From Candidatus Gastranaerophilales bacterium (lineage in GTDB: Bacteria > Cyanobacteriota > Vampirovibrionia > Gastranaerophilales > Gastranaerophilaceae), in the NCBI GenBank assembly GCA_944322675.1, contig CALUPO010000004.1:1-64000 (forward strand): a DNA stretch of 64,000 nt. The letters are read 5' to 3'. Below are positions 1 through 64,000 of this stretch, piece after piece (the first letter of the stretch is position 1; each line of letters begins with the position of its first letter). A program made the translations under genes and the position numbers. The notes under the pieces are model-generated. The model was not told the DNA's origin. It saw only the letters and a list, made by a program, of their open reading frames with translations, and did not search any database.

Positions 1-2451
1 ATTTAATCTGGAGTCTTCAAATCTTGGCATAAAGTCAGACGGAATATTAACAGGCTGAGCAATACGTGGGCGTGCCACTTGATTTTGAGTATTAGCCCGT
101 GAATTTAAATTGCCTTGACCATTATTTAATCTTGATATAACTTCAGGCGGAAGATTAACATTGCCAACCATATATCGTAAGGCTGCCATTTCATTTTGAA
201 ATAATATACCTTTACTAATTGCATTGGATTCTAATTGGGATTGTTGTTCTAATATCTCTTGCTTTCCACTTTGTTTAAATAATAAATTTTCTATTAAGTC
301 TTTATCATTTTGAGTTAATATACCTTTATCAATTGATTTAGATGCTAATTCACATTGTGCTCCAAGTGCAGATTGATTTTTATTTAGTTTATTTAATAAT
401 TTTATTATTAAAGATTTATCACTTTGATTTAGCATACCCTTATTAACTGCATTTGCTGCTAAAAGACACTGGTTTTTTATTGCATATAAACCTTGATTAG
501 GCTGTTTTATTAAATCTATTATAAGCTCTTTATCATTTCTATCATCCTGATTTAATATACCTTTATCAAGTAATTTAGATGCTAATTCATATTGTGTTCC
601 ACGTATATGTTGGTTTCTACTATTAGTATGTTTTATGAAATTTTTTATAAATTCTTTATCATCTTTATCATCCTGATTTAATATACCTTTATCAAGTAAT
701 TTAGATGCTAATTCATATTGCTGCTTAACTTCATTTTCATTTTGACTTGGTTCTTTTAACAAGTTTTTTATTAAATCTTTATCATCCCGATTTAATATAT
801 CTTGCTCGACTGCTTTAGTTGCTAACTTATGTTTTGCCTTTTGTACAATTGCATTATTACTTGATGTTTCTAATAAACCTTTTATAATATCCTTATCATT
901 TTTATTTTTAGTCAATATACCATCTTCAATTGCATTAATTGCTAGTTCATATCTTGGTCCATTTATGAATTTACGATCAAACATTAATACTCTAAAATTA
1001 TAAAATGTATCCTGTGAATTTTTAACCGGTTCTTTTAATAAATCTTTTATAAAATTTTTATCATCTTGATTATTTTTATCAAGTATACCATTTGTCAATG
1101 CTTCAATTGCTAAGGCATACTGTAAATCTTGTATCTTAGCATTTTCACTTGGTGCTTTTAATATATTTATAACCAAATTTCGTGCATCTTCAATATGTTG
1201 ACTTAATATCTCATAAATAAATGCATTGTTTGCTAATTCACATTGTGGTTCTAATATATCTTGACTTTGACTTGGAGTCTTTAACATATTTATAACCAAA
1301 TTTCGATCATCTTCATTATGTCGACTTAATATCTTACAAATAACTGCATTGTTTGCTAATTTACATTGTTGTTTTAATATATCTTGACTTTGACTTGGAG
1401 TCTTTAACATATTTATAACCAAATTTCGTGCATCTTTATTATCACGCTTTAATATACTGTAACTAACTACATTGTTTGCTAATTCATATTGTTGTTTTAA
1501 TATATCTTGACTTTGACCTGGAGTCTTTAACATATTTATAACCAAATTTCGCTCATTATTACTATATAGATTTAGCATATAGTGATTAACTACATTGTTT
1601 GCTAATTCATATTGTTGTTTTAATATATCTTGACTTTGACCTGGAGTTTTTAACATATTTATAATCAAATTTAGCTCATCTTTATCATCACGATTTAACA
1701 TATTGTAGCTAACTACATTGTTTGCTAATTCATATTGTTGTTTTAATATATCTTGACTTTGACCTGGAGTCTTTAACATATTTATAACCAAATTTCGCAC
1801 ATCTTCATTATCACGATTTAATATCTTGTAGCTAACTACATTGTTTGCTAATTCATATTGCTGCTTAACTTCATTTTCATTTTGACTTGGTTCTTTTAAC
1901 AAGTTTTTTATTGAATCTTTATCATCTTGAGTTAATGTTGTATTACTTGTAATTCTATTTAATAACTCATTACACATATTAATTAAATTATTATGATCGT
2001 TATTAATATGTATACGCTTCGATATATGAGACCCTGCTTCTAATTCAGATTGACCTTGAAGAGGACCGCCAAATAATTTTTTAATATTTCTAGTTTCAAT
2101 TAATAATGATTTTGTTTTTCCTTCATTTAGTGCTGATTTTGTTTTTTGTTCGTTTAATACTGATTTTATAGAATCTTTTGCTTGTTCAAAATTATTTTTT
2201 GTTTTGTTTTTTAAAATTCTATTAAATCCTATAGCAGCACCTAATACTAAGCTTCCAACCACAGGTATTGCTGTATATAAACCTGTTGGTGTATCTTTTT
2301 TAGATTTTTTCTCTTGGAATTCCAGAGAATCACTATTTTTATTGTTATTACCAAATCCTATTTTATTTTTTTCTATTGGATTATTGTTTTTTTTCTTTTT
2401 GTTTAAAGTTTTGTTAAAATCAATATTGTTAATGTCTACGGCTATTTTCAT
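1..2451 (-). CDS. Large helical-repeat protein, 3' end beyond window
   Basis: The frame is open without a stop from the ATG at 2451 to the left edge, giving at least 817 residues; the C-terminus lies outside the window. An in-frame ATG at 2460 exists, but the AAAGG ribosome-binding site directly abuts it and sits 9 nt from 2451, so 2451 is preferred. The N-terminus is Lys/Asn-rich, then comes one hydrophobic segment (about residues 58-76, LYTAIPVVGSLVLGAAIGF). The rest is a series of roughly 40-residue units with a pattern like A..A....IL..DDKD..NLI..LLK, which looks like a two-helix solenoid. At least six units at about residues 190-437 have an exact 41-codon period. No enzymatic motif is visible in the part seen. 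A surface or binding role is plausible but not shown. I do not recognise a named family. Confidence 0.85.
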   Translation of the reverse strand, partial: MKIAVDINNIDFNKTLNKKKKNNNPIEKNKIGFGNNNKNSDSLEFQEKKSKKDTPTGLYTAIPVVGSLVLGAAIGFNRILKNKTKNNFEQAKDSIKSVLNEQKTKSALNEGKTKSLLIETRNIKKLFGGPLQGQSELEAGSHISKRIHINNDHNNLINMCNELLNRITSNTTLTQDDKDSIKNLLKEPSQNENEVKQQYELANNVVSYKILNRDNEDVRNLVINMLKTPGQSQDILKQQYELANNVVSYNMLNRDDKDELNLIINMLKTPGQSQDILKQQYELANNVVNHYMLNLYSNNERNLVINMLKTPGQSQDILKQQYELANNVVSYSILKRDNKDARNLVINMLKTPSQSQDILKQQCKLANNAVICKILSRHNEDDRNLVINMLKTPSQSQDILEPQCELANNAFIYEILSQHIEDARNLVINILKAPSENAKIQDLQYALAIEALTNGILDKNNQDDKNFIKDLLKEPVKNSQDTFYNFRVLMFDRKFINGPRYELAINAIEDGILTKNKNDKDIIKGLLETSSNNAIVQKAKHKLATKAVEQDILNRDDKDLIKNLLKEPSQNENEVKQQYELASKLLDKGILNQDDKDDKEFIKNFIKHTNSRNQHIRGTQYELASKLLDKGILNQDDRNDKELIIDLIKQPNQGLYAIKNQCLLAANAVNKGMLNQSDKSLIIKLLNKLNKNQSALGAQCELASKSIDKGILTQNDKDLIENLLFKQSGKQEILEQQSQLESNAISKGILFQNEMAALRYMVGNVNLPPEVISRLNNGQGNLNSRANTQNQVARPRIAQPVNIPSDFMPRFEDSRLN
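1136..1930 (-). repeat. Tandem 123-nt (41-codon) coding repeats
   Basis: The anchor TCTTGACTTTGAC recurs at 1259, 1382, 1505, 1628 and 1751, each step being exactly 123 nt, with a variant unit at 1874. The repeats are in frame and encode 41-residue helical units of the left-edge protein. A stretch of about 75 nt near 712-785 is nearly identical to 1850-1924, which suggests unit shuffling or gene conversion within the gene. Confidence 0.85.
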
Positions 2452-2612
2452 CTTAATCATCCTTTTTTAATATTTTATATACTACACTATGGGTATAATA
2501 TCACAAAAAATTTATAAGCCAATATTATATAGAATAAATTTTACAAAACTTTATAGACAAGATATGATATAATTTTTTCAAGTTATATTTCATTAAACGC
2601 CTGGAGGAAATA

Positions 2613-4277
2613 ATGAAATTATTTAAACTTAAGCGGCTTAAAATTGTTGAGCAAATGATCTTTGTTATTCTTATATCCGTTTTGATACCGCTTATTACTG
2701 CTTTTTTTATTGTAAATAATGTAAATCAACATGCAATACGGAAAGAACTTCAATATTCTGCCGCTATGATTAATGATATTGTTGTTCAGAATATTTATAC
2801 CTATATTGAATCAGATAAAAATACCCTGCTTGATATAGCCTATGCCCTAAAATTTATACCGGAAAAACAAAAAGAAAAGTATCTAATTGATATATCAAAA
2901 TCATCTTCAGATTTTAAAAATATAAAAATAGTTTCAACAAACAAAGTTAAAAAAAATATCTATTATGACACAAAACAAAAGGAGCTTATACTAAATGAAA
3001 AACTAAATGATAATGAATATTTAAGTGCATCCATTGATATAAAAAGATTTAAAGATAAAATATTTACCACAATTAAAGATAAAATGCGACAAATATATAT
3101 TATAGATACAGCATCAAATGAGCTTATAACATCACACAATTTTTCAAATAATGAATATCAAAATGCAATAATATCACTTCCTAAACAACTTGTGAAAAAT
3201 AAAGCAGTTCTTTTTGGCAAGATAAAGAATGAGCCTATAATATATTACAAAATGAATGACACCGGTTTTTTGATTATTACAAATACAACTGAAAAAATAG
3301 CAGATAATACAATATATAAATCACGTGTCACTATAATTTTGACAATACTTTTTGCAGGGCTTTCAGTAATTGGGATTATAGGTTTATATACTTATTACCT
3401 TTATATAAATATCCGACAATTGTTTAAAGGTATTATGGCCCTATCAAAAGGAAACTATAAACGAAAAATAAGATTATTAACTAATTTTTTAACACCTTAT
3501 GAAATAGTCTTTTTGGCTTTTGAGTTTAATAAAATGGTATATGAGGTGAATATTGCATATAGGAAACTTAAACAAAATAATCGTGAACTTGAGCATTTAA
3601 ATGAATTTCGAAGTAATTTAATTGACACAGTAAGTCATGAACTTAGAACACCTTTAACATCAATTATGGGTTACACTTCACGTCTTTTAAGAAGTGATAT
3701 TGAAATTGACGAAACCACAAGAATTAAATCATTAAAAGTTATAAAACGACAATCCGAACGTTTAAGCCGGATGGTTGAAGATTTGCTTATTATTCCTGAT
3801 ATTGAACGTAAAGGCTTAAATATAGAGCTTACAAAAATAGATCTAAATCGGGCTATTGATGTTTCTTTACAGTTGATTAAGGATTTTAAAAATCACAATT
3901 TTATACTTAAAACAAAAGACAATATAAATATTATTGCAAATGAAGATAGACTTGAACAAGTTATTATTAATTTGCTTGAAAATGCTTCAAAATATGCTTA
4001 TGATGAAACTGATATTAAAATTAGAACGTATGAAGATGATAATTATGGAATAATTGAAATAACAAATAAAGCTGATTATATAGATAAAGAAAAATTAAAA
4101 CAGTTAAAGCAAAAGTTTACAAGGCTTGATGATAAAACTACAAGAACGACAAGAGGCACAGGACTTGGATTATTTATTGTTGAGGGACTTATTGACGCTA
4201 TGGGTGGAAAATTTATTTTGTCCTCTTATAAAGATAATACTTTTTGTGTTGTATGTAAACTAAAAAAAGCTCTTTAA
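2613..4277 (+). CDS. Membrane sensor histidine kinase, orphan
   Basis: A 554-residue protein. A first transmembrane segment lies at about 15-37, followed by an extracytoplasmic sensor region of about 200 residues and a second transmembrane segment at about 238-264. A HAMP-like linker, the HisKA H-box (SHELRTP, phospho-acceptor H342) and a HATPase_c domain follow, with N-box N453/N457 and a G-box GTGLGL at 515-520. It should autophosphorylate on H342 in response to an external signal. No response-regulator gene is next to it, so its partner must be encoded elsewhere. The start is supported by GGAGG 7 nt upstream of the ATG. It is divergent from the left-edge repeat protein and convergent with the porin, with only 4 bp between the two ends. 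Confidence 0.93.
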   Translation: MKLFKLKRLKIVEQMIFVILISVLIPLITAFFIVNNVNQHAIRKELQYSAAMINDIVVQNIYTYIESDKNTLLDIAYALKFIPEKQKEKYLIDISKSSSDFKNIKIVSTNKVKKNIYYDTKQKELILNEKLNDNEYLSASIDIKRFKDKIFTTIKDKMRQIYIIDTASNELITSHNFSNNEYQNAIISLPKQLVKNKAVLFGKIKNEPIIYYKMNDTGFLIITNTTEKIADNTIYKSRVTIILTILFAGLSVIGIIGLYTYYLYINIRQLFKGIMALSKGNYKRKIRLLTNFLTPYEIVFLAFEFNKMVYEVNIAYRKLKQNNRELEHLNEFRSNLIDTVSHELRTPLTSIMGYTSRLLRSDIEIDETTRIKSLKVIKRQSERLSRMVEDLLIIPDIERKGLNIELTKIDLNRAIDVSLQLIKDFKNHNFILKTKDNINIIANEDRLEQVIINLLENASKYAYDETDIKIRTYEDDNYGIIEITNKADYIDKEKLKQLKQKFTRLDDKTTRTTRGTGLGLFIVEGLIDAMGGKFILSSYKDNTFCVVCKLKKAL

Positions 4278-4281
4278 TTTG

Positions 4282-5550
4282 CTACAAAGCAAATTGAGTC
4301 AGGAATAATATTTTACTTATATCTTCTTCACTTTCATGATTTTCAAAAACATAGTTTAGACTAAATTTAAGATGTTGTTTATGAAAATAATAGTTTAAGC
4401 CTGCTGAATATTTTGTAATTGCGTCATTGCTGCCTTTTCGGTTAGGGTCAAAAAAATCATATCTTGTTACAAATTGTAATTTTGGAGTTAAATTATATCC
4501 AAGTGTTGTATACAATCCATAAGAATCCGTGTTTAAGAATGTTTCTCCATTAGATTTATTGGCTATTGCACATTCAAAATTTGCGATAAATTTTTTATAA
4601 GTGTAACCTATATATGTACCATAAGTAGCATATTGAGATTGATTTTTACCTGCATTTACACCTGTTCCTATAACAAGATTGCCAAGTTTTTCTTCTTTTC
4701 CTGCAAATGGTTTAAAACTAAGCCAGGTATTGAAATCTAAACCGGAATAACTGTGAAGGAATTGCCGATTTGAATTAAATATACCAATTTGATAATCAAA
4801 ATACTTGTAACTTCCATCATTAACCACACCAACAGAGCGAACATCACTATACCAGTCTCCTATTTGTGCTTTATCAATAAATAACTGGTTTAGCTTTGAA
4901 AGCTTACCCTCAAAACCTACTCCACTTCTTGTGCGTCCCAGAGTTATTGTTTGATTTTCGTTAAATTCGTGTCTTAAATAAAAGTTTGAAACAGCATCGG
5001 TAAAATAATTGTCTTCACTTGATTCAGGAACAGGATCCATTGAAAAGGTGAATGATGTCTTGTTATCCTGAAAATTTATAATAGTTGAAACCCAGGTATC
5101 AGGTGCATCATAAAATGAGAATTGTTTGTCAATCCTCCAGTCATAAGCAAGATTACCCTGATATCCAAAACCTAAATCGACATTTTTTACAAATCTTCCA
5201 TTTATATCAAAAGCTGGTGCTTTTAAGTGAAAAGGTTCACTTCCTATTTTTGTAACCGAACCTTCATATTGACGAAAAGATGGTTTTATTTTATCTATTG
5301 AATTTACACCTTCTTCTAAAAAAACAGGTTTCAAATCGTATTTAATTTCGTTGACAAGACTTGATTCAAGCGTTTGTTCAATCATTTCATCAATTTTGGT
5401 TTCTTTTTTATTAATTTCACCATTAAAGCTATAATCAATAATAACAGGATTTTCAAAATTATCAGTTTCTTCAATAATAACAACAGCATTTGAAGGAATG
5501 CTTGATGTTAAAAAAAGTATTAATATTAAGCTAAAAATATTTTTATTCAT
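4282..5550 (-). CDS. Outer-membrane beta-barrel porin (OprO/OprP-like)
   Basis: A 422-residue protein beginning with a signal peptide (hydrophobic residues about 5-22, cleavage likely after SNA). The mature part alternates aromatic and polar residues as in a beta-barrel. It contains the pattern ITLGRTRSGVGFEG and, near the end, FVTRYDFFDPN followed by a final SLNYVF strand, which resembles the phosphate-selective porin O/P family. About 90 residues after the signal peptide look non-barrel and Glu-rich. It implies a diderm envelope, consistent with kdsC at 61889. Substrate specificity cannot be read from the sequence; other trimeric porin families remain possible. Confidence 0.75.
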   Translation of the reverse strand: MNKNIFSLILILFLTSSIPSNAVVIIEETDNFENPVIIDYSFNGEINKKETKIDEMIEQTLESSLVNEIKYDLKPVFLEEGVNSIDKIKPSFRQYEGSVTKIGSEPFHLKAPAFDINGRFVKNVDLGFGYQGNLAYDWRIDKQFSFYDAPDTWVSTIINFQDNKTSFTFSMDPVPESSEDNYFTDAVSNFYLRHEFNENQTITLGRTRSGVGFEGKLSKLNQLFIDKAQIGDWYSDVRSVGVVNDGSYKYFDYQIGIFNSNRQFLHSYSGLDFNTWLSFKPFAGKEEKLGNLVIGTGVNAGKNQSQYATYGTYIGYTYKKFIANFECAIANKSNGETFLNTDSYGLYTTLGYNLTPKLQFVTRYDFFDPNRKGSNDAITKYSAGLNYYFHKQHLKFSLNYVFENHESEEDISKILFLTQFAL

Positions 5551-5802
5551 AATTAAGAAACAATAATCTTATACTATCATTATAATCAATATTTGCAAAA
5601 ATAAGAAGTGGATAATTAAAATTTAATATAAATAACTTAAAAAACTATAAATAAAAATTTATTATCTCGAAATAACACGCTCAATTGCTGAAAAAAAAAG
5701 CTTATCTACAAATTTTTATAGGCATGATTAAGCGTGAAAAAAGAAATACAAAAGTCGTCAATTTAATAAAACTTTTGTAAGGGGTTATAAATCTTTAATT
5801 CT

Positions 5803-6993
5803 TTATTTTTTCTCTTTAGCACCATTTTTAATTAATAATTCTTTAAGTTCATAATATGGCATAATGCCTGTATAAACTTTTGAATTTATTATAATGCTTG
5901 GAGTGCCCATAATTTTAAGATTATAAGCTTCATCTATTGATCTTTCAAGTTTTCTTGCAACTTTTTCAGATTTTGCATCCTCAATCAATTTTTTAACATC
6001 AAGCCCGGCTTGTTTAGCATATTTGATAATATCTTCTTCATTAGTTGGTTTATATTCAAATAAATAATTATTTAAATCCCAATACTTACCCTGAAATTCC
6101 GCAGCAATGGCATATTTTGCAATGAAACAGGAACTTTCATGTATTGATACACCTATTTTAGAATTACAATGAGTATCAAGTGGAAAATTATGATGAACAA
6201 CTTTTACATTGTCAAGTTCAGATACAACACGCTGAAGCATAATATTCAAGATACTACAATGCGGACATTCAAAATCTGTATATTCATGAATTACAACTTT
6301 TGCTTCAGGATCACCAAGCACACTGCCTCCCACATTATAAGGATTACCTTTTATATTTTTAAAAGATTCTATTGATTTTATTTTTTTTATATTAGGTACA
6401 AATATTAGTGTTGTTGAGGTGAATATTAAAAATCCAATGCCTATAAAAGCAACTATTAGAAATGATATTAAATATTTTTTTATTTTAATAGCATCAATAA
6501 AATCAGCAACACTTGTTTTTATATCTCCAAAAACTCCACTATTGCGTGTTCTTGCACAAAGAGCTATTATAAAGTTTATAAAATAAGTTGCAAAACATAA
6601 AACACAAACTTTTTTTATTTCATAAATTGAAATAAAAGCTAACATCATAGATATTAAAAAAGCAAGAAGTCCAAGTGAATAAACATAAGCATTTGGTGTT
6701 TTAAAAACTTCTAAAAATTTTAAATATCTATAAGTTTTAAGTTTGTCAACAAAACATAACATAATAACAAAAAGATAAAAAAACAATCCCCAACTCCACA
6801 AAGGTATTCCAAAAGCCTGAGAATGAGTTGTCTTTGCAACTCCATCACAGTCAATATAGTCATTTATTGAGCAAAAACTTGGAAGGGCATAATCATTATA
6901 ATTTACATCCCAATAAATTATTCCAAGTTTTATAGTTAATGCAATACCAATTAATGCAAATATTAAAACAGGTATTTTATGATATAATTTCAT
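5803..6993 (-). CDS. VKOR-DsbA fusion, disulfide-bond formation
   Basis: A 396-residue fusion. The N-terminal vitamin K epoxide reductase domain has four or more membrane segments, the loop cysteines C41 and C49, and the quinone-side CVLC pair C130/C133. A further membrane segment at about 175-198 leads to a DsbA/thioredoxin-like domain with the CPHC active site (C243, C246) and the cis-Pro loop GTPS (P365). In this family the thioredoxin domain oxidises exported proteins and passes electrons through VKOR to quinone. Such fusions are typical of Cyanobacteria and some other phyla that lack DsbB. It stands alone, with no co-transcribed partner. Confidence 0.92.
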   Translation of the reverse strand: MKLYHKIPVLIFALIGIALTIKLGIIYWDVNYNDYALPSFCSINDYIDCDGVAKTTHSQAFGIPLWSWGLFFYLFVIMLCFVDKLKTYRYLKFLEVFKTPNAYVYSLGLLAFLISMMLAFISIYEIKKVCVLCFATYFINFIIALCARTRNSGVFGDIKTSVADFIDAIKIKKYLISFLIVAFIGIGFLIFTSTTLIFVPNIKKIKSIESFKNIKGNPYNVGGSVLGDPEAKVVIHEYTDFECPHCSILNIMLQRVVSELDNVKVVHHNFPLDTHCNSKIGVSIHESSCFIAKYAIAAEFQGKYWDLNNYLFEYKPTNEEDIIKYAKQAGLDVKKLIEDAKSEKVARKLERSIDEAYNLKIMGTPSIIINSKVYTGIMPYYELKELLIKNGAKEKK

Positions 6994-7121
6994 AAATTTA
7001 AAACTCCATAATGATAAAATATGCTAGTTTATTTTATCATTATTTTGACACTTTAACAAGTTAATCAACTTAACTGTTTTAAAAATTTTTTATTTGTTAT
7101 GTTCTTTTAAACAAAAACTAA

Positions 7122-8156
7122 TTAAGAATTAAGATTTATGCTATTTTTAAATGGCTTTATAATTTGTCCGCTAACTTTATTTCCCACAGCAAAAGCTTCA
7201 AGTTCGTGATTATAAAATCTATAATCACATAAATTTTCATTTTGTTGTATAATTCCCATAATATTGGAAAGCAACATTATTTTGTCATTTTTTGAAAGAT
7301 TGTGAGGGTTAAAACCAGGTGTGCATCTCACGTTTTGAAGTTTTAGGCTTTTAATAAAATTTGGTGTGTTCATATATGATAAGTATGCTTTCATATTTTT
7401 AGCTTGCTTTGCATGAGTTAATTCATGCGTAATTGTATTTAATAATTCATTTCCTTTTAAATTTGCCATAGCACCAACATTTATTATAACATTGTCTTGT
7501 AAGAAATTATATGCACCTAAAATTTGACCATTGTTACTTTTATCCTGATTTTTATTTGGATTATTACAGATCTTTTCTCCAAGTCTTTTTTCTTCGTAAA
7601 TAATATCCATATGTCCCAATCCAAGGTATTGGGTGAAATTATCTGCAATATGATTAATAAATTCTTTTTTACTTTGAATGTCTTGAGGTTCATTTATTAA
7701 CAAATTTTGATATTCAAAACACACTTCATCTTTAGGTGCTTGTGATTGTATAAATTCTTTCATTTCCGGATTTAATTCACCTGAAATGCGATTTTTTACT
7801 TCTTTATTTTTAAAAAACTCAATTATTTCACTAGGATTATCATTTTTAATAACTTTTTCAAAATGATTCCACATAACATCAATAAATTGGGATGGTTTAT
7901 AGCTTAACTTTTCAAGTGAAATGTCTTGCTTTTTGTCAACTTTTAATTTATCTACATTATTCATTGAATTTTTTTGTTGCAAAATATTCAAAAAGTCTAT
8001 TGTACTAATAAAATTTTTATTAACTCTATTTTCAATTACATTTGAAACAAGTATTGTCTTAGATGAATTTAAAGTTTGTAATTTAGTAGGAAAAGCTTGT
8101 AAGTTTATATTTGAAATTCTTTTAAGAGTATTGTTTGAATAATAAGATGTGCTCAT
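7122..8156 (-). CDS. Predicted HExxH zinc metallopeptidase
   Basis: A 344-residue soluble protein without an evident signal peptide. The zinc-binding motif THELTHAKQ gives H244, E245 and H248. About 70 residues later, HELEAFAVG offers E318 or E320 as a third ligand, as in gluzincin-type enzymes. The N-terminal 90 residues are Asn/Ser/Lys-rich and probably disordered. It is flanked by unrelated genes and has its own upstream region. A peptidase role is inferred from the motif only; I cannot name the family. Like the calpain-like proteins at 44579-56015 it lacks a recognisable export signal. Confidence 0.65.
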   Translation of the reverse strand: MSTSYYSNNTLKRISNINLQAFPTKLQTLNSSKTILVSNVIENRVNKNFISTIDFLNILQQKNSMNNVDKLKVDKKQDISLEKLSYKPSQFIDVMWNHFEKVIKNDNPSEIIEFFKNKEVKNRISGELNPEMKEFIQSQAPKDEVCFEYQNLLINEPQDIQSKKEFINHIADNFTQYLGLGHMDIIYEEKRLGEKICNNPNKNQDKSNNGQILGAYNFLQDNVIINVGAMANLKGNELLNTITHELTHAKQAKNMKAYLSYMNTPNFIKSLKLQNVRCTPGFNPHNLSKNDKIMLLSNIMGIIQQNENLCDYRFYNHELEAFAVGNKVSGQIIKPFKNSINLNS

Positions 8157-8321
8157 AATTTTATCCCCTTTTTACTATAAAAGTAATATAAAGAAATAAA
8201 TTTGTCAACGAAAATATTTATGATTGTTAAGTAATATTAAGCATATAAAACTTGTTAAACTAAAGAAATTATGCTAAATTTAAGAAGTCAAAGATATTGC
8301 AACTAAAAGGAGAAAGAACAA

Positions 8322-9473
8322 ATGCAAGATAAGACTTTTTTGATGATTCCAGGACCAACACCAGTACCTGAAAGTGTGCTTTTAGATATGGCAAAACATC
8401 CTATTGGACATAGAAGTTCTGAATTTTCCAAAATTTTGGAAAAAGTCTATTCAAATTTAAAACTTATTTTTGAAACAAAAAATGATGTATTTGTTTACAC
8501 TTCAAGTGGTACAGGTGCTATGGAAGCGGCTATTTCAAATCTTGTTAACGAAGGTGATAAAGTTCTTTCGCTTGTAATTGGCAATTTTGGTGAAAGATGG
8601 GCAAAAATAGCTAAAGCTTTTGGAGCCGATGTTGAAAAAATTAGTGTGCCTTATGGTCAGGCTATAAATCCAGAAGATTTAAAAAAACGTCTTAATGAAG
8701 ACGTTAATAAAGAAATAAAGTTTGTAACACTAACACATAATGAAACTTCAACAGGTGTAACAAACGATTTAAAAACTTTATGTGAAATAATAAGAAATCA
8801 TGGTGCAATATCTATTGTGGATGGAGTCACAAGTGTTTGTGCAATGCCTTTAAAAATGGACGAATGGGGTATTGATGTACTTGTTTCAGGTTCTCAAAAA
8901 GGATTTATGATCCCGCCCGGACTAGCATTCTTATCAGCAAATGAAAGAGCCTTTGAAATACATAAAAATTGTAAAAGAAGCGGATTTTATTTTAACTGGG
9001 ATGCTTATAAAAAAAGTGTAAATGCAAATTCAACCCCTTACACCCCTGCTGTTAACCTTTTTGTGGCTCTTGACACCGCTTTAAATATGATCTTAAAAGA
9101 GGGTCTTGAAACCATACAAAACCGTCATAAAAAACATAGTCTTGCACTTCGTGCTGCAATTAGAGCAATAAATTTAAAGCTTTTTGTTGAAGATGATAGT
9201 ATTGCAAGTTGTGCAATAACTTCTATATTGCCGCCTGAGGACATAAGCGTACCTGATATTCGTTCTACTTTAAAAAATGATTTTGATATTGTTGTGGCCA
9301 ATGGTCAAAATGACTTAAAAGACAAAATATTTAGAATGGGAACTTTAGGTTTTGTTTGCGACCGTGACATTTTGGCTGCAGTTAGTGCCTTAGAAGCAAC
9401 TTTATATAAGCTAGGACACAAATTTGAACCGGGAAGTGGTGTCAAAGCGGCAATTGAAATATTAACAAAATAA
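8322..9473 (+). CDS. Class V aminotransferase, probable phosphoserine/alanine-glyoxylate type
   Basis: A 383-residue PLP-dependent aminotransferase. It opens with the MIPGPTPVPESV motif typical of the alanine-glyoxylate/serine-pyruvate aminotransferase branch. It has the SSGTGAMEAA cofactor loop, the IVDGVTS segment with the PLP-pyridine aspartate, and the Schiff-base lysine in SGSQKGFMIPPG (K193). AAAAGGAGAAAG precedes the ATG. serA begins 11 bp downstream, so the two are almost certainly co-transcribed. That context suggests it supplies the phosphoserine aminotransferase step in place of classical SerC, as proposed for cyanobacterial homologues. Glyoxylate transamination remains possible. 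Confidence 0.85.
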   Translation: MQDKTFLMIPGPTPVPESVLLDMAKHPIGHRSSEFSKILEKVYSNLKLIFETKNDVFVYTSSGTGAMEAAISNLVNEGDKVLSLVIGNFGERWAKIAKAFGADVEKISVPYGQAINPEDLKKRLNEDVNKEIKFVTLTHNETSTGVTNDLKTLCEIIRNHGAISIVDGVTSVCAMPLKMDEWGIDVLVSGSQKGFMIPPGLAFLSANERAFEIHKNCKRSGFYFNWDAYKKSVNANSTPYTPAVNLFVALDTALNMILKEGLETIQNRHKKHSLALRAAIRAINLKLFVEDDSIASCAITSILPPEDISVPDIRSTLKNDFDIVVANGQNDLKDKIFRMGTLGFVCDRDILAAVSALEATLYKLGHKFEPGSGVKAAIEILTK

Positions 9474-9484
9474 CGAAGGGAAAA

Positions 9485-11083
9485 ATGACAATGAAAGTTT
9501 TAATAACAGATAAAATTAACGAAAGTGCAAAAGATATAATTGGTGATGCATCTCAATGCGACTTTTTGCCTACAATGAGTGAAGATGAACTTGCTTCAAA
9601 AATAGGTGAATATGATGCTTTAATGGTGAGAAGCCAGACTAAAGTCACTAAAAAAATTATTGAAGCCGGTAAAAACTTAAAAATCATAGGACGAGCCGGT
9701 GTTGGGGTTGATAATATAGACCTTGAAGCGGCTACAAAATGCGGAATTATTGTTGTAAACTCGCCTGATGGCAACACTCATGCGGCTGCTGAACATACGG
9801 TTGCTATGATGTTAAGTTTGTCAAGAAACATACCGCAAGCTTATGAAACTATAAAGCAAGGGCTTTGGGAACGCTCTAAGTTTACAGGTGTTGAAGTTTT
9901 TGACAAAACTTTAGGGATTATTGGATTTGGGAAAATAGGACAACACGTTGCAAATGTTGCTCAAGCTTTGGGAATGAATGTCATTGTTTATGATCCATAT
10001 ACAACAAAGGAACTTGTTGAAAATTTATGTGCAACTTATTGTTCAACGCTTGATGAATTTTGGGGTCAATGTGATTATATATCCATTCATACGCCAAAAA
10101 CTAAAGAAACTATTTCTTTAATCAATAAAAATACTATAAATCGTATGAAAAAAGGTGTAAAAATTATTAATTGTGCCCGTGGGGGTATAATTGATGAAGC
10201 TGCATTGTGTGAAGCAATAAAAGAAGGACAGGTTAGCGGTGCTGCTATTGACGTGTTTGAAGATGAGCCCAACATTAAATCATCACCATTATTTGAATGT
10301 GTTGACAAATGTGTTTTAACTCCACATTTGGGTGCTTCAACAAGCGAGGCACAAATTAATGTTGCGGTTGATGTTGCAAAACAAATCCGTGAAGTCTTGC
10401 TTGGCGGCGAAGCAAAAAGTGCTGTCAACCTTCCACAAATGAAGCCTGAAAAATTAGAGCCTGTCAAAGATTATATGGGGCTTGCTCAAAATATTTCTCA
10501 AATGGCTTCTCAAATTGCAAGCGGCAATATTCAAAGTGTTGAAATTACTGTTATGGGCGAACTTGCTCAAATTGATGTTACACCTATTGAAATAGCTGTT
10601 TTAAAAGGTGTTTTTGATTATCGTGTTGGATGTGTTAATTATGTCAACGCTCCACTTATAGCTAAAGAACGTGGAATTAATGTTGCAACTGTTAAATCAA
10701 ACCAAAAAGTACCTTCAATGGGTGTTATTGCAGTTAAAATAACAACAAGTGAAAGTGAAACAATTGTGCGTGGTGCTATGCTTGCAAAAAATATTTATCG
10801 TATTACAAAAATTAATAACTTCTCAACAAGTGTTGTGCCTGAACCTTATATGCTTTTAATACCGCATGAAAATAAACCGTCAATGGTTGCAAAAGTCGCT
10901 CAAATTATTGGTGATAATGGAATAAATATTAATAGTATGCAAGTTAATAACGATACAAAATCACAAAATAATGAATCAATTATGGTTTTAAATATTCCTT
11001 GTGAAGTTTCAAGTGACGTTTTAAATAAGTTAAATCAAATTGATGGTGTTAAAAGTTCAAAATATGTTAAATTAAGTGTTTAA
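9485..11083 (+). CDS. serA: D-3-phosphoglycerate dehydrogenase
   Basis: A 532-residue long-form SerA, which oxidises 3-phosphoglycerate to 3-phosphohydroxypyruvate, the first step of serine synthesis. It shows the substrate-side [11 protein letters not shown], the NAD-binding [10 protein letters not shown], a catalytic arginine in [10 protein letters not shown], and the catalytic His in LTPHLGAST. The intervening ASB domain and a C-terminal ACT domain (starting around [12 protein letters not shown]) point to allosteric control by serine. ATG at 9491 is an alternative start two codons later. It follows the aminotransferase by 11 bp and precedes the nucleotidyltransferase by 16 bp. Confidence 0.95.
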
Positions 11084-11099
11084 AGGCTAGTTTTTTATT

Positions 11100-12320
11100 T
11101 TGGATATATCTCAAAATTATAAAAATAATTTATCAATTGATATACAAAAAAACTTAAAATTAATCTCTTATAATGCTAACAAATTGGGCTTCAATGTCTA
11201 TCTTGTAGGCGGTGCTGTTAGAGATTTAATTTTGGGGAAAAAAATATTTGATGTTGATCTTTTATGCGATAGTGATGCTATAACCCTTGCGAAAAAATTG
11301 TATGAGCATAATGTTTGTAAAATACAAGAATTAAAAGAGGAATTTAAAACTGCAAAAATCACTATCAACGGTATGTGTTTTGATGTTGCAACTACAAGAT
11401 GTGAAACTTATCCAAAAAGCGGCTGTTTGCCTCAAATTGTAAATTATGGAGTAAGTTTGACAGAAGATGCCAAACGACGTGATTTTACAATAAACACTCT
11501 TGTTTTGAGTCTTAACAAAGATAACTTTCTTCAAATTATTGACCCAACAAATCATGGACTTATTGATTTAGAAAATAAAACATTAAGAATACTTCACGAT
11601 AAAAGTTTTATTGATGACCCCACCCGTATTTTAAGAATGCTTAAATTTATGTTCCGGTTTAATTTTGAACCTGATGCAAACACATTTAAACTTATGAATG
11701 AATATTTGAAAAATCCAAATTATGATGTTTGTTATTACCGAATAAAATCTGAATTTATCCAAACATTTAATTTAAATAAAAGTGAAATTCTTGATTATTT
11801 TATTAAAAATAATATTTATAAGTTTTTTATAAAAAATATAAGCAAAAATGTTAATTCAATAAATACCCAAAATATAATTAAAAAATATAAATCACAAATA
11901 AAACAAATTTATTCCATTTATTTAGGAGTTATAATTGAAGCGGAAAATTATAAAGAAATACCCTTTAATTTTACAAATTACGAACAAAAAACATTTTCTG
12001 ATGTTATAAAACTTATAAATATTCAAATTAATAAAAAAGATGATAATTATCAAATTTATAACATTTTTAAAGATAAAAATATTGAGGCAATTATTATTTA
12101 CTTTTTAAAAACCAGTGATAATAATTGTATACGATATTTAGACAATTTAAGTAAGGTAAAGTTGAATATTAATGGCAAAGACCTTATTAATATGGGATTA
12201 AAAGAAGGACGAGAATTTAAGATTATATTTGAAGAAGTGTTAAAAATAAAACTTGATAATCCTAAAATAACAAGAAATGAGGAAATTGAAATTGCCAAAA
12301 AAATTGTTACAAAACTTTAG
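11100..12320 (+). CDS. CCA-adding enzyme / poly(A) polymerase family nucleotidyltransferase
   Basis: A 406-residue class II tRNA nucleotidyltransferase family protein. The N-terminal catalytic head carries VGGAVRDLILG, the metal-binding pair in DVDLLC, RRDFTIN and DDPTRILRMLKF. The C-terminal half is helical and very Lys/Asn/Ile-rich. Only a TTG start at 11100 fits, because no in-frame ATG precedes the catalytic motif. CCA addition and poly(A) addition cannot be told apart by eye. It is probably transcribed with serA (16 bp gap). Confidence 0.88.
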   Translation: MDISQNYKNNLSIDIQKNLKLISYNANKLGFNVYLVGGAVRDLILGKKIFDVDLLCDSDAITLAKKLYEHNVCKIQELKEEFKTAKITINGMCFDVATTRCETYPKSGCLPQIVNYGVSLTEDAKRRDFTINTLVLSLNKDNFLQIIDPTNHGLIDLENKTLRILHDKSFIDDPTRILRMLKFMFRFNFEPDANTFKLMNEYLKNPNYDVCYYRIKSEFIQTFNLNKSEILDYFIKNNIYKFFIKNISKNVNSINTQNIIKKYKSQIKQIYSIYLGVIIEAENYKEIPFNFTNYEQKTFSDVIKLINIQINKKDDNYQIYNIFKDKNIEAIIIYFLKTSDNNCIRYLDNLSKVKLNINGKDLINMGLKEGREFKIIFEEVLKIKLDNPKITRNEEIEIAKKIVTKL

Positions 12321-12384
12321 ACAATTTTTTCTTTCACATGTTTTATACTATTAGGATAAAAGGATAAAAAGGAAAGGATTGTAT

Positions 12385-12903
12385 ATGAGAATAATCCCTC
12401 ATCAAGCAGGTTTGAGTTTTAAATCAGGTGGTGTGAATGAAACTCAAGTGCCAATAGCAGCAAATAATCAAAATGTACATCATCAAACTTATTATGAAAA
12501 CCCGATTGATAGAAAAGCTGAAAGGAATCTTGCTATTCTAAGCAAGAGTGTAACAAGTTTACTCTTTGGTGGAATAGCAGCAGGAATAACAGCTATGATA
12601 CAAGGTGCACAAGGAAAGAAAAGTTGGAAGCTTCCTACAGGCATTGGTCTTGGTGCAGCTGCTTTAACACTGGGTATCACCCTTCCGCCTGCTTTATATA
12701 ATATTAAAGTAAGGGCATTTACACGTGAAAAAGAAATGGATGTCTTTTCACGTTCTCAGGAAGCAAAATCGTCAATTCTTGAAGGCGTAAACGACCAGAT
12801 ACATGATAATTCTGTCCCATTTGATGATAAGGTTCGCAATTATGCCACTGTTCAGATGGCTAACAACGGACAGGGTATTATGATTATGAATAATAAAGCT
12901 TAA
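12385..12903 (+). CDS. Small predicted membrane protein, family pair with next gene
   Basis: A 172-residue protein of unknown function. ATG at 12385 lies 6 nt after AAAGGA; a TTG at 12379 directly abuts that site and is less likely. The N-terminal 35 residues are polar and include LSFKSGG. Two hydrophobic segments follow at about 46-64 and 75-95. The C-terminal part contains VRAFTREKEMDVFSRSQEA, which resembles VNAFVKSKEMDSYIKGNKAE in the next gene, so the two appear to be diverged duplicates. Topology suggests both ends on the same side of the membrane. No enzymatic motif is seen. Confidence 0.75.
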   Translation: MRIIPHQAGLSFKSGGVNETQVPIAANNQNVHHQTYYENPIDRKAERNLAILSKSVTSLLFGGIAAGITAMIQGAQGKKSWKLPTGIGLGAAALTLGITLPPALYNIKVRAFTREKEMDVFSRSQEAKSSILEGVNDQIHDNSVPFDDKVRNYATVQMANNGQGIMIMNNKA

Positions 12904-12927
12904 ATAACTTCCGGTATTAAATTTATT

Positions 12928-13530
12928 ATGAATGTTTTAAGTATAAGTAATTTTAATAAATATCCTTCAATTGGTTTTAATGGTGAAGTAAATAAAACAA
13001 AAGAAAATCAAGATACTAAAACTGTTGAGTATGATAAAAATCCTATTTCTAAAAATGGTGAAAAAGTTGTTTTATTTTCAGGAGCCTTAATTTCAGCTAT
13101 GGGTATAATTATAAAAACCATAAGTCGAATGTATCAAGAAGATACCGATGGTTCTTTGGGTAAAAGTTTTAGTAGATTTATTAATAAAATTATTGATAAA
13201 AAAAATCCTAATATAAGCGGTAAAAATAGAGATGCAATGTTTATAGGTACATCTCTTATGGTTCTTGGGTTAATTGTTGTTGGTGGCGGTATTCTTTCAG
13301 TTTTGGCCAAAGCCCCAAAACTTAACTATGAAGGGAATGTGAATGCTTTTGTAAAATCAAAAGAAATGGATTCTTATATTAAAGGTAATAAAGCCGAAGT
13401 TGAACTTTATAACCAGATGAATGAAAGAGCGAAAAGTACCTTTGACCCACAGGAAAGACAAAAATTATATTCTTCTTATATGATGCTTCAAAATGCTAAA
13501 AATATGCCTCCATCCTGGGTTAATAATTGA
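12928..13530 (+). CDS. Small predicted membrane protein, paralogue of preceding gene
   Basis: A 200-residue protein starting 24 bp after the previous gene. A polar N-terminus with SIGFNGEV is followed by hydrophobic segments at about 48-66 and 108-130 and a helical polar tail. The shared FVKSKEMDSY-type motif after the second hydrophobic segment and the matching order of elements support paralogy with 12385-12903. The two are probably co-transcribed. Function is unknown. Confidence 0.75.
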   Translation: MNVLSISNFNKYPSIGFNGEVNKTKENQDTKTVEYDKNPISKNGEKVVLFSGALISAMGIIIKTISRMYQEDTDGSLGKSFSRFINKIIDKKNPNISGKNRDAMFIGTSLMVLGLIVVGGGILSVLAKAPKLNYEGNVNAFVKSKEMDSYIKGNKAEVELYNQMNERAKSTFDPQERQKLYSSYMMLQNAKNMPPSWVNN

Positions 13531-13543
13531 AAATTGGATTTTT

Positions 13544-13575
13544 ATAACTATAGTTAATTTTTAATATATAGTTAT
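13544..13575. other. Inverted repeat upstream of UPF0126 gene
   Basis: ATAACTATA (13544-13552) is the reverse complement of TATAGTTAT (13567-13575), with a 14-nt spacer. The left arm also overlaps a smaller perfect palindrome, AACTATAGTT. No T-run follows, so an operator or mRNA leader hairpin fits better than a terminator. Function is unproven. Confidence 0.4.
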
Positions 13576-13648
13576 TTACTAAATCTTTAGTTGAATGTTT
13601 AAAAAATATATTGTTAATTTTTATTTTGATTTGATATATAATACGTTT

Positions 13649-14317
13649 ATGGAATTTGGATTTGAAATATTTATAATTGAAATTATTGGTATTATTGCTT
13701 TTACAATTTCAGGTGTCATTGTTGCTTTTAAAAAAAGATTTGATTTACTTGGTGTAATCGTTCTTGGAACAATGACAGCTGTTGGCGGTGGTGCTTTAAG
13801 AGATATCCTTCTTGGTATTTTACCACCATCAATGTTTAAAAATGGTATTTATGTATTTATTGCATTTATCACTGCTATATTAGCTTTTTATATTGCTATT
13901 CTGGCAATTAAGAAAATAAAGCGAAAAAGAATGGAATATTATAAACTTATTACTTTTTTTGATGCAGTAGGATTAGGTGTTTTTGCAATTGTAGGCACAA
14001 ATACTGCTATTGTTAACGGTTTTGCCGATAATGCTTTTTTATCTATTTTTGTAGGTGTTATAACAGGTGTTGGCGGCGGATTAATACGTGATATTATAGC
14101 AAATACCACACCTTTTATTATGTATAAAGATTTATATGCCTCATCTGCTATTATAGGTTCAAGTTTATATTATCTTCTTTATCAATTACATTCAAATTAC
14201 TTTTTGTGTATTTCAATATCAATTATTACAACAATTTTTGTTCGTTTAATTGCTGCAAAATATAACCTTGGTTTACCTAAATTTGGTGTTTACAAAAATA
14301 AAAATGAGTATATTTAA
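13649..14317 (+). CDS. UPF0126/TRIC-like membrane channel or glycine transporter family
   Basis: A 222-residue integral membrane protein with two copies of a three-helix UPF0126 domain. Each has the signature with consecutive glycines and an RD pair: AVGGGALRDILLG in the first half and GVGGGLIRDIIANTTP in the second. About seven membrane segments are visible. The frame is open from an ATG at 13595, but the family start fits the ATG at 13649 (MEFGFEIF); neither has a strong ribosome-binding site. Members are related to TRIC cation channels and some are reported to transport glycine; the substrate here is not determinable. Confidence 0.85.
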   Translation: MEFGFEIFIIEIIGIIAFTISGVIVAFKKRFDLLGVIVLGTMTAVGGGALRDILLGILPPSMFKNGIYVFIAFITAILAFYIAILAIKKIKRKRMEYYKLITFFDAVGLGVFAIVGTNTAIVNGFADNAFLSIFVGVITGVGGGLIRDIIANTTPFIMYKDLYASSAIIGSSLYYLLYQLHSNYFLCISISIITTIFVRLIAAKYNLGLPKFGVYKNKNEYI

Positions 14318-14344
14318 ATAATAAAATTGTTTTTATTTTGTATG

Positions 14345-15061
14345 TTATTTTATTAAGTTATCAAGATCAACTTCTTGATTTATATCCATAACTAAACATT
14401 TTTGGTTATTTTGAGATTCTATATTATTTTTAAATTTAAGCACATCTGCATTAATAAGGTCAAATGTATTGTAATGCATAGGTATTACTATTTTTGCTTT
14501 TAACATTTTAGAAGCAATACAGGCTTCATTTATACCCATCGTATAGAATCCGCCAATTGGACATAATATAACATAAGGGCTATACATATTTCCATATAAT
14601 TCCATATCCGAATGTAAAGCTGTATCTCCAAGATGCATTATGGATATATTATTTAGCTTAAATAATATAGAACTTGCACAACCTCCATAACTACCATCAC
14701 TTAATGATGATGAATGTAAAGCATTTAAAAATAACACCGAACCAAAGTCGAGTTTTATTTCTCCACCTAAATTAGTTCCAATTGCTGTCGCACCATTTTT
14801 TATAGCATAATTTGCTATTTCAAATATACTATAAATAGGTGCTTTTGTATTTTTTGATATTTCTATTGCATCACCAAAATGATCACTGTGACCGTGTGTT
14901 ACAAATATATGTGTTATTTGATATTTTTTATAGTCAAATGTTGCTTTTGGATTATTTTTAATAAAAGGGTCAATAAGTATTCCATATTTATTTTCAATAT
15001 TTATATAAAAACAACTATGACCAATATAAAGAATTTTTATATTATTAATATTTTTATTCAT
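14345..15061 (-). CDS. UPF0173 metallo-beta-lactamase-fold hydrolase
   Basis: A 238-residue metal-dependent hydrolase of the UPF0173 (YtkL/UlaG-like) group. It has an early IGHSCF segment, the metal-binding THGHSDH motif (H56, H58, D60, H61), HLGDTALHSD as the next ligand block and PMHYNTF near the end. It is cytosolic, with no signal peptide. Substrate is unknown. Convergent with the UPF0126 gene. Confidence 0.9.
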   Translation of the reverse strand: MNKNINNIKILYIGHSCFYINIENKYGILIDPFIKNNPKATFDYKKYQITHIFVTHGHSDHFGDAIEISKNTKAPIYSIFEIANYAIKNGATAIGTNLGGEIKLDFGSVLFLNALHSSSLSDGSYGGCASSILFKLNNISIMHLGDTALHSDMELYGNMYSPYVILCPIGGFYTMGINEACIASKMLKAKIVIPMHYNTFDLINADVLKFKNNIESQNNQKCLVMDINQEVDLDNLIK

Positions 15062-15110
15062 TTTTTTATTTCCTTTTTATAGTTTATTATATTATACAAT
15101 AAAGTTATAA

Positions 15111-15175
15111 ATGAAGTCCATGATATAACCCCTTATTCTAAGTTTAAGAAAGATTTTATATAATGGAGACTTCAT
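15111..15175. repeat. Imperfect inverted repeat in intergenic gap
   Basis: ATGAAGTCCATGATATAA (15111-15128) is nearly the reverse complement of 15156-15175, differing by one base and a 2-nt insertion, with a loop of 27 nt. It lies upstream of creD in the 15062-15376 gap and could be a long hairpin or a remnant of a small mobile element. Apart from this and the G-rich tract below, the gap shows only AT-rich sequence. Confidence 0.45.
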
Positions 15176-15239
15176 CTTTAAACTTTTTGACTTTATTCCA
15201 TAACTTCTTATTTATTTTACCTATCGCTTTTTAACATGA

Positions 15240-15262
15240 GGGTTAGGGTGAGGGGGGGGGGG
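15240..15262 (+). other. G-rich tract ending in 11-G homopolymer
   Basis: GGGTTAGGGTGA followed by eleven Gs (15252-15262), about 115 bp before the creD ATG. Such a G run is striking in this AT-rich DNA. It fits a G-quadruplex motif and is a candidate slipped-strand site. It also resembles the G-rich tails of the repeats at 23185-23570 and 62538-63557. Confidence 0.6.
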
Positions 15263-15376
15263 AAAAATCAAAACTTATTAGATAAAATTTAAACAACTCT
15301 TTTATTTTATAACTTGACTAATAAATATTTGACTAATATCATTAAATTAATAAAGTTATAGGAGATTATAACAAAA

Positions 15377-16621
15377 ATGAAAAATGAAGAAAACCAAACC
15401 TTTATAAAATCTACTAAACCTGATTTTAATTCAAAATTTAAAAAATTTTCTTTACTTTTACTAATGCTTATAATTCTTTTAATACCAATACTTTTTTGGT
15501 CAGGAATAATAGAAGATAGAGAATATTATAAAGACAAAGCAGTCAAAAGTGTAGCACAAGCCTGGGGAAATAAACAAACACTTAGCACACCTTATATGTA
15601 TTTTGAACAAAAAAAAGATAAAAATATAGAAAAAGTTTACCTTCCTCTAAATAAATATATAGTGAATGTTGATATCCAAACGGAAATTAGAAAAAAAGGT
15701 ATTTATAAAGTTCCGGTATATCTTGCAAATGTAACTTTAAAAGGAGATTTTATTAATAAGTTTGGTGACCTTTCTAAAAAAGATATAATTTTAAAATTTC
15801 AAGTCTCCGATTCAAAAGGATTTATAGAAGAACCACAATTTATAATCAACAACAAATCCATATTTTCAAATGATACACAATATATAACAAAAATAAATAA
15901 ACCACTTAATAGCATTCCTTTTGAGATAAAATATAAAATAAGAGGATGTGATGAAATTTATTTAGATTTGGGCGGGTTATCAAATAATATAGAAATAAAA
16001 GGCGATTGGGCAAGTCCAAGTTTTATAGGTGAGTTTTTACCTTCATATCGAGAAGTCAATAAAAATGGATTTTTAGGAAAATGGTCTGTTCCTAAAATAG
16101 CTCTTTCAAATTTGAAAAAAGAAAATTATTCAAATAGTGATGAAGGAAAAGTCGGCATTTCACTTCTTTTGCCTGTGGATAATTATCGTATGGCAAGTAG
16201 AGCTTTAAAATATGCTTTTTTATTTATTGCTTTAACTTTTATAAGCTATTTTATTTTTGAAATAACAACAAAAAATAATAAACGAATACATCCACTTCAA
16301 TACCTTTTGCTGGGTGCTGCTATGCTTATATTTTATTTACTTCTTGTATCAATATCTGAATTTATTCCATTTCTTTGGGCTTATATTATTGCAAGTTTAA
16401 TGACTATAGGACTTATTGGAACTTATACTTATTTTATAATTACCAAACGTGAAGATATTAAGTATACAGCCATTATAACTTTTCTTTTAGCTTTATTATA
16501 TACTTTTCTTTATGTTTTGCTAAAGATAGAAGATTTTGCTTTATTGGCAGGCAGTTTGGGATTATTTATAATTATAGCTTTAATTATGTATTCTACAAGA
16601 AATGTTGATTGGTATAATTAA
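15377..16621 (+). CDS. creD: CreD-like inner membrane protein
   Basis: A 414-residue CreD-family protein (PF06123 type). It has an N-terminal membrane anchor (about 24-44), then the family block with EDREYYKDKAVKSVAQAWG. A large beta-rich extracytoplasmic domain of about 200 residues follows, then five or six C-terminal membrane helices (about 282-410). It is slightly shorter than the E. coli protein (about 450). CreD is linked to envelope stress and colicin tolerance in enterobacteria. Here no creABC genes flank it, so the biological role is open. A ribosome-binding site (AGGAGAT) precedes the ATG. Confidence 0.85.
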   Translation: MKNEENQTFIKSTKPDFNSKFKKFSLLLLMLIILLIPILFWSGIIEDREYYKDKAVKSVAQAWGNKQTLSTPYMYFEQKKDKNIEKVYLPLNKYIVNVDIQTEIRKKGIYKVPVYLANVTLKGDFINKFGDLSKKDIILKFQVSDSKGFIEEPQFIINNKSIFSNDTQYITKINKPLNSIPFEIKYKIRGCDEIYLDLGGLSNNIEIKGDWASPSFIGEFLPSYREVNKNGFLGKWSVPKIALSNLKKENYSNSDEGKVGISLLLPVDNYRMASRALKYAFLFIALTFISYFIFEITTKNNKRIHPLQYLLLGAAMLIFYLLLVSISEFIPFLWAYIIASLMTIGLIGTYTYFIITKREDIKYTAIITFLLALLYTFLYVLLKIEDFALLAGSLGLFIIIALIMYSTRNVDWYN

Positions 16622-16642
16622 TTAGTTATATATTTTTTTTAA

Positions 16643-17788
16643 TTAAGAATTATTATCATCTACATAGTTTTCAACACAACTTTTAAAATCTTCATTTAAT
16701 TTAAAATTATGAGTTTTAAGGGAAAAATAACACTTATTAACTGCTTCATACTCTTTAGTTTTAGGATTAACTTTTTTTAAAAACTCCTCGTAAGCTTCCC
16801 TGGCTTGAGGTAGTAACTTTTCTTCATTAAAATCGAAAGTTTGATAAGTATTAAACATAAAATCGGCAGTATAAGTCTTTAAAGCCTGATTTATTTCATC
16901 ATTTAATATAAATTTATTATTATCTAAAAAATTTCTCCAATCAATAATCCAATTTATTAACGTTTTCATAGATGGATTCAAAGCTCCATCTTGATAATAT
17001 GTGCCGCCTTTTAAATCTTTTTCTTCTTTTTGTTTTATAGTAAGGTAGTTTTGCCATGCTTTACTTAAATATTTAGAGTAAGTGTTGGAAATATAATCAT
17101 AATTACAACCGGCAACGAAAACCCCTTCACCTGAATATAACAATTTTAAAAATGGCACCTCAGGTTTTGCTATTTTAACTTCTTTTATAAAGTCATAATC
17201 GCCATAATATTTATCATGAGCTTTTTCCATAACAGGAATAATTTTTATATATTTTTTAGGATCATGCCCGAGATAATCAGGCTTGCCCTCATTAAGAAAT
17301 GGATTGGCTGTTGAAATATAATAACCCAAACCATAATAGGATTGCTCATTTACCTCATTAAATATTTCAATCGTTGTAAAAAGTTTTTTAAAATATGCTA
17401 AAAAAGCTTTGTCTTTATTGCTTTTTAAATGTAATTCACTTAGGTATTTTTTCAAATCATTTCCTTCTTTTGAAACTTCTGTTAATAAATCATATAGTTG
17501 GGTAAAATCTGTAATATTTAACGTTTCAATACTTTTAATATTATTTACAAATTTTTCATAACTTTTGTTTTCATAATTTAAAGTAATTAAACTTAAAGAA
17601 AATATTAAAATAGCAATTAAAAATACAAAAAGTGATATTGATAAAACATCTTTATTATATTTAAACTTTAAGTTTGTTTTTAAATTTTCACCGCAATAAG
17701 GACAGATTTTCAAATTTGTATCTATTTCTTCATTGCAATAGGGACATTTTACTGTTGCTTTTTCATTATTATCATTAGAAGTTGACAT
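16643..17788 (-). CDS. Zinc-ribbon membrane protein, unknown
   Basis: A 381-residue protein. A double-CxxC zinc ribbon at the very N-terminus (about 15-33, CPYCNEEIDTNLKICPYC) is followed by one membrane segment (about 47-69) and a roughly 300-residue presumed extracytoplasmic domain without a motif I recognise. It starts 9 bp after 17798-18715, which carries a similar ribbon at its C-terminus, so the two are probably co-transcribed and may act together in one membrane complex. Function is unknown. Confidence 0.8.
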   Translation of the reverse strand: MSTSNDNNEKATVKCPYCNEEIDTNLKICPYCGENLKTNLKFKYNKDVLSISLFVFLIAILIFSLSLITLNYENKSYEKFVNNIKSIETLNITDFTQLYDLLTEVSKEGNDLKKYLSELHLKSNKDKAFLAYFKKLFTTIEIFNEVNEQSYYGLGYYISTANPFLNEGKPDYLGHDPKKYIKIIPVMEKAHDKYYGDYDFIKEVKIAKPEVPFLKLLYSGEGVFVAGCNYDYISNTYSKYLSKAWQNYLTIKQKEEKDLKGGTYYQDGALNPSMKTLINWIIDWRNFLDNNKFILNDEINQALKTYTADFMFNTYQTFDFNEEKLLPQAREAYEEFLKKVNPKTKEYEAVNKCYFSLKTHNFKLNEDFKSCVENYVDDNNS

Positions 17789-17797
17789 AATATTTTT

Positions 17798-18715
17798 TTA
17801 TTCTCCATCTTTATTATCAAGCCATTCATTGCAATATCTACATTTTTTAGCAATTTTTTTTATGGTTTTTCCGCATTTAGGACAAATTTTAGTATCATCA
17901 TTTTCATCATTTTCATTTTCATTATTATCACTATTATCATTGGACAAGTTTTCGTTTGTATATTCATTTTGTTTATAATATCTTGTATTTTCTTCAATTT
18001 TTATAAGAACAGGCAAAAATAAAAGAATTGTGAAAAGTAAAAGAGAAACACCCATAATACAACCCAAAACAATTCTTTTAACCATATTTGCTTCAAATTC
18101 AGCAAGAGAAGCATTTAAATTTTTATTAAACAAACTATTATAAACAACAACAAGCCCATTGCTTATATGATAGTTATAAATGCCAAGTTGTTTAATATTT
18201 GAACTTGCTTTATTAAATTCATACCAGTTAAAATATCCGGATTTAACATTTATTGATTCTTCAATAAAAGCATTTCTCATATTGCTTTTTGTATCAATAT
18301 ATTTTAAAGCATTTTGACAAAATATATTCAAACCTTGTAAATATTGTTTTTTATATTTATCAGGAATATTAAATAAATAATTTTCAATATCAGATTCTAC
18401 CCGTTCATTTAAACTGTTTGTTTTTATAATATTTTTTATGTCTTTTTCATAACTTTTAATTTTTGTATCTTCAGAAGCTGTGTTATAAGCTGTGTTTTCT
18501 TCTTTATAGTTTTCGTTTTCTTGATTTTGTGCTTCTTCAAAAGATACTTTAACTTTTTCAAAAGAAGGTGTTTCAACTTTTTGAAAACTTGAACATACAA
18601 GACCTATGCCACAGCTTAAAATAACAAGTAATATTAATATAAGAAAAATTGATGAGACGACTTTTCCTATTTTAAAGCTAAATTCTAAAAATCCATTTAA
18701 TTTTGATTGTTTCAT
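17798..18715 (-). CDS. Membrane protein with C-terminal zinc ribbon, unknown
   Basis: A 305-residue protein. Membrane segments lie at about 19-42 and 214-236, with an extracytoplasmic region of about 170 residues between them. A cytoplasmic Asn/Asp/Glu-rich linker and a C-terminal zinc ribbon (CPKC and CRYC, about 275-295) follow. Ribbon position is the mirror of the downstream partner, but topology puts both ribbons in the cytoplasm. No known family recognised. Confidence 0.8.
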   Translation of the reverse strand: MKQSKLNGFLEFSFKIGKVVSSIFLILILLVILSCGIGLVCSSFQKVETPSFEKVKVSFEEAQNQENENYKEENTAYNTASEDTKIKSYEKDIKNIIKTNSLNERVESDIENYLFNIPDKYKKQYLQGLNIFCQNALKYIDTKSNMRNAFIEESINVKSGYFNWYEFNKASSNIKQLGIYNYHISNGLVVVYNSLFNKNLNASLAEFEANMVKRIVLGCIMGVSLLLFTILLFLPVLIKIEENTRYYKQNEYTNENLSNDNSDNNENENDENDDTKICPKCGKTIKKIAKKCRYCNEWLDNKDGE

Positions 18716-18794
18716 TTTTTCCCTCTCAATAATTAATAAAATACATTATTCTTATCTTAAATAGTAACATAAAAATAAGTAAAATAATAAAAGT

Positions 18795-18813
18795 TTATGC
18801 TTATAAAGCATAA
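18795..18813. other. Perfect inverted repeat upstream of hydrolase cluster
   Basis: TTATGCTT, a 3-nt loop and AAGCATAA, about 110 bp upstream of 18924, followed closely by another GTTATGC half-site. It is a candidate operator for the divergent genes at 18715 (minus) and 18924 (plus). No T-run follows in either direction. Confidence 0.35.
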
Positions 18814-18923
18814 CAAGTTATGCACTATGGGTATTTGCTATTTATAAAAAAATGTAAATAATAGAATAATATAGCATTTGAAATATTATTTATGTGTCTT
18901 TTTGAAAGGAGAAAAAATAAAAA

Positions 18924-19886
18924 ATGAATGATAATGAAGTTAAATTCTGGTATGATACACACTACAAAGAGGGTAAAAAAGTCACTTATAAGAAATATAA
19001 TTTGAATATTGCCGGTTTAATGTTTTATCCTTCTAATTTTGATGAAAATAAAAAATATCCCTCAATTGTTGTGACACACCCGGGAGGAGGAGTCAAAGAG
19101 CAATGTTCATCACTTTATGCTTGGAATTTGGCTCAAAAAGGATATATTACACTTGCATTTGATGCAACTTATCAAGGAGAAAGCGAAGGTTATCCAAGAT
19201 ATTTAGAAGATCCGACTTCACGTGTTGAGGATATTAGAGCATCCATTGATTATCTTGTAACGTTGCCTTTTGTTGACGAAAACAAAATAGGTGCCATGGG
19301 TATTTGTGCAGGCGGTGGGTATACAATGAATGCAATTCAAACAGAAGCAAGAATAAAAGCAGCCGCAGGTATAAGCACATGGGATGTTGGTGACAGTGCA
19401 AAAAACGGTTTTCCCGGTGTCAATATTGATAATTTTATGCAAAAACTATTAAATGAAGTAGCCATTGCAAGGACGGATGAAGCACGTGGAAAAGCACCAA
19501 AATACTGGCATTATGTGCCTCAATCAGAAGATGAAATTGACGAAAATACTTCTGTTATTCAAAAAGAAGCATACGAATATTATCGAACAAATAGATGTTA
19601 TTATCCAACTTCTCATAATAAATATCTTGTTTCAAGCAATGATAAACTTGCTGGATGGGATGCTTTTGCACATATTGACACAGTTTCGCCAAGACCTTTA
19701 CTATTTATTGTAGGAAGCAATGCTGATACTTTGTATTTCACAAATGATGCCTATAGCCGTGCTTTAGAACCTAAAGAAATTTTTACAATTGAAGGTGCAA
19801 CACATATTGATCTTTATGATAAACCACAATACACTTCAAAAGTTGTTGAAAAATTAGGTGAATTTTTTGATAAATATATTAAATAA
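18924..19886 (+). CDS. Alpha/beta hydrolase, dienelactone-hydrolase-like
   Basis: A 320-residue cytosolic alpha/beta hydrolase. The oxyanion-side THPGGGVKEQ is followed by the nucleophile elbow GICAGGGY, in which the usual serine is cysteine (C128), as in dienelactone hydrolases. An acidic residue in GSNADTLY and the His in GATHIDLYD complete a likely triad. It resembles the exported hydrolase at 20524 throughout, so the two are paralogues. First gene of a plus-strand cluster with a good AAAGGAG site. Substrate unknown. Confidence 0.85.
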   Translation: MNDNEVKFWYDTHYKEGKKVTYKKYNLNIAGLMFYPSNFDENKKYPSIVVTHPGGGVKEQCSSLYAWNLAQKGYITLAFDATYQGESEGYPRYLEDPTSRVEDIRASIDYLVTLPFVDENKIGAMGICAGGGYTMNAIQTEARIKAAAGISTWDVGDSAKNGFPGVNIDNFMQKLLNEVAIARTDEARGKAPKYWHYVPQSEDEIDENTSVIQKEAYEYYRTNRCYYPTSHNKYLVSSNDKLAGWDAFAHIDTVSPRPLLFIVGSNADTLYFTNDAYSRALEPKEIFTIEGATHIDLYDKPQYTSKVVEKLGEFFDKYIK

Positions 19887-19921
19887 ACATAAATATTTTA
19901 AATCATTGAAAGGATCTAAAA

Positions 19922-20521
19922 ATGAATGATAATGAAATAAATATAACTATAGATGAATTTTATAAACATATGAATGAAGGGAAAATTGTTGAAGGCGGGA
20001 CAAATATGTGTTTATATTTTGACAAATTAAGTCAAGAGGCTTTAAAAATAACAACACAATTAAACAACAAATACCATGAACCTTTAGAAATTGTTGAAAT
20101 TTTTTCAAAATTGACCGGAAAAGAAGTTGATAAATCTTTTAGACTTTTCCCACCTTTTTATACAGATTGTGGAAAAAATATAATGATTGGAAAAAATGTT
20201 TTTATAAATGCAAATTGTATGTTTCAAGATCAAGGAGGAATAACAATAGGCGACGGATGTTTTATAGGTCACAATGTTATAATAACAACTTTAAACCATG
20301 CATTTGAACCTTCAAAAAGACAATCAATGCAGCCAAAAGCCGTTAAAATAGGTAAAAATGTATGGATTGGAGCAAACGTTACAATTGTTCCCGGTATAAC
20401 AATAGGTGATAATTCTATAATAGGTGCCGGAAGTGTTGTTGTTAAAAGTATTCCTTCTAATGTCGTTGCTTGCGGAAACCCTTGTATAGTTAAAAAGTAT
20501 ATTGAATGTGAGGAAAATTAA
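19922..20521 (+). CDS. Hexapeptide-repeat O-acetyltransferase (LacA/Maa-like)
   Basis: A 199-residue left-handed beta-helix acetyltransferase. It has an N-terminal helical cap, then hexapeptide repeats and the catalytic His in TTLNHAFEP. The terminal repeats IGANVTIVPGITIGDNSIIGAGSVV and the ACGNPC end are typical of maltose/galactoside acetyltransferases. It would transfer acetyl from acetyl-CoA to a sugar or similar hydroxyl. It sits 35 bp after the hydrolase and 2 bp before the next gene, so it belongs to this transcription unit. Confidence 0.9.
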   Translation: MNDNEINITIDEFYKHMNEGKIVEGGTNMCLYFDKLSQEALKITTQLNNKYHEPLEIVEIFSKLTGKEVDKSFRLFPPFYTDCGKNIMIGKNVFINANCMFQDQGGITIGDGCFIGHNVIITTLNHAFEPSKRQSMQPKAVKIGKNVWIGANVTIVPGITIGDNSIIGAGSVVVKSIPSNVVACGNPCIVKKYIECEEN

Positions 20522-20523
20522 AA

Positions 20524-21564
20524 ATGTTTAATAAAATATTATTATTATTTATTTTTGTATTCATTATGGTTATAGGAGGAATAAATATGGTAAATGCAAA
20601 AGATAATATCTGGGATAAAACGTTTAAAAAAAGTGAAGAAGTTGATGTAAAAAAAGTGAGTTTTAAAAACAGATATGGTATAACACTTGTTGGTGATTTA
20701 TATACACCTAAAATAAAAACAGAAGAAAAAATGCCATCTATTGCAATTGCAGGTCCTTTTGGTGCAGTAAAGGAACAGGCATCAGGCTTATATGCACAGG
20801 AAATGGCAAAAAAAGGATTTATAACTTTAGCTTTTGACCCTTCATATACAGGTGAAAGCGTATCAGAACCGGGAAATGTTTCATCACCTGAGATAAATAC
20901 TGAAGATTTTAGTGCTGCTATTGACTTTTTAAGTAATGAAAAAAATGTAGACCCGCAAAGAATTGGTGTTATAGGAATTTGCGGATTTGGTGGTTTTGCT
21001 TTAAATGCCTGTGCTATTGATACACGTATTAAAGCAGCTGCAACCATAACTATGTATGATATGACAAGAGTGACAGCAAATGGCTATTTTGATTCAATGG
21101 ATGAAAATGCACGGTATGAATTAAAAAAATCGTTAAATGAACAAAGAACAATTGATTTTAAAAACGGAACTTACGCAAAAGCTCAAGGTTTACCGGAAAA
21201 ACTTAAAGGTGATGAACCTCAATTTGTGAAGGATTATTATGATTATTACAAAACAAAAAGAGGATTTCATAAACGGTCTATAAATTCAAACGGAAACTGG
21301 AATAAAACGTCATCTCTTGCCTTAATAAATATGCCTATTTTAGCTTATAGCGGCGAAATAAAAAATCCGGTTTTGTTAATCCACGGAGAAAAAGCTCATA
21401 GTCTTTATTTTAGTCAGGATACATTTAAAAAACTTAAAGGAGATAATAAAGAACTTTTTATTGTAAAAGATGCAAATCATGTTGATTTATATGACAATTT
21501 TGAAAAAATACCTTTTGATAAACTTGAAAACTTTTTTACAAAATATTTAAAGGAGGATAAATAA
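20524..21564 (+). CDS. Exported alpha/beta hydrolase, paralogue of 18924 gene
   Basis: A 346-residue alpha/beta hydrolase with an N-terminal signal peptide (hydrophobic about 5-22, then NMVNAKD). The nucleophile elbow is GICGFGGF with C153; DANHVDLYD supplies the likely catalytic His. It shares with the 18924 protein the PFGAVKEQASGLYAQ-type block and the C-terminal end. The cytosolic and exported copies imply related substrates on both sides of the membrane. The next gene begins inside its stop region (1-nt overlap), so translation is coupled. Confidence 0.85.
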   Translation: MFNKILLLFIFVFIMVIGGINMVNAKDNIWDKTFKKSEEVDVKKVSFKNRYGITLVGDLYTPKIKTEEKMPSIAIAGPFGAVKEQASGLYAQEMAKKGFITLAFDPSYTGESVSEPGNVSSPEINTEDFSAAIDFLSNEKNVDPQRIGVIGICGFGGFALNACAIDTRIKAAATITMYDMTRVTANGYFDSMDENARYELKKSLNEQRTIDFKNGTYAKAQGLPEKLKGDEPQFVKDYYDYYKTKRGFHKRSINSNGNWNKTSSLALINMPILAYSGEIKNPVLLIHGEKAHSLYFSQDTFKKLKGDNKELFIVKDANHVDLYDNFEKIPFDKLENFFTKYLKEDK

Positions 21565-22022
21565 TGAAGAAAAAAACGTTATTATTTTTATTGGCAATGG
21601 TAATTATAGGAGGCAATTTTGTTATGTCAAAAGAATTAAATCAACCTTTTGAAAAAGGTGAAATAAATCCTTATAGTAAATTTTTTACAGGTACAACATA
21701 CTTAAAAAGACTTGTTGAAAAGGATGACATTTGGAACTCATCAATAGCAAATGTGACTTTTGAAAAAGGTGCAAGAACAAACTGGCATAAACATTCAGGC
21801 GGTCAAATTCTTCTTGTTCTTGCAGGTGAAGGAAGATATCAAGAAAAGGGTAAACCTGTTCAAATCCTTAAAAAAGGTGATGTAGTTAAAATCCCGCCAA
21901 ATGTAGAACACTGGCACGGTGCTTCAAGTGAAAGCGAGTTTTCTCATATTTCCATTGAACCCAATATACCTAATAATGAAACAACATGGCTTGAACCTGT
22001 TACAGATGAACAATATAAATAA
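21564..22022 (+). CDS. Exported cupin-domain protein
   Basis: A 152-residue cupin with a signal sequence (residues about 4-20). Metal-binding cupin motif 1 is visible as NWHKHSGGQILLVLAGEGRYQ, in which the His residues and a Gln replace part of the usual HxH-E set; motif 2 contains PPNVEHWHGA. A very good AAGGAGG site precedes the ATG, which overlaps the upstream stop. Probably acts outside the cytoplasm with its neighbours. Substrate unknown. Confidence 0.85.
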   Translation: MKKKTLLFLLAMVIIGGNFVMSKELNQPFEKGEINPYSKFFTGTTYLKRLVEKDDIWNSSIANVTFEKGARTNWHKHSGGQILLVLAGEGRYQEKGKPVQILKKGDVVKIPPNVEHWHGASSESEFSHISIEPNIPNNETTWLEPVTDEQYK

Positions 22023-22048
22023 AATGAGGAAATTGAGGAAAATATTTT

Positions 22049-22894
22049 ATGGTTAAAAAAATATTAGCGTTATTTTTTATAATTTTTATTGTTCAAAATT
22101 ATACTCAAGCAAAAATAGTAAAAAATAAGGAAAAAAATATGACACGTGAAGAAATATGTAAAGATAATTATAAAATACTCTTTAAGGGTGAAGCTTTACA
22201 AAATAATGGCGACGATCCTGAAATGATGATGATACTTCAAAAATATATTTTTGGAGAAATTTTTACAATAGGAGAACTTGATATTAAGCTTAGAGAAATG
22301 ATAACAATAACTTCACTTACCGTTCAGCAAACCCTTCCTCAATTGAAAGCACACATAAATGGTGCTTTAAATGCAAATGCAACCCCGCTTGAAATAAGGG
22401 AAGTTATTTATCAGTGTGCTCCTTTTATAGGTTTTCCAAAGACATTGAATGCTCTTGGAGTTTTAAATGAAGTTTTTAAAGAAAAAGGAATAAAAACACC
22501 ACTAGAGGATGCTTCTACAGTCAATGAAAAAGAACGTTATCAAAAAGGTCTTTCCATTCAAGCTCCATTATATGGAGATGAAATAAAAAAAGCACTATCA
22601 AATCTTCCAAATGATATGGGAGATGACGTTTCAAGATTTTTAACCGAAGTTGGATTTGGCGATTTTTATACACGTGATGGACTTGACTTAAAAACAAGGG
22701 AACTTTTAATTTTAAGTATTCTTGTTACACAAGGTAATTATAACACTTTAAAAAGTCATATAAAAGGTAATTTGAAAGCAGGAAATTCAAAAGAACAAAT
22801 AACTGCAACAATAATACAATGTTTACCTTATGTTGGATTCCCAAATACAATATCTGCACTTAAAACTTTAAAAGAAGTGTTAAATGAAAAATAA
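22049..22894 (+). CDS. Exported tandem carboxymuconolactone-decarboxylase-like protein
   Basis: A 281-residue protein with a signal peptide (hydrophobic about 4-20, NYTQAK) and two copies of the CMD/AhpD fold. The repeats share a signature: LKAHINGALNANATPLEIREV in the first and LKSHIKGNLKAGNSKEQI in the second, each followed by QC(A/L)P(F/Y)(I/V)GFP. The CxxC redox pair of AhpD is absent, so a peroxidase role is unlikely and the gamma-CMD type fits better. CMD proteins often sit next to cupins, as here. Last gene of the cluster. Confidence 0.85.
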   Translation: MVKKILALFFIIFIVQNYTQAKIVKNKEKNMTREEICKDNYKILFKGEALQNNGDDPEMMMILQKYIFGEIFTIGELDIKLREMITITSLTVQQTLPQLKAHINGALNANATPLEIREVIYQCAPFIGFPKTLNALGVLNEVFKEKGIKTPLEDASTVNEKERYQKGLSIQAPLYGDEIKKALSNLPNDMGDDVSRFLTEVGFGDFYTRDGLDLKTRELLILSILVTQGNYNTLKSHIKGNLKAGNSKEQITATIIQCLPYVGFPNTISALKTLKEVLNEK

Positions 22895-22916
22895 ACTATA
22901 ATAAAAATATTTTAGC

Positions 22917-23050
22917 GTCCTCCGGATGGGGCAGCTTTGTTTCACGATTTTTTAAAAAATACTAAACAATTGTAGAATAAAGTCAGCAAATGTAACCCAT
23001 ACGCAGGCACGAACAATTATTTTTTAAGAATTATTTAAAATTAATTTAAT
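22917..23050 (+). repeat. Short interspersed repeat unit, copy 1
   Basis: A 134-nt unit beginning GTCCTCCGGATGGGGC and ending in an AT-rich stretch. It is almost identical to the adjacent unit 23051-23184 and shares its first 20 nt with all units at 62538-63557. It contains AACCCATACGCAG, the reverse complement of the closing segment of the long units. No open frame of note. Confidence 0.85.
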
Positions 23051-23184
23051 GTCCTCCGGACGGGGCAACTTTGTTTCACGATTTTTTAAAAAATACTAAA
23101 CAGTCGTAGAATAAAGTCAATAAATGTAACCCATACGCAGGCACAAACAATTATTTTTTAAGAATTATTTAAAAATATTTTAAT
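23051..23184 (+). repeat. Short interspersed repeat unit, copy 2
   Basis: The second, directly repeated 134-nt unit, again opening with GTCCTCCGGACGGGGC. It differs from copy 1 at a handful of positions. The tandem arrangement suggests recombinational duplication. Confidence 0.85.
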
Positions 23185-23570
23185 GTCTTCCAGACAGGGT
23201 TACTTTTGAAGCCAAAAGTAACCAAAACCTTTCAACCCACTTGATTGTCACAGCTGTGCTAAATTCAACCCAAACAGCCTTAACTCGTGCACAATGTGCA
23301 CTCAAACAAAAGGCTGTCTTACAATGTTTCATTAAGCGGATTTCCGGACGGGCGAAGTCCCGGGGAGCGAAAAGCCGAAGCCGGCAGCACGAAGTGCGAC
23401 AGACGAAGTGCTTTGAGCTTGAAGGAAATTCAAGACAGCACTGCTTGTTCCAATCTGCGTATGGGTTGTCATTGTTGCTCTCATTCTCCAACTTTTTTAT
23501 TCTCACTTTTTCTAAAGGAAGAGGGCGGGGGTGAGGGTGTCAAAATTGTTAAACTTCAACAAATTATAAA
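23185..23570 (+). repeat. Long structured repeat unit with GC-rich insert and G-rich tail
   Basis: The unit opens with GTCTTCCAGAC, a small hairpin with compensatory changes relative to GTCCTCCGGAC elsewhere. An 11-bp stem follows (GGTTACTTTTG at 23198, CAAAAGTAACC at 23213), then a closing helix CAACCCA/TGGGTTG (23233 and 23462). The internal stem is ACAGCCTT/AAGGCTGT (23274, 23310) around GTGCAC-AAT-GTGCAC. Unlike the copies at 62824 and 63165 it has about 100 nt of GC-rich extra hairpins (about 23330-23440). The tail after 23469 is G-rich (GAGGGCGGGGGTGAGGG). Small open frames here are repeat-derived. Together with the two short units it fills the whole 22895-23605 gap. Confidence 0.8.
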
Positions 23571-23605
23571 ATTATATTTTATAAAAATTTAAACTTTTAC
23601 TTCAT

Positions 23606-24565
23606 TTACCCCTGATTAAAATTACACAATACTTTGATTGCCGTTTTTACATCAACTGATATTTGATTTTTTAGTTCATCAATATTATTAAATTTTCTCT
23701 CACCGCGTATTCTTTTTACAAATTTCACTTTAATATTTTTATTATAAATATCACAATTAAAATTTAAAATATGCACTTCACATAAAGGTTCGTTATTTTT
23801 ATCATTTATTGTAGGCTTTAATCCAAAATTTAAAACGCCATAGTATAAATTATTTTCAACTTCAACCTGTACTGCATAAACTCCATAAGGAATTAAAATT
23901 ATATTTTCTTTATATAAAAAATTGGCGGTTGGATAATTTATAGTTCGACCAATTTTATTTCCGGAAATAACTTTACCTTCAATATAAAAATTATAAGAAA
24001 GCATTTTATTAGCTTCTTCAATGTTGCCTTTATTTAACATTTCACGAATTAAAGATGAACTTACAATTTCACTTTCAATTTTAAACGGCTCAATCTTATC
24101 ATATATATAACCAAAGTTATTTTCATTAATTTTTAACTTATCACAGTTTCCTTCTCTATTATGACCAAAATAATGATTAAAACCTGTTGTTATATATCGA
24201 GGTTCAAAATTATTTATCAAAATATCTTTAATATACCTATAATAATCAAGATTTAAAAAGTAATCATTAAAGTCGTAAATGAAACAATAATCAACATTTA
24301 AATTTTCAATATGTCTTAACCGGTCATTAATATCAAGAATATATTGTGGAGTAACTTTATTAATAAAACATTTAGGATGATTTGTAAACGTTAAAACAGC
24401 ACTTTTTAATTTATTTTCTTTTGCTTTTTCAACACAAGTCCCTATAACTTTTTTATGCCCTAAATGCACACCATCAAAAAAACCAAGTGCAAGTGAAAGA
24501 TTTTTATATTTTTTTTCTTTAATATTAAAATAATTATAAAATACTTTTAACTTATTTAATTTCAT
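23606..24565 (-). CDS. ribF: Bifunctional riboflavin kinase / FAD synthetase
   Basis: A 319-residue RibF that makes FMN and then FAD. The N-terminal adenylyltransferase domain has GFFDGVHLGHKKVI, TFTNHP and GFNHYFGHNREGN, and SSSLIREML. The C-terminal flavokinase domain has GKVISGNKIGRTINYPTANF and GVLNFGLKPTI. The frame extends to 24616, but the ATG at 24565 overlaps the last 14 nt of the DUF1292 gene, gives the normal family length and suggests coupled translation. Last gene of a minus-strand run from 27246. Confidence 0.93.
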   Translation of the reverse strand: MKLNKLKVFYNYFNIKEKKYKNLSLALGFFDGVHLGHKKVIGTCVEKAKENKLKSAVLTFTNHPKCFINKVTPQYILDINDRLRHIENLNVDYCFIYDFNDYFLNLDYYRYIKDILINNFEPRYITTGFNHYFGHNREGNCDKLKINENNFGYIYDKIEPFKIESEIVSSSLIREMLNKGNIEEANKMLSYNFYIEGKVISGNKIGRTINYPTANFLYKENIILIPYGVYAVQVEVENNLYYGVLNFGLKPTINDKNNEPLCEVHILNFNCDIYNKNIKVKFVKRIRGERKFNNIDELKNQISVDVKTAIKVLCNFNQG

Positions 24566-24857
24566 CGTCAACTTGTAAAGCTTCCATATAATCGACAACT
24601 TCTTCAAATTCATCATCGTCTTCTATAACTTCAAAAGAATATTCATCATTATCTTCAACAAGTTTCATCAAAGCGACCTCTCCTTCTTCAATGTCATCTA
24701 AAGGTGAAGTTGGTTTTAAAAGCCCATATTCATTTGAATTATATTCAATAATATCCAAAAGCTCAAATTTTATAAGATTGCCATCTTCATCCAAAACTTC
24801 AATTATTTTATTTTGGATATCATCTTGATTTTTGTTTTTTTCATTGTCTTTTTTCAT
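24552..24857 (-). CDS. DUF1292-family acidic protein
   Basis: A 101-residue, strongly acidic protein of the DUF1292 (YrzB) type: VLDEDGNLIKFELLDIIEYN followed by YGLLKP and EVALMKLVED. An ORF start at 24911 would overlap yqgF; the ATG at 24857 lies 2 bp after the yqgF stop and has AAAGGA upstream. In many bacteria this family is found next to yqgF, as here. Its molecular function is not known. Confidence 0.85.
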   Translation of the reverse strand: MKKDNEKNKNQDDIQNKIIEVLDEDGNLIKFELLDIIEYNSNEYGLLKPTSPLDDIEEGEVALMKLVEDNDEYSFEVIEDDDEFEEVVDYMEALQVDDEIK

Positions 24858-24859
24858 CT

Positions 24860-25303
24860 TTATATTTTTCCTTTCCCAAACTGGTTCAAATAACTTTCCA
24901 AAATTATGCATGCACTTGTTTTATCAATAATTCCTTTATTATTTTTTTTTGAATATTTAACCTTTTTAAACTTAAGAATATCCTCTGCCTGAGAACTTGT
25001 CAAACGTTCATCCATAAAATCTATTTTATATGGATACTCATTAAAAAGAGCGGCAAATTTTTTTACATATTTTACCATTTCACCTTCATCACCATTCATA
25101 TGATAAGGAAGACCAAAAACTATTTTACATACATTATTTTCATCCGCTATCTTAACTATATCTAAAACAGCAGCTTTATGTGATTTATTAATTAAGACAA
25201 GAAATGTTTGTGAAGCAAAAAGCTTAAAAGGGTCACTTAAAGCAACACCTATTCTTTTTGTGCCCACATCAATTGCCATTATTCTTTTTAAGTCATTTTC
25301 CAT
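24860..25303 (-). CDS. yqgF: RuvX/YqgF-family RNase H-fold nuclease
   Basis: A 147-residue YqgF protein: IMAIDVGTKRIGVALSDP with the first catalytic Asp (D12), VFGLPYHMNG, FMDERLTSSQAE with the catalytic Glu, and GIIDKTSACIILESY with the last acidic residue. The family acts in pre-16S rRNA processing or as a Holliday-junction resolvase. Its ATG overlaps the end of the upstream helical-repeat gene by 16 nt. Confidence 0.92.
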   Translation of the reverse strand: MENDLKRIMAIDVGTKRIGVALSDPFKLFASQTFLVLINKSHKAAVLDIVKIADENNVCKIVFGLPYHMNGDEGEMVKYVKKFAALFNEYPYKIDFMDERLTSSQAEDILKFKKVKYSKKNNKGIIDKTSACIILESYLNQFGKGKI

Positions 25304-26946
25304 GTTGTCTCGATTTCATTTAATATTTTATCTACAATTTTTATATCTATTTTTTTCAATTTTTCATTTTGTTTATTTTTAAGAAAAAATATGTTTAATG
25401 TTTTTTTGCTGTCAACTAAATCATTTTCAACTTGTAAAAAATGTTGATAAATACTTTTTTTATACAAAACTTTTATAAAATTGTCAAATAAAAAACCATT
25501 GTTTTCAATACATAAACTATAAAGTGCCAATGCTATTTCAAAATTTTCTTCTTTATAAAGTAAAGCTGAGATTTTTAAACGATTTTTAATTAATTCTTTA
25601 AAATCAAAATAAAAAACACTTTCAAAATAATCAAATGCAACATCAATATTTTGTGTTTCATAAATTTTATCAACAACATCCTTTAGATTTTCAACTTGTC
25701 TTGTGGTAAAAAACCATTTTTTTATAAAAGGTAAAGCAAAAATAGAATTTAAATCGTTATTATCAAGACTTTTAGCATCATCGCTAAATTCTTTATCAAT
25801 TATTGAAATAATAGAGCAATTTTCATCATATTTTTCATTATCATTATATGTTAAAGGACTAAAACATAAAAATTCATATGGAATTACATTATCTTTTTGA
25901 AAATTTATATTTTTATAATAATTAATAATTGGTTTTAAATAAGCACAATCGAGTTTAATCTGTTCATCTTTTTTTGAAAATTTTGTAACTATCTTTAAAA
26001 AATCCTCTTTTACAATTTGTGAAAAACCAAAGCATCCTGTAATTCCACAATTATCATTGGCAACAAAAGCCATCATTTGAATTTTGCCGCTTGATTTAAT
26101 AATACGTGAAACAATAACACCAACATTGCCTTCTCCATCCGGATAGGTCATCCATAAAGGTTCTAAAACAGTATCTTCAACAATAATTTTATTTATATTT
26201 CTTACTTTAGATAAATCTATTCTTGCAAAATTGTATTCTTTTAATATTCTTTTAGCAATGGAAATAACTTTTTGACTTTTTGAATATTGCAACAAAAAAA
26301 CAATTGGTTCATAAGCAAGGGGTGATTTATATTTATTAAAAATATCGAGAATATAACATAAAATATCCTCATCTTTTTCAATATAAATAATATTTTGAAT
26401 TAAATTAACAATTAAGTCACTATTATGATCTTCCATAAGTGAATCAAGAAGCAAAAGTTTTTCATCCTGTCCAAGTGAGCAAAAAAAGTCAAGAAAATCA
26501 ACCTTTGACTCAGGATGAACCATAGCGGAATTTAAAAGTTTTATTGTATCTTCATTAATAACCCTTGAAGGGTCATCAAAAAAAGTTTGATAATCATCAT
26601 AAGATAACGCCTTGCCAAGACCTGCAAGTATTTCAAGAATCATACTTTTCTTAGAATCACTTACATTTTTATTTCTTAAAACTTCAAAAAGTTTATTTTC
26701 AAGCATTTGAGAATCAATAGCATTTAAAAGCAAAGTTGTTATAATCGCTATATTTGATTGACTATTTGTAGTTAAAAGTTCTTTCATTAAAATTTCACAA
26801 ACAACATTATCCTTATTAAATGATTTAATTTGAGAAATTATATCATTTATATCAGGATAATTTAAATTACTTTGAAATTTCAAACTTTCAATAATACTTA
26901 AAATAATGCTTCTTATTTGAAGTTTGGATAAATTTTTATTTTCCAT
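25288..26946 (-). CDS. Helical-repeat (HEAT-like) protein, unknown
   Basis: A 552-residue soluble protein. Residues about 60-250 show HEAT/ARM-like helical pairs (LFEVLRNKNVSDSKKSMILEI, VDFLDFFCSLGQDEKLLLLDSL). A central segment around 260-400 looks alpha/beta (WMTYPDGEGNVGVIVSRIIK). The C-terminal part is helical again and may be TPR-like (YKEENFEIALALYSLCIENN). It lies 9 bp after the ClpX-type zinc finger gene and overlaps yqgF, so all are one operon. A scaffold role is plausible; no catalytic motif seen. Confidence 0.8.
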   Translation of the reverse strand: MENKNLSKLQIRSIILSIIESLKFQSNLNYPDINDIISQIKSFNKDNVVCEILMKELLTTNSQSNIAIITTLLLNAIDSQMLENKLFEVLRNKNVSDSKKSMILEILAGLGKALSYDDYQTFFDDPSRVINEDTIKLLNSAMVHPESKVDFLDFFCSLGQDEKLLLLDSLMEDHNSDLIVNLIQNIIYIEKDEDILCYILDIFNKYKSPLAYEPIVFLLQYSKSQKVISIAKRILKEYNFARIDLSKVRNINKIIVEDTVLEPLWMTYPDGEGNVGVIVSRIIKSSGKIQMMAFVANDNCGITGCFGFSQIVKEDFLKIVTKFSKKDEQIKLDCAYLKPIINYYKNINFQKDNVIPYEFLCFSPLTYNDNEKYDENCSIISIIDKEFSDDAKSLDNNDLNSIFALPFIKKWFFTTRQVENLKDVVDKIYETQNIDVAFDYFESVFYFDFKELIKNRLKISALLYKEENFEIALALYSLCIENNGFLFDNFIKVLYKKSIYQHFLQVENDLVDSKKTLNIFFLKNKQNEKLKKIDIKIVDKILNEIETTWKMT

Positions 26947-26955
26947 ATTTTTTAT

Positions 26956-27246
26956 CTAGTTTACCATATCCCAAAATGTATCAAGAACTCTTTGAGCTTC
27001 ACGTGAAGGCAATTTATCTTCAAGAAGCAAATATTGAAGAGATATCATAGTGCACTCAGCACAAATATTCACCCCGGGGCCCTTAACCATTTTAACAACC
27101 TCAGTATTTGGACGATTGCAAAAACTACAATATATAGGTCCATTATCATCTTTACTTCGAAACTTATCCTGTTTTTTATCCTTGAAACGACTGGCTTTAT
27201 TATGTTTTTTGCCAATTAAGGAAATAACTTTGTCATCACTATCCAT
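26956..27246 (-). CDS. Stand-alone ClpX-type zinc-binding domain protein
   Basis: A 96-residue protein. A basic N-terminus is followed by a C4 zinc finger, IYCSFCNRPNTEVVKMVKGPG then ICAECTM, matching the ClpX N-terminal zinc-binding domain. The AAA+ motor of ClpX is absent, and the protein ends about 30 residues after the finger. It could deliver substrates to, or compete with, a full ClpX encoded elsewhere. First gene of the minus-strand operon that runs to ribF. Confidence 0.85.
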   Translation of the reverse strand: MDSDDKVISLIGKKHNKASRFKDKKQDKFRSKDDNGPIYCSFCNRPNTEVVKMVKGPGVNICAECTMISLQYLLLEDKLPSREAQRVLDTFWDMVN

Positions 27247-27363
27247 AATCTTATAATTATTCTCCTGTTAAATTGACTATAAATTTATTCTAAAAATATT
27301 GTAATATGAAATTAAACTAAACAATATAAAGTATTGTAACAAAATAACAAAAAGAGAGCAAAA

Positions 27364-27435
27364 ATGTTAAACTTTATAAATTTTTTGCCGATAGAAAAAA
27401 TATGGTTTCTGCTATTGTTTTATTTTTTCGCATAA
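27364..27435 (+). CDS. Possible 23-residue hydrophobic peptide
   Basis: ATG at 27364 preceded by AGAGAG 5-6 nt upstream. It encodes 23 residues (starts MLNFINFLPIEKIWF, then a Leu/Phe-rich end) that could span a membrane. It lies in the divergent gap 27247-27492 on the same strand as the R3H ATPase. Short AT-rich frames arise by chance, so this is only a candidate. Confidence 0.25.
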   Translation: MLNFINFLPIEKIWFLLLFYFFA

Positions 27436-27492
27436 TTTATGTAAAATAATTAATATATAAATATAAAGTAAATAGAATAAAAAAGGAAAAAT

Positions 27493-29055
27493 ATGGACGA
27501 TTGCGACTTGAAAAAAGATATAACAAAACTTATTGATGTTTTGCCTGATTATTTAAAAGTCAAACTAACATACGAGACATTAAAAGATGCAATTGAAATA
27601 GTTTTAGATTTAGGAAAAGCACCGGAGCTTCGCCGTTCAAATAACGAAATTGAATATATAAGTGACAAACCGGTTACAATAGAAGACATAAATTATATAA
27701 TTTCAAAAATTCCACCTTTTACAAATGACAATAGAAGCGGAATTGAAGGAACATTACATCGTATAAGCGCAATAAGAAATAGAAGCGGAAAGGTAATAGG
27801 TCTTACAATGCGTATAGGAAGATTTATTACAGGAACTATTGAGTGTATACGAGATATAATTCTGGAAGGACGCAGTATATTATTTTTAGGCAGACCGGGA
27901 GTGGGAAAGACAACAAAATTGCGTGAAATTGCAAGACTGCTTGCAAATGATCTAAAAAAACGTGTAGTGATAGTTGATACATCAAATGAAATAGGCGGTG
28001 ATGGTGATTTGCCTCATAGAGCAATTGGTAAAGCAAGACGTATGATGGTTCCACAACCTGAATTTCAAAAGGACGTTATGATAGAAGCTGTTCAAAATCA
28101 CACACCCCAGGTTATTGTTGTTGATGAAATAGGAACAGAAGAAGAAGCCGCAGCTTGCCGCACAATAGCTGAAAGAGGAGTTATGCTTATTGCAACGGCA
28201 CATGGAAATACATTAGAAAATCTTATCAAAAATCCAACTTTATCTGATTTGATAGGATCAATAGAATCAGTTACTTTAGGGGATGATGAAGCTAAAAAAA
28301 GATCTTCTCAAAAAGTTGTACTTGAAAGAGCTAAACAACCTTCTTTTGATATTATTATTGAAATTGTGGATAGAAATACTTTCTCAATATATCCAAATAG
28401 TGCACAGGCAGTTGATTATATGCTTCGAGAATGGCCAATAAGACCTATAATAAGAAAAATAAACGAAAGTTCAATTGATAAAACTTCTTCAAAACAAACT
28501 GAACAAAAGCAAATAAATGAATATAAAGATAATCTTAAATTTAACTTCTCAAGAGTTGATTATGTGAATAATGTTAAAAAATTTAAAAAAATTTATATTT
28601 ATGGTGTATCAAAATCCATTGTTGAAAAAGCCATTGAACGTCTTAATTTAAATTGTGAATTAACAAAAAATATCCATGATGCACAAATACTTTTAATATA
28701 TAAATCTTTTTCCCGTGGAGAAGGACAAAAAATATTATCTCAAGCAAATGAGTATAGACTTCAAATATTTTATGTTAAAACAAATTCCCAAGCACAAATT
28801 CAAAAAGTTTTAAAAGAAGCTCTTTGCGAAGATGAATACGATAATCATCAATATGTTGACAAAACAGAGATTGCATTAAATGAAACAAAAAACGCAATTG
28901 AAAAGGTTCTTAGTCAAAATTGCGACATTGAACTTCAACCACAATCTAAAGAAATAAGGAAATTGCAACATGATCTTGCAAACCAGTATCATCTTGAGAG
29001 TATAAGTGTAGGAGAAGGAAAGTTACGTCATTTAAAAATCAAAAAAAATGAGTAA
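27493..29055 (+). CDS. R3H-domain AAA ATPase (Ycf45-like)
   Basis: A 520-residue protein. The N-terminal part resembles the AAA ATPase of stage III sporulation AA/Ycf45 proteins: GRPGVGKTTKLREIA (Walker A, about 133-140) and VIVVDEIGTEEEA (Walker B region), then IATAHGNTLENLIKNPTL. The C-terminal R3H nucleic-acid-binding domain ends with LESISVGEGKLRHLKIKK. This architecture is common in Cyanobacteria and plastids and supports the lineage assignment. It probably binds single-stranded nucleic acid in an ATP-dependent way; the cellular role is not known. Confidence 0.9.
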   Translation: MDDCDLKKDITKLIDVLPDYLKVKLTYETLKDAIEIVLDLGKAPELRRSNNEIEYISDKPVTIEDINYIISKIPPFTNDNRSGIEGTLHRISAIRNRSGKVIGLTMRIGRFITGTIECIRDIILEGRSILFLGRPGVGKTTKLREIARLLANDLKKRVVIVDTSNEIGGDGDLPHRAIGKARRMMVPQPEFQKDVMIEAVQNHTPQVIVVDEIGTEEEAAACRTIAERGVMLIATAHGNTLENLIKNPTLSDLIGSIESVTLGDDEAKKRSSQKVVLERAKQPSFDIIIEIVDRNTFSIYPNSAQAVDYMLREWPIRPIIRKINESSIDKTSSKQTEQKQINEYKDNLKFNFSRVDYVNNVKKFKKIYIYGVSKSIVEKAIERLNLNCELTKNIHDAQILLIYKSFSRGEGQKILSQANEYRLQIFYVKTNSQAQIQKVLKEALCEDEYDNHQYVDKTEIALNETKNAIEKVLSQNCDIELQPQSKEIRKLQHDLANQYHLESISVGEGKLRHLKIKKNE

Positions 29056-29056
29056 T

Positions 29057-30232
29057 TTATTTTTTCTTATACAAAATGTTACCAGGAAGCATATTAACAA
29101 TAAAGCTTAAAATAGCAGGTATTAAGCTTAAAATTAACAGCATTTTAGGTATAGATAGTATTTGAGCAAAATAACCAACAAGCGGTAAAAATAAACCAAT
29201 AACACCAAAACTAAAGCCTCCAATAAGCCCGGCAATTGTACTTTTATATTCCGGCATAACTTTTTGTGCAAGTGTCATATTTATTGGAGTGGACAACATT
29301 ATAAAAAATCCAATAATCAAAAACGCAGCTATAGATAAAAATGGCAATTTCAAATAAGTTAAAACAAATAACAAAGTTAAAGGCAAAGGCATAACAAGTG
29401 ACAAAATCATTGTAATTTTTGTTCCAAAAGTTCTTTCCATTTTACTTGAAAGCATGGTGCCAATAGAACCTATTGTCAAAAATAAGAAAATAATAATACC
29501 GATTTTTGAAGGGGGATAATTTAAACTTTTCCACAAAAAAGGCATTAAAACAAGAAATGTCACCTGTATAAGTGCTTTAATAATTGAAAGAATAACAAGA
29601 AGTCTTGTAGTTTTTAAACAAAAAATTTCAAATATTACATTCTTAAACTCTGGTAGAGGCTCATCTGTTTTTTTAGTTTTAATTTTAGGCACAAAAACAA
29701 ATAAACTTAGAGCATATAAAATACCAAAAATTGCCATAAAAGGAAGAGCTTTAAACGAAATAAAGTCAACAATAAAACTTGAAACAATAGGTCCTAGAGC
29801 AAAACCAAAAGTACCACAGGTTAAATATATACTCATTTTTTTTGTAACATTTGCTTCAATACAAAAATAATTTGTCATACCGCTTGCCTGAGGATGAAAG
29901 AAACTTACCCCCATACTTCCAAAAATTATACACATAGAAAGAACGAACAAATTTGGTGCAATGGTTGTTGTTGAAAGAAATATTGCAGCAAGAATCATCC
30001 CCCAGAAAAGAAAAAAACGTCTTTTAAATCTATCTGCAAAAAAACCAAATAAAGGTTGTGTTATTGAGGATGTTATTTGTGATATTGAAATAATACATGA
30101 AGCACAAGCAAGAGAAATACCAAGATGTGCAGCTATAAAAGGTAATATAGGATTTAGAAAACCGGAATACATATCAATGAGAAAATGTCCGCCGCTTATC
30201 CATTTTATAGCTTTTTTATTTTTTATACGCAT
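29057..30232 (-). CDS. MFS exporter, Fsr (fosmidomycin resistance)-like
   Basis: A 391-residue, 12-helix major facilitator. The first helix region HFLIDMYSGFLNPILPF, ITQPLFGFFADRFKRR (loop 2-3), GVSFFHPQASGM and the following GTFGFALGPIVSS correspond to positions conserved in Fsr-type exporters. It is divergent from ispF with 129 bp between starts. Because fosmidomycin blocks the MEP pathway to which IspF belongs, this neighbourhood is suggestive. Actual substrate is not known; other drug exporters of the superfamily remain possible. Its 3' end is 1 bp from the R3H gene's end. Confidence 0.8.
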   Translation of the reverse strand: MRIKNKKAIKWISGGHFLIDMYSGFLNPILPFIAAHLGISLACASCIISISQITSSITQPLFGFFADRFKRRFFLFWGMILAAIFLSTTTIAPNLFVLSMCIIFGSMGVSFFHPQASGMTNYFCIEANVTKKMSIYLTCGTFGFALGPIVSSFIVDFISFKALPFMAIFGILYALSLFVFVPKIKTKKTDEPLPEFKNVIFEIFCLKTTRLLVILSIIKALIQVTFLVLMPFLWKSLNYPPSKIGIIIFLFLTIGSIGTMLSSKMERTFGTKITMILSLVMPLPLTLLFVLTYLKLPFLSIAAFLIIGFFIMLSTPINMTLAQKVMPEYKSTIAGLIGGFSFGVIGLFLPLVGYFAQILSIPKMLLILSLIPAILSFIVNMLPGNILYKKK

Positions 30233-30361
30233 TTTTATATCCTTTATTTACAATTAAAAAAATCTAATAACTCTAAAAATTATATCACAACAAAAATAAA
30301 GATATTTTTTCACTTTTTTAACAATTGATATTTATTTTTACTTATAATAAACTATATTATT

Positions 30362-30847
30362 ATGGATTATAGAATTGGTAGCGGATATGATATACACAAG
30401 CTTGAAGAAAACCGCAAGCTTATAATAGGCGGCATTGAAATTCCTTATGAAAAAGGATTTTTAGCACACAGTGATGGAGATGTTTTGATACATTCAATCA
30501 TTGACGCATTATTAGGTGCTGTTGCTCTTGGTGATATAGGTACACATTTTCCGGATAATGATGAAAAATATAAAAATATAAAAAGTAGTATTTTATTAAA
30601 AAAAACACTTGACTTAATTAAAACTCACAAATACAAAATAATTAACCTTGATACTAATATTATAGCACAAAAACCAAAGCTTTCACCATATATTGAAGAT
30701 ATGCGAAACAACCTTGCTTTTTTAACAAATCTTAACAAAAATCAAATTTCAATAAAAGCAAAAACAAATGAGCAAATGGATGCAGTTGGCGAATGTAAAG
30801 CAATTGAGGCAAATTGTGTTGTTTTATTAAAAAAAATAGAATATTAA
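30362..30847 (+). CDS. ispF: 2-C-methyl-D-erythritol 2,4-cyclodiphosphate synthase
   Basis: A 161-residue IspF, which cyclises CDP-methylerythritol 2-phosphate in the MEP isoprenoid pathway. It has IGSGYDIHKL (zinc ligands Asp and His), FLAHSDGDVLIHSIIDALLGA, GDIGTHFPDND and KAKTNEQMDAVGE. No ribosome-binding site is visible; a TATAAT at 30343-30348 ends only 13 nt before the ATG, so the transcript may have a very short leader. Confidence 0.95.
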   Translation: MDYRIGSGYDIHKLEENRKLIIGGIEIPYEKGFLAHSDGDVLIHSIIDALLGAVALGDIGTHFPDNDEKYKNIKSSILLKKTLDLIKTHKYKIINLDTNIIAQKPKLSPYIEDMRNNLAFLTNLNKNQISIKAKTNEQMDAVGECKAIEANCVVLLKKIEY

Positions 30848-30929
30848 GACTTGTAAACTTTTTAAATATTATATAAAATATTAAATAAATTTGTTATAAT
30901 TTATATAATATTTTAATGGAGTATTTTTA

Positions 30930-31997
30930 ATGTTAAACAAAGAAGCTATGAGTGATAATGATTTTGAATCATTATTAAATGAGTACGATTATAAATTTCA
31001 AAAAGGCGATTTGGTTAAAGGTGTGGTTATAGGGTATGATCCTGAAAATGTTATTGTTGATATAGGTGCTAAAACAAATGCAATGGTTCCAAACAGGGAA
31101 GCTGTTGTTGATGCTGATAATGATAATGTTAAAGATACTTTGAAAAAAGGCTGCGAATATGAGTTTTTAATTGTTCGAAATGAAGATGAAGAAGGTGAAT
31201 TTATACTTTCATATAAAAAAGTTGCACTTGCATATAACTGGAAAGAACTTGAAGCTTTAAAAGAGGAAGATGCAACAGTCACAGGCAAGGTACTTTCAAG
31301 TGTTAAAGGGGGAGTTCTTGTTGAAGTTATGGGTGTTAGAGGTTTTGTTCCGTCAAGCCACTTAAAAACCCGTGATATACAAAGTGTTATAGGCGAAACT
31401 CTTGAATTTAAAATATTAACAATGGATGCAAGCCAGAATAATTTCATTTTGTCAAATAAAAAAGTATATTCAGACCAAAATGAGGGAGATAAAATTGATT
31501 TATTTGAGAAACTCGAAGTTGGTCAGATTGTTGAAGGTGAAGTTGTTAGAATAACAGATTTTGGAGCATTTGTGGATATCGGCGGTATTGATGGTTTAAT
31601 ACCATTATCTCAAATGTCCTGGAAATGGGTTGATCATCCGGGTGATATTTTAAAAGTGAATACAACTATTAAAGTTGAAGTTATAGGTATAGATCCTGAT
31701 AAACACAGAATAAGCTTAAGTTTGAAAAATTTAGAACCAGACCCATGGGAACTTGCACGTGACACAATAAAAGAAGGGGAAAAAATTGAAGGTGTAGTAA
31801 CCCGGATTAAACATTTTGGAGCATTTGTGGAAGTTGCAGATGGTGTTGAAGCTTTGTTGCCTACTTCTGAAATTAACGATTATCAAAACGAAAACTCTTG
31901 TATTTTGTCTGTGGGAGATAAAATTATCACAACTGTAATTAAATTTAATCCTGATGATAGACGGGTTAGTCTTAGTGTTACTAATAAAACAGAATAA
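30930..31997 (+). CDS. rpsA: S1 RNA-binding protein (ribosomal protein S1-like)
   Basis: A 355-residue protein with four S1-like segments. The first (KGDLVKGVVIGYDPENVIVDIG) and the second (TGKVLSSVKGGVLVEV) are diverged; the last two (EGEVVRITDFGAFVDIGGIDG and EGVVTRIKHFGAFVEVADG) are canonical. Length is close to the three- to four-domain S1 of Cyanobacteria rather than the six-domain enterobacterial form. It should bind mRNA on the 30S subunit. TGGAG lies 8 nt before the ATG. A strong palindromic terminator follows. Confidence 0.9.
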   Translation: MLNKEAMSDNDFESLLNEYDYKFQKGDLVKGVVIGYDPENVIVDIGAKTNAMVPNREAVVDADNDNVKDTLKKGCEYEFLIVRNEDEEGEFILSYKKVALAYNWKELEALKEEDATVTGKVLSSVKGGVLVEVMGVRGFVPSSHLKTRDIQSVIGETLEFKILTMDASQNNFILSNKKVYSDQNEGDKIDLFEKLEVGQIVEGEVVRITDFGAFVDIGGIDGLIPLSQMSWKWVDHPGDILKVNTTIKVEVIGIDPDKHRISLSLKNLEPDPWELARDTIKEGEKIEGVVTRIKHFGAFVEVADGVEALLPTSEINDYQNENSCILSVGDKIITTVIKFNPDDRRVSLSVTNKTE

Positions 31998-32023
31998 ATA
32001 ATTTTAAAAAATATATAAATAAC

Positions 32024-32055
32024 AAAAATAACGATGGAATTCCATCGTTATTTTT
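32024..32055 (+). terminator. Rho-independent terminator after S1 gene
   Basis: A perfect 32-nt palindrome with arms 32024-32039 and 32040-32055. The core ATAACGATGG folds on CCATCGTTAT, flanked by A-run and T-run (TTTTT). It ends the S1 transcript 27 bp after the stop; the symmetry would also allow termination from the other side. Confidence 0.85.
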
Positions 32056-32134
32056 CGTTGCATGTCTCTTGTAAAAATTGTTTGAGTTTAGTAAAATATT
32101 ATAAAATATTGTTAAAATAAGAAGGGGAATTTTA

Positions 32135-34432
32135 ATGTTTCAAAAGCTATTTAAATGTAAAAAAAGTGAAGCAAAAAAACTTGATACGATATGGAACAGT
32201 TTAAAAACTTTTTATAAAGTTAATGAACTTTCAGATGAAGAAAAAAAAGCTATTGAAGAAAAAATAAATAAATTTGGTTATTTGCCAATGTCTCATATTG
32301 AAGCATTAAATAATCTTACCTGTGCTCAAACAGTTTATGCTGTTGAATTAAAATTAAAATTAAGCAAAGTTTTAAATGAAAATAATAATAAATTTAACTT
32401 TAACAATAACGAAATATCCCCGCTTGCCAGAAACAATATTTACAATTCAAACTGGCTAAAACGTGAAGGTCACAATATAAAGCTTATTAATCTTGCAGGT
32501 CTTGGAGATGGTAATAAAACAGCACAAACAGGAAGGTTTATTGACTGGTTAAGACAGCTTGCCATTTTACCTTCAGGAAATATAAAAGAAGGTATATTTC
32601 CAACAACAATATATCTAATTCCATTTCATCCCCGAGAATTTGGATGTGCTTATTTGCCTTTAAGTTCACAGGTAAGCAAAAATTTAGAAGATAAAGAAAT
32701 AAAAGATGCTTTAAAACTTAATGCAAAAGAACAGGTTCAATTATTTATAAAATTATCACAACTTTCCAACCATCCTGTTATATTTGATGTTCTTCCACAA
32801 ACAGGAAGATTTTCAAAAATAGTTTTATCAAACCCTTCACTTGTTAGGTGGTTTGATGTAAATAAACTTGTTGAAGAAATTTCTTCAAATATTGATAGTA
32901 AAATAATTGACAAACTTGCAAGTGAATTTGACATAGATGATGTTACCACAGCCATTGAAATATACAAAAGAACATTAAAATCAGGATCAAATGATATAAG
33001 TAAAAATTATTATGAAATATATAAAAGAATTGATGAAGAGCTTTTGGATGTAAAGAAAAAACTTTCAAATGAAATGTTAAAAAAAGATAATCAAAAAGCT
33101 TTATCACAAAAAGCACGTGAAGTCATAGCAAATGTTCATAAAGTTAGTGTAAATAAAATTCAAAGTGAAGATGATATTGTTGAGCAGGGCAAAACAATAC
33201 AAACACTAATTGAAAGTGGTTTATGGCCATCTCCTGGCGGTGCGTGGTGCAGTTGTGGACATCCAATTTTTGATAAAATGTCAGAATGTGGAACATATCC
33301 TATTTTCCGTCATTTTGATATTGAGTGCAATGATGTAAGTTGTTTTGCAAATCTTGATTGCCAATCTCCATATTATTTTGTCCATCTGGAAGATGGAACT
33401 TATAATAAGCAAGTCATTGACGGTTTTATAAAGCTTATGGAACGCATTCAAGCGGATTACAATTTTGATGGATTTAGAGTTGATCATATTGATCATATTG
33501 TCGATAATGTTTCTGAAAAAAATGAAATACCAATTAGTTACCGTGCACCAAGAAAAGTTTTGGAACTTTTAAATAAAACAATGAAATCAAAAATTCCCCA
33601 TTTTGCTACATTAGCTGAATATATGCTATGGGATGAATATTATAAAGAATATCATGAAGATATGGGATTTGACGTTTTATGGGGTAATGATATTGTAAAT
33701 CAATTTGCAAAAACACCAAAAACAATTATTGAAGATAATCATAAACTGGAGGATTACAACCTAAGCATAAAAAATACAAATAATCCATTATCAATATTAA
33801 AAACATATAATAACCAGGATGGCGAGTTTCGTGCTATAAATCAATATCCGGGTCAACTTGGAGAAAGAGGGGCAATATTTAAACTATTTAAATATAAATT
33901 TCTCCCGGGCGGCAAAAATGCAAATCGACCGTTGTTGTTTGTGGATGGAGATGAGTCTTTTACTAAAAGAGGTATTGAAAGTGTTATAGGTGCTGAAGTT
34001 TCAATGCCCCGTGAAAATAATGTTGAGTTTTTTTATGAATTTGATGCCATAATTCGTTTTGCAAAAGATAATGAACTTATTTATTCCGGAGAATCACAAA
34101 TTATTGCTGAAGATGAAGAAGGTTTTTCCGCCTGGTTTATTAATAAAGAAACATCTAAAACAGCTCTTTTAATCGTTACAAATTATAATCCGCCTACACA
34201 AATAGTAAGTGCTCAAAATGAAAACGGGGAAAGTCAATTTGTTGAAAAAATCGGTGAATGTGTTTATAATAAACCGGTTACGCTTCCTTCGGATTATAAA
34301 ATAACAGGACAAATCGAATATGATAAAATTAAACACGAGTTTACAACAATTGAATTTGAACAACCATTATATGATATAACTTTTAATTTACTTCAACCAA
34401 GTGAATATAAAATTTATAAACTTGAAAAATAA
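32135..34432 (+). CDS. GH13-like alpha-glucan-active enzyme
   Basis: A 765-residue protein. The central barrel contains FDGFRVDHIDHI with the likely nucleophile D450 and ATLAEYMLWDEYY with the likely acid/base E495, the order and spacing of alpha-amylase-superfamily enzymes. A C-terminal beta-rich region of about 130 residues follows (LLIVTNYNPPTQ). The N-terminal 130 residues are helical. The insert around residues 300-370 is helical and Lys-rich. No signal peptide is present, so it should act on internal glucan. Glucanotransferase or hydrolase activity cannot be separated by eye. Confidence 0.7.
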   Translation: MFQKLFKCKKSEAKKLDTIWNSLKTFYKVNELSDEEKKAIEEKINKFGYLPMSHIEALNNLTCAQTVYAVELKLKLSKVLNENNNKFNFNNNEISPLARNNIYNSNWLKREGHNIKLINLAGLGDGNKTAQTGRFIDWLRQLAILPSGNIKEGIFPTTIYLIPFHPREFGCAYLPLSSQVSKNLEDKEIKDALKLNAKEQVQLFIKLSQLSNHPVIFDVLPQTGRFSKIVLSNPSLVRWFDVNKLVEEISSNIDSKIIDKLASEFDIDDVTTAIEIYKRTLKSGSNDISKNYYEIYKRIDEELLDVKKKLSNEMLKKDNQKALSQKAREVIANVHKVSVNKIQSEDDIVEQGKTIQTLIESGLWPSPGGAWCSCGHPIFDKMSECGTYPIFRHFDIECNDVSCFANLDCQSPYYFVHLEDGTYNKQVIDGFIKLMERIQADYNFDGFRVDHIDHIVDNVSEKNEIPISYRAPRKVLELLNKTMKSKIPHFATLAEYMLWDEYYKEYHEDMGFDVLWGNDIVNQFAKTPKTIIEDNHKLEDYNLSIKNTNNPLSILKTYNNQDGEFRAINQYPGQLGERGAIFKLFKYKFLPGGKNANRPLLFVDGDESFTKRGIESVIGAEVSMPRENNVEFFYEFDAIIRFAKDNELIYSGESQIIAEDEEGFSAWFINKETSKTALLIVTNYNPPTQIVSAQNENGESQFVEKIGECVYNKPVTLPSDYKITGQIEYDKIKHEFTTIEFEQPLYDITFNLLQPSEYKIYKLEK

Positions 34433-34618
34433 TTATATTAACACAAAAAATATTCGTTTATTTCAAATGGTATTTACTTCTAAATACTATCAATATTTCT
34501 TATAAATTATAAATATAATTGAGCATAAATGCTATAATTAGCAATATGTTAAATTCTTTTGTAGTATTTAATATTTAATACATTTATAATTAGGATATAT
34601 TAATTTATAAAAAAGTAA

Positions 34619-34647
34619 TTGACAATAATTAGATATCTAACTATAAT
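34619..34647 (+). promoter_or_regulatory. Consensus sigma70-type promoter of the MarR gene
   Basis: TTGACA at 34619-34624 and TATAAT at 34642-34647, both perfect, with the optimal 17-nt spacer. The expected transcription start, about 7 nt downstream, coincides with the marR ATG at 34655, so the mRNA should be leaderless. Confidence 0.85.
34629..34640. promoter_or_regulatory. Operator palindrome inside the promoter spacer
   Basis: TTAGATATCTAA is a perfect 12-nt palindrome lying between the -35 and -10 boxes. A second near-copy (TTAGATATCAAA) overlaps the start of the cupin transcript at 35090. Both fit binding by the MarR protein encoded between them, giving autorepression and control of the downstream genes. 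Confidence 0.65.
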
Positions 34648-34654
34648 TAAAACT

Positions 34655-35071
34655 ATGAGCAAAGCCTTATTTTTAATATCTAAAATAAAAGAAGCCGGTA
34701 ATAATTTTATTATTTCAAAATTAAAAGAATCAGGTTATAAAGATTTATCACCTTCACATGGAGATATTCTTGCTTGCTTATATAAAAATAAAAAAATTAA
34801 AATGAAAGAAATTGCTATTAAAATTCATAGAACAAAAGCAACAGTCACTGTGCTTGTTGATAAGCTTGAAAAGATGGGGCTTGTTATACGTGAAAAATCA
34901 AATTATGATACAAGGGTTGTATATTTATCACTCACTTTAAAAGGCTTAGAACTTAAACCTATATTTGAAAAAATTTCAAATGAATTAAATTCATTTTTAT
35001 ATAAAAATTTTTCTTCACAAGATATTTTTCAACTTGAAAATTTACTTGAAAAAATGTTAAAAAATATATAA
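34655..35071 (+). CDS. MarR-family transcriptional regulator
   Basis: A 138-residue winged-helix regulator. ATG at 34655 (MSKALFLISKIK) is the real start; a TTG at 34619 is part of the -35 box. The DNA-binding region runs from about 30 to 100: LSPSHGDILACLY, MKEIAIKIHRTKATVTVLVDKLEKMGL and the wing around REKSNYDTRVVYLSLTLKG. MarR proteins bind as dimers and release DNA on ligand or oxidant binding. No cysteine stands out as a redox sensor. It heads the cupin/SnoaL cluster. Confidence 0.92.
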   Translation: MSKALFLISKIKEAGNNFIISKLKESGYKDLSPSHGDILACLYKNKKIKMKEIAIKIHRTKATVTVLVDKLEKMGLVIREKSNYDTRVVYLSLTLKGLELKPIFEKISNELNSFLYKNFSSQDIFQLENLLEKMLKNI

Positions 35072-35078
35072 AAAATTT

Positions 35079-35101
35079 TATAATAATAGTTAGATATCAA
35101 A
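35079..35101 (+). promoter_or_regulatory. Candidate second promoter with MarR half-operator
   Basis: TATAAT at 35079-35084 is followed at 35090-35101 by TTAGATATCAAA, which matches 10 of 12 positions of the palindrome in the marR promoter. The -35 region is weak. A repressor bound here would cover the likely transcription start of the cupin gene. Confidence 0.5.
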
Positions 35102-35116
35102 CGAAAGGAAAAAATT

Positions 35117-35500
35117 ATGTTAAACTACAAAAAGTATGAATTAGGGAATTTAAGCAATATCAAAGAAACACAGGAAAATGGAAAAATATTTTTGCATGAT
35201 ATACTTTCTTTAACAGGTGCTCAAATTTCTATAAATTGCGTTAATAAAGGATTTAAAGAGCCTTTTACTCACAAACATAAACAAAATGAAGAAATATATA
35301 TTTTTCTTAAAGGAAATGGAATTATGACTATTGATGGAGAAAAAATTGAAGTTAAAGAAGGAAGTTGTATAAAAGTTATGCCACAATGTTCAAGAACTTT
35401 GATAAATACAAAAGATGAAGAAATGCAATTTATATGCATTCAAACAAAACTAAATTCACTTCAACAATATGGACTTCAAGATGCAGAAATTTGCAGTTAA
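35117..35500 (+). CDS. Cupin-domain protein
   Basis: A 127-residue single cupin. Motif 1 is FTHKHKQNEEIYIFLKGNG, with two His and a Glu as metal ligands; motif 2 contains VKEGSCIKVMPQCSRTL, where the usual His is replaced (QCS), so metal binding may be altered. Cytosolic. Preceded by AAAGG. Likely controlled by the adjacent MarR protein. Substrate unknown. Confidence 0.85.
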   Translation: MLNYKKYELGNLSNIKETQENGKIFLHDILSLTGAQISINCVNKGFKEPFTHKHKQNEEIYIFLKGNGIMTIDGEKIEVKEGSCIKVMPQCSRTLINTKDEEMQFICIQTKLNSLQQYGLQDAEICS

Positions 35501-35516
35501 AATGGAGAATTTAAAT

Positions 35517-35939
35517 ATGGATAAAATCAAGCGTAATATGGAATTAATGAAAAAATTTGAAATAATGATTAACACTGCAAATGAAAAGCTTGCTCTTGAA
35601 CTTATTTCTAATAATGCCATTTTTTATACACCAATTTCAACTCAACCTTTATATGGTCCAAAAGGTTATTTATCAATTGTTTATTTTATGCATAAGGGTT
35701 TTCAAGATATTAAATGGAAACTTGAAGAAATTATTACAAGCAATGATAAAGCTGCTATCTATTGGACTTTAACAGGAACACACAATGGAGAATTTATGAA
35801 TATTCTAGCAACAGGTAAAAAAATTAAAACAAACGTTATGAATTTTTATTATTTTGATGAAAAAGGAAAGATTATAAAAGATATTGCTGCAAAAGGAATA
35901 ATTGGGATATTAAAACCACTTGGATTAATAAAGATTTAA
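35517..35939 (+). CDS. SnoaL/NTF2-like protein
   Basis: A 140-residue protein of the NTF2-like/SnoaL fold: an N-terminal helix (MELMKKFEIMINTANEKLAL), a beta region DNAIFYTPIS-like stretch, YGPKGYLSIVYFM, and WTLTGTHNGEFMN with the curved sheet. The frame is open from 35469, but the ATG at 35517 has GGAG 9 nt upstream and avoids overlap with the cupin gene. Such proteins bind small hydrophobic ligands or act as isomerases or hydrolases. The ligand is unknown. Confidence 0.75.
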   Translation: MDKIKRNMELMKKFEIMINTANEKLALELISNNAIFYTPISTQPLYGPKGYLSIVYFMHKGFQDIKWKLEEIITSNDKAAIYWTLTGTHNGEFMNILATGKKIKTNVMNFYYFDEKGKIIKDIAAKGIIGILKPLGLIKI

Positions 35940-35986
35940 TAAAACGCTTTATGTAAAGTTGTATATAAATCAAAAAAATGGTTAAA

Positions 35987-36023
35987 GTGCACAAAACCCT
36001 ATATTTTATAGGGTTTTGTGCAC
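35987..36023. terminator. Bidirectional terminator between SnoaL gene and ribosomal cluster
   Basis: A 17-bp perfect stem (GTGCACAAAACCCTATA at 35987-36003, its complement at 36007-36023) with a 3-nt TTT loop. It lies between the convergent SnoaL and rplR genes. On the minus strand it is followed by TTT and, a little later, a run of seven T, so it should end the ribosomal transcript. Confidence 0.85.
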
Positions 36024-36050
36024 AAAAAATTAATATTAATATATAGTTGT

Positions 36051-36419
36051 TTAAAAATTTAACCCGGCTTCACGAGCAGATTCAGCAAGTGCCTGCACTC
36101 TGCCATGATATAAAAAACCACCTCTATCAAAAACGACATCTTTTATATCTTTAGCCAAAGCTCTTTTAGCAATAGCTTCACCAACAACCTTAGCAGCATC
36201 AATATTTCCACCATGTTTCAATTTTTGTTTAAGTTCCTTATCGTTGGAAGAAGCTGAAACCAATGTAACACGATTAACATCATCAATAATTTGACAAGAA
36301 ATATGCTTTATAGAACGATAAACAGCTAAACGCGGGCATTCAGGTGTTCCAGAAACTTTAACTCTAACACGATTATGACGTTTACGTGTTTGTTCTTTAC
36401 GATTAATTTGTTTTATCAT
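36051..36419 (-). CDS. rplR: 50S ribosomal protein L18
   Basis: 122 residues; [33 protein letters not shown] and the conserved C-terminal [23 protein letters not shown] identify L18, which binds 5S rRNA. It is the last gene of the cluster: a strong hairpin follows, and rpsE, rpmD, rplO and secY, which usually come next, are absent here. A 105-bp spacer separates it from rplF. Confidence 0.96.
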
Positions 36420-36524
36420 ATTTAAATAACCTTTCCTTATTTTACACTTAAGCTTAACTTAAGAAGAATAATCTTCTCCAAGAGCTTATAGAAGCATACT
36501 ATATAAAAAATAGTTTATTACCTA

Positions 36525-37064
36525 TTATTTTTTACCTGCCTTACCGGCTTTACGACGAATATATTCACCTTCATATCTAATACCTTTTCCTTTATAAACT
36601 TCAGGTGGTCGTTTTGAACGTATAAAAGCAGCAACATCACCAACAAGTTGCTTATTTGTACCCTTAACAGCAATTTTAGTGTTAGCTTCAACTTCAATCT
36701 TAATACCGCCTGGTGGTTCTACAACAACAGGATGCGAATAACCTAGTTGAAGATTTAAAGAAGTCCCCTGCATATTGGCACGGTAGCCGACACCTTGTAT
36801 TTCAAGACGTTTAACAAAACCTTCTTTAACACCATACACAGCATTACTTATTAATGTTCTTGACAAACCGTGTAAAGAACGGCTTTTACGTTCGTCATCT
36901 ACACGTTTTACAATAATTTTATTATCTTCTATTTCCAATAATATCTGAGGACAAACAACAACTTCTTCAACCCCTAAAGGTCCCTTCGCTATTATTTTTT
37001 GTCCTTCTATTTTAATTTCAACACCATCCGGTATTAAAATCGGTAACTTACCAATACGTGACAT
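36525..37064 (-). CDS. rplF: 50S ribosomal protein L6
   Basis: 179 residues starting MSRIGKLPI; GGAG stands 9 nt before the ATG at 37064, so the longer frame from 37085 is not used. The C-terminal KRPPEVYKGKGIRYEGEYI and final RRKAGKAGKK are typical of L6, which lies near the sarcin-ricin loop and the factor-binding site. Confidence 0.96.
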   Translation of the reverse strand: MSRIGKLPILIPDGVEIKIEGQKIIAKGPLGVEEVVVCPQILLEIEDNKIIVKRVDDERKSRSLHGLSRTLISNAVYGVKEGFVKRLEIQGVGYRANMQGTSLNLQLGYSHPVVVEPPGGIKIEVEANTKIAVKGTNKQLVGDVAAFIRSKRPPEVYKGKGIRYEGEYIRRKAGKAGKK

Positions 37065-37103
37065 TTTATATTTCTCCAATCTCAATATTTATAATTTACA
37101 TAA

Positions 37104-37502
37104 TTACCAAACATAACATAAAATTTCGCCGCCTAAATTTGCTTTACGTGCTTTTCTATCGGTTAACAAACCATTACTTGTGGACACAACTGCAATACCT
37201 AAGCCACCCAAAACCTTTGGTAAATCTTTACACTTTGAATAAATACGTAAACCTGGTTTTGACACACGTTTTAAATTTTTAATAACCGGCTTATTTTGTG
37301 CATCATACTTTAATGTAATAGTTAAAGTTTTATGATTTTTATCATTAACTGTTTCATCATAATCAACAATGAAACCTTCATCTTTTAATAATTTAGCCAA
37401 CTCAACTTTCAGTTTAGAACTTGGCATCACAACATCAGAATGATGAACAATATTTGCATTTCTAATACGAGTTAGCATATCAGCTATTGGATCTGTTGTC
37501 AT
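37104..37502 (-). CDS. rpsH: 30S ribosomal protein S8
   Basis: 132 residues; starts [16 protein letters not shown] and ends with the S8 signature [21 protein letters not shown] and [10 protein letters not shown]. It binds the central domain of 16S rRNA; in enterobacteria it also represses the spc operon. Its upstream spacer holds a hairpin (37562-37593). Confidence 0.97.
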
Positions 37503-37561
37503 TTTTTAATTCCTTTACAATTTTTGTCTACTTACTAAAAAGGTAATCTAGCAGTATAGAT

Positions 37562-37593
37562 AAAAATCAAAGGTAAAAACATTTTTGATTTTT
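37562..37593 (-). other. Hairpin in the rpsN-rpsH spacer
   Basis: AAAAATCAAA (37562-37571) pairs with TTTGATTTTT (37584-37593), 10 bp with a 12-nt loop. It lies in a 117-bp spacer that is unusually long for this cluster, so it may be an attenuator, processing site or translational control element for rpsH. It is AT-rich and therefore weak. Confidence 0.35.
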
Positions 37594-37619
37594 ATAAATA
37601 CAAACTTATTTGCTTTAAA

Positions 37620-37826
37620 TTACCAACTTGATTTTGTAACACCGGGTAACAAACCGCGATGAGCCATCTCACGTAAGTGAATACGGCACAAGCCGAAATC
37701 ACGATGATATCCGTGAGGACGACCACATATTGAACAACGATTGTGCAAACGAACCTTAGGATATTTTCCTTTCGCAGCCAACGCTTCCCTTTTTAATTCT
37801 TTATCTATCATTGCTTTTTTAGCCAT
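37620..37826 (-). CDS. rpsN: 30S ribosomal protein S14, short form
   Basis: 68 residues: [20 protein letters not shown], then [21 protein letters not shown] and the ending [11 protein letters not shown]. The short length and the first CxxC resemble the zinc-binding type. The fourth ligand position is His instead of Cys (CRIH), so the site would be C3H. Its neighbours are rplE and rpsH as usual. Confidence 0.95.
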
Positions 37827-37840
37827 TTATATAAATCTCC

Positions 37841-38389
37841 TTACTTTTTAAACGGCACGCCAAGCTCGCTTAACAAAGCACGAGCTTCATCATCCGTATT
37901 AGCTGTAGTTATAATCGAAATGTCCATACCCTGAACTGCATCCACTTCATCATAGTTAATTTCAGGGAATAACGATTGTTCTTTTAAACCAAATGTATAA
38001 TTGCCACGACCATCAAAACTTTTATTTGATATACCACGAAAATCGCGTATACGAGGCAAAACAACAGCATTTAATTTTTGTAAAAAATCATACATACGCT
38101 CTTGACGCAATGTAACAGTTGCACCAACCGGCATACCTTCACGCAATTTATATGATGCTATTGATTTTTTAGCCCTTGTTATAACAGCTTTTTGACCAGC
38201 TATCTTTGTCAACTGATTCACAAGGGAATCAACCATTTTTGAATTATGAGAATGTTCACCCATCCCCATATTAATAACAATTTTATTTAACTTCGGAACT
38301 TGATGCCTATTCTTATACCCGAACTTTTCCATTAGGGTATTGACAACTTCCTCGTTATATCGTTTTCTTAGATCTTTAGTTTCTGTCAT
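37841..38389 (-). CDS. rplE: 50S ribosomal protein L5
   Basis: 182 residues; [39 protein letters not shown] and [18 protein letters not shown] are the L5 signatures. It binds 5S rRNA and contacts P-site tRNA. AAGGATAT precedes the ATG; it lies 14 bp before rpsN. Confidence 0.97.
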
Positions 38390-38401
38390 TTTCTTATATC
38401 C

Positions 38402-38743
38402 TTAAATATCAAGTTGTTCACCACATTTTTTACAAACACGAACTTTCTTATTTTCAATAATTTTATAAGATACCCGTGTCGGCTTTTCACACGCAAGACA
38501 GTATAACATAACATTTGATGAATCCATTGGTGCTTCAACTTTTATTAATCCGCCTTGAATTCCAGCCATAGGATTAGGTTTAGTTGCCTTCGTAACCATA
38601 TTTACACCTTCTACAACAACCTTAGAGCTTGATGTAATAACCTTTTTAATATTGGCAACTTTACCTTTATCTTTACCGGTCAAAACAACAACACGGTCAC
38701 CTGTTCTAACATGTATATTTTTCTTAACTTGTGCCTTTTTCAT
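38402..38743 (-). CDS. rplX: 50S ribosomal protein L24
   Basis: 113 residues; the KOW motif VRTGDRVVVLTGKDKGKVANI is followed by a C-terminal CLACEKPTRVSYK and VCKKCGE zinc-ribbon-like part. L24 starts assembly of the large subunit and lies by the exit tunnel. 12 bp before rplE. Confidence 0.96.
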   Translation of the reverse strand: MKKAQVKKNIHVRTGDRVVVLTGKDKGKVANIKKVITSSSKVVVEGVNMVTKATKPNPMAGIQGGLIKVEAPMDSSNVMLYCLACEKPTRVSYKIIENKKVRVCKKCGEQLDI

Positions 38744-38756
38744 TTCTTTTATCTCC

Positions 38757-39125
38757 TCAGATTACCTCAGGCGCAAGAGATATAATCTTCATAAAATTCT
38801 TTTCACGAAGTTCTCTTGCAACAGGTCCAAAAACACGCGTACCACGAGGATTACCGTCCTTGTTTATTATAACGGCAGCATTCTCGTCAAAACGAATGAC
38901 CGAACCATCTTCACGCTTTATATCAGCTTTTGTTCGAACGATAACAGCTTTAACCACTTCTGATTTTTTAACCGTCATATTCGGACTTGCCTCCTTAACA
39001 GTAGCTGTAATAACATCACCTACATGTGCATATTTTTTGTTACTGCTACCCATTACATGGATACACAATAACTCTTTGGCACCTGTATTATCAGCAACAG
39101 CCAGTCTTGTTTCTTGTTGTATCAT
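38757..39125 (-). CDS. rplN: 50S ribosomal protein L14
   Basis: 122 residues starting [22 protein letters not shown] with [17 protein letters not shown] at the C-terminal part, both diagnostic of L14. It forms an intersubunit bridge and is a binding site for silencing factor RsfS. Confidence 0.97.
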
Positions 39126-39170
39126 TTTTATCTTTTCCTTTATCTTAAATTTTAATTAAAGACTAAAAAA

Positions 39171-39416
39171 CTATTTAGCAGCCTCAACTACTTCAACAAC
39201 TCTCCAGCGTTTACTTCCGGATATAGGACGCGATTCAATAACACGAACAACATCACCTGTATTACAAATATTATTTTCATCATGCGCCTTATAGTTTTTT
39301 GTTGTTTCTATAATTTTTTTGTATTTTTTATGAGGTGCATATTCATTTACAGCAACAACAACGGTTTTATCCATCTTATTACTTACAACTACACCTTGTT
39401 TTTCTCTTTTAGGCAT
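39171..39416 (-). CDS. rpsQ: 30S ribosomal protein S17
   Basis: 81 residues; [21 protein letters not shown] and [22 protein letters not shown] are typical. An in-frame GTG at 39422 lies only 3 nt from the GAGG site, whereas the ATG at 39416 has 9-nt spacing and is preferred. It overlaps the end of rpmC by 8 nt. Confidence 0.95.
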
Positions 39417-39627
39417 TTTCACTTACCTCACTTGTTTGAGCTAATTTTTTTTCTCCAATTACCGTTTTAATTTGAGCAATTATATTCTTTGTTTTCTTTA
39501 TTTGAGCAGTATTTTCAAGCTTATGTAAAGATTTTTGCAACTTATAATTAAATAACTCTTTTTTATAATCAATAATTGCTAAAGTTAATTCGTCAATTGA
39601 TTTTTCACGCATTTCTTGCAACTTCAT
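39409..39627 (-). CDS. rpmC: 50S ribosomal protein L29
   Basis: 72 residues starting [14 protein letters not shown]; the helical hairpin [32 protein letters not shown] is the L29 fold. ATG at 39627 has AAGGTG upstream and overlaps the end of rplP by 23 nt. A frame start at 39645 is less likely. Confidence 0.94.
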
Positions 39628-40039
39628 CACTTTCACCTTTTTCAATTATCTTAACTTTAATAGGTAACTTTTGTGCCGCCAATTTTAAAGCATTAACTGC
39701 CGTATCACGTTCTGAATACTCTAATTCAAACAACACACGACCAGGCTTAACAACAGCAACCCAATACTCAGGATTACCCTTACCTTTGCCCATACGAGTT
39801 TCAGCAGGCTTTGCAGTAATTGGCTTATCAGGAAATATCTTAATCCATACATTACCACCACGCTTAATCTCACGAGTCATAGCACGACGTGCTGCTTCTA
39901 TTTGACGACTTGTTATCCAGGCAGGATCACAGGCTATTAAACCATAAGAACCAAATTCTAACTTAGTTCCGCGAGTTTCATGTCCTTTCATCCTACCTTT
40001 CATTCTCTTACGATATTTAGTTTTTTTAGGCATTAACAT
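39605..40039 (-). CDS. rplP: 50S ribosomal protein L16
   Basis: 144 residues: [40 protein letters not shown] and ARMGKGKG-like [21 protein letters not shown] identify L16, which helps position the A-site tRNA. AGGAGC stands 8 nt before the ATG. Confidence 0.97.
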
Positions 40040-40060
40040 TGTTATTTGCTCCTAATTTAA

Positions 40061-40813
40061 TTATTCTTGTGTTTCAATGTTTCTCTTTTTCCCACGACGA
40101 CCACTTGGATTTGAATTATTTTGACTGCGGTTTTCCTGGAAATTATTAGAAATTTTCTTATATTTTATATTCTGGTCAGCTTTTTCTCCAGGCATCAATG
40201 GACCTTTATATATCCATACTTTGACACCTATTTTACCCATTATAGTATCAGCTTCAATAAAACCATAATCAACATCAGCACGCAACGTTTGAAGAGGAAT
40301 ACGACCTTCTTTAGCCCATTCGGAACGTGCTATTTCAGCACCACCCAAACGTCCTGATACCATTATTTTTATACCCTGTACACCTGATCTCATTGTACGC
40401 TGCATTGCTTGCTTCATAGCACGACGAAATGCAATACGCTTTTCAAGTTGCAACGCAATTTGTTCAGCCACCAGTTGTGCACAAGCATCTATCTTTGCAA
40501 CTTCAACAACATCAAGTGTTACATTCTTTGATATTAACTTGGCTACAGCAGCTCTCATTTCTTCAATACCCTGACCACCACGGCCAACTACTATGCCAGG
40601 CTTTGCTGTTACAACAGTTATCAATACATTTGAAGCCTTACGAGCAATTAATATCTTTGAAATACCAGCTGCATATAATTTTTTCTTTATAAATTTTCGT
40701 ATCCTGGCATCTTCTGCCACAAATTGAGGATACTCCTTAGTTGCAAACCATGTGCTTGCCCAAGGTTGTATTATTCCTACTCTAAATCCTGTCGGATGTG
40801 TCTTTTGTCCCAA
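40061..40813 (-). CDS. rpsC: 30S ribosomal protein S3
   Basis: 250 residues starting with a TTG codon (TTG GGA CAA AAG at 40813), preceded by AAGGAG at 7-nt spacing; no ATG is available. It has [13 protein letters not shown], the KH-domain [26 protein letters not shown] and [10 protein letters not shown]. The C-terminal tail of about 35 residues is Asn/Ser/Arg-rich. S3 lines the mRNA entry channel. Confidence 0.96.
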
Positions 40814-40826
40814 TTTGGTTCTCCTT

Positions 40827-41162
40827 TTATTTTATTTTCATTACTTTTAAAGTTAAATGAGATGTACGCTTAAATCTTTTATACATCCTACCTTGTGCAC
40901 GAGGACGAGCTCTTTTATATGTTACGCTTTCATCTGCAAAAATTTCAGAAATCTTTAAGTTACTGCTTCCAACACCCAATTTTTCATTAGCGTTAGCTAT
41001 AGCCGCAATTAAATTTTTCTCAACAACTTTTGCCGCAAAATAAGGCATAAATTTTAATATTTTTATAGCTTCGTCACAAGATTTGCCACGCACTTCATTG
41101 ATTACACGTCTTAATTTTCGTGCCGGCATTTTTATATTCGTTTGTCTTGCTTTAGCTTCCAT
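40827..41162 (-). CDS. rplV: 50S ribosomal protein L22
   Basis: 111 residues; [31 protein letters not shown] and [22 protein letters not shown] are conserved L22 segments; the last forms the tunnel loop. GAGG 8 nt before the ATG. 13 bp before rpsC. Confidence 0.97.
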
Positions 41163-41210
41163 AACTTTTTCCTCTTTTTCAGGTTTTACTTTTTTCTTCT
41201 TTTTTATTAC

Positions 41211-41492
41211 TTACTTTCTCTTTGCCGTTTTATCTTGTCCGGCATGCCCTTTAAATAATCGAGTCGGTGCAAACTCACCCAATTTATGTCCAACCATTTG
41301 TTCTGTTATATAAACAGGCACATGACTTTTACCATTATGAACAGCTATTGTATGCCCTAACATATCAGGTATAATCATCGATGAACGTGACCAGGTCTTT
41401 ATTACCTTCTTCTCATTATTCTCATTCATTTTCTCTACTTTTTTAAGCAAAGACTCATGAACATATGGACCTTTTTTTAATGAACGTGCCAT
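41211..41492 (-). CDS. rpsS: 30S ribosomal protein S19
   Basis: 93 residues: [41 protein letters not shown] and [20 protein letters not shown] are diagnostic of S19 at the head of the 30S subunit. Strong AAGGAGAT site. Confidence 0.97.
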
Positions 41493-41516
41493 TAATTATA
41501 TCTCCTTGTATTTTAA

Positions 41517-42344
41517 TTATCTTTTACGACCACGAACAATCAACTTGCTCGAAGCTTTCTTACAATTACGTGTTTTATAACCCAATGCAGGTTTACCCCA
41601 AGGTGTACGAGGATGTCCACCAGGCCCTGTCTTGCCTTCACCACCACCATGCGGGTGATCGCAAGGATTCATAGTCACACCACGCACTGTTGGCTTTATA
41701 CCCATATGGCGTTTACGACCTGCTTTACCAATTTGCATGTTTTTGTATTCAGCATTGCCCAAAACACCAATGGTCGCCAAACACTCCTTACGCACCATTC
41801 TCATTTCTGAACTTGGTAATTTTATGGTTACATAGTTTCCTTCTTTTGCCATAACTTGAGCAGCTGCTCCGGCTGTACGAACCATTACACCACCATTGCC
41901 TGCAACCATCTCTATATTATGCACCATTGTACCTAAAGGTATCATTTCTAAAGGCAAAGCATTACCTACATTTACTTCAGCATCCGGACCTGAAAATATA
42001 ATATCACCAACATTTAATTTTTCAGGCGTTAATATATAACGTTTTTCACCATCAGCATACACAACAAGTGAAATACGAACATTACGATTAGGATCATACT
42101 CAATTGTTGTTACCTTTCCAGGCACACCAAACTTATTACGCTTAAAATCTATAACACGGTACGCTTGTTTTGCACCACCGCCTTTATGACGGCAAGTTAT
42201 ACGACCTGTATTATTACGCCCCGATTTCTTTTTCATTGGCTTTAACAACGATTTTTCGGGCTTGTCTGTTGTGATTTCTGCAAAATCACTCTTTGTCATA
42301 CCTCTTTGTCCCGGAGATGTCGGATTAATTTTACGAATACCCAT
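41517..42344 (-). CDS. rplB: 50S ribosomal protein L2
   Basis: 275 residues: [35 protein letters not shown], and the C-terminal [19 protein letters not shown] that carries the conserved His near the peptidyl-transferase region. Among the most conserved proteins of the window. Confidence 0.98.
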
Positions 42345-42350
42345 TTATTT

Positions 42351-42650
42351 CTATGCTCCCATTAATTCCTCAATAGGCTCGCCTTCAATTGTGACAATAG
42401 CCTTTTTACTTGACTGCGTACGACCCATTGTCATGCCAACACGTTTTGCATGCGATGGCATATATACTGTCGCTACTTTTTTTACTTTACGCCCCGGAAA
42501 AACCAACTCAACAGCTTGTTTTATCTCAATTTTCGTAGCATCTTTCGTTACTTCAAATGTATACTTGTTACCACCTGTCTGTATCATTGACTTTTCAGTT
42601 ATTATAGGACGCTTAATTATATCGTATAATTTTTCTTTACTGCTTCTCAT
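42351..42650 (-). CDS. rplW: 50S ribosomal protein L23
   Basis: 99 residues: LYDIIKRPIITEKSM and YTFEVTKDATKIEIKQAVE, plus RVGMTMGRTQSSKKAIVTI. L23 sits at the tunnel exit and docks trigger factor and SRP. Its ATG is 1 nt after the rplD stop, so translation is probably coupled. Confidence 0.97.
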   Translation of the reverse strand: MRSSKEKLYDIIKRPIITEKSMIQTGGNKYTFEVTKDATKIEIKQAVELVFPGRKVKKVATVYMPSHAKRVGMTMGRTQSSKKAIVTIEGEPIEELMGA

Positions 42651-42651
42651 A

Positions 42652-43284
42652 TTATGATAACCTCTCTTGAATTTCTTTCACAGCTGATTCAGTCAAGATT
42701 ACATTATCAGCTTCTAATATATCCTTTACATTTAAGTTTGAAGGCAATATTAACTTTACATTTGGCAAATTACGTGCTGCCAAACCTAAAAATGCATTCT
42801 CAGCAGCCTTGTCATCAGCAATAATTAAAATCTTTCCTTCAACCTTTAACGCCTTTAATGCCTCAACCATCAATTTTGTTTTAGGCTCATTAATTTGAGA
42901 AAAATCTCTAACCACCAAACTATTTAACAAACGTGATGATAATGCTGATTTCAATGCAAGCCTTCTCACCTTTAAAGGCATTTTAAAACTATAATCACGC
43001 GGAGTGGGACCAAATGAAACACCACCACCTGCAAACAAAGGTGAACGAATTGAACCCGCACGAGCACGTCCTGTTCCTTTTTGTTTCCAAGGTTTACGTC
43101 CGCCGCCTGAAACCATCGCACGTGTCTTTGCACAAGCTGTACCTGCACGCCCATTATTCAATTGACGTCTTAACGCCATATGCATTACATGCACATTGGG
43201 CTCAATACAAAAAATATTCTCATTTAAAGAAATCTGCCCGACTTCACTGCCTTTTATATCTAATATTGATAATTCTTTTGCCAT
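42652..43284 (-). CDS. rplD: 50S ribosomal protein L4
   Basis: 210 residues from the ATG at 43284 (MAKELSIL), with GAGG at suitable distance; the frame reaches 43299. GAGTACAKTRAMVSGGGRKPWKQKG, then RARAGSIRSPLF and GGGVSFGPTPRDYSFKMP form the L4 signature and tunnel loop. In some bacteria L4 represses the S10 operon. Confidence 0.96.
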   Translation of the reverse strand: MAKELSILDIKGSEVGQISLNENIFCIEPNVHVMHMALRRQLNNGRAGTACAKTRAMVSGGGRKPWKQKGTGRARAGSIRSPLFAGGGVSFGPTPRDYSFKMPLKVRRLALKSALSSRLLNSLVVRDFSQINEPKTKLMVEALKALKVEGKILIIADDKAAENAFLGLAARNLPNVKLILPSNLNVKDILEADNVILTESAVKEIQERLS

Positions 43285-43326
43285 ATTTAAATTCCTCATT
43301 TACAAATTTCCCAACCTTAAAACCAT

Positions 43327-43962
43327 CTAGTTCCATTTTACCCTGGATGGCTTAATGGTGACATATTTCCCCTCAGGACCGGGAACAGAACCTTTTATTA
43401 ATAACAAATTATTTTGAGCGTCAATTTGCACAACTTTTAACTTAGCAATTGTAACATTTTCATTCCCCATATTGCCGGCCATTCTTTTTCCCTTAATAAC
43501 ACGACCAGGTGTTGTACCTGCACCAATTGAACCGGGCTCACGATGATTTTTTGAACCATGTGCCATAGGCCCGCGACCAAAATTCCAGCGTTTAACAGTT
43601 CCTTGAAAACCCTTACCTATTGATTTAGCAGTTACATCAACTTTTTCAACACCGGTTAACGCTTCAACCGTAATTTGTTGACCAACCTTATAATCACCTG
43701 GATTATCAACACGAAACTCTTTTAAATGACGATAAGCACCAATTCCATTCTTTTTTAAATGCCCCATCTCAGCTTTTGTCATATGCTTTTCTTTACCGGC
43801 ACAGTATGCAAGCTGTATAGCGTCATATCCGTCAGTTTCTTTTGTCTTTACTTGAGCTACAACCAATGGTTCCACTTTTAATACAGTTACCGGAATTACA
43901 AGACCTTTGTCATCAAAGATCTGAGTCATGCCCAATTTTTCACCTATTATTCCTAATGTCAT
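43327..43962 (-). CDS. rplC: 50S ribosomal protein L3
   Basis: 211 residues: MTLGIIGEKLGMTQIFDDKG, GKGFQGTVKRWNFGRGPMAHGS and GAGTTPGRVIKGKRMAGNMG are L3 hallmarks. It begins 105 bp after rpsJ; the spacer has no clear terminator, so the cluster is likely one transcript. Confidence 0.97.
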   Translation of the reverse strand: MTLGIIGEKLGMTQIFDDKGLVIPVTVLKVEPLVVAQVKTKETDGYDAIQLAYCAGKEKHMTKAEMGHLKKNGIGAYRHLKEFRVDNPGDYKVGQQITVEALTGVEKVDVTAKSIGKGFQGTVKRWNFGRGPMAHGSKNHREPGSIGAGTTPGRVIKGKRMAGNMGNENVTIAKLKVVQIDAQNNLLLIKGSVPGPEGKYVTIKPSRVKWN

Positions 43963-44067
43963 TTTTCACCTTTCCTTTTTGCGAGCGCTACGTACTTTAT
44001 TTTCTTAAACAAGCGATAGGATTTACACCATCGTAGTTCACATTAATCTATTTAATTTTAACTTAAA

Positions 44068-44388
44068 TTATAATTTTACCTCAATGTCAACACCGGCCGG
44101 CAAATCCATTCTGCTTAATTCCTCTGTTGTTTGATGTGTTGGTTCATATATATCAATTATTCTTTTATGAATCCTTCTTTCAAAATGCTCGCGTGATTTT
44201 TTATCAACATGAGGAGATCTCAATACACAATAAATTCTTCTTCTTGTGGGCAAAGGTATAGGCCCTGATACTTTTGCTTCCGTACGCTTTGCCGTTTCAA
44301 CTATCTTCTCGGCTGACAAGTCGATTAATTTATGATCGTATGCTTTTAAACATACCCTTATTCTCTGTCTTGAACCTGTAGCTGCCAT
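44068..44388 (-). CDS. rpsJ: 30S ribosomal protein S10 (NusE)
   Basis: 106 residues: [51 protein letters not shown] and the [13 protein letters not shown] ending. First gene of the ribosomal cluster. S10 also acts with NusB in antitermination. Its 5' region (44389-44480) is divergent from the calpain-like array and should hold the operon promoter, but I could not pick out clear boxes. Confidence 0.97.
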
Positions 44389-44480
44389 TTTATTTTTTTC
44401 CTATTTCTCACATTCTATTACTTGCTTACCTTAATGTAATATAAACAAAATTTCACGTCAATCCATGTTTTTAATTTTTT

Positions 44481-44578
44481 GTAAAGTTTTGTAACAATTT
44501 TTGCAAATCTTGAAATTCTTTATAAGTAGAATTTTTTATATATGTAGTATTTCTATATAATTAGTAGAGAGCAAAAAT
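44481..44578 (+). repeat. 5' leader repeat, copy 1
   Basis: About 98 nt, beginning GTAAAGTTTTGTAACAATTT and ending in GTAGTATTTCTATATAATTA then GTAGAGAG just before the ATG of the first calpain-like gene. The same leader, at about 90 percent or better by eye, precedes the second and third genes. TATAAT within it is a possible -10 box; GAGAG acts as ribosome-binding site. Confidence 0.85.
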
Positions 44579-47500
44579 ATGAGCAGTAATATTTCAATTT
44601 CACCAGGCACAAAAGTAAGTCAAACTACTTCGCCAAAAAAACCTAATCAATCCCAAGAAACACAACAAGGAGAAGTAAGAGAACAACAACAAGAACTTAT
44701 GTCTTCACAAACTAGTCATGGTTTTATGGCTTATGGTCAAGTATTATTATATCAAAACAAACCTAATACTCAAAAAGCTGAACAAAAAGAAAATATGTTA
44801 AACAAAGTTGAAAATTCAACAAACACACAACAAATACAAACTACTTTGCCAAAAAACTCTAATCAATCCAAAGAAACACAACAAGGAGAAGTAAGAGAAC
44901 AAGAACAACAAAAAGAAATTAAAGAAGACGCAGAACAATTATTTAAGAACTTAGATGAATTAAAAAGCCAAAATAAAACAAAACAGTTAGAAGAGCTTAT
45001 TAGTAACAATCTTAAGACAATTATAAATAATACATCAGATGATAGTCAATATAAGAAGACAAGCATAGGTTTTTTAGACACTATAATAAAGAAGATTAAT
45101 AATAAGATGTTTATATCAGATGAAGATGAAAATACAGTTAGTGAACTTTTAAATAATATTGATATTATATCAAAATTATATGACTCACAAGAAACAGTTC
45201 TTTGTACTCTACTAAAAGCAACTAAAAAAGCTAGTAGTAAAACTCTTGTAAATAATGCAATTCAAGTGTTTTCAAACAATACTACTAAAGAAAAAAGTAT
45301 TAGAACACCATGTATGTTTAAACAATTAATTAATATAGTTAATAATAACAGTCTTATATTTGGTAGTAATACCACAATTCAAAATCTAGTTAATATTTGG
45401 GATACTATAGAATTTGAAGAAACTAAGGATACAAAAACCAATAAAACAATAACTGCTAAACAAAATAGAAATCTTTCTTTATATTATATAGCTCATGCCA
45501 CTGCTAAGTCGACATCTCTTAACAACGATACAATGACAATATTACTTGATAAAATTAATGATATTTCTAATACAACTAATGAAAACAATGAAGAAACAAA
45601 AACAAAGAAACAGAATCAATCAGAATATCTATTTATTTTATCTCAAAATTTAAAAATTAATAAAGAAGTCAATAAAGACATGATAGAATCATTATTCAAT
45701 AAAGCTCTTGACTGTGGAATGTTTAAAGATGAGACAAATCCAGCCGTGCAAAGAACCTTTGTAAGAAACTTAATAGATGCAGCATCAAGATTAGATAAAG
45801 ATGAAGCACAAGGACTTTATGAAACACTTTATAAAATTGCAACAACTACTAAAGACAATACAAATCCTGTCCAAGAGAATGATGGTAAAAATGATATAGG
45901 TGGTTTTGGCTCAGAAAATCTTCCAAACAATGCACAAAGTTCTTATATGCCACCTAAGTTAATTTTATTCTTTGCAAAACTTGATAAAACATTGGGATAT
46001 CAAGATGTTCAAATTCAAACAGATTTAATAAATGCTATAACGCATAGAAAAGACGGTAATGAAGATGCTAATTTGGATCCAAAAGTGCCTTTATGCCCTG
46101 CATTAAATTATTTGCAAAAAGAACAATTAAAAGATATTGACGAAAGTGCTATTGTCAATAGAATAATAACAACAAATGATGCAAAAGATATAGATGCAAA
46201 AGATATACAACAATTTGAACTTGAGTATTTAATAGATTTAAAATTAAGCCACGAATTATATGAATTGAATACAGATAAAGGGCAAGATACACTTATTAAT
46301 ATACTTACAACTCATTATGATATACTTACTAACAAATTTGAGCCAGAAATGGCATCTAAAACACAAACCAGCCAATTACCCGGTGATGTACCAAATAATG
46401 ATGAAAAAATCAAACTAAAAATAGCTCTTAACACAACAATGAATGTACCTGATAAAGCTTATGATGGCGTTTATAACCTTGCACTTATTGCATTAAAGCA
46501 AATGGAACCCAAAGATAGAGGTAAATTTTTAAATAAGTTAATTGATGACCTAAAATCTAAAAATACAGACACCACAAAATCATACACCATAAACTTGTTA
46601 GAAAAATTAAAAACAAATGAGCAATTTGACAACGACAAATTGCTCACAACAAGACCTGTATTAAGACAATATAATGAGAAAGGTAAAACGGTAAGCAAGA
46701 ATTATCAACCAAATCTTACTAGTTTCCGTATGCCAAGAACAACAGATAAATGTGAAATATTTAAAGAAAATGGAATAAATTATCTTGGATTTAAAGGTAC
46801 AAACCAAAAAATTGAAACAAGTTTAGATACAAAAACGGCAGAACGTCTTTTTGGCTCTCAAAGTTCCAGCGGACACCAGATAATTGGCAATTGTTGGCTT
46901 ATTTCAACATTAAAACAAATAGAAGCTAATCCACAGCTTAAACTTTTCATTTATAGTCATTTTGATGCAGAATTTGAAAATGGTGAATTGGCATCTGTCA
47001 CTATAAAATTAAAAAATGAAAATAAAGTTACATTTAGTAAAGATGTTGTCGATGAAGTTTCAAAAATAGGGGCAACTGAACATCTTTCTCCGGCTATGTC
47101 CTGCCTTGCTTTACTTTCCGCTATTTATAGAACACCAGGAATCAAACATGATATAAGCAAAATAGATAAACCAATAGATTCAAAATCACTTCAAGTAAAA
47201 TTTCCAGAAAATAAATATAATCCAGATTATTTAGATGATTCAGATAACTTAGATAAATTAGATAACTCAGATAACTCAGATAACTTAGATAACTTAGATA
47301 AATTAGATAAATTAGATGATTTAAATGATTTAAATGATTTAGATGATTTAGATGATTTAGATGATTCAGATGATTCAGATGATTTAACATATTTAATAAA
47401 AGAGATAGATAATGAGCCAAATGAACAGATAATAACTAAAGAACTAAAAAATGCAATAATTAATGCTCTTAGAATATCGAATCATGGTGGAGAACAATAT

Positions 47501-47785
47501 AAAGATGTGCTAAGTCTATTTATTAATGATGATGAACGAGATGATATAAAAGATAACACACAAAGTAATAGTGTTAATACAACACAAATAATAAATTTAT
47601 ACAAACATGCCATAGGCAAATATGGAGATTTCTATTTAAATCCACAAAATAGTCATTCTCTTTTTATTTTTGACAAAGCAATTAAAGAAGACGAAGAAAA
47701 AGCAGTAACAGAAAAACAAAAAGAAATTTATGTAAATAAAATATATAAAAAAGATGATACAAGTTATACTATACCAGAATTTTAA
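44579..47785 (+). CDS. Calpain-like cysteine peptidase with helical repeats, paralogue A
   Basis: 1068 residues, no signal peptide. The first 39 residues are identical to paralogue B (Ser/Thr/Gln-rich, probably disordered). A helical region with few solenoid units follows (LLKATKKASSKTLV, LYYIAHATAKSTSLNNDTMTILL), then a middle region shared by all three paralogues (TFVRNLIDA, SSYMPPKLILFFAKLDKTLGYQ). The C-terminal domain has GHQIIGNCWLI with C772, VVDEVSKIGATEHLSPAMSCLALLSAIYR, KHAIGKYG with H1010 and YLNPQNS with N1021: the Cys-His-Asn order of calpain/papain-fold peptidases, with a Gln five residues before the Cys. An Asp/Leu/Asn tract of about 52 residues interrupts this domain. Peptidase activity and targets are inferred only; an effector or stress-protease role is possible. 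Confidence 0.8.
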   Translation: MSSNISISPGTKVSQTTSPKKPNQSQETQQGEVREQQQELMSSQTSHGFMAYGQVLLYQNKPNTQKAEQKENMLNKVENSTNTQQIQTTLPKNSNQSKETQQGEVREQEQQKEIKEDAEQLFKNLDELKSQNKTKQLEELISNNLKTIINNTSDDSQYKKTSIGFLDTIIKKINNKMFISDEDENTVSELLNNIDIISKLYDSQETVLCTLLKATKKASSKTLVNNAIQVFSNNTTKEKSIRTPCMFKQLINIVNNNSLIFGSNTTIQNLVNIWDTIEFEETKDTKTNKTITAKQNRNLSLYYIAHATAKSTSLNNDTMTILLDKINDISNTTNENNEETKTKKQNQSEYLFILSQNLKINKEVNKDMIESLFNKALDCGMFKDETNPAVQRTFVRNLIDAASRLDKDEAQGLYETLYKIATTTKDNTNPVQENDGKNDIGGFGSENLPNNAQSSYMPPKLILFFAKLDKTLGYQDVQIQTDLINAITHRKDGNEDANLDPKVPLCPALNYLQKEQLKDIDESAIVNRIITTNDAKDIDAKDIQQFELEYLIDLKLSHELYELNTDKGQDTLINILTTHYDILTNKFEPEMASKTQTSQLPGDVPNNDEKIKLKIALNTTMNVPDKAYDGVYNLALIALKQMEPKDRGKFLNKLIDDLKSKNTDTTKSYTINLLEKLKTNEQFDNDKLLTTRPVLRQYNEKGKTVSKNYQPNLTSFRMPRTTDKCEIFKENGINYLGFKGTNQKIETSLDTKTAERLFGSQSSSGHQIIGNCWLISTLKQIEANPQLKLFIYSHFDAEFENGELASVTIKLKNENKVTFSKDVVDEVSKIGATEHLSPAMSCLALLSAIYRTPGIKHDISKIDKPIDSKSLQVKFPENKYNPDYLDDSDNLDKLDNSDNSDNLDNLDKLDKLDDLNDLNDLDDLDDLDDSDDSDDLTYLIKEIDNEPNEQIITKELKNAIINALRISNHGGEQYKDVLSLFINDDERDDIKDNTQSNSVNTTQIINLYKHAIGKYGDFYLNPQNSHSLFIFDKAIKEDEEKAVTEKQKEIYVNKIYKKDDTSYTIPEF
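47231..47387 (+). repeat. Asp-rich coding microsatellite in paralogue A
   Basis: Short degenerate units of TTAGAT, TCAGAT and GATGAT/AACGAT-type triplets encode an LDD/SDN/LDK tract of about 52 residues inside the peptidase domain. Paralogues B and C lack it at the same place, so it is a recent in-frame expansion. Confidence 0.85.
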
Positions 47786-47837
47786 AAAATAATATTAATA
47801 CCAATCTAAGTGTTAATGGATAATAAAATACTTTTTG

Positions 47838-47913
47838 CCATAAAGCATTTGGCATCATACGATGATATACCCACAAAGGTATGTCATCGTTTTTTAATTT
47901 TTCAAAGTTTTTT
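47838..47913 (-). pseudogene. Duplicated 3' fragment of the NTPase gene, copy 1
   Basis: Read on the minus strand it encodes FEKLKNDDIPLWVYHRMM followed by PNALW, matching the C-terminal end of the intact gene at 56021-56710 (FETLKYDDTPLWVYHRMM, PNALW). The TAA stop has become CAA. It marks the end of the first duplicated unit between paralogues A and B. Confidence 0.85.
47860..47895 (+). terminator. Terminator after paralogue A
   Basis: CGATGATATACC (47860-47871), a 6-nt loop CACAAA, then GGTATGTCATCG (47878-47889) with one G-T pair and six T. It is a good rho-independent terminator. The same bases are the coding remnant of the convergent NTPase gene. Confidence 0.8.
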
Positions 47914-47925
47914 ATTTTAAAAAAT

Positions 47926-48025
47926 GTAAAGTTTTGTAACAATTTTTACGATCCTTGAAATTCTTTATAAGTAGAATTTTTTATATATGTAGTATTTCTA
48001 TATAATTAGTAGAGAGGGTAAAAAT
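47926..48025 (+). repeat. 5' leader repeat, copy 2
   Basis: About 100 nt, nearly identical to 44481-44578, ending in GTAGAGAGGGTAAAAAT before the paralogue B ATG. The GAGAGGG ribosome-binding site is a little stronger than in copy 1. Confidence 0.85.
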
Positions 48026-51000
48026 ATGAGCAGTAATATTTCAATTTCACCAGGCACAAAAGTAAGTCAAACTACTTCGCCAAAAAAACCTAATCAATCC
48101 CAAGAAACACAACAAGGAGAAGTAAGAGAACAACAACAAGAATATATTTCTTCTGAAGCTAGTAATGCTTATAAAAATTATAATCCACAAATAATTTCAA
48201 ATGAATCAAATGTTCAAGAGCCAGCTACTCAAGAAACAAATCAAGAGCCAGCTGTTCAAGAACCCGCTACTCAAAACATGGGTATGACAGATGAGGATAT
48301 AGACGAAGCAAAGAATGTAATTAAAACCCGCTTCTTAATAGATAATAAGATTAATCCTGAGTATCTTAATATGTATATAAAAAATCTAAAGAATCCCAAC
48401 TTTAAAGATAAAATACTAAAGGTTCTAAAAGCAATGTCTTTGTATATTCGAGAGAATAATAATATCCAAAATTTGAATGAGGTTATTGATAAACTTTTAG
48501 ACAACAATATATTAACAAGTTTAGACGATAATACAAAAGCACAGTATTTAACTAATATATCTCAAGCCGCTGCTAATACTAAAGATCTTAGCAGTAAGAC
48601 AATTAAAACCCTATTGAACAATAAAGACAATATTCATAATGAGAACAAGCGAGATGAATATTTATGTAATATATCTCAAGCAGCTAGTAAGTCTAAAAAC
48701 ATTAATCCATTGGATTTCATTTTTTTGCTTAATAATCTAATGATAGAATCTATACAAAACAATGAAAACAAGGCAAAATATTTATATAATATATCTCAAG
48801 CCGCTGCTAATACTAAAAATCTTAGCAGTACTATAATTACACTCCTATTAAATAATAAAGACCATATTGATAATGAGAATAAAGATGAATATTTATGTAA
48901 TATAGCTCAAGCTGTTAGCAAAATGGATGGTTTGAATCTTGATGAGAAGATAATTAAGGAGCTATATACATATATAAATTCTATTCAAGATAATGACAAA
49001 CAAGGAAAAGCTCTTTATGCTCTACTAGAAGCAACTAATAAAACTGCTAGTAAAACTGCTAGTAAAACTCTTGTAAATGAAGCAATTAAAGTGTTTTTAA
49101 AAAAGTGTCCAAACAATACTAAAGTAGAAAATATTCCCATACAACTTGCGTTTAATAAATTAATTAGTATAGTTGAGAATAACAGTTTTAGGTTTGGTAG
49201 TAATAAAACAATTCAAAATCTAGTTAATATTTGGGATAATATAAAATTTCAAGATACTACTGATAATACAACCAAGGGAAAAATAAATGCTAAACAATAT
49301 AAAAATCTTTGTTTAGCTCATATAGCTCATGCCACTGCTAAGTCGACATCTCTTAACAACGATACAATGACAATATTACTTAATAAAATTGATGATATTT
49401 CTAGTACAAAAGAAAAAATAAAGAAACAAAAGCAATTAGCATACATATATACTTTATCTGAAAATTTAAAAATTAATAAAAAAGTCAATAAAGACATTAT
49501 AGAATCATTATTCAATAAAGCTCTTAACTATGGAATGTTTGAAGATGATGATACAAATACATACATGCAAAGAACCTTTGTAAGAAACTTAATAGATGCA
49601 ATATCAAGATTAGATCAAAATGAAGCAAAAGAGCTTTATACACAACTTTATACAACTGCAACAACTACTAAAGACAATACAAATCCTGTCAAAGAGAATG
49701 ATGGTAAAAATGATATAGATGGTTATTCCTCAGAAAATCTTTCAAACAATGCACAAAGTTCTTATATGCCACCTAAGTTAATTTTATTCTTTGCAAAACT
49801 TGATAAAACATTGGGATATCAACAAAATACGGAAATTCAAAACAAGTTAATGGATGCTATAACGAATACAAGTCTAGACGAAAAAGAAAACAAGATAAAA
49901 TTGGCTCCAAAAGTGTCTTTATGCCCTGCATTAAATTATTTGCAAGAAGAGCAATTAAAGGCTATTGACGAAAGTGCTATTGCCAATAGAATAATACAAG
50001 AAAACGGTGCAAAAGATATACGACAATTTGAACTTGAGTATTTAATCGATTTAAAATTAAGCCATGGATTATATGAATTGAATACAGATGAGGGGCGAAA
50101 TAAGTTTATTGAGATACTTACAAATAATTATAATTATGATATACTTACTAATAAATTTGAGCCAAAAATGAAATATGAAACACAAACCAACCAAGTAAAC
50201 GGTGATATTTCAGATAGTAATTGCAAAATAGACAAAAATGTCGAGATGGTTATATCTGATAAAAATTATGATGGTGTTTATAACCTTGCACTTATTGCAT
50301 TAAAGCAAATGGAACCCGAAAATAGAGAGGAATTTTTAAATAAGTTAATTGAAAAGCTAGATCCTAAATCAAAAACTACGAACTTGTTAGAAGAATTAAA
50401 AACAAATGAGCAATTTGACAACGACAAATTGCTCGACACAAAACCTGTATTAAGACAATATGATGATAAAAGCAAAACAGTAAGCAAGAATTATCAACCA
50501 AATCTTACAAGTTTCCGTATGCCAAGAACAACAGATAAATGTGAAATATTTAAAGAAAATGGAACAACATATCTTGGATTTAAAGGTACAAGCCAAAAAA
50601 TTGAAACAAAGTTAGATACAAAAAAGGCAGAACTTCTTTTTGGCTCTCAAAGTTCAAGCGGACACCAGATGATTGGCAATTGTTGGCTTATTGCAACATT
50701 AAAACAAATAGAAGCTAATCCACAACTTAAACTTGCTGTTTATAGTCATTTTGATGCAACAGTTGACAAAAATAACGAATTACAATCTGTCACTATAAAT
50801 TTAAAAGATGGACGTAAAGTTACATTTTCCAAAGACGTTGTCGATGAAGTTTCAAAAATAGGGGCAACTGAACATCTTTCTCCGGCTATGTCCTGCCTTG
50901 CTTTACTTTCAGCTATTTATAGAACAACAGGAAAAAATGGAAAACATGATATAAGCCAAATAAATGAAACAATAAATTCAAGCTCACTTCAAGAAAAATT

Positions 51001-51532
51001 TTCAGAAAGTCAATATGATACAGATAGTTTTGATAATGTAAATGAGTCAAATAAACAGATAACAGCTAAAGATCCAAAAAATGCAATAATTAATGCTCTT
51101 AGAATATCAAATGAAGATGGAAATGAATTTAATGATATACTAAGTCTATTTATTGATGATAAACAAGATAATATAAAAGATGACACACAAAGTAATGGTG
51201 TTAATACAATACAAGTAATAGGTTTATATAAACATGCCATAGGCAAATATGGAGATTTCTATTTAAATCCACAAAACAGTCATTCTCTTTCTATTTTTAG
51301 CAAAGCAACTGACGAAGACCAAAAAAAAGCAGCACCAGAAAACTCAGATCAACAAAAAGAAATTTATGTAAATAAAATATATAAAAAAGATGATCAAAGT
51401 TATACTATACCTCAGTTTAAAGCTGAAACAATTTATTCTAAAATTAAAAAATCAGTCAATAATATAGTAAATAGTTTCATAGGATTCTTTAAAAAAGATA
51501 ATACCAAAACCAATCTAAGTGTTAATGGATAA
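48026..51532 (+). CDS. Calpain-like cysteine peptidase with helical repeats, paralogue B
   Basis: 1168 residues. The N-terminal 39 residues equal those of A; then a QEPA repeat stretch. Four to five solenoid units of about 38-40 residues follow (YLTNISQAAANTKDLSSKTIKTLL, YLCNISQAASKSKNINPLDF and similar). The shared middle region comes next, then the peptidase-like domain with GHQMIGNCWLI (C886), KHAIGKYG (H1070) and YLNPQNS (N1081). Unlike A it continues for about 40 residues past this domain with a basic, hydrophobic tail (SVNNIVNSFIGFFKK) that could be an amphipathic membrane-binding helix. No export signal is evident. Confidence 0.8.
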   Translation: MSSNISISPGTKVSQTTSPKKPNQSQETQQGEVREQQQEYISSEASNAYKNYNPQIISNESNVQEPATQETNQEPAVQEPATQNMGMTDEDIDEAKNVIKTRFLIDNKINPEYLNMYIKNLKNPNFKDKILKVLKAMSLYIRENNNIQNLNEVIDKLLDNNILTSLDDNTKAQYLTNISQAAANTKDLSSKTIKTLLNNKDNIHNENKRDEYLCNISQAASKSKNINPLDFIFLLNNLMIESIQNNENKAKYLYNISQAAANTKNLSSTIITLLLNNKDHIDNENKDEYLCNIAQAVSKMDGLNLDEKIIKELYTYINSIQDNDKQGKALYALLEATNKTASKTASKTLVNEAIKVFLKKCPNNTKVENIPIQLAFNKLISIVENNSFRFGSNKTIQNLVNIWDNIKFQDTTDNTTKGKINAKQYKNLCLAHIAHATAKSTSLNNDTMTILLNKIDDISSTKEKIKKQKQLAYIYTLSENLKINKKVNKDIIESLFNKALNYGMFEDDDTNTYMQRTFVRNLIDAISRLDQNEAKELYTQLYTTATTTKDNTNPVKENDGKNDIDGYSSENLSNNAQSSYMPPKLILFFAKLDKTLGYQQNTEIQNKLMDAITNTSLDEKENKIKLAPKVSLCPALNYLQEEQLKAIDESAIANRIIQENGAKDIRQFELEYLIDLKLSHGLYELNTDEGRNKFIEILTNNYNYDILTNKFEPKMKYETQTNQVNGDISDSNCKIDKNVEMVISDKNYDGVYNLALIALKQMEPENREEFLNKLIEKLDPKSKTTNLLEELKTNEQFDNDKLLDTKPVLRQYDDKSKTVSKNYQPNLTSFRMPRTTDKCEIFKENGTTYLGFKGTSQKIETKLDTKKAELLFGSQSSSGHQMIGNCWLIATLKQIEANPQLKLAVYSHFDATVDKNNELQSVTINLKDGRKVTFSKDVVDEVSKIGATEHLSPAMSCLALLSAIYRTTGKNGKHDISQINETINSSSLQEKFSESQYDTDSFDNVNESNKQITAKDPKNAIINALRISNEDGNEFNDILSLFIDDKQDNIKDDTQSNGVNTIQVIGLYKHAIGKYGDFYLNPQNSHSLSIFSKATDEDQKKAAPENSDQQKEIYVNKIYKKDDQSYTIPQFKAETIYSKIKKSVNNIVNSFIGFFKKDNTKTNLSVNG

Positions 51533-51543
51533 TAAAATACTTT

Positions 51544-51624
51544 TTACCATAAAGCATTTGGCATCATACGATGATATACCCACAAAGGTGTGTCATCGTT
51601 TTTTAATTTTTCAAAGTTTTTTAT
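51544..51624 (-). pseudogene. Duplicated 3' fragment of the NTPase gene, copy 2
   Basis: The same C-terminal fragment as at 47838, here with the original TAA stop kept (TTA CCA on the plus strand at 51544). It separates paralogues B and C and confirms that the duplicated unit ran from the leader through the gene into the neighbouring convergent gene. Confidence 0.85.
51569..51604 (+). terminator. Terminator after paralogue B
   Basis: CGATGATATACC (51569-51580), loop CACAAA, GGTGTGTCATCG (51587-51598) with two G-T pairs, then six T. Copy of the terminator at 47860. Confidence 0.78.
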
Positions 51625-51635
51625 TTTAAGAAAAT

Positions 51636-51734
51636 ATAAAGTTTTGTAACAATTTTTACGATCCTTGAAATTCTTTATAAGTAGATTTTTTTATATATGT
51701 AGTATTTCTATATAATTAGTAGAGAGGGTGAATA
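51636..51734 (+). repeat. 5' leader repeat, copy 3
   Basis: About 99 nt, matching copies 1 and 2, ending in GTAGAGAGGGTGAATA before the paralogue C ATG. Conservation of this untranslated stretch across all three genes, while the N-terminal coding sequence of C differs, implies shared regulation. Confidence 0.85.
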
Positions 51735-54700
51735 ATGAATAAATCTATTCCAAACAAGATCAATGGTTATTTTCAAAAATATAAAAACGTATTTAGCAAT
51801 ACTAACATACGATCAAGCAACTTAAACACAAATCAAGATACCCCTCAACAAAATGAAGTTGCATCACACGAAGTAGCTAATGCAATGAGAAATCAAGTTA
51901 TAGCCAATTCTAATATAAGTATTAATAACAGCAATCAAACAATCCAAACAAATAATGAGGGTATTTCTAATCAACAAAAACTACCTGAAAATGAAAAAGA
52001 TTTGTTATATTTTATAGAAGATGCCGTATGTAACAACAAAGATCTTGATAACGAAACAATCAAAACACTGCTTGACAACAAACATTTAGGCATGATCAGC
52101 AACCTGGAACATAAAAATGTATATTTATGTAATTTAGCAAAAACAACAATGCAAACTAAAAAAGCAATTAAGAGTGACACAATTCAAATACTACTTAATA
52201 ATATAGGAAATATTGATGATGATGCTAAAAATGAATATTTATATAACTTAGCAATAGCTGCAAGTAAAAATACAATTAATGAAAATACTTTATCACAATT
52301 ATCTTGGACAGCAAGTAAAACTTCCAATCTTAACAATGCAACAATATTAATGCTACTTACAAACACAGAAAGAATTAATAATATTGACCTTAAAAATAAT
52401 AGTTTATGTAGTATAGCAAAAGCTGCAAGCCAAACTTTAAATCTTGATAATGATACGATTCAAAAACTACTTAACAATATAGGAAATATTGATGATGATG
52501 ATGCTAAAAATGAATATTTAAATAATTTATCAAAAGCTGCAAGCCAAACTCTAAATCTTAATGATGAAACAATTAAAACTTTAATTAGCAAAGATAATAT
52601 AAGCCTTATTAAAAATAAAGATGACTATTTATGTAATATATCAATAGCCACTGCTAATATACAAAATCTTGATAATACGACAATTAGTACACTGCTTGAC
52701 GAACAACATCTAGACATCATTAGCTCTCAAGAAAAGAAAAGAGAATATCTATATAATATAGCAAAAGCTGCAAGTAAAACTCAAAATCTTGATAATAATA
52801 CGATTCAAAAACTACTTAACAATATAGAAAATATTAATAATGGTAATAAAGATGGATATTTAGGTTTTGTTGCACAAGCTGCAAGTAAAAACAAAATTGA
52901 TTCATTTACTATATATCAATTAGCCTATGAAGCAACTACAATACCAAGTCTTACTAATACAACACTAAAAACCTTGTTTAAGTGTATAGAAAAAATTGAA
53001 AAAAAGAAAGATGACAGCTACTATATTAATTATAGTTTACTTAATATGGCAGAAGCTGCAAGTAAAACTCAAAATATTGATTATGATATAATCCAAAAAT
53101 TACTTGATAATATAAGAAATATTGATGATGGTGATAAAGATGGATATTTATGCAATTTAGCAATAGCTGCAAGTAAAACTCCATATCTTAATAATACGAC
53201 AATTAACACACTGCTTGACGAACAACATCTAGACATCATTAGCTCTCAAGAAAAGAAAAGAGATTATCTATATTATTTAGCAATAGCTGCAAGTCAAACT
53301 TTAAATCTTGATAATGATACGATTAAAAAACTACTTGACAATATAGGAAATATTGATGATGGTAATAAAGATGGATATTTAGGTTTTGTTGCACAAGCTG
53401 TAAGTAAAAACAAAATTAATTCATATATGGTATATTACTTAAGCTATACAGCAGCTGAAATTCCAGGTCTTACTGACACAACAATAACAACAATACTTGA
53501 GAGCGTAGAAAAAATAGATGACAACAAGGACAATGGCATGAGTAAAAATGATTGTTTACCTTGTTTAGCAGAAGCCGCAAGTCAAACTCAAAATCTTAAT
53601 GATAATACGATTAAAATATTGCTTGACCATATAGGAAATGTTAATGAGAATAATAAAAATGAATATTTATGCAATTTAGCAAAAGCAGCAAGCCAAACTA
53701 AAAATCTTAATGATGAAACAATTAAAACTTTAATTAGCAAAGATAATATAAGCCTTATTAAAAATAAAGATGACTATTTACATAATATATCAATAGCCGC
53801 AAGCCAAACTAAAAATCTTAATGATGAAACAATTAAAACTTTAATTAGCAAAGACTGTCTAGAAATTATTAATAATCAAGAATATAAAAATAGCTATTTA
53901 TATAATGTGTTAATAGCTGCAAGTAAAATTCAAAATCTTGACATTGAGACAATTAAAATATCACTTAATAAGATTGAAAATATTTCTAGTATAGATAAAA
54001 AAACAAAGCAACAAAATCAATTAGCATACATATATATTTTATCTGAAAATTTAAAAATTAATAAAGAAAACAATAAAGAAAAGATAGAATCATTATTCAA
54101 TAAAGCTCTTAACTATGGAATGTTTGAAGATGATACAAATACATACATGCAAAGAACCTTTGTAAGAAACTTAATAGATGCAATATCAAGATTAGATAAA
54201 GACGAAGCAATAGAGCTTTATGACAAGTTTTATAAGACTGCAACAACTACTAAAGACAATACAAATCCTGTCAAAGAGAATGATAAAAATGATCTAAATG
54301 GTCTTACTTCAACAAATCTCCCAAATAATGCACAAAGTTCTTCTATGCCACCTAAGTTAACTTTATTCTTTGCAAAATTTGATAAAACATTGGGGTATCA
54401 ACAAAATACGGAAATTCAAGGCAAGTTAATGAATGCTATAACGCATAAAGACGGTAATCCAAAAGTGCCTTTACACCCTGCATTAAATTATTTGCAAAAA
54501 AGTGACTTAGCAGAAATTAAAGAAGATGATGTGGTCAATAGAATAATAAAAACAAATGATGCAAAAGATATACGACAATTTGAACTTGAGTATTTAATAG
54601 ATTTAAAATTAAGCCATGGATTGTATAAATTGAATACAGATGATGGGCAAAATAAGTTTATTGAGATACTTACAAAACATTATGATATACTTACTAACAA

Positions 54701-56015
54701 ATTTGAGCCAAAAATGAAATATGAAACACAAACCAACCAAGTAAACGGTGATACTTCAAATAGTAAAGCCAAAATAAAGAATGTAAAAATGGATAATATA
54801 TCTGATGAAAATTATGATGGCGTTTATAACCTTGCACTTATTGCATTAAAGCAAATGGAACCCGAAAATAGAGAGGGATTTTTAAATAAGTTAATTCAAG
54901 GCCTAAAATCTAAAGATACAGACACCATAAAAGATACAGACACCATAAAAGATACAGACACCACAAAAGATACAGACACCATAAAAGATACAGACACCAT
55001 AAAAGATACAGACACCACAAAAGATACAGACACCACAAAATATACATACACCATAAACTTATTAGAACAATTAAAAAAAGATGAGCAATTTGACAACGAC
55101 AAATTGCTCGACACAAAACCTGTATTAAGACAATATAATGATAAAGGTCAAACAGTTGGTTACAAGTATCAGGAAAATCTTACAAGTTTCCGTATGCCAA
55201 GAACAACAGATAAATGTGAGATATTTAAAGAAAATGGAATAACTTATCTTGGATATAAAAATACAAGTACAAAAATACAAACAGATTTAAATGAAACAAA
55301 GGTAAACCTTCTTTTTGGCTCTCAAAGTCCCAACGGACACCAGATGATTGGCAATTGCTGGCTTATTGCACTAATAAAAGAAATGCAAATCAACCCGGAA
55401 CTTAAACTTGCTGTTTATAGTCATTTTGATGCAGAAGTTGACAAAAATAACGAATTACAATCTGTCACTATAAAATTAAAAGATGGAAAGGAAGTTACAT
55501 TTGAAAAAGACGTTGTCGATGAAGTTTCAAAAATAGGGGCAACTGAACATCTTTCTCCAGCTATGTCCTGCCTTGCTTTACTTTCAGCTATTTATAGAAC
55601 AACGAAAGATAAGGACGGTACAAATCACATAGAAAATATACTTCCAAATAAAAATGATGAAATAACTATAGATAAGGATTCTAAAATACTTAGAAGCAAT
55701 TTTGGTAAAAATAATCCTATATTAAATGCTCTTAGAATATCAAATGAAAGTAGTACAAATATTTATAACGACTTAATTGATTTATTTTTTGATAAAACTA
55801 AACAAGAGAACTCTACAACAACACGTGAAATAATTACAGTACCAAACCATGCTATAGCTCACTTAGGAAATCAGAATGAATTTCATATAAACCCACAGAA
55901 CAGCTATTCAGTATTTTCATTTGCATATGGTAAAAACAGTGATAATTTAATATATGAAAAAGAGCTTTATGAGATCAAATATTATATTCCTGACTCTGAA
56001 AAGAAAAATAAATAA
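51735..56015 (+). CDS. Calpain-like cysteine peptidase with long solenoid, paralogue C
   Basis: 1426 residues. The N-terminal 80 residues are Asn/Gln/Ser-rich and differ from A and B. About 15 solenoid units of 36-42 residues follow, up to about residue 760, with the pattern YL.NLA.AASQT.NL...TI..LL..I.NID. The shared middle region, a KDTDTI/KDTDTT hexapeptide array and the peptidase-like domain follow: GHQMIGNCWLI (C1208), VVDEVSKIGATEHLSPAMSC, NHAIAHLG (H1372) and HINPQNS (N1386). The His-Asn spacing is 14 here and 11 in A and B. The protein converges on the NTPase gene, 5 bp from its end. Confidence 0.8.
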   Translation: MNKSIPNKINGYFQKYKNVFSNTNIRSSNLNTNQDTPQQNEVASHEVANAMRNQVIANSNISINNSNQTIQTNNEGISNQQKLPENEKDLLYFIEDAVCNNKDLDNETIKTLLDNKHLGMISNLEHKNVYLCNLAKTTMQTKKAIKSDTIQILLNNIGNIDDDAKNEYLYNLAIAASKNTINENTLSQLSWTASKTSNLNNATILMLLTNTERINNIDLKNNSLCSIAKAASQTLNLDNDTIQKLLNNIGNIDDDDAKNEYLNNLSKAASQTLNLNDETIKTLISKDNISLIKNKDDYLCNISIATANIQNLDNTTISTLLDEQHLDIISSQEKKREYLYNIAKAASKTQNLDNNTIQKLLNNIENINNGNKDGYLGFVAQAASKNKIDSFTIYQLAYEATTIPSLTNTTLKTLFKCIEKIEKKKDDSYYINYSLLNMAEAASKTQNIDYDIIQKLLDNIRNIDDGDKDGYLCNLAIAASKTPYLNNTTINTLLDEQHLDIISSQEKKRDYLYYLAIAASQTLNLDNDTIKKLLDNIGNIDDGNKDGYLGFVAQAVSKNKINSYMVYYLSYTAAEIPGLTDTTITTILESVEKIDDNKDNGMSKNDCLPCLAEAASQTQNLNDNTIKILLDHIGNVNENNKNEYLCNLAKAASQTKNLNDETIKTLISKDNISLIKNKDDYLHNISIAASQTKNLNDETIKTLISKDCLEIINNQEYKNSYLYNVLIAASKIQNLDIETIKISLNKIENISSIDKKTKQQNQLAYIYILSENLKINKENNKEKIESLFNKALNYGMFEDDTNTYMQRTFVRNLIDAISRLDKDEAIELYDKFYKTATTTKDNTNPVKENDKNDLNGLTSTNLPNNAQSSSMPPKLTLFFAKFDKTLGYQQNTEIQGKLMNAITHKDGNPKVPLHPALNYLQKSDLAEIKEDDVVNRIIKTNDAKDIRQFELEYLIDLKLSHGLYKLNTDDGQNKFIEILTKHYDILTNKFEPKMKYETQTNQVNGDTSNSKAKIKNVKMDNISDENYDGVYNLALIALKQMEPENREGFLNKLIQGLKSKDTDTIKDTDTIKDTDTTKDTDTIKDTDTIKDTDTTKDTDTTKYTYTINLLEQLKKDEQFDNDKLLDTKPVLRQYNDKGQTVGYKYQENLTSFRMPRTTDKCEIFKENGITYLGYKNTSTKIQTDLNETKVNLLFGSQSPNGHQMIGNCWLIALIKEMQINPELKLAVYSHFDAEVDKNNELQSVTIKLKDGKEVTFEKDVVDEVSKIGATEHLSPAMSCLALLSAIYRTTKDKDGTNHIENILPNKNDEITIDKDSKILRSNFGKNNPILNALRISNESSTNIYNDLIDLFFDKTKQENSTTTREIITVPNHAIAHLGNQNEFHINPQNSYSVFSFAYGKNSDNLIYEKELYEIKYYIPDSEKKNK
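54912..55055 (+). repeat. 18-nt coding VNTR in paralogue C
   Basis: Seven near-perfect units AAAGATACAGACACCATA (last codon ATA or ACA), then one degenerate unit, encoding (KDTDTI/T)n. Paralogue A has a single related NTDTTK stretch at the matching place; B has none. Recent slippage expansion. Confidence 0.9.
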
Positions 56016-56020
56016 ATTAT

Positions 56021-56710
56021 TTACCATAAAGCATTTGGCATCATACGATGATATACCCATAATGGTGTGTCATCGTATTTTAATGTCTCAAAATCTTTTG
56101 AAAGAAAATCCGGTATACCAACTGCAAATATAGGTATATTTATTTCCTTTGAAACATTTTTTAAAATATTATAACCATTCACTATATCTTCTCTTGTTGT
56201 CTCATTTCCAAAATGCGTATTCGAAATCATACCTTTAAAACATTTATAAGGCTTATTACCACAGCCTTTTGCAATATTTATATATTCAATTATACTTTCT
56301 TCATCTTTTGTTTCAAATTTTGAAGTGTTAACAACCAGATAATTGCGAACATCAGTTTCATCTTCAATACCTTGTAAAATATCCAATATATCAAGACCTG
56401 AAGCACCATATCCTACATCAATAATTATATCGTTTTTATTATTTTTAAGCACCATTACCTGTTCTTGTGTAACATAACTTGCAGCCTCGCCAAGACCAAA
56501 TCTATCCAATTGAGCAACAACATTTATACCGTCTTCTTCTAATTTTGGCACTAAAGGACGTAAACAATAAGCCGGCTCAACTGTATCTAAATCCACAAGA
56601 GTTACGGGGTGTCCATTTTTTATATATTGATACGCACGATTTATAGCAGTCTCAGATTTACCAGAAGCATAAGCTCCAGAATAAATTTCCACTATTCTTT
56701 CATTTGACAT
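56021..56710 (-). CDS. SIMIBI-type P-loop NTPase (MinD/CobQ-like), unknown
   Basis: 229 residues. The N-terminal Walker A variant is YSGAYASGKSE, followed by VTLVDLDTVEPAY with the acidic residue typical of the MinD/ParA/NubP superfamily, and DIIIDVGYGASG (Walker B-like, DxGxG). VVNTSKFETKDEE may hold the base-recognition NT/K element. It is probably a cytosolic ATPase or GTPase of unknown partner. Its last 27 codons also form the terminator of the convergent paralogue C and have been duplicated twice into the array. RBS is not strong. Confidence 0.75.
   Translation of the reverse strand: MSNERIVEIYSGAYASGKSETAINRAYQYIKNGHPVTLVDLDTVEPAYCLRPLVPKLEEDGINVVAQLDRFGLGEAASYVTQEQVMVLKNNKNDIIIDVGYGASGLDILDILQGIEDETDVRNYLVVNTSKFETKDEESIIEYINIAKGCGNKPYKCFKGMISNTHFGNETTREDIVNGYNILKNVSKEINIPIFAVGIPDFLSKDFETLKYDDTPLWVYHRMMPNALW
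56046..56080 (+). terminator. Terminator of paralogue C inside the NTPase coding end
   Basis: CGATGATATACC (56046-56057), loop CATAAT, GGTGTGTCATCG (56064-56075), then TATTTTA. It ends plus-strand transcripts, although the same bases encode DDTPLWVYHRM of the NTPase on the minus strand. The T-run is poorer than in the two copies that no longer encode protein. Confidence 0.65.
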
Positions 56711-56825
56711 TTACTAAATTTCCATCATTTTATTTACTTTTTGCATTATTATTATTTTACCAGAAAAATACATTTTTAAATCACTCTTTATAATAAAACT
56801 TCCAAATTAGTATATTTATAAAAAA

Positions 56826-56855
56826 AATGAGACAAGTTTTAAAACTTGTCTCATT
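56826..56855 (-). terminator. Terminator downstream of the RHH gene
   Basis: A perfect 30-nt palindrome (AATGAGACAAGTTTT and its complement). On the minus strand it is followed by a run of T, so it ends the transcript of the RHH gene at 57081-57272 before the NTPase gene starts at 56710. Confidence 0.8.
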
Positions 56856-56904
56856 ATCCCATTTTCAACTTTTCTTAAATTTTATTAATCTTTTCCGCTA
56901 ACCA

Positions 56905-57063
56905 AATCTTTTAAGTAATGTCTTTGAAAATCTTTATTAAATTTTTCCACCAAACCAAATCTTAAGTAATACCTTTGAAAATTTTTATTAAATTTTTCCA
57001 CCAAATCAAATCTTAAGTAATGCCTTTGAAAGTTTTTATTAAATTTTTTCCACCAAATCAAAT
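56905..57063 (-). repeat. Tandem 51-nt repeats after the RHH gene
   Basis: CTTTGAAA recurs at 56922, 56973 and 57024, exactly 51 nt apart, within near-identical units containing TCTTAAGTAATG and TTTATTAAATTTTTCCACCA. In one minus-strand frame they would read as a 17-residue repeat (RFDLVEKFNKNFQRHYL). Copy number is three. With the terminator at 56826 it accounts for the 56711-57080 gap. Confidence 0.8.
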
Positions 57064-57080
57064 CTAAAATAATGCCTGAA

Positions 57081-57272
57081 TTATTCAGCCAACAATGCTT
57101 CAAGTATATTAGCATTTTTAACAGCTAATGTATTATTACGAACTCTTTGTTTTCCCATATAAGTTCTTAATGCTTCACGAATTAATTCGCTGCGAGTGCG
57201 ATTTTCACTATCTGCCATTTTATCTATTTTATTTAAAAAATCTTCAGGCATGGATATTAAAACTCTTGCCAT
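57081..57272 (-). CDS. Ribbon-helix-helix (CopG/Arc) regulator
   Basis: 63 residues: MARVLISMPEDFLNKIDKMA followed by NRTRSELIREALRTYMGKQ, the beta-strand and two helices of an RHH DNA-binding dimer. The remaining 20 residues form a helical tail. No toxin-like gene lies directly next to it, so a stand-alone regulator is more likely than an antitoxin. GGAGGAAAT precedes the start. Confidence 0.88.
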   Translation of the reverse strand: MARVLISMPEDFLNKIDKMADSENRTRSELIREALRTYMGKQRVRNNTLAVKNANILEALLAE

Positions 57273-57460
57273 TTTGTATTTCCTCCGTTTATCTTTTTAT
57301 CTACTACTTATGTATATATTAAAACAATTTTATATAATAAATTGCTTTTTTCTTTTATATTTTTCATTCCAAGAAATAACTAAAAGGCTAAAAAGCAATA
57401 ATAGCAATGTTTTGCAGTATTAAGAAATGTTAAGCCAATATTAAACATACTTTACAAAAC

Positions 57461-57685
57461 TTAAAAAACGTATCTGTCAACAAGTTTAACACTCTCCCAA
57501 CTTGCACCATTTTCGGATAATTCCTCAGGAAGCAAGCCAAATAATGTTATTAAATTTTTAGATTCAACATCAAAAATATTTGCATTAAGCCTTTCAATGA
57601 CCTTATTGATAGCCTCTTCTCGTTTCATGCACATCTTATAAAGATGCTTGCACTTATCAAAATTTCTTTTCTTTGCTTTTCCCAT
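57461..57685 (-). CDS. Small basic protein, unknown
   Basis: 74 residues, starting MGKAKKRNFDKCKHLYKMC; the N-terminal third is Lys/Arg-rich with two Cys, the rest predicted helical (REEAINKVIERLNANIFDVE). No known family recognised. It stands alone between the RHH gene and the plus-strand gene at 57810; the 188-nt gap before it holds nothing I can identify. Confidence 0.6.
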   Translation of the reverse strand: MGKAKKRNFDKCKHLYKMCMKREEAINKVIERLNANIFDVESKNLITLFGLLPEELSENGASWESVKLVDRYVF

Positions 57686-57809
57686 AATAAAATTATTATG
57701 AAAAAAAAATTTAATTTTGTAAATCTTTTATGTATAATTGTAAAGAAAAAGTATAAGTGGTTTAAAACTATTTATTCAAATTAGTTTTTTACAAGAAAAG
57801 AAAAAAATT

Positions 57810-58154
57810 ATGTCAAAAACAATCAATTTCCCTGAATTTATGGAAAATGAAATAATCAATGAAGACACTCGTTCCCCTAAAGTTGCTTTTAGGATAAATC
57901 CTTGTTACCTTAATTATTATTTACCCAAAGATATCGTTTATATTCGTGTCGGAGAAAAAATATTAAGACATGGTCTTATTCTAAAAAATGTTTATAAAGT
58001 AACATTTGGTGAACTTGATTATAACATTTTAGAACTTGCAAAATCACAAATGCAAACCAAAGAAGGTGTTAAAAATATTTTAAATAAAATTTACAATATT
58101 GAGGTTAATGAACTAACACCTCTTTTTATAGTTACATATAAAAATATCAATTAA
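57810..58154 (+). CDS. Hypothetical protein, 114 residues
   Basis: Soluble, mixed alpha/beta by pattern: PKVAFRINPCYLNYYL, DIVYIRVGEKILRHGLILKNVYKVTFGEL and a helical stretch ILELAKSQMQTKEGVKNILNKIY. No signal, membrane segment or known motif. AAGAAAAG precedes the start. Its AT content matches that of its neighbours. Function unknown. Confidence 0.6.
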   Translation: MSKTINFPEFMENEIINEDTRSPKVAFRINPCYLNYYLPKDIVYIRVGEKILRHGLILKNVYKVTFGELDYNILELAKSQMQTKEGVKNILNKIYNIEVNELTPLFIVTYKNIN

Positions 58155-58222
58155 ATCAAAGGTTTTGACCGCCAATTGTAAAACTTTTGTAACAATTCAT
58201 TTAAAAATGGTAAATTTTTTTC

Positions 58223-58251
58223 TTGACGGAACTTTAACAAAATGTAATGAT
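58223..58251 (+). promoter_or_regulatory. Possible promoter for the 58324 gene
   Basis: TTGACG at 58223-58228 and, after 17 nt, AATGAT (or TAATGA after 16). The -35 box is close to consensus, the -10 box only partly. It lies about 75 nt before a strong ribosome-binding site. Confidence 0.3.
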
Positions 58252-58323
58252 AAAATTAATTAAAGTAATAAATTAAAAATCATTAAATAGAAACACCCAT
58301 ACTTTTTACATCAAGGAGGAATG

Positions 58324-58617
58324 ATGTTTAATCCTAAAAATTTAAAAATAATTAAAATAATTACAAAACTTAAACGCCCGCATATAAATTGGATTATGTT
58401 CTCTAAAATAAGAGATTACAAAATAAAATCAAATTATGTTGATTTTTTGTGTAATAACTCACAAAATGATGAAAATACTATATCAAATGAAACCTCCTTG
58501 CGTAATATGGTTGAAGAAACTTTAATACGTGAATTTTCACCAGCCATTAAGAAAATACAATCTTATGACCTGCTTGTAAATGCTGTTATTGAAAACATTA
58601 AAAATAAAAAAGATTAG
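58324..58617 (+). CDS. Hypothetical protein, 97 residues
   Basis: A basic protein, MFNPKNLKIIKIITKLKRPH at the N-terminus and a helical C-terminal part (LRNMVEETLIREFSPAIKKI, LLVNAVIENIK). ATG at 58324 has AAGGAGG with a 4-nt gap; the ATG at 58321 leaves only 1 nt. It precedes hsp20 by 117 bp, perhaps in the same unit. No family recognised. Confidence 0.65.
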   Translation: MFNPKNLKIIKIITKLKRPHINWIMFSKIRDYKIKSNYVDFLCNNSQNDENTISNETSLRNMVEETLIREFSPAIKKIQSYDLLVNAVIENIKNKKD

Positions 58618-58734
58618 CCTTAAGTTTATATTTTTCTTATCCCTTTTTTATCTTCAAATTAGACATAAAGGTAATGTATAGCATTATATTTTATTAAAAA
58701 ATGATAAATGTAAAACTAGTTTGGAGATAACAAT

Positions 58735-59190
58735 ATGAAATATTTAATAAAAAAACCCGACACTTTCTTTAGCACAATTAATGATGAAATTGAGCATGTT
58801 CTTCACAAAAGTTTTGACAATTTATTCCCTGAATATTTGTTTAATATTGAAACACAAGGAATGACCATGCCTGTCGATATTGAAGAGTATGATAATTCAT
58901 ACAAAGTTAAAGCGGAAGTGCCGGGAATTAAAAAAGAAGACATTGAACTTGATGTTACAAAAACAAGTTTAAAGATTCATGCTCAAAAAAATGAAGAAAA
59001 AAAAGAAAATAATCAAAAATATCGTAAATCAGAATTCCGCTATGGAATGTATAATCGCACAATTCATTTTCCACAAGAGATAAATGTTGAAGATGTTAAA
59101 GCAAAACTTGAGCATGGTGTTTTAACTTTGGATCTTCCTAAAATGAAGGAAGATAAAAAAGATGAAGGTAAAAAAATAAACATCGAATAG
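58735..59190 (+). CDS. Small heat-shock protein, Hsp20 family
   Basis: 151 residues. An N-terminal arm of about 40 residues leads to an alpha-crystallin domain: MPVDIEEYDNSYKVKAEVPGIKKEDIELDV, then RYGMYNRTIHFPQEINVEDVKAKLEHGVLTLDLPK. A short Lys-rich tail ends the protein. It should form oligomers that hold unfolding proteins. TTGGAGAT precedes the ATG and a terminator follows at 59210. Confidence 0.95.
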   Translation: MKYLIKKPDTFFSTINDEIEHVLHKSFDNLFPEYLFNIETQGMTMPVDIEEYDNSYKVKAEVPGIKKEDIELDVTKTSLKIHAQKNEEKKENNQKYRKSEFRYGMYNRTIHFPQEINVEDVKAKLEHGVLTLDLPKMKEDKKDEGKKINIE

Positions 59191-59209
59191 TAAACTCAAA
59201 TTGTAATAT

Positions 59210-59238
59210 AGCGGAATTTAGTCAATTCCGCTTATTTT
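59210..59238 (+). terminator. Terminator after hsp20
   Basis: AGCGGAATT (59210-59218), a 5-nt loop and AATTCCGCT (59224-59232), a perfect 9-bp stem, then TATTTTATCTTTT. Confidence 0.8.
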
Positions 59239-59274
59239 ATCTTTTAAATTTAAAAAAAGAAGAAAGAAGAAGAG

Positions 59275-59340
59275 AAAGGAGAAAAGATAATTTTTATATA
59301 TTTTAAAATATATAAAATATAAAAATTATCTTAAAAAAAA
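59275..59340 (+). promoter_or_regulatory. Hairpin between ribosome-binding site and start codon
   Basis: AAAGGAG at 59275-59281 is about 59 nt from the ATG at 59341, too far for normal use. Between them AGATAATTTTTATAT (59285-59299) pairs with ATATAAAAATTATCT (59317-59331), 15 bp, with a 17-nt loop. A perfect 24-nt AT palindrome (59293-59316) gives an alternative fold. Folding leaves about 3 plus 9 unpaired nt between the site and the start, close to normal spacing. Confidence 0.6.
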
Positions 59341-59589
59341 ATGACACATATAATGGCAATAAAACTTGAAAACAGAATTGATAATGCAACACTTGTTCAA
59401 AATATTTTCACCCGTTATGGATGTTATATAAAAACAAGACTTGGTATTCCATATCATGATGAAAATCAAAACTTATGTTCAAATAAAGGTCTTATAATAC
59501 TTGAAATTATAAATGGCGAAATTATTTTGGATTTAAAAAATGAACTTTTACAAATTGGTGATATTTCATTAAATATAATGGAAATATAG
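59341..59589 (+). CDS. Small ACT-like regulator (TM1266-type)
   Basis: 82 residues: LENRIDNATLVQNIFTRYGCYIKTRLGI, then NKGLIILEIINGEIILDLKNELLQIGDISLNIME. The pattern resembles the ferredoxin-like domain called iron-only hydrogenase system regulator (TM1266 type). ATG at 59353 (MAIKLENR) is an alternative start. No hydrogenase maturation gene lies nearby; fixC starts 38 bp downstream. Family assignment is by eye and tentative. Confidence 0.55.
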   Translation: MTHIMAIKLENRIDNATLVQNIFTRYGCYIKTRLGIPYHDENQNLCSNKGLIILEIINGEIILDLKNELLQIGDISLNIMEI

Positions 59590-59626
59590 TATTCAATATA
59601 GATTTAATATAATGTAATATATAACT

Positions 59627-60958
59627 ATGAAGTATTTGTCATCTTTAAAAAATAAACCTGAATTTGATGTTATTGTTGTAGGGGCAGGACCTTCAGGGGT
59701 GAGTGCTGCTATAACTCTTGCTCAAGCTGATAAAAAAGTGCTTTTAATTGAAAGAGGAGATTATCCAGGATCTAAAAATATGTATGGCGGGGTTATGTAT
59801 TCTCATGCAATTAATGAAATTTTTCCTAATTTTTTAGATGAAGCACCTATTGAAAGAATAATTAGAAAACATAATTATTCTGTTATGTTAGAAAATGAAT
59901 CATCAAATATTTGCTACTCAGGTAATATTAAAAATGACAAAAATATAAGTTTCACTGCTTTAAGGAGTAAGTTTGATAAATGGTGCATTGAACAAGCCCA
60001 AAAAAAAGGTGTAATTTATGCTCCAAGAACACTTGTTAAAAATCTTATTGTCAAAGATAACTTCGTTGTGGGGGTTAAAACGGAAATCGAAGAAATTTAT
60101 GCACCTATTACTATAATAGCTGATGGGGTCAATAGTCTTCTTTCTAAAGAAATTGGCTTAAGAGAAGATATTGAACCTAAAGATGTTGCTATTTCAGTTA
60201 AGGAAGTTTATAAACTTAATCAAAATACTATAAATGAACGCTTTAATCTTCTATCAGATGACGATGGTGCCATGATTGAATGTTTAGGGTATCCTTTTAA
60301 TGAAATTTTAGGATTAAGTTTTGTTTATACAAATAAAGATTCAATAGCAATTGGTGTTGGTATTTCACTTGATGAATTAACCAAAACTTCCTTAAGACCA
60401 TATGATTATCTTGACTTATTTAAAAATCATCCTAACATAAAACCATTAATCAAAGACGGCGAGTTAATTGAATATTCTGCTCACTTAATTCCGGAAGGAG
60501 GATACAAAAAAATACCCGAACTTTTTACAAATGGTGCTATGGTTGTTGGTGATGCAGCGATGCTTGTTAATAATGTCAACTTTGAAGGAACTAATCTTGC
60601 TTTAATATCAGGGCATCTTGCAGCAAAAACAGCAATAATAGCTCTTGATTGTAATGATTCAAGCAAAAATACCCTAAAACTTTATCAAAAATTTATTAAA
60701 GAAAGCTTTATATATCAAGATTTAAAAAGTTTTAAAGATATTATGAATTATGTTAAAAAACGTAAACAATCATTTTTAGACTTTTATCCTAAGGAATTAA
60801 ACTTATTTCTTAAAACTTTTGTTGAAGCAAATGGCATTGCTAAAAGAAAAGTTTATTTAAATTTTATATTACAATTTTTAAAATCAAGGTCTATTATTGA
60901 ATTATTTAAAGATTTCTTTACATTTGTAAAAATATTTTTGGGAGTGTTTATAAAATGA
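59627..60958 (+). CDS. fixC: FixC-type electron-transfer flavoprotein:quinone oxidoreductase
   Basis: 443 residues. FAD-binding FDVIVVGAGPSGVSAAITLA and LLIERGDYPGSKNMYGGVMY at the N-terminus, then GAMVVGDAAMLVNNVNFEGTNLA near residue 305-330, typical of FixC. It would pass electrons between an electron-transfer flavoprotein (FixAB) and quinone or a ferredoxin. fixX overlaps its end by 4 nt. No fixA or fixB is in the window. No ribosome-binding site is seen; TATAAT at 59608 ends 13 nt before the ATG, so the transcript may be nearly leaderless. Confidence 0.92.
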   Translation: MKYLSSLKNKPEFDVIVVGAGPSGVSAAITLAQADKKVLLIERGDYPGSKNMYGGVMYSHAINEIFPNFLDEAPIERIIRKHNYSVMLENESSNICYSGNIKNDKNISFTALRSKFDKWCIEQAQKKGVIYAPRTLVKNLIVKDNFVVGVKTEIEEIYAPITIIADGVNSLLSKEIGLREDIEPKDVAISVKEVYKLNQNTINERFNLLSDDDGAMIECLGYPFNEILGLSFVYTNKDSIAIGVGISLDELTKTSLRPYDYLDLFKNHPNIKPLIKDGELIEYSAHLIPEGGYKKIPELFTNGAMVVGDAAMLVNNVNFEGTNLALISGHLAAKTAIIALDCNDSSKNTLKLYQKFIKESFIYQDLKSFKDIMNYVKKRKQSFLDFYPKELNLFLKTFVEANGIAKRKVYLNFILQFLKSRSIIELFKDFFTFVKIFLGVFIK

Positions 60959-61245
60959 ACGAAAATATTAATTTACCAATTGAAACAAGACTTTATAAAA
61001 CAAAAATAATAAACGATGAAAAAAGTCATTTAATTGTTGATAATGAAATATGTGCAAAATGCAAAAATCCTTTGTGCACAATTGTTTGTCCTGCTAATGT
61101 CTATAAATTTCAGGATGAGACAAAAAAAGTTATTATGGTAAACTATGAAAATTGCTTAGAATGTGGTGCTTGCAAAATTTGCTGTAAACATATAAAATGG
61201 AATTATCCCGAAGTAAGATATGGAGTTAATTACAAATTCGGGTAA
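60955..61245 (+). CDS. fixX: FixX-type ferredoxin-like protein
   Basis: 96 residues with two Cys clusters: CAKCKNPLCTIVCPANVY and CLECGACKICC, followed by KWNYPEVRYGVNYKFG, the usual FixX ending. It carries an iron-sulfur cluster (one complete 4Fe-4S set is likely). Its ATG overlaps the fixC stop (ATGA), so translation is coupled. Confidence 0.93.
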   Translation: MNENINLPIETRLYKTKIINDEKSHLIVDNEICAKCKNPLCTIVCPANVYKFQDETKKVIMVNYENCLECGACKICCKHIKWNYPEVRYGVNYKFG

Positions 61246-61379
61246 AAATAAAAAAATTAAGAAAAATAAACATTGAAATTTAAAAAATAATAAATAAATA
61301 TAAATTAATATTTTTGTTCAAAAGAAACAAAAATACAAATAAAAAGGTTTTCTAATAAAAATGGAGGGTGATATAAGGT

Positions 61380-61814
61380 ATGAAACAAAACTATGGCGAA
61401 CCAGCTCGAAGATGGTATGATAAAGATCCTATTTTAAGTAAGTCTATGCATACTTTGGAACACTCTTCTGACCAGGCTCAAATTAAAATAGCGCTTAATT
61501 TAATAAAAATTATTATTGAACATAATATTTCTAATTCCAAATATAAAGATGTAGGAGACATTTTAACAGATGTTGAAGATGGAAAAATCCCCCGTGGTAT
61601 CGATAGATGGTATGACATCGACATAACAGTGCGAACAGCTATAAATATGCTTGAAAATTGTTCCAAAGGAACTCAAAAACAAGTTTCAAGGGATATGGCC
61701 GATCTTGTTGTTAACAAAATTAAAGAAGAAGATACTAAATATGATAACATTGATGACTTATTATCTGACCTTGTTCAAAATATTGAAGAAGATAATGAAA
61801 TTCAAGCTAGTTAA
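61380..61814 (+). CDS. Internally duplicated helical protein, unknown
   Basis: 144 residues in two related halves: RRWYDKDPILSKSMHTLEHS...QIKIALNLIKIIIEHN and DRWYDIDITVRTAINMLENC...QKQVSRDMADLVVNKI. The shared (R/D)RWYD.D motif and helical pattern suggest a two-repeat helical domain. GGAGGGTG lies upstream. No known family or catalytic residues recognised. Confidence 0.75.
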   Translation: MKQNYGEPARRWYDKDPILSKSMHTLEHSSDQAQIKIALNLIKIIIEHNISNSKYKDVGDILTDVEDGKIPRGIDRWYDIDITVRTAINMLENCSKGTQKQVSRDMADLVVNKIKEEDTKYDNIDDLLSDLVQNIEEDNEIQAS

Positions 61815-61888
61815 AATATATTAAAAGATAATTTCATTTATTGCTTATATACTTAGTTATTATCATTTTTAATTATTTTGATTTTATT

Positions 61889-62401
61889 TTACATTATTAA
61901 TCCTTGAGCTTTTAAAATAAAATCACAAAGTTCTCTTACGGCCCCACGCCCGCCATTTTTACTTGAAATAAATAAAGCGACATCTTTAACTTCACAAACA
62001 GCATCATTAGGACAACAAGGTAATCCTACTTTATTTAAAACGCACAAATCCGGTAAATCATCGCCCATATAAGCAATTTCATCAAATGTCACATTAAATT
62101 CTTCACATAAATCCATTAATGCAGCTTCTTTATTTTTTTGTCCCATAAAAAGTTTTGTAATTCCAAGTGTTTTTGCCCGGCAAGAAACAGTGCCATTATC
62201 CCGTGCTGTTATAATGGCTGTTTTAAAACCATGCCTATTTAACATAACAACCCCTTGACCATCTTTTGCATTAAATGTTTTATATTCTACTCCATTTTCA
62301 TCAAAAGTTAGGGAACCATCAGTCATTACACCATCTACATCAAAAGCAACAAGTTTTATTTTACAAGCTTTTAACTTAAGTTCAATATTATTTATATCCA
62401 T
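61889..62401 (-). CDS. kdsC: 3-deoxy-D-manno-octulosonate-8-phosphate phosphatase
   Basis: 170 residues, HAD superfamily C0 type: LVAFDVDGVMTDGSLTF (nucleophile Asp and acid/base Asp), AIITARDNG with the Thr, K in QKNKEAAL and YMGDDLPDLCVL. KdsC releases phosphate from Kdo-8-P for LPS inner core synthesis. The frame extends to 62437, but GGAG stands 6 nt before the ATG at 62401 (MDINNIEL). It supports an LPS-bearing outer membrane. Confidence 0.92.
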   Translation of the reverse strand: MDINNIELKLKACKIKLVAFDVDGVMTDGSLTFDENGVEYKTFNAKDGQGVVMLNRHGFKTAIITARDNGTVSCRAKTLGITKLFMGQKNKEAALMDLCEEFNVTFDEIAYMGDDLPDLCVLNKVGLPCCPNDAVCEVKDVALFISSKNGGRGAVRELCDFILKAQGLIM

Positions 62402-62504
62402 AATTTTCTCCTTTTTTTTATTATATAACAGGAGCAAATTTTAATCTAATAATAAACCCATTTTCATTTAGTTTAAATTATATTATGGCTTGCACTAAAT
62501 TTTG

Positions 62505-62521
62505 TGTAAAATTGTATATAA
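62505..62521 (+). repeat. 17-bp direct repeat flanking the repeat array, left copy
   Basis: TGTAAAATTGTATATAA, identical to 63558-63574. The pair brackets the 1-kb array. A one-mismatch copy (TGTAAAGTTGTATATAA) stands near 35951 next to another gene end. Confidence 0.75.
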
Positions 62522-62667
62522 ACCCCAATATTTTAATGTCTTCCGGACGGGGTTATTTTGTTTATTTTTTTTAAAATTTATTTAAAATTAATTTAATGTC
62601 CTCCGGACGTAGCTTCCCCTCTCTTTTAGTGTGTGGGCGGGGATGAGAGTGAGTCTTATCCTTTTCT

Positions 62668-62701
62668 CCCTCTCCCTTTAGGGAGAGGGCAGGGGTGAGG
62701 G
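62668..62701 (+). other. Hairpin overlapping a G-quadruplex motif
   Basis: CCCTCTCCC (62668-62676), loop TTTA, GGGAGAGGG (62681-62689) form a perfect 9-bp hairpin. From 62681 to 62701 the plus strand has four G runs (G3-N3-G3-N2-G4-N3-G3). The first two G runs are needed by both structures, so they exclude each other. Similar motifs at 63104-63124 and 63474-63494. Confidence 0.7.
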
Positions 62702-62823
62702 TGGTTCTAATGTAGCTTTGTTCCACATTTTTTTTAAAAAATTATTTAAAATTAATTTAATGTCCTCCGGACGGGGCAACTTTGTTTTACGATTTTTTTT
62801 AAATTATTTAAAAATATATTTAT

Positions 62824-63005
62824 GTCCTCCGGACGGGGTTACTTTTGCAGTCAAAAGTAACCAAAACCTTTCAACCCACTTGGTTTTCGTATATTCACAC
62901 GACTCAACCTGAGCCTCCTTAACTCGTGCACTATGTGCACTCAAACAGAAGGAGGCTTTGACAATGTTTCGTCTGTGACTATTACTCAAACCTGCGTATG
63001 GGTTG
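62824..63005 (+). repeat. Long structured repeat unit, copy 2
   Basis: 182 nt. Small hairpin GTCC-TCC-GGAC; 11-bp stem GGTTACTTTTG (62837) with CAAAAGTAACC (62852); closing helix CAACCCA (62872) with TGGGTTG (62999); internal stem AGCCTCCTT (62912) with AAGGAGGCT (62949) around GTGCAC-TAT-GTGCAC (62926-62940). Compared with the unit at 23185, the internal stem has changed on both strands and loops differ while stems are kept. Confidence 0.8.
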
Positions 63006-63103
63006 CCATTGTTGACCTCTTTCTCAAACTTTTTTATTTTCCACTTTCTTTTTTTAGCTTAAGGGCGGGGGTAAAAGTCTTTTCCTATCTCCCTCTCCTT
63101 AAA

Positions 63104-63124
63104 GGGAGAGGGTTGGGGTGAGGG
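63104..63124 (+). other. G-quadruplex motif in repeat tail, copy 2
   Basis: G3-N3-G3-N2-G4-N3-G3 on the plus strand, preceded by CCCTCTCC at 63091 that can pair with GGAGAGGG at 63105. Confidence 0.65.
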
Positions 63125-63164
63125 TGGCAAAATTGTTAAATCTCAACAAATTAAATATTTTAAT

Positions 63165-63346
63165 GTCCTCCGGACGGGGTTACTTTTGCAGTCAAAAGTA
63201 ACCAAAACCTTTCAACCCACTTGGTTTTCGTATATTCACACGACTCAACCTGAGCCTCCTTAACTCGTGCACTTCGTGCACTCAAACAAAAGGAGGCTTT
63301 GACAATGTTTCGTCTGTGACTATTACTCAAACCTGCGTATGGGTTG
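63165..63346 (+). repeat. Long structured repeat unit, copy 3
   Basis: 182 nt, same stems as copy 2: GGTTACTTTTG (63178) with CAAAAGTAACC (63193), CAACCCA (63213) with TGGGTTG (63340), AGCCTCCTT (63253) with AAGGAGGCT (63290). The central loop is TTC instead of TAT, between unchanged GTGCAC arms (63267 and 63276). Confidence 0.8.
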
Positions 63347-63473
63347 TATATTTTAATTATACTCAACAACATTTGGCTTGCTTCAACACTTTTCTTTCTT
63401 CAAACCTTTCCCTCTTCTCCCTTTAAGCGTGAGGGCGGGGGTGAGGGTCTTTTCCTATCTACCTCTCCCTAAA

Positions 63474-63494
63474 GGGAGAGGGCAGGGGTGAGGG
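63474..63494 (+). other. G-quadruplex motif in repeat tail, copy 3
   Basis: Identical G3-N3-G3-N2-G4-N3-G3 layout on the plus strand, with CCTCTCCC upstream able to pair with the first G runs. A further three-run G stretch lies at about 63433-63448. Confidence 0.65.
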
Positions 63495-63557
63495 TGGCAA
63501 AATTGTTAAATCTCAACAAATTAAATATTTTAACGTCCTCCGGACGGAGAAACCTTA

Positions 63558-63574
63558 TGTAAAATTGTATATAA
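63558..63574 (+). repeat. 17-bp direct repeat flanking the repeat array, right copy
   Basis: TGTAAAATTGTATATAA, the partner of 62505-62521. Confidence 0.75.
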
Positions 63575-63608
63575 GTCCCTAAAATTTATTTTAAACCAAT
63601 TTATATAT

Positions 63609-63941
63609 TTAACCCGGAGGCCAATTTAATTTTCTTCCTGCAAGCATGTGAAAATGTATATGCTTAACTTCCTGTCCGGCATCTTTTCCTGTGTTTAATA
63701 CAATACGATAATCATTTATACCCTTCTTTTGAGCAACTTGCTTTATTGCTTCATATACATTTTTTACCAAACTTGTGTCTTCTAATTCATTTAATGACAC
63801 TATATGAACTTTAGGTACAAAAAGTATATGAACAGGTGCTTGAGGATTTATATCATCAAAAGCAACTATTTTTTCATCTTCATAAACAAATTTTGTATTA
63901 AAATCACCTTTTATTATTTTACAAAATATACAATCACTCAT
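63609..63941 (-). CDS. HIT-family nucleotide hydrolase (HinT-like)
   Basis: 110 residues: CIFCKIIKGD with the zinc-ligand-like C4/C7, FDDINPQAPVHILFVPKVH, NTGKDAGQEVKHIHFHMLAGR with the histidine triad H94, H96, H98. HinT proteins hydrolyse adenosine 5'-phosphoramidates and similar nucleotides. The 59 nt to the right edge carry no visible gene. Confidence 0.94.
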   Translation of the reverse strand: MSDCIFCKIIKGDFNTKFVYEDEKIVAFDDINPQAPVHILFVPKVHIVSLNELEDTSLVKNVYEAIKQVAQKKGINDYRIVLNTGKDAGQEVKHIHFHMLAGRKLNWPPG

Positions 63942-64000
63942 AACTTTATTTATAAATTCTTTTATCTATTAATATTTAGTTTATATAATTATAAATCAAA

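Follow-up and report, generated by a model that had tools for sequence, protein, structure and literature searches.

The window, the stretch of 64,000 nucleotides analysed here, comprises bases 1-64000 of contig 4 of a 2.1-Mb Gastranaerophilales genome, that of a gut-dwelling relative of the cyanobacteria. It carries three long plus-strand paralogues, P1, P2 and P3, between the minus-strand gene of ribosomal protein S10 and a minus-strand P-loop NTPase gene. P3 and the NTPase gene are convergent, with 5 bp separating their stops. A preliminary description of this DNA had proposed that both spacers between the paralogues encode the last residues of the NTPase on the minus strand, as the scar of a duplication. 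How did the end of a neighbouring gene come to stand between the paralogues, and why is it still present there? The features of the locus are as follows.

44068-44388, minus strand: ribosomal protein S10 gene, left flank of the array
44389-44578, plus strand: S10/P1 intergenic region and P1 leader, without an NTPase tail; unit start near 44480 (TGTAAAGTTTTGTAAC...)
44579-47785, plus strand: P1, peptidase-like paralogue of 1068 aa (open reading frame, alignment)
47835-47925, minus strand: NTPase 3'-end copy 1, with CAA in place of the stop TAA (blast, protein search, alignment)
47859-47890, plus strand: terminator-like hairpin, copy 1, of 13 pairs with a loop of 6, then TTTTTAATTTTT (-18.5 kcal/mol, z -6.8)
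47926-48025, plus strand: leader copy ahead of P2 (leader alignment)
48026-51532, plus strand: P2, 1168 aa, mosaic of P1-like and P3-like tracts (alignment)
51544-51635, minus strand: NTPase 3'-end copy 2, stop TAA retained (blast, protein search, alignment)
51568-51599, plus strand: terminator-like hairpin, copy 2, of 13 pairs, then a T-run (-18.5 kcal/mol, z -7.1)
51636-51734, plus strand: leader copy ahead of P3 (leader alignment)
51735-56015, plus strand: P3, 1426 aa, with divergent N- and C-terminal ends and a core homogenised with P1 and P2 (alignment)
56021-56710, minus strand: P-loop NTPase gene, donor of the tails; its stop lies 5 bp from the P3 stop
56043-56078, plus strand: terminator-like hairpin in the NTPase coding region, antisense, of 15 pairs with the tail TTTAATGTCT, which would serve P3 (-20.8 kcal/mol, z -5.7)

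NTPase tails and the duplicated unit

A blast search of the whole genome revealed the NTPase 3' end at exactly three sites, namely the gene itself and the spacers after P1 (47834-47913, 89%, E 9.2e-24) and P2 (51543-51622, 91%, E 1.8e-26), so that the tail is not a general repeat. Translated on the minus strand, spacer 2 reads ...NFEKLKNDDTPLWVYHRMMPNALW followed by a stop and spacer 1 reads ...NFEKLKNDDIPLWVYHRMMPNALWQ with CAA in place of the stop, compared to ...DFETLKYDDTPLWVYHRMMPNALW and a stop at the C-terminus of the NTPase. The loss of the stop in the left copy and its retention in the right one, as previously noted, are thus seen directly. The NTPase protein as query independently found both spacers (residues 204-229 at 85% and 202-229 at 79%). 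In local alignment the spacers score 115 and 127 against the NTPase end, where the best of 1000 dinucleotide shuffles reaches 33. The positions given earlier were correct within a few bases; the match extends to about 47925 and about 51635 when a 4-nt indel is permitted. Because the NTPase C-terminus is conserved in orthologues from other genera (protein search), and two of these loci that were read in their entirety (G009 and G016) have no adjacent peptidase gene, the NTPase is the donor, with the scar held in the spacers. The leader ahead of P1 does not resemble the NTPase (score 16, with 826 of 1000 shuffles as good), hence the tail is found only downstream of a peptidase gene.

The P1 leader recurs at 47925-48016 (96%) and 51637-51726 (94%), and a tail stands at both internal junctions. 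These copies support a duplicated unit, already sketched in the preliminary description, that consisted of the promoter-leader, the peptidase-like gene and approximately the last 31 NTPase codons, equivalent in the window to about 44480 to about 56109. The tail can be traced to about AAGAAAAT in the NTPase gene (56102-56109), and the leader begins at about TGTAAAG (44480). Alignments place the tail-leader join at about 47925/47926 in spacer 1 and about 51635/51636 in spacer 2; there is little or no microhomology, and the AT-richness of the sequence leaves the exact base uncertain.

The scar had also been taken to give the direction and the boundaries of the duplication. It does name the donor and the boundaries; the direction is obscured by derived changes shared between the spacers and by later conversion. 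Both spacers carry the leader change ACGATCC, absent from the P1 leader, for GCAAATC, the variant common to the P1 leader and the S10 side of the sister species (G001), and further derived changes are common to them within the tail. These shared changes in leader and tail indicate that one of the spacers was copied from the other, as expected if recombination between two P genes made the third, and for this reason the second copy probably arose by homologous unequal crossing-over.

The leader also contains GTTACAAAACTTTACAAA at 44478-44495 and 47923-47940, both on the minus strand, which matches the cyanobacterial HLR1/RpaB site consensus (KTTACAWWNNKTTACAWW). The HLR1-like motif occurs 44 times in this genome versus 3 times for a reversed control, and 10 versus 0 times in 398 kb of the sister species. 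It is intergenic in 29 of the 31 occurrences checked (two counted twice), and often lies 60-110 bases from a gene start. The Gastranaerophilales are non-photosynthetic. As RpaB homologues have been reported in Melainabacteria (PMC3787301), an RpaB-type regulon may persist in this group.

The paralogous proteins

No match of value to P1-P3 was found in Pfam, NCBIfam or PDB; none of P1, P2, P3 and the G001 protein matches PF00648, and profile searches of PDB sequences gave no match. In the alignment of the four proteins, a GNCWL motif, a later His and LNPQN/INPQN are invariant in the C-terminal third, from which we infer a catalytic role of the Cys, His and Asn residues. Weak similarity links the C-terminal third of P1-P3 to other Gastranaerophilales proteins, among them one with a match to Peptidase_C2 (PF00648) above the curated cut-off. 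The term calpain-like peptidase is therefore used here as a reasonable lead, not as demonstrated membership. A structure model of the peptidase-like domain reached a pLDDT of 59, too poor to help, and gave no significant PDB match.

The three genes are conversion mosaics. The first 40 and the last about 200 residues of P2 go with P1, and alternating P1-like and P3-like tracts lie between them (maximum chi-square 58, exceeded by 0 of 2000 permutations). The core is similar across P1-P3, with a dS of about 0.12-0.24, and the C-terminal end of P3 differs from P1 and P2 by a dS of about 1.0, as much as from G001. At fourfold sites, differences amount to 0.07-0.16 between the paralogues versus 0.29-0.37 between the species. 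The value of dN is near or above dS in several parts of the P genes, which suggests diversifying or relaxed selection. Between the cores of the P genes and the G001 gene (44579-56015 versus L022:10958-14617), dS is about 0.43, compared to about 1.0 in the flanking genes, and dN is far higher; this low dS is unexplained, with exchange between lineages and codon bias as candidates.

P1 is without most of the N-terminal helical repeats and without the C-terminal extension present in P2. It stops early at IPEF (47760-47820), and similarity to the P2 end (NTNLSVNG) persists in the bases past the stop, indicating that the extension was lost by deletion. In-frame short tandem repeats absent from the other copies are found in P1 (47200-47400, 9-bp, rich in Asp, Asn, Leu and Ser) and in P3 (54912-55055, 18-bp, KDTDTI/T); they could vary in length from strain to strain.

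Terminator-like hairpins and the sister species

As the P3 stop lies 5 bp from the NTPase stop, any terminator of P3 must lie within the coding part of the NTPase gene, and the peptidase gene could be copied in working order only together with the NTPase end. A terminator scan of the 12.7-kb region returned the three tail hairpins as its strongest plus-strand sites, and no other plus-strand terminator-like site after P1, P2 or P3. The stems in the window have 13-15 pairs and a loop of 6, followed directly by a T-run (z about -6 to -7). All five tails, those of the sister species included, fold at -16.7 to -20.8 kcal/mol, with 0 of 200 shuffles as good. The T-run changes from TATTTTAATGTC / TATTTTAATG in the NTPase gene to TTTTTTAATTTTT in both spacers and to TATTTTTTAAATTT in a tail relic of G001. 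No comparable hairpin was found in the antisense 3' ends of NTPases from other genera at the loci read in the right orientation, a comparison that leaves out L012, L016 and L019 (wrong strand); only the two genomes in which a peptidase gene faces the NTPase gene showed the hairpin. The captured tail is a strong predicted intrinsic-terminator structure on the peptidase strand. We infer that the copies were kept as putative terminators, with a T-run that improved once coding was relaxed. The preliminary description had missed this likely reason for the presence and retention of the tail.

G001 is the sole other species of the genus compared here; no further relative came up when the genome collection was scanned. 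It has one peptidase gene (L022:10958-14617), 6 bp from its NTPase gene (14624-15313), and a 571-aa gene (L022:9044-10759) stands between S10 and the peptidase gene. A single-copy relative with the peptidase gene abutting the NTPase gene, as had been anticipated, thus exists in form. However, the spacer after the 571-aa gene carries a relic of the NTPase tail at 10785-10838, which weakens G001 as a clean single-copy ancestor and argues for a reduced array. The relic has no long exact word and was missed by the blast-style search; it was found by full local alignment over about 400 kb of G001. It scores 40 against G001's own NTPase tail; the best of 7678 windows covering both strands of 398 kb of G001 reaches 34, and the best of 387 terminator-like hairpins in the same 398 kb reaches 30. 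On the minus strand it reads KYNDTLLXMYHCIM (X being a stop), with KYDDTPLWVYHRMM as the NTPase counterpart; 1 of 3938 background windows scores equal or higher at this protein level, which is weaker than the result at the DNA level. The relic folds as a fully paired hairpin of 15-16 pairs followed by T's, and two bases inserted in its T-run would put the sequence out of frame.

Seven substitutions distinguish the stem in the window's NTPase gene from that of the relic. None of them breaks a pair, and two pairs are changed on both sides (p 0.0003 under free substitution, about 0.05 with transitions only). In the stem alignment, which holds few sequences, 96% of the cells are paired, with two double changes; one outer pair is lost in the NTPase copy of G001. 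Synonymous sites of the NTPase gene are not more conserved in the tail than elsewhere (8/17 versus 60/177, p 0.30).

The spacing at the tail-leader junction is nearly equal in the relic and in the window spacers, and the S10-side promoter element is also retained in G001. At one leader site, the G001 peptidase leader groups with the window spacers, and the P1 leader with the S10-side copy of G001. Since a tail relic precedes the peptidase gene of G001, the presence of one copy there is probably a secondary condition, another gene standing where a copy was lost; the array is most likely older than the species split and was reduced in G001. The 571-aa gene, considered as an ancestral neighbour, is absent from 96 other family genomes searched and is more likely a later arrival; it has no counterpart in the window's genome, and its HELRH motif marks it as a possible metallopeptidase. 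The tails of the window spacers are 9-11% from the NTPase and far less diverged than the relic, so these spacers would either have been homogenised later or have arisen separately.

Origin of the array and known systems

Based on the observed tails, boundaries, hairpins, relic and mosaic genes, we propose the following course of events, in which termination activity, selection on the hairpin, and the order and age of the steps are deduced from sequence. A peptidase-like gene would have become convergent with the NTPase gene and abutted it, its terminator sitting in the last about 20 NTPase codons on the opposite strand. A tandem duplication may then have fused the beginning of the peptidase leader to the NTPase 3' end at a point about 31 codons in, so that promoter, gene and terminator formed one self-contained unit. 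A third gene, along with a second spacer, would have come from recombination between the copies, and cores and leaders would have stayed similar through gene conversion. The spacer tails, free of coding, presumably kept their hairpin while their T-run improved. The tail-leader junction would be older than the species split; in G001, the array would have been reduced and the junction have decayed with the hairpin kept. As a whole, we consider this account of duplication with capture of a terminator probable. Its wider reading, that intrinsic terminators were here born from coding sequence, with tandem duplication releasing copies of an antisense terminator whose T-run became better in both species and whose pairing persisted through compensatory change, is tentative and in our judgement slightly short of an even chance.

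The youth of the window copies bears on two other readings. Independent duplications in the two species could have produced similar boundaries if only units with leader and terminator were viable, and the divergence between window spacers and NTPase is indeed below that between the species, as are the fourfold-site differences of the paralogues. Conversion can account for this youth, though, and both the near-identical junction spacing and the leader site that joins the G001 peptidase leader to the window spacers and the P1 leader to the G001 S10 side speak against separate origins, which we hold to be rather unlikely. The tail could instead have been carried along without function because the break fell there, the hairpin being an accident of NTPase codons. 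A simple tandem duplication requires no selection, the spacers are young and the NTPase synonymous sites are unconstrained. Nevertheless, the heavily diverged G001 relic still forms a full hairpin with a longer T-run, the hairpin was seen only where a peptidase gene is convergent with the NTPase gene, in two genomes, and P1, P2 and P3 are followed by no alternative site; a tail without function is thus distinctly unlikely. The proximity of the three occurrences might also suggest a dispersed REP- or MITE-like repeat overlapping the NTPase end by chance. The genome-wide searches refute a general repeat, with no copy of comparable score elsewhere in either genome, and the tail encodes the conserved C-terminal end of an old protein family, so that this reading can practically be set aside.

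If the favoured account of terminator capture holds, the locus would show what a gene cassette must carry for a working duplication when the stop signal lies in an opposing gene, and would allow the change of coding sequence to a regulatory RNA signal to be traced. The locus further cautions against taking every single-copy relative for the ancestor, since spacer relics can reveal a lost array. Among the titles and abstracts listed in literature searches on terminator origins and on Gastranaerophilales proteases, no such case is described.

Similar to calpain-family cysteine peptidases (MEROPS C2, PF00648), P1-P3 have GNCWL, then His, then NPQN late in the domain, whereas they lack a match to the family in Pfam/NCBIfam or in PDB sequences. 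As in known tandem duplication scars, unequal crossing-over and concerted evolution, a downstream fragment is joined to the upstream leader, the copies are mosaic and the copy number differs between species; the fragment here differs in being the coding end of a convergent gene that looks functional as a putative terminator. Intrinsic terminators at convergent bacterial genes have been described in the terminator map of Zymomonas mobilis (PMC7566282) and for convergent pairs of Rickettsia (PMC3027695). As in those systems, a hairpin and a T-run lie past the stop codon at a convergent junction. In contrast to them, the hairpin lies here inside the coding region of the facing gene, and coding-free copies of it sit between tandem paralogues.
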